From contig NZ_MUFP01000013.1 of NCBI RefSeq assembly GCF_001996165.1, forward strand, positions 1 through 44,994: DNA of 44,994 nucleotides, written 5' to 3'. The position numbers and the translations under genes were made by a program. This DNA comes from Salinivibrio proteolyticus. Lineage in GTDB: Bacteria > Pseudomonadota > Gammaproteobacteria > Enterobacterales > Vibrionaceae. A model generated the notes under the pieces. That model was not told where the DNA came from. It ran no database searches and saw only the letters and a list, made by a program, of their open reading frames with translations. Below, in pieces: positions 1-44,994 of the stretch; positions within the stretch are counted from its first letter, which is position 1; every line of letters begins with the position of its first letter.

Positions 1-72
1 AGGTTTTGGGTTGGACTTAAAATAAGCCAGTTGATTGTGGCGAGAACGAACAGCTTTCTAGATTACCGAATT
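1..72 (+). other. 23S-5S spacer of an rRNA operon
   Basis: The bases before the 5S gene match no gene I recognise and lie where the 23S-5S spacer of an rRNA operon would be. The 23S gene itself should end just before the window. This is inferred from the position relative to the 5S gene. Confidence 0.6.
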
Positions 73-191
73 TGCTTGGCGACCATAGCGCTTTGGACCC
101 ACCTGACTCCATGCCGAACTCAGTAGTGAAACGAAGCAGCGCCGATGGTAGTGTGGGGTCTCCCCATGTGAGAGTAGGACATCGCCAGGCT
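73..191 (+). rRNA. rrf: 5S ribosomal RNA
   Basis: About 119 nt, very close to the E. coli 5S rRNA. Visible blocks include CCACCTGACTCCATGCCGAA, GTAGTGTGGGGTCTCCCCAT and the closing helix formed by TGCTTGGCG at the start and CGCCAGGCT at the end. It is a structural RNA of the large ribosomal subunit. With the tRNA-Asp that follows it forms the distal end of an rRNA operon. Ends are placed by analogy and may be off by one or two bases. Confidence 0.96.
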
Positions 192-249
192 TTGATTACA
201 ATTGATTAAAGCAAAGAGATATAAGTCTTTAGTCATACAGAATTGGTGC

Positions 250-326
250 GGAGTGGTAGTTCAGTTGGTTAGAATACCGGCCTGTCACGCCGGGGGTCGC
301 GGGTTCGAGTCCCGTCCACTCCGCCA
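250..326 (+). tRNA. tRNA-Asp (anticodon GUC)
   Basis: A 77-nt cloverleaf. The acceptor arms GGAGTGG and CCACTCC pair, the D arm reads TAGTTCAGTTGGTTA, the anticodon loop CTGTCAC carries GTC at 284-286, the T arm contains GGTTCGAGTCC, and CCA is encoded. It sits about 60 bp after the 5S gene and before a terminator, so it is probably cotranscribed with the rRNA operon. A distal tRNA-Asp is also found in some E. coli rRNA operons. Confidence 0.97.
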
Positions 327-334
327 CTACTTAG

Positions 335-363
335 AAACCCTAGCTGAAAAGCTGGGGTTTTTT
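335..363 (+). terminator. Rho-independent terminator of the rRNA/tRNA-Asp operon
   Basis: The stem AACCCTAGC / GCTGGGGTT has one T-G wobble and a TGAAAA loop, and is followed by a T-run. It lies 9 bp after tRNA-Asp. A near-identical stem ends the tRNA cluster at 11389-11416. Confidence 0.9.
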
Positions 364-403
364 GCGTTTAAGCACCAGCATCATTGTGTTGGGGCTTTTG
401 TGT

Positions 404-1267
404 TTATCGCATGACATCGAGTAGAGCGTTGAGTAAAGGTTCTTTTGCGCGGGAAGCTTTACAACAAAGGCCTAGTTCGAGAGGTTGCACAATTTCTTGG
501 CGTAATCGCTCAACCTTGTCTTTTACTGGGCTGTTATCAATCACCACATCTGGCGCGACACCAATACCACAGCCCAATGCCACCATACTGACAATCGCCT
601 CATGGCCGGCTATTTGTGCGTAGACGTTTGGCTCGATACCTTTACCGGTCAACCATTGATCAGCGAGTTCGCGCGCTGTCCCTGCTTCGGGCAAGATTAA
701 TGGTGTGAGCTGCCAGTCAATGGCTTGTAGGTCAATGCCACTGCTGGCCATTGCCGGTGCGATAACCGACAAACTGACCGTATCAATCGGTTGAAACACC
801 AAGCTGGATGACAAGCGTTTGGGTTTAGCGGCAATAGCAATATCGGCGCTATTGTCTTGCACCTTCTCTTCTGCTTGAGCGGGGTCGCCGGTTAGCAGTT
901 GTAGCTCGATATTTGGGTATTGTTGACGAAACCGCGCGAGGAGCTCAGGTAAATGGCTATAGCTTGCCGTGACTGAACAAAAGAGCGTGAGCTTACCGCC
1001 GAGCAAAGAGGCATGTTCATTGATACTGGCTTTAGTGGTGTGCCAAAGCTGCAGGATATCGCGTGCGACGGGAAGCAGCGTTTTACCTGCTGGGGTGAGA
1101 TCGACCGCTTTATTGGTGCGAATAAACAGAGGCTGACCAATATCTTCTTCGAGACGTTGGATGATTCGGCTCAGCGCAGAAGGGCTGACGTGCATTGCTT
1201 GTGCGGCTCGGGTATAGCTTTTGGTGTCACAGAGGTGGAGAAAGCCCGTGAGTTGCTTTGCATTCAT
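404..1267 (-). CDS. ilvY: LysR-type transcriptional activator IlvY
   Basis: A 287-residue LysR-family regulator, close to the usual IlvY length of just under 300. The N-terminal winged helix-turn-helix occupies roughly residues 1-60 (motif [20 protein letters not shown]), followed by a linker and a periplasmic-binding-protein-like effector domain. It is transcribed divergently from ilvC across a 132-bp gap, the classic ilvY-ilvC arrangement. In enteric bacteria IlvY activates ilvC when its substrates acetolactate or acetohydroxybutyrate accumulate, and represses itself. The name rests on family features plus this neighbour, and the same inducers are inferred here. The protein is cytoplasmic. 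Confidence 0.9.
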
Positions 1268-1277
1268 GATTTTATTG

Positions 1278-1343
1278 TTGCTGTAATTGCAATGTTATGT
1301 TGTGAATATATCACTTTAGGCAATATAGTGGTTAGGGTAGTAT
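1278..1343 (+). promoter_or_regulatory. ilvY-ilvC intergenic control region, candidate IlvY operators and ilvC promoter
   Basis: Two inverted repeats lie between the divergent genes: TTGC-N7-GCAA at 1278-1292, which has the T-N11-A pattern of LysR sites and contains the palindrome ATTGCAAT, and GTGA-N5-TCAC at 1302-1314. A weak ilvC promoter can be drawn as TTTAGG (1315-1320), a 17-bp spacer and TAGTAT (1338-1343). A poor -35 fits activator dependence. Assignment to IlvY is inference from position and family. Confidence 0.5.
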
Positions 1344-1399
1344 CAAAAATACGCGGTGAAAACACACCCAATCACGGATTTGAATCAATGGAGCACCCC

Positions 1400-2887
1400 A
1401 TGGCGAACTACTTTAATACCCTGAATTTGCGTCAACAATTGGAACAATTAGGCGTATGCCGATTTATGGATCGTGATGAATTTGCCACCGAGGCCGAATT
1501 TCTCAACGGTAAAAAAGTGGTGATTGTCGGCTGTGGTGCGCAAGGGCTCAACCAAGGCTTAAACATGCGCGACTCGGGTCTTGATGTGGCTTATGCACTA
1601 CGTCAAGCTGCTATTGATGAAAAACGTCCTTCTTATCAGAACGCGGTCGAAAATGGATTTGAAGTGGGTAGCTACCAAGATTTGATCCCACAGGCAGACT
1701 TGGTGATTAATCTTACGCCAGATAAACAGCACTCCAACGTGGTTGAAACCGTGATGCCATTGATGAAAGAGGGCGCTGCGCTCGGTTACTCACATGGCTT
1801 TAATATTGTCGAAGTCGGTCAGCGTATCCGTGAAGACATTACTGTGGTTATGGTGGCGCCAAAGTGCCCGGGTACCGAGGTACGTGAAGAATACAAACGC
1901 GGCTTTGGTGTTCCGACGCTGATTGCCGTTCACCCAGAAAATGATCCTAAAGGTGAAGGCTTTGAGATTGCGAAAGCATGGGCCGCTGCAACCGGTGGTC
2001 ACCGTGCTGGCGTACTCGCATCCTCATTCGTAGCAGAAGTGAAATCCGATCTGATGGGAGAGCAAACCATCCTGTGTGGCATGCTGCAGGCAGGCTCGGT
2101 CGTTTGCTATGAGAAAATGATCGCAGAGGGCGTTGAGCCAGGTTATGCGGGTAAGCTTATTCAGTACGGCTGGGAAACCATTACGGAAGCGCTGAAGTTC
2201 GGGGGCATCACCCACATGATGGATCGCTTGTCCAACCCAGCGAAAATCAAAGCCTTTGAACTGTCGGAGTCGCTTAAAGAACTGATGCGTCCTCTATATA
2301 ACAAACATATGGATGACATCATTTCTGGCCATTTCTCCGCGACCATGATGGCCGATTGGGAAAACGGCGATAAAGACTTGTTCACATGGCGCGAAGAAAC
2401 GGCACAGACCGCGTTTGAAAACTATCCCGAGTCGGATGTAAGCATCAGTGAGCAAGAGTTCTTTGATAACGGTATTTTGATGGTTGCTATGGTGCGTGCA
2501 GGGGTCGAGCTTGCTTTTGAAGTTATGGTGTCATCCGGCATTATCGAAGAGTCAGCGTATTACGAGTCATTGCATGAATTACCTTTGATTGCCAACACCA
2601 TCGCGCGTAAGCGTCTTTATGAAATGAACGTGGTCATTTCCGATACGGCTGAGTACGGCAACTACTTATTTGCAAACGTCGCGACACCGCTGCTGCGCGA
2701 ACACTTTATGCCAACAGTGGGGGCTGATGTGATTGGTAAAGGACTCGGAGAAGCCTCTAATCAGGTCGACAACGCCACCTTAATCGAGGTCAATGATCGT
2801 ATCCGTAATCACCCGATTGAGTATATCGGCGAGGAATTGCGCGGCTATATGACTGATATGAAGCAAATCGCGATTAATAACCACTAA
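1400..2887 (+). CDS. ilvC: Ketol-acid reductoisomerase (NADP+)
   Basis: A 495-residue class II (long) ketol-acid reductoisomerase. It isomerises and reduces 2-acetolactate or 2-aceto-2-hydroxybutyrate with NADPH and Mg2+, the second common step of valine, isoleucine and leucine synthesis. The Rossmann motif GCGAQG is at residues 44-49, followed by the ALRQ...RPS cofactor region. The duplicated C-terminal knotted domain holds metal-binding acidic residues (for example [10 protein letters not shown] and the later ELAFEVM repeat). The open frame extends upstream into ilvY, but ATG 1400 is preferred because it has a GGAG 7 bp upstream and matches the MANYFNTL start of the family. A terminator follows. 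Confidence 0.97.
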
Positions 2888-2904
2888 CGACACAGTATGA
2901 GATG

Positions 2905-2932
2905 AAAGCCTGGCCAGTGGTCAGGCTTTTTT
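2905..2932. terminator. Bidirectional Rho-independent terminator between ilvC and ubiK
   Basis: An 11-bp stem, AAAGCCTGGCC / GGTCAGGCTTT, with an AGT loop, flanked by a T-run on the + side and by AAAA/TTTT symmetry that also gives a T-run on the - side. The converging genes ilvC and ubiK can share it. Confidence 0.88.
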
Positions 2933-2942
2933 AATGATGAAT

Positions 2943-3203
2943 TTAGGCGTCAGTGTCTTGGTTGAGCTTTTTTTCCATCTCTGCGAGTTTGGCTTCAAGC
3001 TCGGTCAACTTTTGACGGGTGCGTAGTAGCACCTGAGTCTGCACATCAAACTCTTCACGGCTTACCACGTCGAGCTTGGTCAACTGGCCTTGAATGGCTT
3101 GGCGCACACGGCTTTCCATATCCGTGCCTAACTCTTTGACAGGCTGAGGCATGGCGTCGTGAATTTGCTTGGCCACTTGCTCAAGTTTTTTGGGGTCAAA
3201 CAT
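2943..3203 (-). CDS. ubiK: Ubiquinone biosynthesis accessory factor UbiK
   Basis: An 86-residue protein of the UbiK/YqiC (BMFP) family. It has an amphipathic N-terminal half ([20 protein letters not shown]) and a C-terminal coiled coil rich in Leu/Glu/Lys (about residues 50-80, [14 protein letters not shown]). In enteric bacteria UbiK trimerises, binds UbiJ and membrane lipid, and helps the cytosolic ubiquinone-synthesis complex. A start five codons upstream is possible, but the one used here has AAGGAG just upstream. It is a single-gene unit between the ilvC terminator and the end of the efflux operon. Confidence 0.88.
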
Positions 3204-3273
3204 GGAATACTCCTTCATTAACTGCCTTTATTCTATGTAAATACGGGCAGCTTGTCGAAAGATGACAAAAGAG

Positions 3274-3293
3274 AAAGGGCCCGAAGGCCCTTT
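3274..3293 (-). terminator. UUCG-tetraloop terminator of the vexRAB operon
   Basis: Read on the - strand, AAAGGGCC-TTCG-GGCCCTTT forms a perfect 8-bp stem closed by a C(UUCG)G tetraloop, followed by CTCTTTTG. It starts 3 bp after the vexB stop codon. Confidence 0.82.
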
Positions 3294-3295
3294 AA

Positions 3296-6200
3296 TTAGT
3301 GTGACGCGTGATAGTCTTTATCGAGCTTGTCGAGCTCATCGTCTTCGACAAACACAGGCAGTGGTTTGTGTTTGCTGGCCAGATAGGTGTAAATCACTGG
3401 CAAAACGAATAGGGTAAACAAGGTACCGATAGCAAGACCTGCCACGATCACAATCCCGATGCTAAAGCGTTGCTCGGCACCTGCGCCGGTCGCGAACATC
3501 AGAGGGATCAGGCCAGCAATCATTGCTGCAGTGGTCATTAAGATCGGGCGCAAGCGAATTTTAGCCGCTTCTTTGACCGCATCCATCCGACTGGCTTGAT
3601 GATGCAGCTGCTGCTCTTTGGCCACCTCACAGATCAAAATACCGTGTTTGGTAATCAGACCTATCAAGGTGATCAACCCGACTTGCGAGTAGATATTCAT
3701 CGACGACAGCCCCCATGCGAGTGCAATTAATGCACCACAAATGGCGAGTGGTACAGAGACCAAGATCACCAGTGGGTCGAGCAAGGATTCAAACTGAATC
3801 GCAAGGACCAGATAAATGATCGCTAAGGCGAACAAGAAGGTGGCATAGAGTGCGCTACCTTCTGTGACGTATTGGCGAGATTCACCGAGGTAATCGTGTT
3901 GATAGCCCTTAGGCAACTCTGCAGCTTTGCTTTCAAACCAGTCAACAGCGGTTCCCATGGTCACGCCAGGCGCTGCCACTGCACTGATTGTGGCGGCATT
4001 CAATTGGTTGAAATGCGGCAGTGAACGTGGCTCTGCGGTAATGTCGATATCAATCAGCGAACCGAGTGGAATCGACTCACCATTTGCCGCGCGTACGTAA
4101 TAACCTTCGATAGACTCAGGGTTGAGGCGATATTTACGCTCAACTTGTGGGATCACTTCATAAGAGCGTCCATCAAAGTCGATACGATTCACATAGCCAT
4201 CCGCCATCATGGTGCCAATGGTGGCACCGATGTCTTGCATGGTCACGCCGTAAGAGCCCGCCTTGTCTTTATCAATGCTGATGTTCATGGTGGCCGAGTC
4301 AAAGTTAAGGTTCAGCTCCGAATAGACGAAATTCGGACTTGATTGAACCTCTGACATGATTTCAGCCGTCACTTGATAGAGACTTTCGAAGTTATTCGGC
4401 GTCGTCACCACGAATTGGATTGGCAAGCCAGACGAAGCGCCGGGGAGCTCTGGCATCTCAAAGGTGGTGACCTTCATGCCCGGAATGTCTTTCACTTCCT
4501 CGGCCATGCGCTTCACGACTTCTGACTGGCTGGCGTCACGCTCACTCCATGGCACCAGAGAAGCAATACCAAATGCCTGATTCGACTTAGGTACGCCAGA
4601 AAAGACTTGAGAGAAGGCCACTTCTGGTTGTTCGTCGAGCTTTTGGTTCACTTCTGCCATGGTGTTTTGGATGTAATCCAAGTTTGCGGTCGAGGGGGCA
4701 GTACCCATCATCACGACCACCCCTTTATCCTCTGAAGGCGCAAGCTCGCTGGGGATAAAGCTGAACAGAACTGGCAAGGACGCAAACACGATCACGGCGA
4801 AAGACAAGATCACCGGACGACGTTGCATCACCTTATCCAGCATGCCCGCGTAGCGCTCTGTCATACCGTCTAAGAATCGATGGACCGTCAATTCAAAACG
4901 GCTTGGCTTTGCGTGGGCTTTTAGCATCGATGAACACATCACTGGTGAGAGAGTGAGTGCCACAATCCCAGAGACAAACACGGCCCCGGCAAGTGTAAGC
5001 GCAAACTCCTTAAACAGTGAGCCAGTGATCCCGCCCATCATGGCAATAGGCGCATACACAGCCGCCAATGTCAGTGTCATTGAGATAACCGGCACGGCAA
5101 TTTCCCGCGTACCAATAATGGCCGCGCGGAAAGGTGATTCACCCAGCTTAATATGTCGGTCGATGTTTTCGAGTACCACGATCGCATCGTCAACCACCAA
5201 GCCGATGGCCAATACCATCGCCAGTAGCGTCATCAAGTTCAGCGAGAAGCCAATCATCTCCATGACCAAGGCCACACCAATCAATGACAATGGAATAGTG
5301 ATGATAGGAATGATCACGGCGCGGAATGAGCCCAAGAACAAGGTAATCACCACCAATACGATAATGGCCGCTTCAATGATGGTTTTTACTACCTCATGAA
5401 TGGACTCATTAATCGCTTGGGTGGAGTCATACAGTATGTTCATTTGGATATTGCCCGGCATGTTGCGCTCTATTTCGGGGAGCATTGCAGTCACGTCTTC
5501 GGCAATATCAATGGGGTTGGCGGTAGGCGCAGCATTGACCGCCGCGACCACTGCCTCTGAGCCATTCGCAATGGCGCGGAAGCGATCGTGGCTTTTCTCT
5601 AGCGAGACTTTGGCAATATCCCCAAGGCGCACCACGCGACCCTCTTGGGTCTCGACCACCAAGTTACTGAGCTCCTCTGGGGTCGACACTTGGGTGTCAG
5701 CGCTACCGTTGTAAACCATATAGGTACCGATAGCTTGACCGGTGGCGGATTGGTAGTTATTGGCACTCAGTACCGACATGACATCCGTGGCCGTTAGGTT
5801 AAACCCGGCCATTTTCTGAGGATCCAGCCAAACACGTAGACCGTATTTCACCCCGCCGTATAAGTCGATTTTCGACACCCCATTCACGGTAAACAGCTGA
5901 GGCTTCACGACCCGTTCGAGGTAATCAGTGATCTGGCTTGAATCGAGCTCCGGTGAAGTAAAGCCGATGTACATCACCGCAGTGGTTGAACCCGTCGACA
6001 TCGATACCGAGGGGTCTTCTGCCTCAGTCGGAAGCTGCGCACGTACCGAATTGACCTTGGCAAGAATATCCGCCAGTGCCGCGTTCGGATCTGTGTTTAG
6101 CTTCATGTTGACGGTAATCGTCGAGGTCCCCAGCACCGATTCTGAGGTCATAAAGTCAATATTGTCAGCTTGGGCTACTGCCTGTTCGAGTGGGGTGGTG

Positions 6201-6388
6201 ATAAACCCCTGAATCAAATCAGCACTGGCACCATAGTAGCTGGTTGTGATGGTGACCACGGTATTGGTCATCTCCGGGTATTCCCTGACTTGCATCTTAA
6301 AGAGCGACTGCAAGCCTAGCAGCGCAATCAGTATACTGATTGAGGCTGCCAGTACTGGGCGCCGGATAAAAATATCAGTAAAGCGCAT
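3296..6388 (-). CDS. vexB: RND multidrug efflux transporter, VexB-type inner-membrane subunit
   Basis: A 1030-residue RND (HAE1) pump of the usual length with 12 predicted membrane segments and two large periplasmic loops. The proton relay is intact: Asp400-Asp401 in TM4 (AIGLVVDDAIVVLEN) and a Lys in TM10 (LITKHGILICEVAKE). It exports hydrophobic drugs, detergents or bile-type compounds using the proton gradient, together with the adaptor encoded upstream and an outer-membrane TolC, which is not in this window. A GTG lies one codon upstream, but ATG 6388 has GAGG at good spacing. Between ilvC/ubiK and rep, the regulator-adaptor-pump order matches Vibrio cholerae vexRAB, a bile-resistance pump. 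The symbol rests on that synteny, and the substrates are inferred. Confidence 0.85.
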   Translation of the reverse strand: MRFTDIFIRRPVLAASISILIALLGLQSLFKMQVREYPEMTNTVVTITTSYYGASADLIQGFITTPLEQAVAQADNIDFMTSESVLGTSTITVNMKLNTDPNAALADILAKVNSVRAQLPTEAEDPSVSMSTGSTTAVMYIGFTSPELDSSQITDYLERVVKPQLFTVNGVSKIDLYGGVKYGLRVWLDPQKMAGFNLTATDVMSVLSANNYQSATGQAIGTYMVYNGSADTQVSTPEELSNLVVETQEGRVVRLGDIAKVSLEKSHDRFRAIANGSEAVVAAVNAAPTANPIDIAEDVTAMLPEIERNMPGNIQMNILYDSTQAINESIHEVVKTIIEAAIIVLVVITLFLGSFRAVIIPIITIPLSLIGVALVMEMIGFSLNLMTLLAMVLAIGLVVDDAIVVLENIDRHIKLGESPFRAAIIGTREIAVPVISMTLTLAAVYAPIAMMGGITGSLFKEFALTLAGAVFVSGIVALTLSPVMCSSMLKAHAKPSRFELTVHRFLDGMTERYAGMLDKVMQRRPVILSFAVIVFASLPVLFSFIPSELAPSEDKGVVVMMGTAPSTANLDYIQNTMAEVNQKLDEQPEVAFSQVFSGVPKSNQAFGIASLVPWSERDASQSEVVKRMAEEVKDIPGMKVTTFEMPELPGASSGLPIQFVVTTPNNFESLYQVTAEIMSEVQSSPNFVYSELNLNFDSATMNISIDKDKAGSYGVTMQDIGATIGTMMADGYVNRIDFDGRSYEVIPQVERKYRLNPESIEGYYVRAANGESIPLGSLIDIDITAEPRSLPHFNQLNAATISAVAAPGVTMGTAVDWFESKAAELPKGYQHDYLGESRQYVTEGSALYATFLFALAIIYLVLAIQFESLLDPLVILVSVPLAICGALIALAWGLSSMNIYSQVGLITLIGLITKHGILICEVAKEQQLHHQASRMDAVKEAAKIRLRPILMTTAAMIAGLIPLMFATGAGAEQRFSIGIVIVAGLAIGTLFTLFVLPVIYTYLASKHKPLPVFVEDDELDKLDKDYHASH

Positions 6389-6400
6389 CACATCCTCGTC

Positions 6401-7507
6401 TTACAATTGAGGTAATTGTTCTGGTGGTGTGAGAGCGTCATTTTCGACGATTTTCACTTTTGAACCGTTGCTCAAGCGCACTTGGCCGGACGTTACCACG
6501 AGATCGCCAGGTGCGAGACCATCGATGATTCGGACTTGGTGGCCACGACGCTCGCCCACTTTAAGCACTTGCTGATAAGCACGCTTTTCGCCATCTTCTT
6601 CACGGATCACGTAAACACTTTCGCCATACAAAGTGAAGTTAATCGCGGTTTGGTCAATCACGATTTGATCTTCAATGGTGGGCAAAATGATGTCTGCACG
6701 GGCAAACATTCCTGAGCGCAGTTGCCCATCGTTATTGGGAATGTTGGCTTCCACTTTAATCAGGCCGCTTTGACTGTTGACGGCTGGCTCGATAGCACTA
6801 ATTGAGCCGATAAACTCCATTTCTGGATACGCATCAACGGTGATACGCAGTGGCTGACTGAGACGGATTTTAGCAATGTCCGTTTGTGGCACGGTAAAGC
6901 GAAGCTTCATTACAGAGGTATCTTCTAAACGAGCAATATCGGTACCTGGCTGCAAATATTCACCCATGAAGACATTACGCAAACCAATGACCCCATCAAA
7001 CGGCGCTTGGAGGTTACGACGGGCGATGGTGGCTTTCAGCGCCGTGATATCCGCTTGTAACGAACGATAATTCGCCTCGGCTTCATCGAGTGCTTCTTTG
7101 GAAATGGATCCTTTGGCAAACAGACCCTGGTAGCGTTTAAATTTCGCTTCCGCAGCAGGCAGGCGCGCTTGGGTGCTGGCGAGGTTGGCTTTTTCAACAC
7201 TGGAGTCAAGTTCCACCAAATTTTGACCCCGTTCGACGGTTTGGCCTGATTCGAAATTGATCACATCGACGACCCCAGCAATCTGCGTGGTCAGGGTGAT
7301 CCCTTGATTTGGCTCGATAAAACCAATTGCGTCGATGGTGGGGGTCCATGGCTCAGCGTCAACCGCCAAGGCCGTGACCGGATGGGTTGGTTCCGGCATA
7401 CTTGCCATGTATTCCGCTATCTTTTGCTGCTTGAACAGGTTAAAGCCAATCACACTGCCAAACAGCAGCAGTGCAAGGATCAGCATGACAAAAAACCATT
7501 TTTTCAT
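6401..7507 (-). CDS. vexA: RND efflux periplasmic adaptor (membrane fusion protein), VexA-type
   Basis: A 368-residue membrane-fusion protein. The N-terminal membrane anchor (residues 4-24, FFVMLILALLLFGSVIGF) carries no lipobox, so it is held by a transmembrane segment. Then come a lipoyl half-domain (GVVDVINFESGQTVERGQ), an alpha-helical hairpin (about residues 100-165), the second lipoyl half (LQAPFDGVIGLRNVFMGEYL), and beta-barrel and membrane-proximal domains. It bridges the pump to the outer-membrane channel. It starts 21 bp after vexR and ends 12 bp before vexB, so all three are one operon. The start has GGAG 9 bp upstream. Confidence 0.87.
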   Translation of the reverse strand: MKKWFFVMLILALLLFGSVIGFNLFKQQKIAEYMASMPEPTHPVTALAVDAEPWTPTIDAIGFIEPNQGITLTTQIAGVVDVINFESGQTVERGQNLVELDSSVEKANLASTQARLPAAEAKFKRYQGLFAKGSISKEALDEAEANYRSLQADITALKATIARRNLQAPFDGVIGLRNVFMGEYLQPGTDIARLEDTSVMKLRFTVPQTDIAKIRLSQPLRITVDAYPEMEFIGSISAIEPAVNSQSGLIKVEANIPNNDGQLRSGMFARADIILPTIEDQIVIDQTAINFTLYGESVYVIREEDGEKRAYQQVLKVGERRGHQVRIIDGLAPGDLVVTSGQVRLSNGSKVKIVENDALTPPEQLPQL

Positions 7508-7528
7508 CGAAGTTAGCTCCGAACGTCG

Positions 7529-8089
7529 TTAGTGAAGAGAAATTGCATCCCAGCAAGCGTGAATTGCATCTGCGATAGCATCATCGCTCAGGGTTATAAC
7601 ACCCCTAACCTGTTTGCGAGCTAAACAAACCGCCGGTTCTAGCCCGAGAGCGATCAAAACTTCATCGTTCATGGGTTTGAATAGCCCTTGGTCTTTACCT
7701 TGTTGAATCACATGATAAAGATCAGCAAATGCAATGCGTTCCTGCTGAGTGTGTGCATGGTCATCACGTGGTAGTGCTTCGAACTGATCACGTGATAACA
7801 GGAGATGGTCGCGCTGTAACATCATGTGCCACGTATTGCGCCATAGGCGTTCAAATTGGTCGCGCAGTGTTGGTTCATCCTTAACCCCATGTTGAATGTG
7901 TGTCGCGCATTGCATCATCAGATGCGCCGATAATTGACGGAGTAAGTCATCCTTGTCATCGAAATAGCGATAAATGGTGCCAGCTGCTACGCCAGCATGC
8001 TTGGCGACTTGCTGCATCGAGACTTTATCGAGCCCACGTGTCGCAATGAGTTGCTCAGTGGCTGACAAAATTTGGGTGCGTTTATCCAT
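7529..8089 (-). CDS. vexR: TetR-family regulator of the efflux operon, VexR-type
   Basis: About 186 residues. The N-terminal helix-turn-helix is typical of TetR (VSMQQVAKHAGVAAGTIYRYF), followed by an all-helical ligand-binding domain. The frame is open upstream to 8362, but that part overlaps rep on the other strand, and the TetR domain starts at Met 8089, with an alternative Met at 8098. Neither has a good Shine-Dalgarno. The gene begins about 20-40 bp after its promoter and an 18-bp palindrome, so it very likely controls its own operon. In V. cholerae VexR acts on vexRAB. Whether it represses or activates here cannot be told from sequence. Confidence 0.85.
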   Translation of the reverse strand: MDKRTQILSATEQLIATRGLDKVSMQQVAKHAGVAAGTIYRYFDDKDDLLRQLSAHLMMQCATHIQHGVKDEPTLRDQFERLWRNTWHMMLQRDHLLLSRDQFEALPRDDHAHTQQERIAFADLYHVIQQGKDQGLFKPMNDEVLIALGLEPAVCLARKQVRGVITLSDDAIADAIHACWDAISLH

Positions 8090-8109
8090 ACTGTGCATGG
8101 TATCAATAG

Positions 8110-8156
8110 TGAATGAACGTTCATTCATTTTAGTCGGTTTTTTGCACGAATGACAA
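8110..8156 (-). promoter_or_regulatory. vexRAB promoter with 18-bp perfect palindromic operator
   Basis: On the - strand a strong sigma70 promoter reads TTGTCA (8156-8151), an 18-bp spacer and TAAAAT (8132-8127). The perfect palindrome TGAATGAACGTTCATTCA (8110-8127) begins on the last base of the -10 box and covers the start point. An operator placed like this would block RNA polymerase when bound. Its binding by VexR is inferred from adjacency and from the palindromic half-sites usual for TetR proteins. Confidence 0.8.
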
Positions 8157-8198
8157 GGGCAAAGTGTAGTCAATCTTTGCGACAATCGCGCGGTAAGA

Positions 8199-8226
8199 TA
8201 GACATGTGAGTGTTTCCCTCTACAAT
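8199..8226 (+). promoter_or_regulatory. Candidate rep promoter
   Basis: TAGACA (8199-8204), a 16-bp spacer and TACAAT (8221-8226), each 5 of 6 to the sigma70 consensus, about 32 bp before the rep start codon. The AAAGAGGCG ribosome site lies further downstream. Confidence 0.5.
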
Positions 8227-8258
8227 GCCAACTCAGGTTAAAAAGAGGCGTTGTCACC

Positions 8259-10280
8259 ATGAAACTTAACCCCGCGCAGTCTGATGCGGTGCGCCATATT
8301 TCCGGTCCTTGCTTGGTTTTAGCGGGTGCTGGTTCAGGAAAAACACGTGTTATTACCCACAAGATCGCCTATTTGGTGCAACAATGTGGATATAAAGCGC
8401 GTCATATCGCGGCGGTAACCTTTACCAACAAAGCAGCGCGAGAAATGAAAGAACGTGTCGCGCAAACGCTCGGTAAACAAGAGTCGCGCGGCCTGATGGT
8501 GTCAACTTTCCACACCCTGGGTCTGAATATAATTCGACGAGAATACAAAACCTTGGGGCTCAAGGCGGGCTTTTCTCTCTTTGATGACCAAGACCAATTA
8601 GCTTTGCTCAAAGCCTTGACCGAAGATGAGCTGGATAATGACAAAGATTTGCTGCGTCAATTAGTGCATACCATCTCGAACTGGAAAAATGCCATGCTGG
8701 GACCTGATGAGGCGCAGGCACAGGCACAAGGTGAGCGCGATCAGCTATTCGCTGCTTGCTATGCGCGTTATCAAAAACAAATGCGGGCGTATAATGCGTT
8801 GGATTTTGATGACTTGATTTTGATGCCGGTGGCGTTACTTAGTCAGAATCAAGCGGTTCGGGAGCGCTGGCAAGCACGCATTCGTTACCTGCTCGTGGAT
8901 GAGTATCAAGATACCAATACCAGCCAGTATCAGTTGGTAAAACTGCTAGTGGGCGAGCGTGCGCGCTTTACGGTGGTTGGGGATGACGATCAGTCGATTT
9001 ACTCATGGCGAGGCGCCCAGCCGAAAAATCTCGTTTACCTGCAGCAAGACTTTCCTCGCTTGCATGTGGTGAAATTGGAGCAAAACTACCGCTCAACCAG
9101 TCGCATCCTCCGCGCGGCCAACATCTTGATTGCCAATAATCCGCATGTTTTTGAGAAAACGCTTTTCTCAGCATTACCCGATGGGGACATGCTAAAGGTA
9201 TTGACGGCGAAAAATGAAGAGCATGAAGCCGAGCGTGTGGTGGGTGAGCTGATTGGCCATCGCTTTCTTGGGCGCACCCAGTATAAAGATTACGCCATCC
9301 TTTATCGCGGAAACCACCAATCGCGTTTAATCGAAAAAGCGCTGATGCAAAACCGCATCCCTTACAAAATATCGGGCGGCACCTCCTTTTTTGCTCGCGC
9401 AGAGATTAAAGACATCATGGCTTATTTGCGCTTGCTGACCAACCAAGACGATGACAACGCCTTTTTACGTATTGTGAATACCCCGCGACGCGAAATCGGC
9501 CCTGTCACGCTGGAAAAACTGGGTAGCTACGCAAACCAGCGAGGCAAAAGCTTGTTTGCGGCGAGCTTCGAGTTGGGGCTGACACAGCATTTGTCGGGCC
9601 GAGGGTTGGCCTCGTTGCAGGCGTTCACACGTTGGGTTGTTGAGTTGTCAGATCAGGCTGAACGTGGTGATACAGTCGCCGCAGTACGGGCGTTATTGCG
9701 CGATACCCATTACGAAGACTGGCTATATGAGACCTCATCCAGCCCCAAAATGGCGGAAATGCGGATGAAAAATGTCTCGGATCTCTACAGCTGGATAGTG
9801 GCTGACTTAGAGGGCGATAACCCGGATAATGTCGAGCGCAGTTTACGAGAAGTGGTTCAGCGCCTTACGCTGCGCGACATGATGGAGCGAGGCGAAGACG
9901 ATGATGATGCCGATCAAGTACAGCTGATGACCTTACATGCGTCTAAGGGGCTCGAGTTTCCCTATGTATATATGATTGGTATGGAAGAAGGCTTGTTGCC
10001 TCACCAGTCGAGCATCGACGAAGACAATATCGATGAAGAGCGGCGTTTGGCGTACGTGGGGATCACGCGGGCACAAAAAGCGCTGACTTTTGTAGTCTGT
10101 AAAGAGCGTCGCCAATTTGGCGAATTGATAAAACCGCAGCACAGCCGTTTTCTTGACGAATTGCCGTTTGAGGATGTGGAATGGGAGACGAACAAGAAGC
10201 CCGTTTCACAACAAGAGCGCATGGAGAAGGGACAAGCCGCGATCGCGAACCTAAAAGCGATGTTAAACCAAAATAAATAA
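8259..10280 (+). CDS. rep: ATP-dependent DNA helicase Rep
   Basis: 673 residues, the same length as E. coli Rep. It is a superfamily 1A 3'-5' helicase that helps forks through protein roadblocks. Walker A is GAGSGKT at residues 23-29. Further motifs are TFTNKAA (Ia), [10 protein letters not shown] (II), [15 protein letters not shown] (III), LEQNYRST (IV), [15 protein letters not shown] (V) and YVGITRAQ (VI). It differs from UvrD, also in this window (32989-35169), in the Rep-type start (MKLNPAQ) and length. It runs away from vexR and converges on the cytochrome c5 gene, with a shared terminator. Confidence 0.96.
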
Positions 10281-10305
10281 GCGCCGTTGATACGGCGCCT
10301 TTTAT
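10281..10305. terminator. Bidirectional terminator between rep and the cytochrome c5 gene
   Basis: GCGCCGT-TGAT-ACGGCGC is a 7-bp stem followed by CTTTTATT. It directly follows the rep stop codon, and in the other direction an A/T-rich tail follows, so it may also end the cytochrome gene. Confidence 0.85.
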
Positions 10306-10335
10306 TACTCAGTCGAACGCAATAACCATTCCGTC

Positions 10336-10770
10336 TTAGAGCGCGTCTAGCATGTGCTCAATCGCGGCAACGATCTCGTCGTCAGAGCAGTCCATACAGG
10401 TGCCTTTAGCAGGCATCGCATTAAAGCCATTGATAGCGTGTTTGGTGAGGGTTTCCATGCCTTTGTCGACACGAGGCCCCCAAGCGGCGGCGTCACCGGT
10501 TTTTGGTGCGCCTGCTGCGCCTGTGCTGTGACACGCAGTGCAGTAGGTATTATAAACCTGATCGCCGGTACGCGGACCCGTCGGTTCAGCGGCAGCCGTT
10601 TCGACCGGGGCTTGGCCGTCAAGGTATACATCACCCACTGGGGCAATGCGCTCGGCAATGGCGGATTTTTCACTCTCTGAGACTTCAAGCGCCTGTGCGG
10701 CTGAAGCAAACATGAAGGCAGCCACAGAGGCAACCATGATATGACGTAGACTCTTTCCCTTTGCGCTCAC
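10336..10770 (-). CDS. Cytochrome c5 family protein
   Basis: A 144-residue exported c-type cytochrome. A Sec signal (IMVASVAAFMFASAAQA) is cleaved near residue 27. A Thr/Ala/Pro-rich linker precedes one haem-binding motif C77-TA-C80-H81. The axial Met is probably M119 (NAMPAKG), and C125/C128 match the disulfide of the cytochrome c5 class (the C-x-x-C of GTCMDC). It carries electrons in the periplasm, with a partner that is not determinable. The start is GTG 10770, with GGGAG 7 bp upstream. It lies alone next to rep, an arrangement also seen in Vibrio. Confidence 0.85.
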   Translation of the reverse strand: MSAKGKSLRHIMVASVAAFMFASAAQALEVSESEKSAIAERIAPVGDVYLDGQAPVETAAAEPTGPRTGDQVYNTYCTACHSTGAAGAPKTGDAAAWGPRVDKGMETLTKHAINGFNAMPAKGTCMDCSDDEIVAAIEHMLDAL

Positions 10771-11092
10771 AATGACACTCCCACATTACTGGTGGCTTAC
10801 GCCTTTTTCGTCTTATTTTGTCGCCAACCTCAAAGGGTGAATCAATGAAGACGTGATTCGGCCGCGACATTCATATTTCTCTACGGGCTCACCCAAACAG
10901 GGTAGGTTAACCCCGTGTAAAGATTAGGTGATTATAGCGCTTTAGATTGTTACGTTAAACCGTTATAGTAGAGACCTAACTGACGATTTCTACGCAATTT
11001 GTCCAAAAAGAGACCAGTCAGTAAAAAAATTAAAAAAAGTGCTAGACGGCTGGTAACGATATCCGTAATATTCGTCACCGCCAACGGGGCAA
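10771..11092. other. Intergenic region between cytochrome c5 and the tRNA cluster
   Basis: 322 bp of mostly AT-rich DNA without a credible reading frame. It must hold the leftward cytochrome c5 promoter, which I could not place, and the rightward tRNA promoter at its right end. Confidence 0.6.
11043..11071 (+). promoter_or_regulatory. Candidate tRNA-cluster promoter
   Basis: TAGACG (11043-11048), a 17-bp spacer and TAATAT (11066-11071), followed by a GC-rich discriminator (CGTCACCGCC) of the kind found at stringently controlled stable-RNA promoters. It ends about 20 bp before tRNA-Arg. Confidence 0.5.
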
Positions 11093-11169
<77 letters not shown>

Positions 11170-11202
11170 TTCCGGGATAGAAATAGATGGCAAAAAATCA
11201 GT

Positions 11203-11279
11203 GGTGGCTGTAGCTCAGTTGGTAGAGCCCTGGATTGTGATTCCAGTTGTCGCGGGTTCAAGTCCCGTCAGCCACCCCA
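11203..11279 (+). tRNA. tRNA-His (anticodon GUG)
   Basis: Nearly identical to E. coli tRNA-His, including an encoded extra 5' G (position -1), which is the main identity element for histidyl-tRNA synthetase. The anticodon loop TTGTGAT has GTG at 11237-11239, the T arm is GGTTCAAGTCC, and the gene ends CCCA. Confidence 0.97.
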
Positions 11280-11304
11280 TTATTCTCGCTGAAAGCGAAA
11301 ATGT

Positions 11305-11381
<77 letters not shown>

Positions 11382-11388
11382 CTATTAC

Positions 11389-11416
11389 AAACCCTAGCCT
11401 AACGGCTGGGGTTTTT
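11389..11416 (+). terminator. Terminator of the tRNA cluster
   Basis: AACCCTAGCC-TAAC-GGCTGGGGTT is a 10-bp stem with one wobble, followed by TTTT. It has almost the same stem sequence as the terminator after tRNA-Asp at 335-363. Confidence 0.9.
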
Positions 11417-12020
11417 TCGTTTCTAGTCCTGCTTATCATGATAGGTGCGTCTGTATAGACCCCTGTCTGATTTACCTACTTTTCCTGCCTATTTATTATG
11501 TCGCGATGATGCGGCTTCATGAAGAAAAAGTCAGAAATTAGAGCTTAATCAAGAATCCCACACAGAAAAAAGCATGAATCTGCCCTATATCAGCGGCCAC
11601 GCGATACTGCTGCTATACCTTAGATTAAGCAGGGTAAAACACTGCTTATTTTGTTATTGATAAAATAGATAACAATTTACGCCGTGATTATCAGCGTAAA
11701 GCACTGACAATGTATTATGAGTGTTAATAGGTTGGGCTTTATCTTATGCGTAATTTGTTTTACAACTGTGACACAGTGACGAGTCTGTATTTCACTGATA
11801 TGAAATGTGTTTTGTATCTTTTGACGTGAATTTACAGAGAGTGGCTGTGAATGATTATTCGACCCTTAAGCAGGATTATGGCATATCCTGCTGTGTTGTT
11901 GATTTTTTGTGAAATGTTTGCCAGATTGGAATCCCCCTATTTTTTACTGGGTATCGGTTAAACAGGGCTCAGTCTGGACAAGGAGTACATCGTCACATTC
12001 GACGATGCCAAGGATGATAA
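11417..12020 (+). other. Long leader region before the peptide ABC operon
   Basis: About 600 bp with no convincing reading frame and low GC. Visible structures are a 10-bp palindrome TATCATGATA just after the tRNA terminator, a quasi-palindrome ACTGTG-A-CACAGT (11765-11777), and a hairpin AGCAGGAT-N8-ATCCTGCT (11869-11892) followed 12 bp later by TTTTTT. The ABC operon promoter must lie here, but I could not choose one. An uncharacterised regulatory RNA is possible. Confidence 0.5.
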
Positions 12021-13739
12021 ATGGCACTGCTAGAAGTAAATAACCTACGAATAGAGTATCCGTCTCGTCATGGCGTTCATGCGGCAGTGAAATCACTGTC
12101 ATTTACCATTGAACGCGGCGAGATCGTTGGTGTGGTCGGTGAGTCCGGTGCGGGTAAGTCGACGGTTGGTAACGCGGTGATTGACTTACTGAGCCCTCCG
12201 GGACGGATAGCCAACGGCGATGTATACCTCGACGGCAAAAAGATTTCTGGTCTGACACCCAATGAGATGCGCAAGGTTCGCGGGGATAAGATTGGCTTTA
12301 TCTTCCAAGACCCCATGACATCGTTAAATCCACTGTTCACGGTGGAGCAACAGCTGACTGAAACCATTCATACCAATTTAAATGTGACTCAGCAGCAAGC
12401 CTATCAGCGGGCGTTGACCTTGATGGAGCAAGTGGGGATTCCAGAACCAGAAATCCGCATTAAACAGTACCCCCACCAATTCTCTGGCGGAATGCGTCAG
12501 CGTGTGGTGATTGCTATCGCCTTAGCCGGTGAGCCCGACTTAATCATTGCCGATGAGCCCACGACTGCATTGGACGTCTCAATACAGGACCAAATCCTGA
12601 CCCTCATCCGTGACTTGTGTCAGCAGAAAAACGTTGGCTGCATGTTGGTAACCCATGATATGGGTGTGGTCGCGAATGTCACTGATCGCGTTGCGGTGAT
12701 GTATCGCGGTGATTTGGTGGAAATTGGCACCACCCAACAAGTACTCGGTGAGCCACAACATCCTTACACGCAAAGTCTGATTTCAGCGGTACCACGCTCA
12801 GATATCAAGCTGGATCGCTTTCCGCTGGTTAACTATATCGAAGAAGCTGGCGAAACCGTCGAGCTGGATATTAAAAACCATTGGCTGGGGCAAAGCCAAG
12901 ATCAACGCGCTTATACCGGGCCGTTATTGCAAGTCAAAGACGTATCGCTGCGTTTTGTTACCAAAGATTCGTTATTTGCCAGCCGCCGCGAATATGTTCA
13001 AGCGTCTGATCATGTCAGCTTCGATATCGTCGAAGGTGAAACATTTGGACTGGTAGGCGAGTCAGGGTCGGGTAAGTCGACCATTGCCCGTGCGATTACG
13101 GGACTGTATCCGCCCAATACCGGACAAATCATTTTTGAAGGCATTGATCTCACCGCGATTAAAAGCGAACGGGCGCGACGGCCGATTCGTCGTCAAATGC
13201 AGATGGTGTTTCAGAACCCGTATTCGTCGATGAATCCGCGGATGAAAATCTATGACATTATCGCAGAGCCTATTCGCTTCCACCGCTTGGCAGACAATGA
13301 GTCTCAGATCCGTCAGATCGTGGGGGATTTGTTGGATCATGTTGGATTAGGACGTGGCGCGGGGATCAAATACCCTCACGAGTTCTCTGGTGGCCAACGT
13401 CAGCGGATTTCAATTGCCCGAGCACTGGCAACGCGCCCGCGCTTATTGATTTGTGATGAACCTACGTCGGCGCTGGATGTGTCGGTGCAGGCCCAAATTT
13501 TAAACCTGCTTAAAGACCTACAAGACGAGCTCAATCTCACCATGCTGTTTATCAGTCACGATTTGCCAGTTATTCGACAAATGTGTGATCGCATTGGTGT
13601 GATGCGCAAAGGTCAGCTGTTGGAAGTGGCACCGACCGAGCAATTATTTACCGATCCTCAGCATGAATACAGCCGCAAGCTGATTTCATTGATGCCGGAA
13701 TTTAAGGGAATGAGCACGGAAGGTTTGCAAACGGCATAG
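12021..13739 (+). CDS. Peptide-type ABC transporter, fused dual ATP-binding protein
   Basis: 572 residues with two complete ABC ATPase domains in one chain. In the first, Walker A is GESGAGKST (residues 40-48), the signature SGGMRQR and Walker B LIIADEPTTALDVS. In the second, Walker A is GESGSGKST (about 346-354), the signature SGGQRQR and Walker B LLICDEPTSALDVS. Each also has the Cys/His-rich C-terminal extension type of Opp/Dpp ATPases (QHPYTQ, QHEYSR). The two correspond to DppD and DppF, as in YejF or GsiA fusions. It energises uptake through the two permeases at 15441-17360. It lies first in the operon, ahead of the binding-protein gene. Confidence 0.9.
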   Translation: MALLEVNNLRIEYPSRHGVHAAVKSLSFTIERGEIVGVVGESGAGKSTVGNAVIDLLSPPGRIANGDVYLDGKKISGLTPNEMRKVRGDKIGFIFQDPMTSLNPLFTVEQQLTETIHTNLNVTQQQAYQRALTLMEQVGIPEPEIRIKQYPHQFSGGMRQRVVIAIALAGEPDLIIADEPTTALDVSIQDQILTLIRDLCQQKNVGCMLVTHDMGVVANVTDRVAVMYRGDLVEIGTTQQVLGEPQHPYTQSLISAVPRSDIKLDRFPLVNYIEEAGETVELDIKNHWLGQSQDQRAYTGPLLQVKDVSLRFVTKDSLFASRREYVQASDHVSFDIVEGETFGLVGESGSGKSTIARAITGLYPPNTGQIIFEGIDLTAIKSERARRPIRRQMQMVFQNPYSSMNPRMKIYDIIAEPIRFHRLADNESQIRQIVGDLLDHVGLGRGAGIKYPHEFSGGQRQRISIARALATRPRLLICDEPTSALDVSVQAQILNLLKDLQDELNLTMLFISHDLPVIRQMCDRIGVMRKGQLLEVAPTEQLFTDPQHEYSRKLISLMPEFKGMSTEGLQTA

Positions 13740-13830
13740 TTAGCCTGTGCCGTCGCGGCCAGATGGCCGAAATTGATTACCGATGCAACACAGCAGGGGA
13801 CACTCCCCTACGCATAAAGGAGCTATGCAA

Positions 13831-15384
13831 ATGAAAACAATGAAGAGCAAGATTGCCGTGGCGCTGATGGCCGCAGGCCTAAGCTTTAGCGCAGCCGCGG
13901 CGGATATCACCATTGCTTACGATGCGGATCCTGTCTCACTTGACCCGCATGAGCAACTGTCTGGCGGCACGTTACAGCTTTCTCATATGGTCTTTGATCC
14001 GCTAGTCCGTTTCACCCAAGAGATGGACTTTGAGCCACGCCTCGCCGCCTCTTGGGAGCGCATGGATAACAAAACGGTGCGCTTTAATCTGCGTGAAGGT
14101 GTGACGTTCCACTCTGGTAACCCATTTACTGCTGATGATGTCGTATGGACGTTCAAGCGCCTCAAATCCTCGCCAGACTTCAAAGGGATCTTCACCCCGA
14201 TTGTTGATATCAAAAAAGTCGATGCGCATACGGTAGACGTGATCACGGATGGCACCTACCCATTGGTAGAAAACGTGATGACCTATGTCTTCCCGATGGA
14301 CAGCAAATACTACAGTGGTAAAACCGAAGACGGGCGTGACAAAGCAGAGCTGAAGAAAAATGGCTCAACCTATGCGTCAACACACCTGTCAGGGACCGGT
14401 CCTTACGTGGTTGCCGAGCGTGAGCAAGGCGTTGTCGTGGAATTTAAGCGCAACGAAAACTACTGGGACAAAGAAAGCGAAGGCAATGTCGACAACATCA
14501 CCCTACGCCCAATCAAAGAAGACGCCACCCGCGTCGCTGCCCTGTTGTCGGGCGATGTGGATATGATTGCGCCGGTGTCACCGAATGATTACCGCCGTAT
14601 CGAACGCTCTGATAACTTGCAGTTGGTGACCATGCCAGGGACGCGCGTGATCACTTTCCAAATGAACCAAAGTGTTGTTGATGAGTTTAAAGACCCGCGT
14701 GTTCGTCAAGCGGTTGCTTATGCAGTCAATAACGAAGGTATCGCGCAAAAAATCATGAAAGGTGCCGCCACACCAGCTAGCCAGCAAAGCCCAGTCGGGT
14801 ATGCAGGTTACAATGCCGATCTAGAGCCGCGTTATGACTTGGCCAAAGCGAAAAAATTGATGGAAGAGGCAGGTTACCCAGATGGCTTCTCGGTCACCAT
14901 GATTGCGCCGAATAACCGTTACGTGAACGATGAAAAAATCGCTCAAGCGGTTGCGGCAATGATGGCGAAGATTGGGATTAAGGTCGATCTGCAAACCATG
15001 CCAAAAGCGCAATACTGGCCAGAGTTTGATAAGTGCGAAGCAGGCATGCAAATGATCGGCTGGCACCCAGATACCGAAGACTCCGCCAACTTTACCGAGT
15101 TCTTGACCATGACCCGCAATGCGGACACAGGTAAAGGCCAGTACAACTGTGGTCACTACTCAAACAGTGAAGTCGACAAACTGGTCACAGCGGCGAACTC
15201 TGAGACCGATCTCGAGAAGCGCAGTGCCATGCTGCAAAAAGTCGAGAAGATCCTGTATGACGACGCTGCTTTCCTTCCTCTGCACTGGCAGGATCCATCA
15301 TGGGCCGCCAAAAATAACGTCAACATCAAACCGATTGTTAACGGTATGAACTTCCCTTATTTCGGCGATTTGGTCGTCGAGTAA
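13831..15384 (+). CDS. Periplasmic solute-binding protein, family 5 (oligopeptide/dipeptide type)
   Basis: 517 residues. A Sec signal peptide (KIAVALMAAGLSFSAAAA) is cleaved before ADITIAYDADP. The family-5 hallmark regions are present: LDPHEQLSGGTLQLSHMVFDPL near the N-terminus, RFNLREGVTFHSGNPFTADDVVWTFKR, and DPRVRQAVAYAVN. It captures peptides or a similar ligand for the permeases, and the ligand cannot be read from sequence. Upstream ATGs at 13783 and 13825 exist, but ATG 13831 has AAAGGAG 8 bp upstream and gives a proper signal peptide. It is followed by a stem-loop and then the permeases. Confidence 0.92.
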   Translation: MKTMKSKIAVALMAAGLSFSAAAADITIAYDADPVSLDPHEQLSGGTLQLSHMVFDPLVRFTQEMDFEPRLAASWERMDNKTVRFNLREGVTFHSGNPFTADDVVWTFKRLKSSPDFKGIFTPIVDIKKVDAHTVDVITDGTYPLVENVMTYVFPMDSKYYSGKTEDGRDKAELKKNGSTYASTHLSGTGPYVVAEREQGVVVEFKRNENYWDKESEGNVDNITLRPIKEDATRVAALLSGDVDMIAPVSPNDYRRIERSDNLQLVTMPGTRVITFQMNQSVVDEFKDPRVRQAVAYAVNNEGIAQKIMKGAATPASQQSPVGYAGYNADLEPRYDLAKAKKLMEEAGYPDGFSVTMIAPNNRYVNDEKIAQAVAAMMAKIGIKVDLQTMPKAQYWPEFDKCEAGMQMIGWHPDTEDSANFTEFLTMTRNADTGKGQYNCGHYSNSEVDKLVTAANSETDLEKRSAMLQKVEKILYDDAAFLPLHWQDPSWAAKNNVNIKPIVNGMNFPYFGDLVVE

Positions 15385-15392
15385 GGGTGTAA

Positions 15393-15414
15393 AAGGGGGC
15401 CTGATAAGGCCCCT
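15393..15414 (+). terminator. Stem-loop between binding protein and permease genes
   Basis: GGGGCC-TGATAA-GGCCCC is a strong GC stem with only TT following, so it is a weak terminator or an mRNA-stabilising hairpin. Such elements commonly raise the level of binding protein over permease in ABC operons; that role here is inference. Confidence 0.6.
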
Positions 15415-15440
15415 TCATCTCCAATCGCTTAGAGGCAAAC

Positions 15441-16418
15441 ATGGTAACGTTTTTAGTCAAACGTCTGGTTCAGGCACTGGTAGTGATGTTTGTGATCAGT
15501 CTGGTGGCGTTTGCTATCCAGGACAACCTCGGCGACCCCTTGCGGGAGCTGGTGGGGCAATCAGTATCAGAAGCGGAGCGTAACGCGCTGCGCGATGAGA
15601 TGGGACTTAACGATCCCTTTATTACCAAGTACACCCGTTTTATCGGTAAAGCGGTACAGGGCGACTTGGGAAATTCGTACTTCTTTAAACGTCCCGTGGT
15701 GGACGTGATTTTAGATAAGCTGGTAGCGACACTGGAGCTCGTCGCTGGGGCGGCGTTAATTATCGTTGTCGTGTCGATCCCACTTGGGGTGTATTCTGCC
15801 ATTCATCCCAATAGCATTCTCACCAAAGTCATCATGGGCTTCAGTATTGTGGGGATCTCGATACCTGTTTTCTTAACCGCCATCATGTTGATGTATGTGT
15901 TCTCGATTGAGTTAGGTTGGTTGCCGTCGTATGGGCGAGGTGAAACGGCCAATTGGCTTGGTTGGGAGTCCGGCTTTTTCACCTTGGATGGCTTGGCGCA
16001 CTTGGTGCTGCCCGCGGTCTCGCTGGCATCGATCATGTTACCGCTGTTTATTCGCTTAGTGCGCTCTGAAATGCTGGAAGCGCTTGGCACTGAATACGTG
16101 AAGTTTGCGCGTGCCAAAGGCTTGCCCCAGAAAAAGGTGTACTACCAGCATGCGTTGAAAAATACCATGTTGCCCGTTGTCACCGTCGGTGGGGTACAAA
16201 TTGGTACCATGATTGCCTATACCATTTTGACGGAAACTGTCTTCCAATGGCCTGGCACGGGCTTTCTCTTCCTTGAAGCGATTAACCGTGTGGATACGCC
16301 ACTGATCACCGCTTATGTGATTTTTGTCGGCTTGATATTTGTGGTCACGAATACCTTTGTTGATCTGCTCTATGGCCTTATCAACCCAACGGTCAATCTT
16401 ACAGGTAAGGAGGCATAG
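15441..16418 (+). CDS. Peptide-type ABC transporter permease (DppB/OppB-like)
   Basis: 325 residues with an N-terminal membrane helix (LVKRLVQALVVMFVISLVAFAI) and about six membrane segments. The cytoplasmic EAA loop that docks on the ATPase is visible (EALGTEYVKFARAKGLPQKKV...HALKNTMLPVVT). It pairs with the permease that starts 4 bp after its stop codon to form the channel. GAGG lies upstream of the start. Confidence 0.92.
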   Translation: MVTFLVKRLVQALVVMFVISLVAFAIQDNLGDPLRELVGQSVSEAERNALRDEMGLNDPFITKYTRFIGKAVQGDLGNSYFFKRPVVDVILDKLVATLELVAGAALIIVVVSIPLGVYSAIHPNSILTKVIMGFSIVGISIPVFLTAIMLMYVFSIELGWLPSYGRGETANWLGWESGFFTLDGLAHLVLPAVSLASIMLPLFIRLVRSEMLEALGTEYVKFARAKGLPQKKVYYQHALKNTMLPVVTVGGVQIGTMIAYTILTETVFQWPGTGFLFLEAINRVDTPLITAYVIFVGLIFVVTNTFVDLLYGLINPTVNLTGKEA

Positions 16419-16421
16419 GCA

Positions 16422-17360
16422 ATGACACAAACAACCACTCAGCCAAACCGTTGGCAGCGCTTTTTAGCCTCAGACTTTCTCTATCACTTTAAGCGTGACA
16501 AAGTCGCGATGGCGAGTTTTACCGTCTTTGTCCTGTTCGTCTTATTTGCGCTATTTGCCCCGCTTATTGCGCCGACCAATCCTTACGATCTGACCATGAT
16601 TGATATTATGGACTCAGAATTACCCCCGGCATGGATGGAGTGGAGCGATCCGCGTTTCCTATTAGGGACGGATAACCAAGGGCGCGATATTTTATCGACC
16701 ATGATTTATGGTCTGCGTATCTCCCTGACCATTGGTCTGTGTGCGGTCGGTTTACAGCTCCTATTGGGTACTGTGATTGGGCTCAGTGCGGGCTATTTTG
16801 GTGGACGAATCGACAGCTTTTTCATGCGAATTGCCGATATTCAGTTATCGTTCTCGACCATGATGGTGGCGATCATTGTCTCGGCTATTTTTAAAGCCAG
16901 TTTTGGCAGTGAGTTTTATAGCCAATATGCCATCTTAATGCTGGTGGTGATTATCGGTATTGCAGAGTGGCCACAGTATGCCCGCACCATTCGTGCGTCT
17001 GTGCTTGCTGAAAAGAAGAAAGAGTACGTCGAAGCGGCGCGAGTGATGGGCTTTCGCTCCCCGCGGATCATGTTCCGCCATATTTTGCCCAACTGTCTTT
17101 CGCCCATTTTGGTGATTTCGACGGTACAGGTTGCCAACGCGATTATGTCGGAAGCGGCGCTATCCTTTTTGGGTTTGGGCATGCCGGTCGATCAGCCGTC
17201 CTTGGGCTCACTGATCAGTATCGGATTTAACTATATCTTCTCGGGGTCGTGGTGGATCACCGCCTTTCCTGGCATCGTACTGGTCTTGCTGGTATTAGTC
17301 ATCAACTTGCTGGGCGATTGGCTGAGGGATGTTTTCAACCCCAAAATCTATAAAGGGTGA
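16422..17360 (+). CDS. Peptide-type ABC transporter permease (DppC/OppC-like)
   Basis: 312 residues. An OppC-type N-terminal helix (KVAMASFTVFVLFVLFALFAPLIAP) is followed by the substrate-channel domain with LLGTDNQGRDILS, typical of DppC/OppC, and an EAA loop (YVEAARVMGFRSPRIMFRHILPNCLSP). It follows the first permease by 3 bp, with GGAGG as ribosome site inside that gene's end. It is last in the operon and ends at a strong terminator. Confidence 0.92.
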   Translation: MTQTTTQPNRWQRFLASDFLYHFKRDKVAMASFTVFVLFVLFALFAPLIAPTNPYDLTMIDIMDSELPPAWMEWSDPRFLLGTDNQGRDILSTMIYGLRISLTIGLCAVGLQLLLGTVIGLSAGYFGGRIDSFFMRIADIQLSFSTMMVAIIVSAIFKASFGSEFYSQYAILMLVVIIGIAEWPQYARTIRASVLAEKKKEYVEAARVMGFRSPRIMFRHILPNCLSPILVISTVQVANAIMSEAALSFLGLGMPVDQPSLGSLISIGFNYIFSGSWWITAFPGIVLVLLVLVINLLGDWLRDVFNPKIYKG

Positions 17361-17362
17361 AT

Positions 17363-17389
17363 AAAATGGCTGCGTTTGCAGCCATTTTT
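17363..17389 (+). terminator. Terminator of the peptide ABC operon
   Basis: AAAATGGCTGC-GTTT-GCAGCCATTTTT is an 11-bp perfect stem with a T-run, 2 bp after the last permease stop codon. Confidence 0.92.
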
Positions 17390-17479
17390 GTTGGAAGCTA
17401 ACAGGCTGAGCAGCGCTCGCTTGAGTCGCCGCGTCACTTTGCTTAAGCTGACAACATTCGGTTTTCAGGAGAGCAAATC

Positions 17480-18292
17480 ATGAGGTGGTTGCGACGTCTT
17501 GCGGTGAGTGCCGTAGCAACATGGGCGATCAGTGCGCCAGTGAATGCGGCGCAAACGCCGTGTGCGGTGATTGACCACCAACAAGGCTGGCCCATTATTG
17601 GTGAGCAGTGCGATATTGGTGAAGGATTATGGGGCAACCAAGCGCTTGACCCAAATAGCCATGCGTTTTGGATCCAGTGCGGGGCAACGGAAGGTGTGCC
17701 ATCGCGCGCGTTTTTCCAGTCGCTGCGTCAAGGGTTGCCAGACTTGCCGTTTCAGGTGCATCTCCGTGATGGGCGCGGGCGTTGCCTGATTGGTCCGTAT
17801 GATAATCCTGACGTGGCCCGTTTGGTGTTACAGCGTGTGCGCCAGTTCGGACCCACCCAAAAGGCTGTTATGCGTCAAACACGTCAGCCATTATCGGAAC
17901 CGGCCGTTATTCGCTTACCCCCTTTAGCGACGCAGGCGAAGTCTATGGCGTCATCATCGACGATGGCAAAATCAACCATGTCAGCGAGCGCGTCCACCAT
18001 TAACCTGAATCATTTTGGCTTGCCTGAGCCGGAAGCCGGCGATCAGCAATATGTGGAAAAGGATATCAATTGGTTGCGTATTGACTATGCAGGCGCGATG
18101 GCACGGTGCCAAAAAGAGGGCATGATGCTGGCAAGCCAAGCCGATTTAGCCGCGGTATCTAAGGCCACCGATCAGTTGCCTATGCGTTTACCTTATTGGG
18201 TGCAAGGAGCAATGGGCGTGGATGCCCGCACTGGGAAAGTGGTGACGCGTAATGCCGATGCGGCGTTAAACGTATTGTGTAAAAAGCGTTGA
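17480..18292 (+). CDS. Secreted SPOR-domain-like protein of unknown function
   Basis: 270 residues. The signal peptide (RRLAVSAVATWAISAPVNA) is cleaved before AQTP. A region near residues 60-125 (FWIQCGATEGVPSRAFFQSL...VHLRDGRGRCLIGPYDNPDVARLVLQRVRQFG) has the strand-helix-strand pattern and the conserved GP(Y/F) step of a SPOR peptidoglycan-binding domain. A Ser/Met/Ala-rich linker (about 155-175) leads to a C-terminal segment with paired cysteines (C213 region, C266) that I do not recognise. It probably acts in the periplasm. AGGAG lies 9 bp before ATG 17480. It stands alone between two terminators. SPOR membership is inferred by eye. Confidence 0.7.
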   Translation: MRWLRRLAVSAVATWAISAPVNAAQTPCAVIDHQQGWPIIGEQCDIGEGLWGNQALDPNSHAFWIQCGATEGVPSRAFFQSLRQGLPDLPFQVHLRDGRGRCLIGPYDNPDVARLVLQRVRQFGPTQKAVMRQTRQPLSEPAVIRLPPLATQAKSMASSSTMAKSTMSASASTINLNHFGLPEPEAGDQQYVEKDINWLRIDYAGAMARCQKEGMMLASQADLAAVSKATDQLPMRLPYWVQGAMGVDARTGKVVTRNADAALNVLCKKR

Positions 18293-18312
18293 CGCTCGGA
18301 TGAAGAATAACA

Positions 18313-18341
18313 AACGCCCCGCTTGAAGCGGGGCGTTTTCG
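18313..18341. terminator. Bidirectional terminator
   Basis: An 11-bp GC-rich stem, AACGCCCCGCT / AGCGGGGCGTT, with TTTTCGTTT on the + side and a T-containing tail on the - side. It separates the converging SPOR-like gene and hemY. Confidence 0.9.
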
Positions 18342-18366
18342 TTTGCTTGTGTCTCACTTTCCACGA

Positions 18367-19563
18367 TTAAGCGGCAGGTGGTTGCTCGGGTAGCGCAAGT
18401 TTGAGTGCGGTGCGAGAGACATCGCTGGCCGCTTTTCCTTGATTGAGCTTATCCAATACATCGGCGAGATACGCGTAGTCGGTCACGTCCGCACGATACT
18501 CGAGGGCTTTCTCAAAGTGGCTACGCGCGTCTTGCCACTTCCCTTGTTGCATCAGCAACTGTCCTAACGCGCTATGGGTCACAGGATTACGGGAGTCGTA
18601 CCTGAGGAGCTCTTCGAGCATGACCACGGCGGGATGAATGTCAGGCAGCTTTAAGCTGGGAAGCAGCGCAATCAGGCTGTCCTCCGGATGTTTTTTCAAG
18701 GCTTCTCGCAGCAGAATATAGGCTTCAGAGTCCGCGTTGCGCGCCACTAAGTGGCGTACCAGCCCCACCAACAGAGCGGGTTGGCTGCGTTTGGTTTTCG
18801 AGAGTCGATTCCAGTGGGTTAGCAGTCCCTCGGTGCCTTGTTGGCTGGCAATGTGTTCCATGACACCGAGTTCCGCACGCTCACTGAGTGCTTCCAATTG
18901 CGTCCCATCTAGAAGCTGAGCTTTTTTCAGCGTGGGCAGCAAATTCAATAACGCCGACCAATCTTCCAGCTGAATATAGGTGTCTTTAAGCAGGGATAGC
19001 ATCACCGGGTTTCGAGGGTGTTGGCGCTTAATGGCACGCAACGACGCCAGTGCTTCTTCGTACTGACCGCTTTGGCTATGTAGTTGTGCACGGGTCAGGG
19101 CAAGTGCCAAGCTGTTGGCGTTAAGGTCGGCGGCTTGCTGGAGGTATTGATCTCTCGCATGAAGATCTTGACGCTGCTGCGCCGCTTCTGCAGCGGCCAG
19201 TAAATTATGCATGGGCGCGTCACTGAAAGGACGGGCTTTTGCTAATAGCTTCTCCGCTTGCTTCCATTCGCCTTCGCGTAATTTCATCAATCCCGTTTGG
19301 GTTTGCTTGCGTGCTTTGCGTTGTTTACGTCCTGATAACCAACCGCTGGCGGTGCTACTGAGCGAGAGCAGCTTGCGCAGCACCCACTCGAGCACCCATA
19401 ACACCCCAATCAATCCAATAATGAGGATAATCAGAGTGGTAACACTCATCTCAAGTGTCTGTTCGGCAGCAGAGATCAGCACATACCCTTGTTGACCAGC
19501 AAGCTCCGGGCCGACGAGCAGACCGGCAAACAGTGCCAAGACAAGCAGTAGGAGTTTAATCAT
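18367..19563 (-). CDS. hemY: HemY, membrane TPR protein of the haem operon
   Basis: 398 residues. Two N-terminal membrane segments (residues 2-22 and about 40-62) fit the HemY N-domain. The remainder is a series of TPR-like helices (for example NPVTHSALGQLLMQQGKWQDARSHFEKALEY). The enteric HemY is a membrane protein encoded after hemCDX and linked to haem synthesis, probably as a scaffold for late steps. It is not the protoporphyrinogen oxidase called HemY in Bacillus. Its ATG overlaps the hemX stop (19560-19563), so translation is coupled. It is last in the operon. Confidence 0.92.
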   Translation of the reverse strand: MIKLLLLVLALFAGLLVGPELAGQQGYVLISAAEQTLEMSVTTLIILIIGLIGVLWVLEWVLRKLLSLSSTASGWLSGRKQRKARKQTQTGLMKLREGEWKQAEKLLAKARPFSDAPMHNLLAAAEAAQQRQDLHARDQYLQQAADLNANSLALALTRAQLHSQSGQYEEALASLRAIKRQHPRNPVMLSLLKDTYIQLEDWSALLNLLPTLKKAQLLDGTQLEALSERAELGVMEHIASQQGTEGLLTHWNRLSKTKRSQPALLVGLVRHLVARNADSEAYILLREALKKHPEDSLIALLPSLKLPDIHPAVVMLEELLRYDSRNPVTHSALGQLLMQQGKWQDARSHFEKALEYRADVTDYAYLADVLDKLNQGKAASDVSRTALKLALPEQPPAA

Positions 19564-20690
19564 GACTGACCTCCTGTGAGTGGAGCGATGTCTCGACGCA
19601 GTCGAGTGTCGATTTCATCACTGACCAAGGCTTGGCTTTTGAGCTTGTTAGGTAAATCGATGCCGATTCTTTGCTGGTCGAGTGCATCGATTTGCTCGAC
19701 AAAGCGTTCCGTCACGGTCGCATCTTGGTTATAAAAGCGAAGCGTCCAATCTTTGGCCATACCCAAGGCCTCATGATACAAGGCGTCATTACCTTGATAG
19801 ACCGCGCGCATCGCTTGATCGAGCTTGTTCTTGACGTTCTCTTGCAAATAGTAGCTTTGCGTTGGCGACAACAGTGGGACAACATTGCCATCACGTTTTC
19901 GGTAGGTGACAAAGTTATCGACAAAATCTTTGACGGAGGTGGTGAGGTTGGTTTGCCAGTCATTAACCGATTCGCTCACCACCGGCTTTTCGGTTTCAAT
20001 CGCGTCAGGGATCACCGCATTGGCAAGCGGTAAGGTTTCGACTTGCTGTTGCATACTGGTTAAACGCAGCACGATGCCGTCGCGATCAATACGTTTCACT
20101 GCTTTTAGCGCCGTAATATCGTCGGCCATCGCCTGACGAATGGGCATCAAAGAAGGATCGTTAAGCTGGGCAATGCGATGGTCGGCCGCCTCCATCAGCG
20201 CGGTGGCGCTTTGCGCGTCATGCTCGAGCCAAATCTTGCGTCCGGCCATACGAATTAGGTAATCCGCTTCGGCAAGCAGCCAGTCATTCGGACGGCGCCC
20301 TTTCACTTCGGCTACCGCTTTTTGCAAGCTCTTCAAGGTATTGTCTTGCTGCGCTAAGCGTGTTCGGGTGTCATCAACCACTTGCGCCCGCGCTTTTTCT
20401 GCTGCCTGTTGCTGGTCATTCAGGGCTTGCTCAAGACGTGCAATCTGCGCTTGCTGCGCGGATAGCGTGTTTTGCAGCACGGTGGCTTGTTGGTGGCCGT
20501 GGTAGAAAAGCCAACCACTCGAGCCCAGTGCAATGGCGATGGCAACCGCACCTAATACCAGTCCACCTCGGCTGCGTGTGGCAGGTTTAGACTTATTAGG
20601 CGCCGCTTTATTGTGCGAGGCGTGCGTATCTGGTGAAGAGGGAGTCGTGGCCTTGCTTTGCTTGGTGTCGGTGTTTTTGTTGTCAGTCAT
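19560..20690 (-). CDS. hemX: HemX, membrane-anchored protein of the haem operon
   Basis: 376 residues. A Lys/Ser/Pro-rich cytoplasmic start is followed by one membrane segment (residues about 46-66, VLGAVAIAIALGSSGWLFY), a long coiled coil (LQNTLSAQQAQIARLEQALND...AVAEVKGR) and the HemX domain. It was once called uroporphyrinogen methyltransferase, but it lacks the SUMT fold and its role is unsettled. It overlaps hemD by 8 bp and hemY by 4 bp. Confidence 0.92.
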   Translation of the reverse strand: MTDNKNTDTKQSKATTPSSPDTHASHNKAAPNKSKPATRSRGGLVLGAVAIAIALGSSGWLFYHGHQQATVLQNTLSAQQAQIARLEQALNDQQQAAEKARAQVVDDTRTRLAQQDNTLKSLQKAVAEVKGRRPNDWLLAEADYLIRMAGRKIWLEHDAQSATALMEAADHRIAQLNDPSLMPIRQAMADDITALKAVKRIDRDGIVLRLTSMQQQVETLPLANAVIPDAIETEKPVVSESVNDWQTNLTTSVKDFVDNFVTYRKRDGNVVPLLSPTQSYYLQENVKNKLDQAMRAVYQGNDALYHEALGMAKDWTLRFYNQDATVTERFVEQIDALDQQRIGIDLPNKLKSQALVSDEIDTRLRRDIAPLTGGQS

Positions 20691-21447
20691 CCGAAAGTCC
20701 CGTTTTTCTTAACCTCAGCAGCGTGTAAACCAGTGCGTCATTGGCCACGCTGTCAACGGTCGTAATCGTGTCAAAACCGAGCGCAGTCGCTTGATCTTGA
20801 ATCCTTTTACTGGGCACCAGTATACGGCATTGGCGCAGCCAGTGCTGTCCGCTCAGTGTGATAAGTTGATCAAAGTGGGCTAATTGTTGACCACTGGTTA
20901 CCACCACGGTGGTAATCGTGTCTTGTGGCCAGCTTACTACTTGCGATACTAAAGGCTCAATCGCCCATTGTCGTAGATAGGCCTCGCAATAGTGAACTTG
21001 CCCGCCTTGCGACTGCAAGGTTTGCCCCATCATATCGCGTCCGCTCTCTCCGCGAAGAATGACCACCTGCTTCCCTTTTATCACGTTAAAAGGCGCCAAT
21101 GAGAGCATGCCTTCGCTGTCTTCTCGGGTAGGATACTGTACCGGCTGGTTGGCAACCTGCTGCCATTCGTTGGCCGTGCGCTGACCGACGGCCACATAAT
21201 GACAATGACGCGGCCACGCCATCCCCTGTTGTTGCAGAGCTTGATGGGTAAATGCGACCGCGCGGGGGCTAACGGCCACTAACACACTGCCAGCGGGGAG
21301 AGAGGAAAGTAGCGCGGGCAGTGACGGTAAACCTCGCCCCGGCGCAAAGCTAACCAGTGGGCAAGGCAAGGCCGCCAGCTTGTGTTGGGCAAGCTGGTCG
21401 ACTAATTGGCTGCAATCCGGCTCGGGGCGAACAACAACAATGGTCAT
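20683..21447 (-). CDS. hemD: Uroporphyrinogen-III synthase
   Basis: 254 residues, the usual size for HemD. It closes hydroxymethylbilane to uroporphyrinogen III with inversion of ring D. The family is poorly conserved, but typical stretches are present ([16 protein letters not shown] at the N-terminus, [37 protein letters not shown]). It overlaps hemC by 4 bp (21444-21447). Identity is made certain by its place after hemC. Confidence 0.92.
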
Positions 21448-22379
21448 GCGTCGTCTTGATAAAGCTTATCCAAGATTTGACGTGCGCCTTGGGCGAGCAG
21501 TTGCTCGGCGAGATCGGTGCCCAGTTGTTCGCCTTTTTCGAGCGGTCCTGTAATTTCGCCGCGCAGAATGGTAGAGCCATCGGGCTCACCAACTAAGGCA
21601 CGTAGCCAGATTTTGTCGCCTTGGATTTCTGAATAACTGCCAATCGGAACCTGACAGCCGCCTTCGAGGCGATTGTTCATCGCGCGTTCGCACAATACGC
21701 GTTGAGTGGTGTTGGCGTCAGACAGCGGGGCCAACAAGGTACGAATACGTTCATCATCCAATCGACATTCAATTCCTACCGCGCCTTGGCCAACCGCGGG
21801 TAAGATCACTTCTGGCGGGATTTCGCTGCGAATGCGATCGTGCAAGCCCAGTCGTTTTAACCCAGCTGCTGCGAGGATGATGGCGTCATATTGGCCATCG
21901 TCGAGTTTACCGAGACGCGTGCCGACATTGCCGCGCAATGTATTGACCACCAAGTCGGGGCGGCGCTCACGAAGCTGGGATTCTCGACGTAAGCTGGAGG
22001 TGCCTACCACCGCCCCTTCGGGCAATGCATCAATGCTGTCGTAATGATTAGAGACAAAGGCGTCACGCGGGTCGCCACGTTCACAAATGGTGACCAGCCC
22101 CAGTCCTTCAGGAAATTCGACCGGGACGTCTTTCATCGAGTGCACGGCGATGTCGGCGCGACCGTCGAGCATGGCTTGCTCGAGCTCTTTAATAAACAAC
22201 CCTTTACCGCCAATCTTGGCGAGCGGCGTGTCCAGAATCACGTCACCTTTTGTGACCATCGGCACCAGCTCGACGGATAAACCTGGGTGTGACTGCTCAA
22301 GAGCCGCTTTAACAAACTCCGCCTGCCACAAGGCCAGAGGGCTTTTGCGTGTCGCAATGCGTACGGGGGTTGAATACAT
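21444..22379 (-). CDS. hemC: Porphobilinogen deaminase (hydroxymethylbilane synthase)
   Basis: 311 residues. It polymerises four porphobilinogens to hydroxymethylbilane. The cysteine that binds the dipyrromethane cofactor is C242 ([10 protein letters not shown]), the same number as in E. coli. Other active-site regions are [17 protein letters not shown] and [11 protein letters not shown]. It is the first gene of hemCDXY, divergent from cyaA across 390 bp as in enterics. AGGA lies upstream of the start. Confidence 0.97.
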
Positions 22380-22587
22380 GATTTGCTTTCCTTCTTACAC
22401 AATGGCGCCCATCCTATCATTGGCGTTGCGCTGGACGTAATCTCTCCTGACGCGTTTGCGCATTTATGGCGTGCTGGTCGCGATATAGGTGAAAAAATGT
22501 GATCAATCGCTTATTATTACAGCAAATTGTTACTTGGAAAGACGGCATTTTTGCTGGTCTACGACTAAGGTTGTAGAGCGAAAAAGA

Positions 22588-22617
22588 TTGATGTTGGTCT
22601 CAAAAATCGCCTATAGT
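22588..22617 (+). promoter_or_regulatory. Candidate cyaA promoter
   Basis: TTGATG (22588-22593), an 18-bp spacer and TATAGT (22612-22617), giving a start near 22624 and a leader of about 155 nt. A second promoter near the CRP site is possible, but no clean -10/-35 pair is visible there. Confidence 0.5.
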
Positions 22618-22677
22618 GCGGCACAGATACCACCACACAGGCATCGGGGTTATTGGCTTTACCCGAGTTGTCTAGAG

Positions 22678-22693
22678 TGTTACATTGATCACG
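22678..22693 (+). promoter_or_regulatory. CRP-cAMP site upstream of cyaA
   Basis: TGTTA-CATTGA-TCACG matches TGTGA-N6-TCACA at 8 of 10 key bases. It closely resembles, as I recall it, the E. coli cyaA site that mediates repression of cyaA by CRP-cAMP (TGTTA-N6-TCACG there too). The feedback role is inferred from that similarity. Confidence 0.7.
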
Positions 22694-22778
22694 TTTTGTT
22701 ATCTGCAATTGGGCGGATACGGTGAAGACAGTAACGTCGACCTGTTGACCGGGATGTCAACGAATCTGGATGATTGCC

Positions 22779-25355
22779 TTGCAAACATACGTTGAACAGC
22801 AAACTGAACGCATCGAAGCGTTTAACCGTGTGAGAATGGATCGCGCGCGGTCAGCCATGAGCCGACAGGCTCAAGCGGTTTTCGATGTGCTGCCAGTGCT
22901 TTTACATCTAAACCATCCGGCTTTACCGGGGTTTTTTGACGACAGCGTGCCCTTTGGCATTGCCGATTACGAGCTTGATGAGACACAACGTCAGTTTGTC
23001 TCCGATTGCCTGATCCACACAGACACCCGTTTCTCCTCTCTAACTGCGCGTTTTGAGCACGATCAGCGCCTGCCGATTAAAGGCATGTATACCATGGGCA
23101 GTACCGGCTCCATGGGACAAAGCCTTACCAGTGACCTCGATATTTGGGTATGTGTGGATGCCTCCGTCAGCGCGGCGCAGCGCGAGATGCTGGATGCCAA
23201 GTGCACCGCTATTTCAGAGTGGGCCCTCAACCAAGGGGTAGAAGCGAACTTCTTTGTGGTCTGCGAGGGGCGTTTTCGCCATCACTTGTCACAGGCGATG
23301 ACCAGTGACAACTGTGGCACCAGTCAGCATTTTCTTTTGCTGGATGAGTTTTATCGCTCCTCCATGCGACTCGCTGGCCAAAAACTGTTGTGGTACATGG
23401 TGCCACCAGAGATGGAGGCGTGCTACGAGGACTATGTGGATACGCTGGTCGCTGACCATGGCCTTGACCGTCGTGATTGGGTCGACTTTGGTGGTCTGCC
23501 GACCATCCCAGCCGAAGAATATTTTGGCTCAAGCTTGTGGCAACTGTATAAAAGCATTGATTCACCGTATAAGTCTGTCCTCAAAGCGATTTTGCTCGAA
23601 GCCTACTCATGGCAGTATCCCGGCACCCAGCTTCTGAGTGTGGATGGCAAACGCCGTTTCTATGCTGGTTGGGTCGATGTGTATCAGTCCGACGCCTATT
23701 ATTTGATGCTGGAAAAAGTCACCCGTTATTTGGAATCCATTGGTGACACCCGTCGTCTCGACCTTGTACGTCGTTGTTTTTATCTAAAAACCCATGAGAA
23801 ATTGACCCAGGCGCCGTCGACTGGCTCGGTCGCATGGCGTCGTGACGTGTTGCGATTGCTAACTCGTGAGTGGGGCTGGGATGAACAGGCGCTGGCCTAC
23901 CTCGACAACCGCCGTTACTGGAAAGTCGAGGAGGTAAAATACGCGCACAACGAGCTGCTTGACGCCTTGATGCAAAGCTATCGGAACCTGATCCGCTTTG
24001 CCCGCCGCAACGATATTACGTCCGCGATTAGCCCACAAGACATCAGTATTCTCGCTCGTAAACTGTATGCCGCCTTTGAAGAATTGCCGGGTAAAGTGAC
24101 CTTATTGAATCCGCAAATTTCGCCGGATTTACACGAATCGGATCTCACCTTTATTCAGGTCTCGGAAGGGCGCACCAATGCGCCGGGTTGGTATTTGTAT
24201 AAGCACTCGCTTGACCCGGTCGATATCATTGGTCGCGCGCCGCTAGAGCACAATGCTTATTTATCCAAACTGGTGGCGTGGGCGTTTTTCAACGGCTTGC
24301 TGACGGAGTCAACCCATTTGCACACCGTGGTGCGCGATGCGGATGTTGATATTGATACCTTGTATCAGCTGGTCAGTGACATGCGGAACACCTTCTCCTT
24401 GCGCCCACCGCGCCCGACATTGGATGCGCTGTCGAGCCCATGTGAAATTCGCCAGCTCGCGCTGTTTGTCAATTTAGAGCAAGACCCGACATCGGCATAC
24501 AAAAAACCGTCGATGCGTTTTGACTTCAAAAACAGTGATATTTTCAGCTACGGTCCCGAACAAACTTGTTTGGTGGGGAGTGTCGATCTCGTTTATCGCA
24601 ACTCGTGGAATGAAGTTCGGACCCTGAATTACCGTGGCGATGATGCCATTTTGGAAGCATTGAAAACCATGCTGGGCAAAATGCACCAAGATGCGCTTCC
24701 CCCAGAGTCTGTGGACGTGTTCTGCTATTCTAGCAAGATGCGTGGCTTAATTCGTAATCTGGTCTACCAATTGGTCGCTGAGTGCATTGAATTGCGCTTA
24801 AAACCGATTGAAAAGGAAAAGCGCCGCCGCTTTAAAGCATTACGCATCGGCAAGCAGACCCATGGTTTGTTCTTCGAGCGCCGTGGCGTGTCAGTACAGC
24901 GGTTAGAAAACTCGGTGGATTTTTATCGCTGTATTTCCACCAATAAGGTCAACGGCACGCCGGTGATGGTGGTCGATAACCCACAAGATGTGCATCCGCC
25001 TGAAGTGGTTGATGCTTACGCCAGTGAAGGCTTGGTGCAGTTTTTCTTTGAAGATTGTACCAATGGCTACAATCTCTATATTCTCGACGAAAACAATCGG
25101 GTGGAAGTGTATCGCCAGTGCAGCGGGGATAAAACCGAAATGGTACAGGGCGTAAACCGTTTCTATACCTCTTCTCATGACCGCTACAGCTACAGTGCCA
25201 ATTTTATCAACTTTAACTTGCCGCAGTTTTATCAAATCGTGACCGATGAGCAGGGTGAAACCCAAGCCTTGCCGTTTAAATGCGATCCACAATGGCAGCC
25301 GCCGCGACAGCCGCCACATCAAGGACTAGCCGGTCAGGTAGCGTCATTTAAATAG
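22779..25355 (+). CDS. cyaA: Class I adenylate cyclase
   Basis: 858 residues from a TTG start. It makes cAMP from ATP for CRP-dependent gene control. The nucleotidyltransferase motif GSTGSMGQSLTSDLDIW (metal-binding Asp119 and Asp121) lies in the N-terminal catalytic half. Conserved blocks LLDEFYRSSMRLAGQK, EEYFGSSLWQLYKSIDSPYK, MQSYRNLIRFARRN and the C-terminal SSHDRYSYSANFINFNLPQFYQIV match the enteric enzyme. An ATG lies three codons upstream (22770), but alignment to the E. coli N-terminus puts the start at TTG 22779, with GGAT 9 bp ahead. E. coli cyaA also uses TTG, which limits translation. It is regulated by the CRP site upstream. Confidence 0.95.
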   Translation: MQTYVEQQTERIEAFNRVRMDRARSAMSRQAQAVFDVLPVLLHLNHPALPGFFDDSVPFGIADYELDETQRQFVSDCLIHTDTRFSSLTARFEHDQRLPIKGMYTMGSTGSMGQSLTSDLDIWVCVDASVSAAQREMLDAKCTAISEWALNQGVEANFFVVCEGRFRHHLSQAMTSDNCGTSQHFLLLDEFYRSSMRLAGQKLLWYMVPPEMEACYEDYVDTLVADHGLDRRDWVDFGGLPTIPAEEYFGSSLWQLYKSIDSPYKSVLKAILLEAYSWQYPGTQLLSVDGKRRFYAGWVDVYQSDAYYLMLEKVTRYLESIGDTRRLDLVRRCFYLKTHEKLTQAPSTGSVAWRRDVLRLLTREWGWDEQALAYLDNRRYWKVEEVKYAHNELLDALMQSYRNLIRFARRNDITSAISPQDISILARKLYAAFEELPGKVTLLNPQISPDLHESDLTFIQVSEGRTNAPGWYLYKHSLDPVDIIGRAPLEHNAYLSKLVAWAFFNGLLTESTHLHTVVRDADVDIDTLYQLVSDMRNTFSLRPPRPTLDALSSPCEIRQLALFVNLEQDPTSAYKKPSMRFDFKNSDIFSYGPEQTCLVGSVDLVYRNSWNEVRTLNYRGDDAILEALKTMLGKMHQDALPPESVDVFCYSSKMRGLIRNLVYQLVAECIELRLKPIEKEKRRRFKALRIGKQTHGLFFERRGVSVQRLENSVDFYRCISTNKVNGTPVMVVDNPQDVHPPEVVDAYASEGLVQFFFEDCTNGYNLYILDENNRVEVYRQCSGDKTEMVQGVNRFYTSSHDRYSYSANFINFNLPQFYQIVTDEQGETQALPFKCDPQWQPPRQPPHQGLAGQVASFK

Positions 25356-25407
25356 TCAACGAGCGCGGCCCGTGTGAGGCTCGCGCTGTGTCGATTGTCC
25401 ACCAAGA

Positions 25408-25719
25408 TCACCAAGAAACAGGTTCGCCTGCGTGCTTGCTGCACTCTTGCTGCACCAGATCCATCAACACGAGTCCCGTTTTGCTGCAGGTCCATTCGCC
25501 GTCTTTGAGGGCAAAGTGGAATCCACCGCTTTTCGACGCGAGCCAGATTTCTTGCATCGGCTCTTGGCGGTTAATGATGATTTGGCTGCCATCATCGAAC
25601 TCCAGCGTCATTACGTTGCCAACGCTCTCATAATCGATGTCGGCGCCTGAGTCATCGATACCTTCTTCAATGGCCTGCATTTGTAAATCGACCAACTGAT
25701 GATATTCCGTTGTGTTCAT
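25408..25719 (-). CDS. cyaY: Iron-sulfur cluster assembly protein CyaY (frataxin)
   Basis: 103 residues, the usual CyaY length. The acidic first helix (EYHQLVDLQMQAIEEGIDDSGADIDYES) is the iron-binding face, followed by the beta sheet with the family motif GSQIIINRQEPMQEIWLASKSGGFHF. It modulates IscS activity and may deliver iron in Fe-S assembly. It converges on cyaA and is divergent from lptM, the standard cyaA-cyaY-lptM-lysA-dapF order. Confidence 0.95.
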   Translation of the reverse strand: MNTTEYHQLVDLQMQAIEEGIDDSGADIDYESVGNVMTLEFDDGSQIIINRQEPMQEIWLASKSGGFHFALKDGEWTCSKTGLVLMDLVQQECSKHAGEPVSW

Positions 25720-25796
25720 CCCGTTACATCCTATTGCTTTTCATGGTTGTGATGCGATTATAGAGGGCATTGACTCGATAATCACTGGCATTCACT

Positions 25797-25907
25797 ATGC
25801 GAAAACTCGTCATTTTACTGATGCTCACTGGCATCATGACACTGACCGGCTGTGGCCAACAAGGGCCCCTGTATTATCCGGACCAACAACCGACGCAAAA
25901 TCAATAA
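25797..25907 (+). CDS. lptM: LptM small lipoprotein (YifL family)
   Basis: 36 codons encoding a short lipoprotein. A charged start (MRKLVILLM) leads to a lipobox LTGC with the lipidated Cys at residue 19, then the conserved GQQGPLYYP stretch and a Pro/Gln-rich tail. In E. coli LptM binds the LptD/LptE translocon and helps LptD mature in the outer membrane. It lies between divergent cyaY and lysA, its usual place. It starts the lptM-lysA-dapF-xerC transcription unit. Confidence 0.9.
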   Translation: MRKLVILLMLTGIMTLTGCGQQGPLYYPDQQPTQNQ

Positions 25908-25931
25908 CCAACGACGACAGGGAAGAACACC

Positions 25932-27185
25932 TTGGATTATTTCAATTATCAGGACGACGGCCAGCTGTGGGCCGAATCATTGCCTTTGACCCAGCTTGCC
26001 GATAATCACGGCACACCCTTGTACGTCTATTCACGTGCAACCTTTGAGCGCCATTGGCACGCGTTTGATCGCGCCGTAGGCGATCATCCGCATTTGGTAT
26101 GCTATGCCGTTAAAGCAAACTCCAATATCGGTGTGTTAAATGTGCTGGCACGCTTGGGGTCAGGATTTGATATTGTCTCTCAAGGTGAACTCGAGCGCGT
26201 GCTCGTCGCCGGTGGTGATCCCGCGAAAGTGGTGTTTTCTGGCGTGGGGAAAACGGCCGCAGAAATGCGTCGTGCACTGGAAGTAGGCATCAAATGCTTC
26301 AATGTGGAATCACACTCTGAACTCGATCGCTTAAACCAAGTGGCGGGCGAGTTGGGTGTGCAAGCGCCGATATCGTTGCGTATTAACCCTGATGTGGATG
26401 CCAACACCCACCCCTACATCTCAACGGGCTTAAAGGAAAACAAATTTGGTATTGCCTTTGCGGAGGCGTTGAATAGTTTTCGTTATGCAGCCAGCTTGCC
26501 ACACCTTAAGGTCGAAGGCATTGACTGTCATATCGGCTCACAACTGACCGAACTCGCACCTTTTATTGAATCTACCGACCGCTTGTTGGCGTTGATTGAT
26601 ACCTTGGGCGATGAAGGTATTACGATTCGTCATCTGGATGTGGGTGGCGGATTAGGCGTGACCTATAGCGACGAGAAACCGCCTCAGCCATCGGAGTATG
26701 CCAGAGCGTTGTTGGCGCGTTTGGACAATCATCGTCATCTTGAGCTGATTTTTGAGCCGGGCCGTGCGATTGCCGCCAATGCGGGGGTGTTGCTGACCAA
26801 GGTTGAGTTTCTCAAGCACAGTGAGCATAAAAACTTTGCCATTATCGATGCGGGGATGAACGATTTAATTCGTCCGTCACTGTATCAAGCCTATCAAGAA
26901 ATCATTCCCGTGGTGCCGCGCCAAGGGGAACCACAAACCTATGATTTAGTAGGACCAGTTTGCGAAACGGGTGATTACTTGGGCAAAGACCGCTCGCTGG
27001 TGTTAGAAGCGGGTGATTTACTGGCGGTACGCTCAGCCGGCGCATATGGCTTTGTGATGGCGTCAAACTATAACTCACGCTGCCGCCCCGCCGAGGTCAT
27101 GGTCGATGGCGACCAAGCACACCTTGTGCGCGAGCGCGAAAACTTGGCGTCGTTATGGCAGCTTGAACAGCGCCTACCAGAATAA
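25932..27185 (+). CDS. lysA: Diaminopimelate decarboxylase
   Basis: 417 residues from a TTG start with AGGGA 9 bp upstream. A fold-type III PLP enzyme, it converts meso-diaminopimelate to lysine. The PLP lysine is K61 ([14 protein letters not shown]). Other motifs are HIGSQL, the phosphate-binding [14 protein letters not shown] and the catalytic cysteine GPVCETGD. It is followed 8 bp later by dapF, which makes its substrate, so the last two lysine-synthesis steps are coupled. Confidence 0.95.
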
Positions 27186-27193
27186 GGATTGGC

Positions 27194-28024
27194 ATGCAGG
27201 TACAGTTTGCAAAAATGCACGGGCTGGGCAACGACTTCATGGTGGTTGACTGTGTCACGCAAAACGCGTTCTTTTCGCCGGATCTGATTCGGCGTCTGGC
27301 CGATCGTCATCGTGGCGTCGGCTTTGACCAGCTATTGGTCGTGGAGCCGCCCTACGATCCTGAGACAGATTTCCATTATCGCATTTTTAACCCTGACGCA
27401 TCGGAAGTATCGCAATGTGGCAATGGTGCGCGCTGCTTTGCGCGTTTCGTGCGAATGAAAGGGCTGACCAATAAGCATCAGATCAGCGTGAGCACCCAAG
27501 CCGGTAAAATGCTGCTGCACATTGAAAACGACAATCAGGTGCGCGTGAACATGGGCGAGCCGGAATTCACGCCGGGGAAAATTCCGTTTCGTGCCAACTC
27601 ACAAGAAAAAACCTACTTGATGCGGGTGGCGGAACAGACCTTGTTTGTCGGCGCCGTGAGCATGGGCAACCCGCATGTGGTGACCGTGGTTGAGGATGTC
27701 GACCACGCCGACGTGGACACCTTGGGACCGCTACTTGAAAGTCACGAACGCTTCCCTGAGCGGGTCAATGCCGGCTTTATGCAGATCCTTTCCCGCAATG
27801 CGATTAAGCTTAGAGTGTACGAACGCGGTGCCGGTGAAACCCAAGCCTGTGGCAGTGGCGCGTGTGCCGCGGTTGCGGTCGGGATTATACAAGGCGTGCT
27901 TGATGAGCAAGTAACGGTGAGTTTACCCGGTGGAGATCTACGCATTCGCTGGCGCGGGCCGGGCCATCCCTTATCAATGACAGGCCCAGCGACACATGTA
28001 TTTGATGGACAATTGCAATTATGA
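27194..28024 (+). CDS. dapF: Diaminopimelate epimerase
   Basis: 276 residues. A PLP-independent epimerase, it interconverts LL- and meso-diaminopimelate for lysine and peptidoglycan. The two catalytic cysteines are C75 ([10 protein letters not shown]) and C219 ([10 protein letters not shown]), both in the canonical context. It overlaps the next gene by 4 bp (28021-28024), so translation is coupled. Confidence 0.96.
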
Positions 28025-28713
28025 ATGATGGGGTAGAAGCCTCGACACTGGAAACCATGCCGCTGAGCGAAGAGGCGGTGGCGGCGTATTTAAAAGACAA
28101 TCCAGATTTTTTTATTCGCCATCGCGATTTGCTGACGCAGCTGACCGTGCCACACGGTGAGCAAGGCGCGGTATCGCTGGTGGAAATTCAACTTAAGCGC
28201 CTGCGTGAGCGGGTAGCGGAGTTGGAAGAAGACATTACCCAACTGATGAGCCTAGGGGCGAAAAACGATGCCCTTTTCCGTGCTTTTGCTGAAGCGCATC
28301 AGGCACTGTTGCGTGCCAACACGCCACAGGCGGTGCAAGCGGCGTTAACGGCACTTAGCGAGCAACTGCAACTGACCGTTAGCTTACGGGTGTATGCGCC
28401 TATCGACGGGCTGCAGACCATGCCGCGTCAGGCGGTGGATCAATTAAAAAGCCATCATTTTGCCGGACGTCGTTGTTATCTCGGGCGCTTGCGCCGTGTG
28501 GATGCGGAAGCGGTGATGGCAACGCCACCGGAGCTAGGCTCTTTTGCGCTGGTACCGATTAAAGGGGAAGGCAAAGAGTGGGGACTGTTGAGCTTTGCGA
28601 GCGCAGATGGCGGGCACTTTCAGCCAGACATGGACACCCTTTTTATCGAACAGCTGGCTGCACACTTGGCCATCTTATGTAGTCAGTGGACAAACAAGGG
28701 TGAGCGTCAGTGA
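28021..28713 (+). CDS. DUF484 family protein
   Basis: 230 residues. A short N-terminal helical part begins with the typical [16 protein letters not shown], then a coiled coil ([19 protein letters not shown]) and a GAF-like C-terminal domain (about 90-225). No catalytic residues are evident. The gene sits between dapF and xerC in most gammaproteobacteria and its role is not established. It overlaps dapF by 4 bp and xerC by 4 bp. Confidence 0.88.
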
Positions 28714-29681
28714 CAGCGATAACGCCTGACCAAGCAGCTCCCCGCTCACTGACGGTCCCGCTTGACCGCTTTTATCAATATCAGCTCAGCGAACGGGGCC
28801 TCAGTGCCCATACGCAACGCAATTATCAGCGCCAGTTAGATAAGATTGTCGACTTTCTGACCGCGCGGGGCATCGCCCATTGGCAAGATGTGGATGCTGA
28901 CTGGGTGCGACAAATTTCGAGCCAAGCCAAACGCGATGGCCTTAAACCGGGCAGTATTGCGTTGCGGTTGTCCGCGTTGCGTAGCTTTTTCGACTACCTC
29001 GTTCTCACTGAGCAGCTCGCGGCTAATCCGGCCAAAGGGGTCGCCGCGCCTAAGCAAGGGCGCCAGTTGCCGAAAAACCTCGATGTGGATGAAATGAATC
29101 AGCTGCTCGAGGTGGATCAAGACGACCCGCTGTCGGTGCGGGATCGGGCAATGATGGAACTGATGTATGGCGCAGGATTGCGTTTGGCCGAGCTGGTGGA
29201 TCTCGACGTGCGTGATGTCTCGGTACGTAAAGGGGATTTGCGTGTCACCGGTAAAGGGGAAAAAGAGCGCATCGTGCCTTTTTCCGGCATGGCCAAAACT
29301 TGGGTGATGAACTGGCTGAAAGTGCGCAACCAGCTCCTCAAAGGGCCAGAAGAGGCGCTATTTATCTCTAAACTTGGCCAGCGAATTTCGCACCGTAGCG
29401 TGCAAAAACGTATGGCGGAGTGGGGACAAAAGCAGGCGGTGAATAGCCACATTAATCCTCACAAACTGCGCCACAGTTTTGCCACTCACATGCTGGAATC
29501 GTCCGGGGATTTGCGCGCAGTGCAAGAGTTGCTTGGCCATGCCGATTTAAGCACCACACAAATTTATACCCATTTGGACTTTCAACACCTGGCGAAAGTA
29601 TATGACGCGGCGCATCCCCGTGCCCGCAGCACAGGGGCTAGCAAACCTCGCGCAGGTAAAAAAAACAACTCGGAGTCGTGA
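28710..29681 (+). CDS. xerC: Tyrosine recombinase XerC
   Basis: 323 residues. With XerD it resolves chromosome dimers at dif. All catalytic residues are visible: R158, K182, H251, R254, H277 and the nucleophile Y286 ([10 protein letters not shown]). The N-terminal core-binding domain spans about residues 15-110. An extra Arg/Ser/Lys-rich tail follows the last helix (about 300-323). It is an essential housekeeping recombinase at its usual locus, not a mobile integrase. Confidence 0.96.
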
Positions 29682-29682
29682 T

Positions 29683-30411
29683 ATGAAATTTTATCGTCGC
29701 TTAAACGCGTTTGATGCGGTGAGTTTTGACTTGGATGATACCTTGTACGATAACTGGCCGGTGATCGCACGTGCGGAGGCGGCGCTAAACGACTATTTGA
29801 GTGAGCACTGCCCGCCGCTCGCCGCGCTTGATAAAGCCACCCTTGCGGGATTTCGCCGCCAAGCCCGTGACCAGAACCCTGCCCAACGCTTTGATGTTAC
29901 CGCGATGCGGGTTGCCCAGCTGACGCTTGCCGGTGAACATGTTGGTTTAACTGCGGAGAAGGCGCGCGCACAAGCCCAAGCGGCAACCACCTTCTTTTGC
30001 GGATATCGCAGTGACTTTACTCCGCCGGCGCAAAGTTTGGCTTATTTAAAAGCCTGGTCCGAGAAACTGCCATTGGTGGCCATCACCAACGGTAACGTCG
30101 ACACCGATGCGATTGGCCTGACGCCGTTTTTCCAGCATATTTTCCGTGCCGGTGAACACGGGGCAGCCAAGCCGAGCCCAGAGATGTTTGATAAAGCCGC
30201 GCAGGCCTTGGGCATCGCCCCGGCGCGTATTTTACATGTGGGCGATCACTTAAGTTCGGATGTAGCTGGCGCGCGCCAAGCGGGCATGCAAGCATGTTGG
30301 ATCCGCCCAGAGCGCCAATCCCCCATGATGCATAAAGGACGCACCTTACCGGATGTGGCGATCGACGATTTATCTGAGCTCGATACCCTTATTCAGCAAC
30401 GGCACCGCTAA
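29683..30411 (+). CDS. yigB: HAD-family phosphatase YigB (flavin pathway)
   Basis: 242 residues. A HAD phosphatase whose E. coli counterpart dephosphorylates 5-amino-6-(5-phosphoribitylamino)uracil in riboflavin synthesis. Motif I is D16-L-D18 (SFDLDDTLYD), motif II ITNGN, motif III Lys in AAKPSPEMF, motif IV GDHLSSDVAGA. ATG 29683, 1 bp after the xerC stop codon, has CGGAG upstream; a longer frame inside xerC is less likely. The stop codon overlaps that of the converging DoxX gene. Confidence 0.9.
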   Translation: MKFYRRLNAFDAVSFDLDDTLYDNWPVIARAEAALNDYLSEHCPPLAALDKATLAGFRRQARDQNPAQRFDVTAMRVAQLTLAGEHVGLTAEKARAQAQAATTFFCGYRSDFTPPAQSLAYLKAWSEKLPLVAITNGNVDTDAIGLTPFFQHIFRAGEHGAAKPSPEMFDKAAQALGIAPARILHVGDHLSSDVAGARQAGMQACWIRPERQSPMMHKGRTLPDVAIDDLSELDTLIQQRHR

Positions 30412-30851
30412 TAGGTGCCGCTTGGTTTGCGGGTTAGCCAGTTATCGAGGTTAAGCCAACCCGGCCCCCACACACTGACCACCAACAAGATCACGCCCCA
30501 CATAATGTGGTCATCATAGCCACGCTCCCATAGCAGTGGGTAGGAGGCGACCGCGACAATGTTGAACACAAATAACGCCAACGTCATTGGCCGTGCGAGC
30601 AGGCCCAAAGCAACAAATATCGGCAAAATCAGCTCCGTCGCGGTCCCTAAATAAGCGGCCAGCTGCCACGGCAGCAACGGCACCTGATACTCATACTCGA
30701 ACAGGTATAGAGTGCTGTCCCAGTTTTGGTATTTGATCAGCCCGGATTGAAAAAAAATCCACGCCACGTAGACGCGACCCATTAGCAGAAGTAACGGCTG
30801 CAGTGGGGTAAGCGCGCGGGCGAAGGTGTGATTGATTGTGGTTAGCCACAT
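30408..30851 (-). CDS. DoxX family membrane protein of the bufferin operon
   Basis: 147 residues with four predicted membrane segments (about residues 18-36, 58-80, 85-105, 115-130). DoxX features include GRVYVAWIFFQSGLIKYQNW and the acidic TELILPIFVALGLLARP. DoxX genes are the usual last member of bufferin-type operons, where the protein may handle redox chemistry at the membrane; its job is not established. It starts 3 bp after bufC. Its stop codon overlaps the converging yigB stop (30408-30411). Confidence 0.87.
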   Translation of the reverse strand: MWLTTINHTFARALTPLQPLLLLMGRVYVAWIFFQSGLIKYQNWDSTLYLFEYEYQVPLLPWQLAAYLGTATELILPIFVALGLLARPMTLALFVFNIVAVASYPLLWERGYDDHIMWGVILLVVSVWGPGWLNLDNWLTRKPSGTY

Positions 30852-30854
30852 GGC

Positions 30855-31595
30855 TTACTCCTTAGCATTGCAGGCAGTCGTTGGGGTGGTAAATGCATTC
30901 ATAGCCGCGAGCTCAGACACACACGCAAGTTGCGCCTGTGACAGGGCGCCTAATGGAGTGTGTGGGCAGGCGTTGAGCACACTGACATGATGGGTATTGA
31001 GCGCGTACCAATGCACCTTGTCTTGGTTAGCAACCAGTAATAAAGCTTGCGGCTTCTCGACCACCAAGCCTTCGAACTGCTCCGTGGCGATCGCTTGCCA
31101 CACGTCACTGACTGCGTAGTCGCTTTCAAATAGACGCGCTTGATGGTTGAGCGGTAAACAAACCTGCGCTTGTTGCTCAGGGCTTAGCGACGCGAGCGCG
31201 CTGCCTTCAAACGTCGGAGAGGGAGGGGTGAGAGTGAGCACCACTTGCGCCCACTCAAAACGGGCAAGTTCGGCGCAACAAGGCACGGGCTCGATAATAT
31301 TGGGCAGGGCGCGCAAGGTCGCATCGAACTGTGCGCCATAGTCTTCCATCACCCCGGTTTGCGGGGGATGCACCATCGCATGATGACGCGCTACCGCATC
31401 AAAACACGCCTCACCCAGTAGTGCACAGGTCTTGGGATACACGCATTTTAGCGTGTCAGTGAGGGTGACCACATAATGGTTGCGATAAATCTGCAATCGC
31501 TTGTCAGCGGCAAGGCGACCGCCTTTTATCGGCAGCGGCTGAGGGTCATCTCGCAATGTGGCAGCAAAGGCCTGCTGCAGGACTGCCAGCGTCAT
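30855..31595 (-). CDS. bufC: BufC/HvfC-type partner of the MNIO enzyme (DUF2063)
   Basis: 246 residues. The N-terminal DUF2063 domain is recognisable from IYRNHYVVTLTDTLKCVYPKTCALLGEACFDAVAR, and a C-terminal domain follows (ELARFEWAQVVL, then a beta-rich region). In bufferin and oxazolin systems this protein works with the MNIO enzyme and probably presents the precursor peptide. Earlier annotations call it a putative DNA-binding protein. Its ATG overlaps the bufB stop (ATGA at 31592-31595), so the two are made together. Confidence 0.85.
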   Translation of the reverse strand: MTLAVLQQAFAATLRDDPQPLPIKGGRLAADKRLQIYRNHYVVTLTDTLKCVYPKTCALLGEACFDAVARHHAMVHPPQTGVMEDYGAQFDATLRALPNIIEPVPCCAELARFEWAQVVLTLTPPSPTFEGSALASLSPEQQAQVCLPLNHQARLFESDYAVSDVWQAIATEQFEGLVVEKPQALLLVANQDKVHWYALNTHHVSVLNACPHTPLGALSQAQLACVSELAAMNAFTTPTTACNAKE

Positions 31596-32431
31596 ACCGC
31601 CTCCTTATGTCGAGCCAGTCGATGGTGGGCTTTGGCCGCTTCTGCTAACAATCGCTCGGGTGCGGGCAAGTCAGTATCCCACTCAATGAGGGTGTGGCGA
31701 GGGCCGTGGCGGTCAATCCAGTGTTGATAGAGCGTCCATACTGCCTCGCTAACCGGTTGGTTATGAGTGTCTATCCAAATTTCTCCTGCGGGGGTGTGCT
31801 TGACGGTAAACCCAGCAAGGTGAATTTCTTTCACCGCATGGGCGGGAATCGCGTCAAGGTAGGTGCTGGCGCTAAAATCATGGTTAAACGCGCTGACATG
31901 AACGTTGTTTAAATCGAGCAGTAAATCGCAGCCCGTGCGAGCGTGCACTTCGGCGAGAAATTCCCATTCGTGGTAGTCACCCTGAGCAAAGCTTAAATAG
32001 CTCGATGGGTTCTCAATCAGCAGAGGACGCTGCAGCGCGTCTTGAACCTGTTGCACATTGGTGCAAAACACCCGCAATGCCTGCTCGGTGTAGGGGAGGG
32101 GGAGTAAATCGTGAAAGTGCTGCCCGTCTATCCGGCTCCAACTTAAATGGTCAGACACAAACAGTGGCTCGACGTGTTTGACCAGTGTACACAGTTTGTC
32201 TAAATGGGCCCGATCAAGCGGCTCGTCGCTCCCCAGCGATAATCCCACGCCATGACAGCTGATGGCGTAATCCTCACGTAACCGCATCAGGGTTGAGAAG
32301 GCAGGACGGTGGGGACGGAAATAGTTTTCACTGTGAATTTCTAACCAGCCAAGCTTTGGGCGATATTGGTCGAAGTAGGCGAGATGTGGTTGTCTGAGCC
32401 CCACGCCGGTCAAAACGGTTGCCTCATCCAT
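31592..32431 (-). CDS. bufB: MNIO-family oxidase BufB (DUF692)
   Basis: 279 residues, typical for DUF692. TIM-barrel iron-dependent oxidases of this family (MNIO) modify cysteines in ribosomally made peptides. Family signatures run in order: EIHSENYF, HGVGLSLGSDEPLD, FVSDHLSW, LLIENPSSYLSF, LLLDLNNVHVSAFN, EIHLAGF, IDTHNQPV and TLIEWDTDLP. The His/Asp/Asn/Glu residues in these are the expected metal ligands. AAGGAG is 6 bp before ATG 32431. It lies 54 bp after bufA, its likely substrate. Relatives turn Cys into thiooxazole in bufferins, and the same reaction is inferred here. Confidence 0.9.
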   Translation of the reverse strand: MDEATVLTGVGLRQPHLAYFDQYRPKLGWLEIHSENYFRPHRPAFSTLMRLREDYAISCHGVGLSLGSDEPLDRAHLDKLCTLVKHVEPLFVSDHLSWSRIDGQHFHDLLPLPYTEQALRVFCTNVQQVQDALQRPLLIENPSSYLSFAQGDYHEWEFLAEVHARTGCDLLLDLNNVHVSAFNHDFSASTYLDAIPAHAVKEIHLAGFTVKHTPAGEIWIDTHNQPVSEAVWTLYQHWIDRHGPRHTLIEWDTDLPAPERLLAEAAKAHHRLARHKEAV

Positions 32432-32458
32432 GGTTGCTCCTTGTGGTCAAATGACAAA

Positions 32459-32477
32459 GCCCGGGGTTAGCCCGGGC
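32459..32477 (-). terminator. Intercistronic hairpin between bufA and bufB
   Basis: On the - strand GCCCGGG-N5-CCCGGGC is a perfect 7-bp GC stem followed by TTTGTCATTT. It lies 9 bp after the bufA stop codon and 28 bp before bufB. It looks like a partial terminator that would give more precursor-peptide mRNA than enzyme mRNA (inference). Confidence 0.72.
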
Positions 32478-32485
32478 GCGCCATA

Positions 32486-32749
32486 TCACGATGACGAGGT
32501 ACTGCCGCCGGCTAAGCGATCGCATAAGCCTTTTGGTACCATCACAAACGCATCTTTTTGGCCGTCTTCGGTGGAGGTGCCCGCGCAGGAGCTGGTGTTG
32601 GTGGCGCAGTCATTTTGTCCGGCTTTGGCGACGCCATAGCATTTTTCTTTTTCTGCCGCATGGGCCGGTGCGCTAGTGAGTGTGGTCGCGCCTACGGCCA
32701 GCAATCCTGTGACAGCGGCGGCAACCGCTAGGTTAGTATGTTTCATCAT
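32486..32749 (-). CDS. bufA: Bufferin precursor peptide BufA (DUF2282)
   Basis: 87 residues. A Sec signal peptide ([26 protein letters not shown]) is followed by a short core with four cysteines at C37, C48, C55 and C76, in the contexts [20 protein letters not shown] and KGLCDRL. This is the DUF2282 pattern of bufferin-1 peptides, which are exported, modified on Cys by the MNIO enzyme and bind copper in the periplasm. The tail is Ser-rich. AGAGGAAGC precedes two consecutive ATG codons (32749, 32746), either of which may be used. The first gene of a four-gene operon. The copper role is inferred from the family. Confidence 0.88.
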
Positions 32750-32937
32750 GCTTCCTCTTCTTGTTCCGTGTTGGTGTTATCAGCCCACTGATTGGTGGTG
32801 GGCCTATAAACCAAGATAGGAAAACACTGCGCAATCTTTCACCACTTAAGCGATTTTTTTGCGTGCTGGTGGCTAACCTGCTGAATTATTGTTTAAAAAA
32901 GTTGCGTCGGGATCGGGCGCGCAATTTAGTGGCGAGC

Positions 32938-32971
32938 TGGTATAATCGCTAACCAGTGTATAAATACCCAG
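32938..32971 (+). promoter_or_regulatory. uvrD promoter with LexA box
   Basis: An extended -10, TGG-TATAAT (32938-32946), has no clear -35. Ten bases downstream lies GTGTATAAATACCCAG (32956-32971), which matches 14 of 16 bases of the E. coli uvrD SOS box as I recall it (CTGTATATATACCCAG) and 12 of 16 of the LexA consensus. The site covers the expected start point, so LexA would block initiation. One outer base (G for C) departs from the CTG half-site, so repression may be weak. Confidence 0.7.
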
Positions 32972-32988
32972 TAAAATGGCAGGTGGCG

Positions 32989-35169
32989 ATGGACGTATCA
33001 ACTCTTCTTGACGGACTCAACGACAAACAGCGTGAAGCCGTGGCCGCGCCGCTCGGCAACCATTTGGTGTTGGCAGGTGCTGGCAGTGGTAAAACCCGGG
33101 TGCTGGTTCATCGTATGGCTTGGCTGATGCGGGTCGAAGAGGCATCGCCGTTCTCGGTGATGGCGGTCACCTTCACCAACAAAGCGGCAGCGGAAATGCG
33201 CGGTCGTATCGAGCAATTGATGCAAGGCACCGCCTCTGGCATGTGGTGTGGCACCTTCCACGGCATTTGCCACCGTATTCTCCGTGCCCACTATTTGGAC
33301 GCCAACCTGCCACAAGACTTCCAAATTCTTGATTCAGACGATCAGCAGCGTTTGCTACGTCGGTTAATTAAAGCGCAAAACTTGGATGAAAAACATTGGC
33401 CCGCCAAGCAAGCGAGTTGGTACATCAATGGCAAAAAAGACGAAGGGTTGCGTCCCAAGCACATTGATACCCGCCATGATCCGGTTGAGAGCACTTGGCT
33501 GCGGATTTATCAGGCTTATCAAGAAGCCTGTGATCGCGCCGGTTTGGTGGATTTTGCCGAGATCTTGCTGCGAACGTTAGAGTTATTGCGCGATAAAGCG
33601 GTGATCCGCGAACACTACCAAGCGCGTTTCCAGCACATTTTGGTGGATGAGTTCCAAGATACCAACAACATCCAATATGCTTGGTTGCGCATGATGGCGG
33701 GCCAACAGGCGCATGTGATGATTGTGGGGGACGACGACCAATCCATTTACGGCTGGCGTGGCGCGAAAGTGGAAAATATTCAGCGTTTTCTGGATGATTT
33801 CACCACCCCGCAGACCATTCGTTTGGAGCAAAACTACCGCTCAACCAGTACGATTTTGCAAGCGGCGAACACCCTGATTGAAAACAATGCCGACCGGATG
33901 GGCAAAAGCCTGTGGACCGAGGGCAAAGAGGGTGAGCCCATCTCTGTGTATGCCGGTTTTAATGAACTGGATGAAGCGCGTTTTGTGGTCGGGAAAATCA
34001 AAACTTGGCAGGACGAAGGCGGCGCGCTCACCGACAGCGCGATTTTATACCGCAACAACGCCCAATCTCGGGTGCTGGAAGAAGCCTTAATTCAAGCCGG
34101 TCTCCCTTATCGTATCTACGGCGGCATGCGCTTTTTCGAACGTCAGGAAATCAAAGATGCGCTGGCCTATTTACGTTTGATGACGAATCGCAATGACGAT
34201 GCGGCGTTTGAGCGGGTGGTAAACACGCCCACTCGGGGGATTGGTGATCGCACCCTTGAGACGCTTCGTGGCGCGGCGCGCGATCGTGGACAAACCTTAT
34301 GGCACACGGCCGAGCAAATCTTGGCAGAAAAAGCACTGGCAGGACGCGCAGCCAATGCGCTGGGCCGGTTTATCGAGCTGGTCAATGCGCTAGAAGATGA
34401 CACCCGTGACATGGCACTGTATCAACAAACCGATGCGGTGATCCGTCACTCCGGCTTGCGCGCCATGTACGAGCAAGAAAAAGGTGAAAAAGCGCAAGCG
34501 CGTGTCGATAACTTGGAAGAGTTGGTGACGGCTACGCGCCAATTTACGCCTCCTGAAGAGGCGGAAGCGGAAGGGATGACACCGCTGTCGGCGTTCTTGG
34601 CCCACGCCGCCCTTGAGGCCGGTGAAGGCCAAGCGGACGAGTTTGATGATGCGGTCCAATTGATGACCTTACACAGTGCCAAAGGCCTCGAATTCCCCTT
34701 AGTCTTTATGGTCGGGGTGGAAGAGGGTATGTTCCCCAGCCAGATGTCAGCCGAAGAAGCGGGCCGCTTAGAAGAAGAGCGTCGCCTTTGCTATGTCGGC
34801 ATGACGCGAGCGATGGAAAAGCTCTATCTGACCTACGCAGAAATGCGCCGTGTGTACGGCAAAGACATGTTCCATAAGATCTCGCGCTTTATTCGTGAGC
34901 TGCCCGAGGCCTGCTTGGAAGAAGTGCGGATGCGTGCCAATGTCTCACGCCCTGCCGCAAGCGGTGGTCGTTTTTCCAAAACGCAGACTCAGGAGAACTT
35001 TAACCAAACCGGGTTTAGTTTGGGTCAGCGGGTTCAACACCCTAAATTTGGTGAAGGCACCATCATCAACTTTGAAGGCAGTGGCGGACAAAGCCGCGTG
35101 CAAGTTGCCTTTAATGGGGAAGGGATTAAGTGGTTGGTGACTCAGTACGCCAAACTGGAAGCGCTTTAA
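32989..35169 (+). CDS. uvrD: DNA helicase II (UvrD)
   Basis: 726 residues. A superfamily 1A 3'-5' helicase, it acts in nucleotide-excision and mismatch repair. The start MDVSTLLDGLNDKQREAVAAP matches E. coli UvrD; the GTG 33 bp upstream is only frame extension, inside the LexA box. Walker A is GAGSGKT (residues 30-36); other motifs are [42 protein letters not shown] and YVGMTRAM. The C-terminal RNA-polymerase-binding Tudor-like segment is present (LGQRVQHPKFGEGTIINFEGSG). It is transcribed away from the buf operon. Confidence 0.97.
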   Translation: MDVSTLLDGLNDKQREAVAAPLGNHLVLAGAGSGKTRVLVHRMAWLMRVEEASPFSVMAVTFTNKAAAEMRGRIEQLMQGTASGMWCGTFHGICHRILRAHYLDANLPQDFQILDSDDQQRLLRRLIKAQNLDEKHWPAKQASWYINGKKDEGLRPKHIDTRHDPVESTWLRIYQAYQEACDRAGLVDFAEILLRTLELLRDKAVIREHYQARFQHILVDEFQDTNNIQYAWLRMMAGQQAHVMIVGDDDQSIYGWRGAKVENIQRFLDDFTTPQTIRLEQNYRSTSTILQAANTLIENNADRMGKSLWTEGKEGEPISVYAGFNELDEARFVVGKIKTWQDEGGALTDSAILYRNNAQSRVLEEALIQAGLPYRIYGGMRFFERQEIKDALAYLRLMTNRNDDAAFERVVNTPTRGIGDRTLETLRGAARDRGQTLWHTAEQILAEKALAGRAANALGRFIELVNALEDDTRDMALYQQTDAVIRHSGLRAMYEQEKGEKAQARVDNLEELVTATRQFTPPEEAEAEGMTPLSAFLAHAALEAGEGQADEFDDAVQLMTLHSAKGLEFPLVFMVGVEEGMFPSQMSAEEAGRLEEERRLCYVGMTRAMEKLYLTYAEMRRVYGKDMFHKISRFIRELPEACLEEVRMRANVSRPAASGGRFSKTQTQENFNQTGFSLGQRVQHPKFGEGTIINFEGSGGQSRVQVAFNGEGIKWLVTQYAKLEAL

Positions 35170-35192
35170 GCTCGACCGGTTAACGCCAAAAA

Positions 35193-35214
35193 ACGCCCAG
35201 CCTCGGCTGGGCGT
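35193..35214 (-). terminator. Terminator of the rarD-rhtB operon, possibly bidirectional
   Basis: ACGCCCAGC-CTCG-GCTGGGCGT is a 9-bp stem. On the - strand it is followed by TTTTTT, 40 bp after the RhtB-type stop codon. On the + side, after uvrD, the tail is GTTGGTATTT, so termination that way is weaker. Confidence 0.85.
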
Positions 35215-35255
35215 GTTGGTATTTATCCTATCACCTGCGTTTTTCAGCTGCATCG

Positions 35256-35900
35256 TTAGCCGAACACGCCGGCTTGCCAAACGACCGCACCACCTAGCAG
35301 CAAAAACAACAGCGCACACAGCCCATCGATAATCGGGGCGACTTTGGTGAGCACTTGCTGTACGCGACTGCCTGATAGCAGCCAGGCGAGTGACGAAAAC
35401 CAGCCTAATGAGAGCAGAAACACCACCGCCACGGCCATGGCTTTGCCGCTGGCAGACATGCTCGCCGGTACCAAGGTACTCATCAACGAAATAAAAAACA
35501 CCAAGGCTTTCGGATTAAAAAGGTTGGTCAGCACCCCTTTCCAAAAGGCCTGTTTTTGGCCGCGTACCGCAGGCGCATCATTGGCGGTTTGCACTGGCGA
35601 TGTGGTGGCGGCGAGCAAACCTTTAATCGCGCTAAGACCTAAATACATCAGCACACTGCCCCCCGCCACCTGCACCCACATAAAGAGTTGTGGGTGCTGA
35701 TGTACCAACAGGCTGATGCCGGTAATGCTCAGTATTGTGTGCGCCAAAATACTCAGCGATAACCCCAGCGCAATCGCCAAGCCAGTGGCACGGCCATAAC
35801 GGGTCGCATTTTGGAGCACCAAGGCAAAGTCGGGCCCGGGGCTGAGCAGCGCAATCATATGTACCCCCGCCAGCGTGGCGAGAATAGTCAACTCACTCAT
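35256..35900 (-). CDS. LysE/RhtB-family amino-acid exporter
   Basis: 214 residues with about six membrane segments. The family signature is SPGPDFALVLQNATRYGRATGLAIALG near the N-terminus and NLFNPKALVFFISLMSTL mid-chain. Relatives export homoserine, threonine, lysine or leucine; the substrate cannot be read here. Its ATG overlaps the rarD stop (ATGA at 35897-35900), so the two are one operon. Confidence 0.85.
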   Translation of the reverse strand: MSELTILATLAGVHMIALLSPGPDFALVLQNATRYGRATGLAIALGLSLSILAHTILSITGISLLVHQHPQLFMWVQVAGGSVLMYLGLSAIKGLLAATTSPVQTANDAPAVRGQKQAFWKGVLTNLFNPKALVFFISLMSTLVPASMSASGKAMAVAVVFLLSLGWFSSLAWLLSGSRVQQVLTKVAPIIDGLCALLFLLLGGAVVWQAGVFG

Positions 35901-36832
35901 CCTGATTTTCCCGCTGACAAAGGTGTGGTCTCTATCTTGGCCTCTTTCTGTCGCTTAGCTCGATAGGCATCAAAGCTAAATATTGCCAAGGCGGCCCAAA
36001 TAAAGGCAAAGGTAGTGGCTTTATCTGGGGTAAAGGGTTCGTCATACAAGCCGACGGCAAGTAAAAACATTAAGCTGGGGCCGATATATTGGAAAAAGCC
36101 CAATACTGTTAAGGGTAAGCGGGTGGCGGCGCCGGTAAAGCACAGTAAAGGCACCGTCGTGATCAAACCGGCAGCGGCCAGTAACATATTCAGGCTGATA
36201 GGATTATCGAGCAGGTTGGCGCTGGGTGTATCGGCAAACTGCCACAGATAAATCAGCGCAACGGGCAAGAGTGTGCAGGTCTCCACAAACAAACCCGGCA
36301 CCGCAGGGAGATTGATTTTTTTGCGCAGTAAGCCGTAAATCGCAAAACTGGTGGCCAGCACTAACGCAATCCAAGGCAGTGAACCAAAGGTGATCAGTTG
36401 TACCAATACCCCCGTCAACGCCAGCGCCGCTGCAAGCCACTGTAGACGGCGGAAACGCTCACCAAGAAAGATCATCCCCAGCGCCACGTTCACCAGTGGA
36501 TTAATGTAGTAGCCAAGGCTGGCATCCAGCATGCGGTTATTGACTATTGCCCAGATAAAAATCAGCCAATTACAGCCAATAAAGCAAGAGGTGAGCATCA
36601 ACATCAACAGCTTTTTCGGCTCGCGGACAATCGGCTTGAGCTGATAAAAACGACGGGTGAAAAAAAGCAGCAATGCCAAAAAAACAAACGACCACAATAC
36701 CCGGTGCGCCAAAATTTCCGGCGCCGGAATATGGTTGACCGTTTTAAAGTACATGGGGGCGATACCCCACATAATGTAGGCCGCAAGGGCCAGTAACACG
36801 CCTTGGCGTGTGCGTTTTGGATCAGGAATCAC
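35897..36832 (-). CDS. rarD: RarD, EamA-family inner-membrane transporter
   Basis: 311 residues with ten predicted membrane segments of the DMT/EamA fold. RarD hallmarks are the start (GVLLALAAYIMWGIAPMYFKTVNHIPAPEILAHRVLWSF) and LDASLGYYINPLVNVALGMIFLGERFRRLQWLAAALA. The transport substrate is unknown; the name comes from a chloramphenicol phenotype proposed for a homologue. It is first of two genes, divergent from recQ across about 160 bp. Confidence 0.88.
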   Translation of the reverse strand: MIPDPKRTRQGVLLALAAYIMWGIAPMYFKTVNHIPAPEILAHRVLWSFVFLALLLFFTRRFYQLKPIVREPKKLLMLMLTSCFIGCNWLIFIWAIVNNRMLDASLGYYINPLVNVALGMIFLGERFRRLQWLAAALALTGVLVQLITFGSLPWIALVLATSFAIYGLLRKKINLPAVPGLFVETCTLLPVALIYLWQFADTPSANLLDNPISLNMLLAAAGLITTVPLLCFTGAATRLPLTVLGFFQYIGPSLMFLLAVGLYDEPFTPDKATTFAFIWAALAIFSFDAYRAKRQKEAKIETTPLSAGKSG

Positions 36833-36988
36833 AGCGCAGTCTCGTTATAAGTGTCGGTCAGGGATGAACACGAACGTGTGCATGTTGACTAGATGTAACA
36901 AGTTGTAAGGGCGGGCGCAAGCACCTTTCTCTGTGCTCAGGGTTTCATCGCTTACGGGGTGTCGGTAGAATGAGCGCCAGTTTGAGTA

Positions 36989-38878
36989 ATGAGCTTGATT
37001 ATGTCCGCCACTCCCGCCCATGCCGATGCGTCCGAAACTGACGTCGCTACTGCTGATCCTGCCATGAGTCCTGCCCATCAGGTACTCAAAGCGGTGTTTG
37101 GTTATCACCAGTTCCGCGAGGGTCAGCAAGCGGTGATTGATGCGGCGATTGCGGGGCGTGACGCCTTGGTGATTATGCCGACCGGGGGAGGGAAATCACT
37201 GTGTTATCAGATCCCCGCATTGGTGCGCACTGGCCTGACCGTGGTGATTTCACCTTTGATTTCATTGATGAAAGATCAGGTTGACCAGCTTAATGCTAAT
37301 GGTGTTGCCGCGGCGTGCTTAAACTCAGCGATGACGCCTGAGGCGCAAGCAGACACCTTGCGCGCGTTAAATCAGGGGGAGGTGAAGCTACTTTATGTAT
37401 CGCCTGAGCGCGCGTTAGGGCGCGACTTTATCCATCGCTTAACCGAGTGGCAACTGGCGTTGATTGCGGTCGACGAAGCGCACTGTATTTCCCAATGGGG
37501 CCATGACTTTCGCCGCGAATATGCCTCTTTAGGCCAGCTCAAACAGCACTTTCCTGATGTGCCTGTGATGGCGCTGACAGCCACCGCGGATGCCACCACG
37601 CGCGAGGATATTTTATCCCGCCTTGCTCTGCACGATCCCTTGGTGCATCTGGGTAGCTTTGACCGCCCTAACATTCGCTACACCTTGCTGGAAAAGCACA
37701 AACCTTTGGCCCAATTGGTGCAGTTTCTGAGCGGTCAACGCGGCCAATCAGGGATTGTCTATTGCAATAGCCGTAAGCGGGTTGAGCAGGTCACTCAAAA
37801 ACTGTGTGATAACAATATGCTCGCCGCTGCCTACCATGCGGGAATGAGCACTGAGGCGCGCGGCTCTGTGCAAGAGGCGTTTCAACGTGACGATGTCAAC
37901 ATTGTGGTGGCGACTGTGGCGTTTGGGATGGGGATCAATAAGCCCAATGTCCGCTTTGTGGTGCACTATGATGTGCCGCGCAATATTGAATCTTACTACC
38001 AAGAAACCGGCCGTGCCGGACGAGATGGGCTACCTGCTGAAGCGGTGTTGTTGTACGACCCCTCCGACATGGGATGGCTCCATCGCTGCTTGGAAGAAAA
38101 GCCGGATGGGCCCCAAAAGCAGGTCGAAAGCCATAAACTGACCGCGATGGGCGCGTTTGCTGAAGCGCAAACCTGTCGCCGTTTAGTGCTCCTAAACTAC
38201 TTTGGCGAGAATCGCCAAACCCCATGTGGCAACTGTGATATTTGTCTCGACCCGCCCACCCATTTTGATGGCACCGAACAAGCACAAAAAGCGCTGTCGT
38301 GCGTGTACCGTGTTAACCAAAGTTTTGGGGTTGGATACGTGGTGGAAGTGTTGCGCGGGATGCAAAATCAGCGCATTAAAGATCATGGCCATGACAAGCT
38401 CTCTACCTACGGCATCGGACGAGAGTGGAGCCATGAATACTGGGTAAGCATTATTCGCCAATTGATCCATCGCGGTTATCTGGTGCAAAACATTGCCCGT
38501 AGCTCGGTGCTGCAGTTAACTGAACAAGCGCGACCATTACTGCGCAGCGAGATTGCCCTCGAACTGGCGGTACCGCGTATTGGCCTCAGCCCTCGCACCA
38601 AAGCCAACAAGCTGAGCCAGCGCCATTACGATAAAAAACTGTTCGCCAAGCTGCGTAAGTTACGTAAAGCCATTGCTGACGAAGAAGATATTCCACCTTA
38701 TGTGGTGTTTAACGACGCAACCTTGATGGAAATGGCCGAGATGCTGCCGTCATCGCAAGCGGAGCTCCTAGCGGTCAGTGGCGTCGGACAGCGCAAGCTA
38801 GAAAAATTCGGCGATGCGTTTTTGGACTTGATTGACGATCACTTGAGTTTGAGCGAGTACGGCTATGGCACCGAGTAA
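36989..38878 (+). CDS. recQ: ATP-dependent DNA helicase RecQ
   Basis: 629 residues, or 625 if ATG 37001 is used; neither start has a strong ribosome site. RecQ has a superfamily 2 3'-5' helicase core: Walker A TGGGKSLCYQ, DEAH box VDEAHCISQWGHDFRREY, MALTATAD and the motif VI QETGRAGRDG. Next come a zinc-binding Cys cluster (CRRLVLLNYF...CGNCDIC), a winged helix, and a C-terminal HRDC domain (about 540-620). It acts in RecF-pathway recombination and fork repair. The downstream DUF3630 gene overlaps its 3' end by 14 bp. Confidence 0.95.
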   Translation: MSLIMSATPAHADASETDVATADPAMSPAHQVLKAVFGYHQFREGQQAVIDAAIAGRDALVIMPTGGGKSLCYQIPALVRTGLTVVISPLISLMKDQVDQLNANGVAAACLNSAMTPEAQADTLRALNQGEVKLLYVSPERALGRDFIHRLTEWQLALIAVDEAHCISQWGHDFRREYASLGQLKQHFPDVPVMALTATADATTREDILSRLALHDPLVHLGSFDRPNIRYTLLEKHKPLAQLVQFLSGQRGQSGIVYCNSRKRVEQVTQKLCDNNMLAAAYHAGMSTEARGSVQEAFQRDDVNIVVATVAFGMGINKPNVRFVVHYDVPRNIESYYQETGRAGRDGLPAEAVLLYDPSDMGWLHRCLEEKPDGPQKQVESHKLTAMGAFAEAQTCRRLVLLNYFGENRQTPCGNCDICLDPPTHFDGTEQAQKALSCVYRVNQSFGVGYVVEVLRGMQNQRIKDHGHDKLSTYGIGREWSHEYWVSIIRQLIHRGYLVQNIARSSVLQLTEQARPLLRSEIALELAVPRIGLSPRTKANKLSQRHYDKKLFAKLRKLRKAIADEEDIPPYVVFNDATLMEMAEMLPSSQAELLAVSGVGQRKLEKFGDAFLDLIDDHLSLSEYGYGTE

Positions 38879-39167
38879 TTGGCAATTGATAGCGTCCGAC
38901 AACACCTTGGCGTTTTATCAGCCGCAGCTTAATGCGGATAATGGCAAAGAAATCTGTCAGCCATTGCTGCAAGCCCTCGAAGCCTCTGTGATTGAGTGCC
39001 AACAAGACGCGGACATGATGACTTGGCTGATTGATTTTGAAGGCGCGCGTTTGATGCTCAAAGCAGCACATTACACCCAGAGCGTGTGGTTAGAAGCGTT
39101 GGATGAGGAGGGCGATGAGGTGATTAGCTTTTTGCGCCGCTGGTGGACGCGTCATCCGCCTCTTTAA
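38865..39167 (+). CDS. DUF3630-like small protein
   Basis: 100 residues, acidic, with no signal peptide or membrane segment. An N-terminal beta part (NWQLIASDNTLAFYQPQ) leads to a helical section and a conserved-looking WLEALDEEGDEVISFLRRWW end. It resembles the DUF3630 proteins found next to recQ in Vibrio; that assignment is by memory and position. It overlaps recQ by 14 bp in another frame, so it is probably translated with it. Function unknown. Confidence 0.72.
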   Translation: MAPSNWQLIASDNTLAFYQPQLNADNGKEICQPLLQALEASVIECQQDADMMTWLIDFEGARLMLKAAHYTQSVWLEALDEEGDEVISFLRRWWTRHPPL

Positions 39168-39173
39168 ATTGCG

Positions 39174-39202
39174 CTGGCACCGTTTCTTGATTGCTGTATA
39201 AT
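39174..39202 (+). promoter_or_regulatory. yhhQ promoter
   Basis: CTGGCA (39174-39179), a 17-bp spacer and a perfect TATAAT (39197-39202), giving a start near 39209 and a 5' leader of about 70 nt, enough to hold the riboswitch candidate that follows. Confidence 0.7.
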
Positions 39203-39242
39203 TCGCCACCTCGCGCTGCCTGTAGACGGGTAGCTAAGTATT

Positions 39243-39275
39243 TTGGGTTCCCTCGCCCCCAATGACAAAAAGGTG
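39243..39275 (+). promoter_or_regulatory. Candidate preQ1-I riboswitch controlling yhhQ translation
   Basis: A short H-type pseudoknot can be drawn. P1 is TTGGG (39243-39247) with CCCAA (39258-39262). Its 10-nt loop begins TTCC, and an A-rich tail TGACAAAAAGG follows. CCT in the loop (39251-39253 as C-C-T) can pair with AGG in the tail (39271-39273). Because this AAGG is also the yhhQ ribosome site, 7 nt before ATG 39280, ligand binding would block translation. Layout, GGUUC, size and tail all resemble preQ1-I aptamers. The downstream gene, a queuosine-precursor transporter, is a known target. Sequence is degenerate, so this remains a candidate. Confidence 0.6.
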
Positions 39276-39279
39276 CACT

Positions 39280-39948
39280 ATGAGCCACTTTTCTCTTGCT
39301 CAGCAGCGTAAAGCGCTGGGTTACCTCGTGATTTTTCATCTACTGATCATTGCCTCCAGTAACTATTTGGTGCAGATCCCCTTTACGGTTTGGGGTTTCC
39401 ACACCACGTGGGGGGCGTTTACCTTTCCGTTTATTTTCTTGGCCACTGATTTAACCGTCAGGATCTATGGTCCGGCATTGGCACGCCGTATTATCTTGCT
39501 GGTAATGGTCCCCTCGCTGCTGATTTCCTACGTGTTATCCGTCTTGTTCTATCAAGGCAGTTACCAAGGGTTTGCGGAGCTGGGCACATTTAACCTCACC
39601 GTCGCTCGGATTGCGATTGCCAGCTTTATGGCTTACTTACTGGGTCAGATTTTAGATATTCATGTGTTCAATCGGTTACGCCAGCAGCGCCAATGGTGGG
39701 TGGCACCGAGTTGTTCCACTTTGTTTGGTAATGCGTCAGACACGCTCGCGTTCTTTGCGATTGCATTTTACCAAAGCCAAGATACCTTTATGGCCGAGCA
39801 CTGGGTTGAAATTGCTTTGGTAGACTATGCCTTTAAGCTGATTATTAGCTTGGGGCTGTTTATTCCTATGTATGGGGTATTGCTCAACCTGATTATTCGA
39901 CGAATCACACAGGTGACGCCGTCGGCGACGGTGCAGCAAACGTCCTAA
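39280..39948 (+). CDS. yhhQ: Queuosine precursor (preQ0/preQ1) transporter YhhQ
   Basis: 222 residues with about six membrane segments (COG1738). Family features: YLVIFHLLIIASSNYLVQIP near the start, FPFIFLATDLTVRIYG, and SCSTLFGNASDTLAFFAIAF followed by DYAFKLIISL. It imports the 7-deazaguanine bases preQ0 or preQ1 for queuosine tRNA modification. A start six codons upstream exists but would lie in the riboswitch region and the ribosome site; Met 39280 has AAGGTG 6 nt ahead. A terminator follows. Confidence 0.92.
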   Translation: MSHFSLAQQRKALGYLVIFHLLIIASSNYLVQIPFTVWGFHTTWGAFTFPFIFLATDLTVRIYGPALARRIILLVMVPSLLISYVLSVLFYQGSYQGFAELGTFNLTVARIAIASFMAYLLGQILDIHVFNRLRQQRQWWVAPSCSTLFGNASDTLAFFAIAFYQSQDTFMAEHWVEIALVDYAFKLIISLGLFIPMYGVLLNLIIRRITQVTPSATVQQTS

Positions 39949-39964
39949 TCAGTAGCAGAATAAA

Positions 39965-39988
39965 GAGTCGCATCGCGGCTCTTTTTTT
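39965..39988 (+). terminator. Terminator after yhhQ
   Basis: AGAGTCGC-ATC-GCGGCTCT is an 8-bp stem with one wobble followed by TTTTTTT. Confidence 0.88.
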
Positions 39989-40009
39989 ACGTCAATGCGG
40001 GGAGGTGAG

Positions 40010-40462
40010 ATGGAAATTCGTGCCGGGCACTTAGAGGTGGCGGTAACGGTGCTTAACAGCGTGCCCGAGTTGGATGCGGGTGTATCCTTGGAACAATGCC
40101 ACGCGCGATTAGCGGGACGCACAGCATTGGTATTGGTGGCGTATCAAAACGGTGAGCCTGTCGGTGCCAAAATAGGCTATGCCACCAGTAAGACGCAGTT
40201 TTATAGCTGGCTGGGCGGGGTGACCAAAGCGGCCCGAGGTCAAGGGGTGGCGAAAGCCTTGTTACAAGCACAAGAAGCGTGGGTAGCGGCTTCTGGCTAT
40301 CGAACGCTTGCGGTCAAATCACGTAATCGCTTCACGGCGATGGTGTGCATGCTGATGCGTCATGGCTATCAGATTGTGGCGTTGGAGCAAAAAGGTCAGC
40401 CTGCCGACTATCGCCTTTATTTTGAGAAGCAGATCAATAAATGTACAGCGAGTGGAAAATAA
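40010..40462 (+). CDS. GNAT-family N-acetyltransferase
   Basis: 150 residues. The acetyl-CoA site is visible as GGVTKAARGQGVAKALLQAQEAW (R/Q-x-x-G-x-G/A), preceded by a beta-strand pair (TALVLVAYQNGEPVGAKIGY) and followed by VKSRNRFTAMVCMLMRHGYQIV, which places an Asn/Arg in the usual region. The substrate is unknown. Met 40010 has GGGGAGGTGAG upstream and is preferred to the frame opening at 39995. The last ~40 bp share patches with DNA 318 bp downstream, so the RyhB duplication may have begun here. Confidence 0.82.
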   Translation: MEIRAGHLEVAVTVLNSVPELDAGVSLEQCHARLAGRTALVLVAYQNGEPVGAKIGYATSKTQFYSWLGGVTKAARGQGVAKALLQAQEAWVAASGYRTLAVKSRNRFTAMVCMLMRHGYQIVALEQKGQPADYRLYFEKQINKCTASGK

Positions 40463-40475
40463 GCGTATTTTTTTC

Positions 40476-40505
40476 TTGATAAACGATAATGAGAATGGTT
40501 ATTAT
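40476..40505 (+). promoter_or_regulatory. Promoter and Fur box of RyhB copy 1
   Basis: TTGATA (40476-40481), an 18-bp spacer and TATTAT (40500-40505). The overlapping 19-mer GATAATGAGAATGGTTATT (40485-40503) matches 15 of 19 bases of the Fur consensus. Fur with Fe2+ would block this promoter when iron is plentiful. Confidence 0.82.
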
Positions 40506-40511
40506 TAACTT

Positions 40512-40655
40512 GCACTCAGGGCCAAGCCCACATGCTCAGCTCTGAAGGCACGACATTGCTCACATTGCTTCCAGTGTATTAGCGGGGCGCTTATCAAACA
40601 GTGATTAAGTTAGCCTATTTTTGCTAGGCGACACCTTTCGGGGTGTCGCTTTTTT
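40512..40655 (+). ncRNA. ryhB: RyhB-family iron-stress sRNA, copy 1
   Basis: A predicted transcript of about 145 nt from the Fur-regulated promoter to the terminator. The segment at 40541-40575 matches the E. coli RyhB core except for one base, including GACATTGCTCACATTGCTTC. In enterics and Vibrio, RyhB is made when Fur-Fe2+ leaves its promoter and, with Hfq, represses mRNAs of iron-using proteins. The same job is inferred. Between the core and the terminator lies a second small hairpin GCCTA-N7-TAGGC (40612-40628). Terminal ends are estimates. Confidence 0.9.
40628..40655 (+). terminator. Terminator of RyhB copy 1
   Basis: GCGACACC-N6-GGTGTCGC is an 8-bp perfect stem with TTTTTT after it. 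Confidence 0.92.
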
Positions 40656-40782
40656 CTTTTCTGGACACTGGCTTTTCGAACCAGAGTTGTTGGCGTGATG
40701 GCGGTGGGTGCAATGACAGTTTGATGACAACGAGTGAGTCTGAGCACAAGATCAATAAATGAAAAAGATTCTCAACTAAGTG

Positions 40783-40811
40783 TTGAAAGTGGGAATGAGA
40801 ATGGTTATTGT
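40783..40811 (+). promoter_or_regulatory. Promoter and Fur box of RyhB copy 2
   Basis: TTGAAA (40783-40788), a 17-bp spacer and TATTGT (40806-40811). The overlapping Fur-type 19-mer GGGAATGAGAATGGTTATT (40791-40809) matches 13 of 19 consensus bases, fewer than copy 1, and its -10 is also weaker. Copy 2 may therefore be weaker or differently tuned. Confidence 0.76.
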
Positions 40812-40817
40812 TAACTT

Positions 40818-40967
40818 GCGTTCGGGGCAAAGCCCACATGCTCAGCTCTGAAGGCACGACATTGCTCACATTGCTTCCAGTGTATTGGGGCCAGCAAACT
40901 GTTCTGATAACAGCTTTGTTTTTGCGCTCACTTGTTATAGCGACGCCCATCTCGGCGTCGCTTTTTT
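40818..40967 (+). ncRNA. ryhB: RyhB-family iron-stress sRNA, copy 2
   Basis: A predicted transcript of about 150 nt. Its RyhB core (40847-40881) is identical to copy 1. The 5' end differs at four or five bases, and the stretch between core and terminator is unrelated (40887-40939). Identical cores with different flanks suggest shared main targets with possible differences in stability or extra targets. Ends are estimates. Confidence 0.88.
40940..40967 (+). terminator. Terminator of RyhB copy 2
   Basis: GCGACGCC-N6-GGCGTCGC is a perfect 8-bp stem with TTTTTT. Compared with copy 1, an A-T pair has become G-C with both sides changed, which keeps the stem. Confidence 0.92.
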
Positions 40968-41005
40968 CTTTTTCTCTGCTGCGTTTCTGTGCGGATGAGA
41001 GTGTT

Positions 41006-41656
41006 TTAGGCGAGCTCCACCAATTTTTTCACCATCCGATTGATCCCACCGGCGGCATCCAGTACTGATGTCGCGAGCATATAAGCGGGCGTAGAAAGTA
41101 GGTGATGGCGCTGATCTAACACATAATCCGATACCGGACACTCAATGTGCTCACCGCCCATCCGGTTAAAGGCGGCAGCGATATCGGGCTCATTACCAAT
41201 GGTACCTTTGACGCCTTTTGGATAGATCTGCGGGATCATGATAGGGGCAATACACATGTAGCCGGCGGGCTTTTCTGCACGGGCGAAGGCTTGGCAAACC
41301 GCAAACATCTCTTGGTTGACTTGCACCGGATCGCCATTGTAAGCAAAGTCCGATAAGTTTTTCGCCGCGCCAAAGCCGCCGGGAACCAGTAAGGCGTCGA
41401 AGTGGTCGACGTTTAAATCCGTTAGCGGAAGAATCTCCCCACGAACAATACGGCTGGCTTCGGTGAGTACATTGCGTGTCTCGTTCATCGCTTCGCCGGT
41501 ACGATGATCGATCACATGGTGCTGATCGATATCTGGTGCGAAGCATTGCCATTGGGCATCGTTTTGCTCGAGGGCAAGCAGGGATAGGACCACCTCTTGG
41601 ATCTCGGCACCGTCAAACACGCCGCAGCCAGATAAGATAACAGCCACCTTTTTCAT
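41006..41656 (-). CDS. elbB: Isoprenoid biosynthesis glyoxalase ElbB
   Basis: 216 residues (E. coli 217), DJ-1/PfpI superfamily. The start KKVAVILSGCGVFDGAEIQEVV, the motif LLVPGGFGAAKNLSDFA and the nucleophile elbow GYMCIAPIM (Cys about residue 135) identify it. The E. coli protein has glyoxalase III-type activity in vitro and was linked to isoprenoid levels; its physiological role is uncertain. AAGGAGAGCATC precedes the start. It converges on the RyhB genes and is divergent from polA. Confidence 0.93.
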   Translation of the reverse strand: MKKVAVILSGCGVFDGAEIQEVVLSLLALEQNDAQWQCFAPDIDQHHVIDHRTGEAMNETRNVLTEASRIVRGEILPLTDLNVDHFDALLVPGGFGAAKNLSDFAYNGDPVQVNQEMFAVCQAFARAEKPAGYMCIAPIMIPQIYPKGVKGTIGNEPDIAAAFNRMGGEHIECPVSDYVLDQRHHLLSTPAYMLATSVLDAAGGINRMVKKLVELA

Positions 41657-42107
41657 GATGCTCTCCTTGTATCGAGATTAAAATTATCGCAATCAATATG
41701 GATAATCGACCAAACGCGTCTACGCTTAATTGCGTTCAACAGTGTCGCATTGGTGCTGGGTTAAGCGAAATAGTAGCCAAGTTCGATAACCAAATTGGTG
41801 ATTATCTCCGCAGTTTGTGATGACTTTCTCTGCAACCTCATGCAGAGAAAGTGATTTCTTTTTCCACACCTAAGGATCCTTTTTCGATCAAGATCCTTTT
41901 TGTGTGTCATGATATAAGTGTTTGTTTTTAATCCATTTAAAAATCAAAATTCATGTTTATTTAGACGAAATCAAAACCCTATAAAATATTTACCAACAAA
42001 CTTATCCACAGCTCAGGCTATGGATGTGAAAAACCGTGGTTAACAGGAATGACGACTCGTGGCATGCTTAGCAGCTAACGTGTTTAACTGGCAACCAAGA
42101 TTCTGAT
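41657..42107. other. elbB-polA intergenic region with hairpins and DnaA box
   Basis: About 450 bp without a credible reading frame. It contains a perfect 12-bp inverted repeat ACTTTCTCTGCA / TGCAGAGAAAGT with a 6-bp loop (41823-41852) followed by a T-rich tract, then AAGGATC...GATCCTTTTT (41872-41901). An AT-rich stretch follows, with a consensus DnaA box near polA. The region must also carry the elbB and polA promoters, which I could not place with confidence. Confidence 0.7.
42002..42010 (+). promoter_or_regulatory. DnaA box upstream of polA
   Basis: TTATCCACA is an exact match to the high-affinity DnaA 9-mer. A one-mismatch variant (TTTTCCACA) lies at 41860-41868. E. coli polA expression is reported to respond to DnaA through promoter-proximal boxes, so a regulatory role is plausible; binding here is inferred. 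Confidence 0.65.
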
Positions 42108-44858
42108 ATGGCAACTCTTCCCGACAATCCGTTAATCCTTGTGGATGGCTCTTCGTACCTTTACCGGGCATACCATGCGTCTCCTAACCTCACCAATAGC
42201 CAAGGTGAACCCACTGGAGCCGTCTTTGGGGTGGTGAACATGCTGCGTAGTTTGTTGCGACAATTTCCCCATTCACATGTGGCGGTGATTTTTGATGCCA
42301 AAGGGAAGACATTTCGTGACGATATGTACGAGCAGTACAAAGCCAACCGTCCACCCATGCCAGATGACCTACGCGGGCAAATTGAACCTCTGCATAAGAT
42401 TATTAAAGCGATGGGGCTGCCTTTACTCGCGGTAGAAGGGGTGGAGGCCGATGATGTGATTGGTACACTCGCCACTCAAGCTTCAAAAGCGGGAATGCCG
42501 GTACTGATCAGCACCGGTGATAAAGACATGGCGCAGCTGGTGGATGAGCACGTCACCTTAATCAACACCATGACTAATGTGGTGATGGATCCTGAGGCGG
42601 TGCGTGAAAAGTATGGCTTTGGTCCTGAGCATATTATTGATTACCTTGCCTTGATGGGCGACAAAGTCGATAACATTCCTGGCGTACCGGGTGTCGGCGA
42701 TAAAACTGCGACCGCGTTGATTGCCAATCTAGGCGGCTTGGATGATATTTACGCTAACCTCGATAAGATTGCAGAGCTCAGCTTCCGCGGCGCGAAAAGC
42801 ATGGCGAAAAAACTGACTGAGCATCAAGACTCGGCCTACCTGTCTTATCAGCTCGCCACGATTAAATTGGATGTTGAGCTGGATTTCACCCCTGAACAGC
42901 TGGTCAAGCAAGTGCCAGATAATGACACCTTGGTGGCCATGTATCGTGACTTGCAATTCCGCCGCTGGCTCAAAGAGCTGGATGAAGGCGATGCGCCAGA
43001 AGAAAGCATTTCGGATGAACCCATCCCACAAGAAACCACGATTGATCGCAGTGGCTACCAGACGCTATTAACGCGGGACGCACTGGACACTTGGCTGAAG
43101 AAAATTCGTGACGCTGAGGTGGTGGCGGTCGATACGGAAACCGATAGCCTCAACTATATGGAAGCCAATCTGGTTGGAATTTCATTTGCCGTCGCGCCGG
43201 GTGAAGCGGCGTATGTACCGGTGGCTCATGATTATCTGGAAGCGCCTGCTCAATTATCGCTGGATGAGGTGCTGGAGGTGTTGCGTCCTTGGTTGGAAGA
43301 TCCTTCAGCCGCGAAAGTAGGCCAGAATCTGAAATATGATGCCAGTGTGTTTGCGCGTCACGGGATCACCTTAAAAGGGATCGCCTATGACACCATGCTG
43401 GAATCGTACGTCTATAACAGTGTGGCGGGACGTCATGACATGGACAGCCTCGCTGAGCGTTACTTGCAGCACACCTGCATCAGCTTTGAAGAGATAGCGG
43501 GGAAAGGCAAGAAACAACTGACCTTTAATCAAATTCCTCTTGAGCAAGCGGCACCTTATGCGGCGGAAGATGCCGATATTACGTTGCGTTTGCATCAATA
43601 CCTGATTGGTAAAGTCACCAGTGACGAGAAACTGAAAACTATCTTTGAGTTCTACGAGATGCCGCTAGTCAGCGTGTTGTCGCGCATGGAACGTCATGGT
43701 GTGCTAATCGACAAAGACAAGCTGGCGACCCAATCAGATGCGTTACATACTCGCTTGATTGAGCTTGAGCGTGAAGCGTTTGAGATTGCCGGCGAAGAGT
43801 TCAACTTAAGCTCGCCCAAGCAGCTACAAGCGATTTTGTTTGAGAAAATGGGCCTGCCGGTGGTAAAGAAAACCCCATCAGGCAGTCCCTCAACCAATGA
43901 AGAAGTGCTGCAAGAGCTCTCACTCGATTACCCGCTGCCAGCGCGGATTTTGGAATACCGCGGATTGGCAAAACTCAAATCGACTTACACGGACAAATTG
44001 CCGCGCATGATCAATGCGCAAACCGGCCGTGTGCATACCTCGTATCATCAAGCCGTCACAGCGACGGGGCGCTTATCGTCCACCGATCCGAACTTACAAA
44101 ATATCCCCATTCGTAACGAACAGGGTCGTCGTATTCGAGAAGCCTTCACCGCGGAACCGGATCACACCATTTTGGCGGTCGATTACTCGCAAATCGAATT
44201 GCGAATTATGGCGCACCTATCCGGCGATAAAGCCTTGCTAGAAGCGTTCCGTGACGGCAAAGATATTCACGCCGCCACCGCAGCGGAAGTGATGGGGGTG
44301 AGCCTCGACGAGGTCACCAGCGAGCAGCGCCGCCGCGCTAAAGCGATCAACTTTGGTCTGATTTATGGCATGAGTGCTTTTGGTCTGTCCCGTCAGTTAG
44401 GGATTGGCCGTCAAGAAGCACAAAGCTACATGGATACCTACTTTGAACGCTACCCAGGCGTGAAGGCCTATATGGACCGCACCCGTGAGCAAGCGGCGGA
44501 AAAAGGCTATGTAGAAACCATTTTTGGTCGTCGTCTTTATTTGCCGGAAATTAAATCGCGTAATGGCATGCGTCGTAAAGGGGCAGAGCGCGCGGCAATC
44601 AATGCGCCGATGCAAGGAACCGCGGCTGATATTATCAAGCGTGCGATGATACTGGTTGATCAATGGATTCAAGCCAATGCCGCGGATGACGCCCGCCTGG
44701 TGATGCAAGTTCACGATGAACTGGTGTTGGAAGTCAAAACGTCATCTTTATCCAAAGTTGAAAGTGAAGTACGGAAACTGATGGAGTCGGCGGCGGACTT
44801 GGACGTGCCGCTGATTGCTGAGTCTGGACACGGTAATAACTGGGGTGAAGCCCACTAA
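42108..44858 (+). CDS. polA: DNA polymerase I
   Basis: 916 residues (E. coli 928). Three domains are present. The 5'-3' exonuclease spans about residues 1-290 (start [28 protein letters not shown] helix-hairpin-helix). The 3'-5' exonuclease holds the catalytic D342-T-E344 ([10 protein letters not shown]), so proofreading should be active. The polymerase has motif A with D692 ([17 protein letters not shown]), motif [16 protein letters not shown] and motif C H869-D870-E ([10 protein letters not shown]). It removes Okazaki primers and fills repair gaps. Its terminator follows at 44896-44923. The ribosome site is weak. Confidence 0.97.
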
Positions 44859-44895
44859 ATCACGGCTTTTCCTGTGGTTTAATAACAAAAAAGCT

Positions 44896-44923
44896 AAAGC
44901 CGACACCCTGTCGGCTTTTTTTT
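44896..44923 (+). terminator. Terminator of polA
   Basis: AAAGCCGACA-CCC-TGTCGGCTTT is a 10-bp perfect stem followed by TTTTT, 37 bp after the polA stop codon. Confidence 0.92.
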
Positions 44924-44994
44924 CGTCCGTTTATCTTGCTGTTTTGGCGTCTTTTTGCACATTTCGATACAAATTTATGAAAAAAAATTACGTA

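Follow-up and report, generated by a model that had tools for sequence, protein, structure and literature searches.

A 44,994-nucleotide stretch of the Salinivibrio proteolyticus genome, referred to below as the window, raises the question of whether two genes standing head to tail at a single locus are both genes for the small RNA RyhB, and of why a second copy should be kept beside the first. The first-pass annotation had proposed such a pair with an offset of 306 bp. This was borne out by a repeat search, in which direct repeat D1 joined 40488-40580 to 40794-40886 at 95% identity and an offset of 306, and by the Rfam covariance-model search that the annotation had suggested, in which RyhB (RF00057) was matched twice with E-values near 1e-8.

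Identity and anatomy of the two genes

The results of the RF00057 search gave 51.2 bits (E 1.3e-8) for copy 1 and 51.7 bits (E 9.9e-9) for copy 2, both below the gathering score of 55, which is the curators' threshold and not a biological trait; for this reason a whole-window Rfam scan at the gathering threshold lists no RyhB. Across the Vibrionaceae the gathering score of RF00057 was exceeded in 172 of 329 genomes, and 131 of the 303 genomes with a match at E<=0.001 never exceed it. Judged by its core, promoter and synteny, and not by the gathering threshold, the locus is assigned to the RyhB family. The exact RyhB 28-mer stands in each copy (at 40548 and 40854), where a near-exact core had been claimed; a search of both strands of the whole window with up to 9 mismatches allowed gave no third copy of this 28-nt core, and genome-wide (3.6 Mb) exactly two RyhB matches were returned at E<=0.001, by DNA search and by RF00057 alike. 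The start-to-start distance is 306 nt and some 160 nt lie between the two predicted transcripts (Table 1). The predicted ryhB1 and ryhB2 RNAs fold better than shuffled sequences (z -3.6 and -3.8; 1/200 and 0/200 shuffles equal), with the terminator hairpins contributing to both z-scores. PrrF has an Rfam family, and it was not among the five Rfam matches at E<=5 within 40440-41020; weak matches to GcvB, L20_leader and SraB at the locus were dismissed as far below their own gathering scores. A peptide-coding role, as in a dual-function sRNA, was also considered and dropped, the ATG ORFs (of at least 8 codons) that overlap the RNAs being without conservation: a 16-codon ORF across the copy 1 core is present in six of the eight Salinivibrio genomes and missing in S. 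socompensis and sp. ES.052, and the copy 2 versions of this ORF vary in length and have lost the ATG in S. costicola.

Table 1. Features of the tandem ryhB locus and its neighbours (positions in the window).
Feature	Position	Strand	Basis
GNAT-family acetyltransferase gene, 5' neighbour of ryhB1	40010..40462	+	Pfam Acetyltransf_7 E 1.6e-7, above cut-off; synteny
GNAT 3' tail, copied ahead of ryhB2 at 40741-40761 (86%)	40423..40443	+	repeat D3
Copy 1 promoter TTGATA-18-TATTAT	40476..40505	+	promoter scan; TTATTATTA in 8/8 Salinivibrio
Copy 1 overlapping predicted Fur boxes, 15/19 at 40485, 14/19 at 40491	40485..40509	+	consensus match
ryhB1 sRNA, ~147 nt	40512..40658	+	start inferred from -10 hexamer; RF00057; predicted fold
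ryhB1 core, exact RyhB 28-mer	40548..40575	+	exact match; RF00057 match 40544-40622
ryhB1-specific 3' linker, 43/48 columns invariant (8 Salinivibrio)	40579..40625	+	alignment
ryhB1 intrinsic terminator and T tract, hairpin -17.0 kcal/mol, 11 pairs	40626..40658	+	terminator scan (site 40626-40651)
Inter-copy spacer, 53/102 columns invariant	40659..40739	+	40659-40696, 23/59; 40697-40739, 30/43
Second, upstream Fur-like box of copy 2, 12/19 here	40755..40773	+	consensus match
Copy 2 promoter TTGAAA-17-TATTGT	40783..40811	+	promoter scan; TTATTGTTA in 8/8 Salinivibrio
Copy 2 overlapping predicted Fur boxes, 13/19 twice	40791..40815	+	consensus match
ryhB2 sRNA, ~153 nt	40818..40970	+	putative start; RF00057; predicted fold
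ryhB2 core, exact RyhB 28-mer	40854..40881	+	exact match; RF00057 match 40850-40922
ryhB2-specific 3' linker, 42/53 columns invariant (8 Salinivibrio)	40885..40937	+	alignment
ryhB2 intrinsic terminator and T tract, hairpin -16.8 kcal/mol	40938..40970	+	terminator scan (site 40939-40962)
elbB, 3' neighbour	41006..41656	-	NCBIfam ElbB E 2.4e-93, above cut-off; synteny
polA (DNA polymerase I), 3' neighbour	42108..44858	+	NCBIfam DNA polymerase I 1246 bits, above cut-off; synteny

A Fur box, promoter and terminator of its own had been claimed for each copy, and predicted sites of all three kinds were found for both. Using a 19-position Fur consensus matched on the plus strand, predicted Fur boxes were seen to overlie the -10 region in copy 1 (15/19) and in copy 2 (13/19), the copy 1 site at 40485 being the best consensus match on the plus strand of the window. 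Terminator-like sites are commoner in 39900-41600 than expected (5 found vs 2.1); promoter-like matches occur there at chance frequency (2 found vs 1.7 expected), so that the promoter calls rest on position. The promoter, with its -10, differs consistently by copy, TTATTATTA standing in copy 1 and TTATTGTTA in copy 2 of all eight Salinivibrio genomes. Copy 2 has in addition a second Fur-like box upstream, which matches 12/19 in seven of the eight genomes, whereas copy 1 reaches at most 11/19 there; since a 12/19 match is weak by itself, with 39 matches as good or better on the plus strand of the window, the argument for this box is its conserved place. Several Photobacterium and g10 loci match at 13-15/19 in the same position. 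These consistent differences lead us to favour a tuned response, which would be combined with a shared seed.

Conservation of the pair across Salinivibrio

The pair is no oddity of this genome. It is old and genus-wide, being present in all eight Salinivibrio genomes (this one included) with a core spacing of 306-320. The exact 28-nt core is found in all 16 Salinivibrio copies, and the aligned core is invariant in each copy (30/30 columns). The first-pass annotation had also reported a 57-bp block identical between the copies; this holds for the present genome (40524-40580) and fails for the other seven, where the identical block measures 38-39 nt. Outside the core the copies are distinct in 8/8 genomes, though this genome shares more of the 5' part. 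Copy 2 here reads GCTCTG, as does copy 1 here and in S. costicola, and other copy 2 sequences read GCGCTG or GCGTTG; gene conversion is possibly behind the 57-nt identity, a signal of a few bases that could equally be compensatory change in the 5' hairpin.

The 3' linkers had been described as completely diverged and hence free to vary. The divergence between copies stood (35% identity); the freedom did not, because each linker, though different between copies, is held across the genus, with 43/48 columns invariant and a mean identity of 0.95 in copy 1, and 42/53 columns and 0.91 in copy 2. The fourfold sites of elbB, which served as a yardstick, are invariant in 11/95 columns (mean identity 0.54), and the stretch 3' of terminator 2 in 5/32 (0.61). 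The linkers exceed the fourfold sites with Fisher p values of 1e-20 (copy 1) and 1e-16 (copy 2). The spacer, with 53/102 invariant columns and a mean identity of 0.81, itself lies above the fourfold sites (p 1e-9), so that slow change at the locus as a whole may account for some of the linker conservation, and the linker argument is best judged against the spacer, where the p values are 4e-6 (copy 1) and 1e-3 (copy 2). Hairpins were predicted in both linkers by folding; covariation hardly supports linker structure, the pairs with both sides changed amounting to 1/46 (this one lying in the 5' hairpin and outside the linker) and 0/45.

The conserved spacer block 40697-40739 (30/43 columns) continues into an ORF of 12 codons whose last part is the duplicated GNAT tail (MTTSESEHKINK in this genome), and block and ORF together are likely either a duplication relic or an upstream control element. 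S. socompensis (G006, L071) and sp. ES.052 (G007, L075) have kept both ryhB copies where GNAT gives no match or only a short one, and in these two genomes copy 1 differs in the loop of its 5' hairpin, the stem being similar.

Predicted target pairing, known systems and possible reasons for two copies

The pairing test covered two known targets, with start codons picked by rule, in Salinivibrio genes labelled sodB and sdhC by their protein sequences. The core is predicted to pair with the sodB start region in all eight Salinivibrio genomes (0-6/100 shuffles equal), one of the eight sites containing an N, and with the sdhC start region, where the start is GTG, in eight genomes (0-2/100 shuffles equal). 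The sodA comparison, made on six loci after one of seven (L092) was dropped and with no match listed for G001, gave 2-11/100 shuffles equal and is thus a modest contrast, only somewhat weaker than sodB. The genome encodes two Fur-family genes and one hfq, which together with the predicted pairing supports ordinary RyhB action by both copies.

The locus resembles RyhB of E. coli, V. cholerae and A. salmonicida (RF00057) in its exact core, Fur-box promoter, intrinsic terminator and predicted sodB and sdhC pairing, and the ancestral-locus ryhB of Photobacterium and Vibrio in its neighbourhood; unlike RyhB as modelled by RF00057, it has two tandem copies, copy-specific linkers and a sub-gathering score. 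In an A. salmonicida fur mutant ryhB was up 43.7-fold, as given in an excerpt of PMC5511505. Among tandem iron sRNAs PrrF1/PrrF2 of P. aeruginosa are a known case, described in PMC4211561 as tandem, Fur-repressed iron sRNAs without sequence homology to RyhB, largely redundant as a pair and giving PrrH by read-through. The Salinivibrio pair is alike in having two iron-sparing sRNAs head to tail, with Fur repression predicted; the PrrF copies are 95% identical and 95 nt apart (PMC4211561), whereas the Salinivibrio linkers are 35% identical and the transcripts some 160 nt apart. The Salinivibrio locus is a prrF-like arrangement that is unrelated in sequence and whose siblings are more divergent. 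The dispersal of the Salmonella and Yersinia paralogues, to which the annotation had pointed, agrees with Table 1 of PMC4211561, where these siblings are distal, and the same excerpt gives the Yersinia siblings a nearly identical core. RfrA/RfrB (RyhB-1/-2) of Salmonella and RyhB1/RyhB2 of Yersinia are, like the present pair, two true RyhB siblings with diverged flanks, at distal loci instead of in tandem. OmrA/OmrB (tandem) and Qrr are duplicated sRNAs, some differentially regulated (excerpt of PMC4211561), and Vibrio tasmaniensis has a duplicated CsrB (excerpt of PMC6262261); unlike the present pair, these belong to other families and answer other signals. Because the Salmonella and Yersinia siblings are distal and PrrF is non-homologous, true RyhB genes in tandem throughout a genus offer a clean natural system in which to ask what a second copy is for; on the Salinivibrio sequence the seed, the promoter and the 3' module can be separated, and the pairs of Salinivibrio and of Photobacterium may represent independent replicates. 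No paper with both RyhB and Salinivibrio was found in the literature search, and among the matches listed, titles and the beginnings of abstracts did not mention tandem RyhB in Vibrionaceae, which is a weak form of absence.

We think it probable that the locus is an old tandem duplication of the orthologous Vibrionaceae ryhB locus, kept as two active Fur-repressed siblings with one shared seed and with copy-specific promoters and 3' modules. For transcription, Fur control, Hfq use, function and division of labour we infer the following scheme. With iron plentiful, Fur-Fe(II) would cover both promoters; as iron falls, both RNAs would be made, and Hfq-assisted seed pairing at the start codons of mRNAs such as sodB and sdhC would shut off iron-using proteins. 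Each copy has kept a promoter of its own: in copy 1 both the -10 and the proximal Fur box are better, whereas copy 2 has a weaker -10 joined by a second, upstream Fur-like box. Because the seed is held identical, the siblings would share their main targets and their doses would add; because promoter and linker are copy-specific and conserved, the most likely differences between the siblings would be in the threshold of induction, in turnover or in the use of Hfq, and a few additional targets may also set them apart. With a frozen seed between copy-specific, conserved promoters and 3' modules, the best reading is one of shared targets under separate control of timing, amount or stability.

Other reasons for the persistence of two copies were weighed against this. 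Pure dosage, in which fully redundant copies are kept because more RyhB is useful, in the manner of the mild single prrF deletions in P. aeruginosa, would fit the identical seed in all 16 copies and the PrrF1/PrrF2 redundancy described in the cited part of PMC4211561; we regard it as unlikely, given that copy-specific promoters and linkers are conserved across the genus and that the copies are distinct outside the core in 8/8 genomes, though this genome shares more of the 5' part. Somewhat more credence, though still a minor share, is due to target splitting, in which the copy-specific 3' linkers (or the 5' hairpins) would be second pairing regions with mRNA or sponge partners of their own: linkers conserved at 95% and 91% within copies and 35% identical between them count in its favour, but the predicted linker hairpins could equally serve stability or Hfq. 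A third RNA like PrrH, made by read-through of terminator 1 into a long RNA with unique spacer sequence and regulated apart from the short RNAs, is very improbable. The head-to-tail order is that of prrF1-prrF2 and the spacer half 40697-40739 is conserved (30/43 columns), but terminator 1, with 11 pairs, -17.0 kcal/mol and a long T tract, is strong, the first spacer half is weakly conserved (23/59), and promoter function explains the conserved half equally well, as this half stands immediately 5' of the promoter of copy 2 and continues into the GNAT-tail relic. We give practically no credit to an assembly artefact or a degenerate second copy: this assembly is in 51 contigs, but the copies differ throughout their linkers, which makes an assembly duplication unlikely, pairs of the same layout occur in seven other genomes, two of those assembled in 2 contigs, and no copy 2 shows any change in the core.

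Distribution of the tandem and history of the duplication

Comparison of the elbB-GNAT interval in related genomes, which had been suggested as a check, placed the pair in the synteny of the ancestral locus. The neighbour genes are yhhQ (queuosine-precursor transporter), GNAT, elbB and polA, with labels confirmed with Pfam and NCBIfam. In Photobacterium all four lie around ryhB in 23 of the 24 genomes examined, and in Vibrio one ryhB copy precedes polA in 10/10 genomes examined, with a GNAT match in five and no elbB match; since neighbours are shared with both genera, the pair occupies the ancestral Vibrionaceae ryhB locus (GNAT-ryhB-elbB-polA). Within Salinivibrio, GNAT gave no match in S. 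socompensis and a short one only in sp. ES.052, and in S. costicola a contig end truncates it.

The family survey was run with filters able to lose weak copies, so that its copy numbers are to be read as minima. At least one RyhB match (E<=0.001) was found in 303 of 329 Vibrionaceae genomes and none at that threshold in the other 26, which include one near-complete genome each of genera g5 (G041) and g7 (G043). Tandem pairs were found in 15/329 genomes, namely the eight Salinivibrio, 6/52 Photobacterium and 'Vibrio' sp. Of7-15. Outside Salinivibrio, 19 genomes have at least two RyhB matches, seven in tandem (spacing 274-314) and twelve dispersed (three Photobacterium, nine Vibrio). A contig scan of 84,980 species for two exact 23-nt cores 270-330 nt apart returned nine records, five from Salinivibrio, three from Photobacterium (arenosum, galatheae, salinisoli) and one from Vibrio sp. 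Of7-15; it is no full census, having recovered 5/8 Salinivibrio and 3/6 tandem Photobacterium known from the genome search. Beyond the Vibrionaceae, scans were restricted to exact cores at spacings of 270-330 nt and 145-205 nt, and exact tandem cores 145-205 nt apart were found in 0/394 order-level genomes.

A maximum-likelihood tree was built from 37 copies and 284 columns. It included seven single ancestral-locus copies (four Photobacterium, one g8, two g10) and left out the sole Vibrio row (Vib_G141), whose upstream part was unalignable. The tree showed four groups by copy, Salinivibrio 1 (99/99), Salinivibrio 2 (98/100), Photobacterium 1 (100/99) and Photobacterium 2 (96/97); since copies cluster by copy, the duplication is older than the split of the eight Salinivibrio genomes. 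The 21-nt repeat of the GNAT 3' end (D3) ahead of copy 2 likely marks the upstream breakpoint of the tandem duplication, and the copies are probably not simple duplicates of one another, because each has kept a distinct tail and switch.

Whether Salinivibrio and Photobacterium inherited one tandem or made two was judged from the same tree. A single duplication in their common ancestor, followed by loss in most lineages, would account for the same locus and similar spacing in three lineages, and the AU test leaves standing the union of Salinivibrio copy 2 with either Photobacterium copy (p 0.12 for copy 1, p 0.08 for copy 2). That account is doubtful, however, as the same test rejects the union of Salinivibrio copy 1 with either Photobacterium copy (p 0.007 for copy 1, p 0.024 for copy 2), the two Salinivibrio groups join each other (94/86, not starred), and many losses would be needed, no tandem having been found in 46/52 Photobacterium by filters that may lose weak copies. 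In the best tree the twelve copies from the tandem Photobacterium pairs do not form a single group, but the cost of forcing them into one is negligible (p 0.49). These sequences therefore favour, without proving, a separate duplication in each of the two genera. A wider proposal, which we put forward tentatively and at somewhat less than even confidence, is that within the Vibrionaceae a tandem RyhB pair originated independently in two or more lineages, perhaps three (Salinivibrio, a group of Photobacterium and 'Vibrio' sp. Of7-15), each time at this locus, and that in both multi-genome lineages the two copies then acquired conserved promoters and 3' modules of their own while the seed stayed nearly frozen; this would be a repeated route to a two-stage iron-sparing response, with siblings differing in threshold, lifetime or secondary partners.

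Several other arrangements were seen among the relatives. In one Photobacterium (G059, locus L059) the copy 2 core has grown by two additional 9-nt units of the seed repeat that it contains, and this expanded copy has a weaker RF00057 score (36.1 bits). Three Photobacterium have a second, dispersed RyhB (G087, L028/L068; G045, L030/L050; G077, L051), and these second copies have no GNAT, elbB, yhhQ or polA match within 1.5 kb. In Vibrio, G299 (L043) has two core-like matches 27 nt apart, G313 has three RF00057 matches on three contigs, and G311 has four, two on contig C1 and one each on C2 and C3 (52, 44, 40 and 33 bits).
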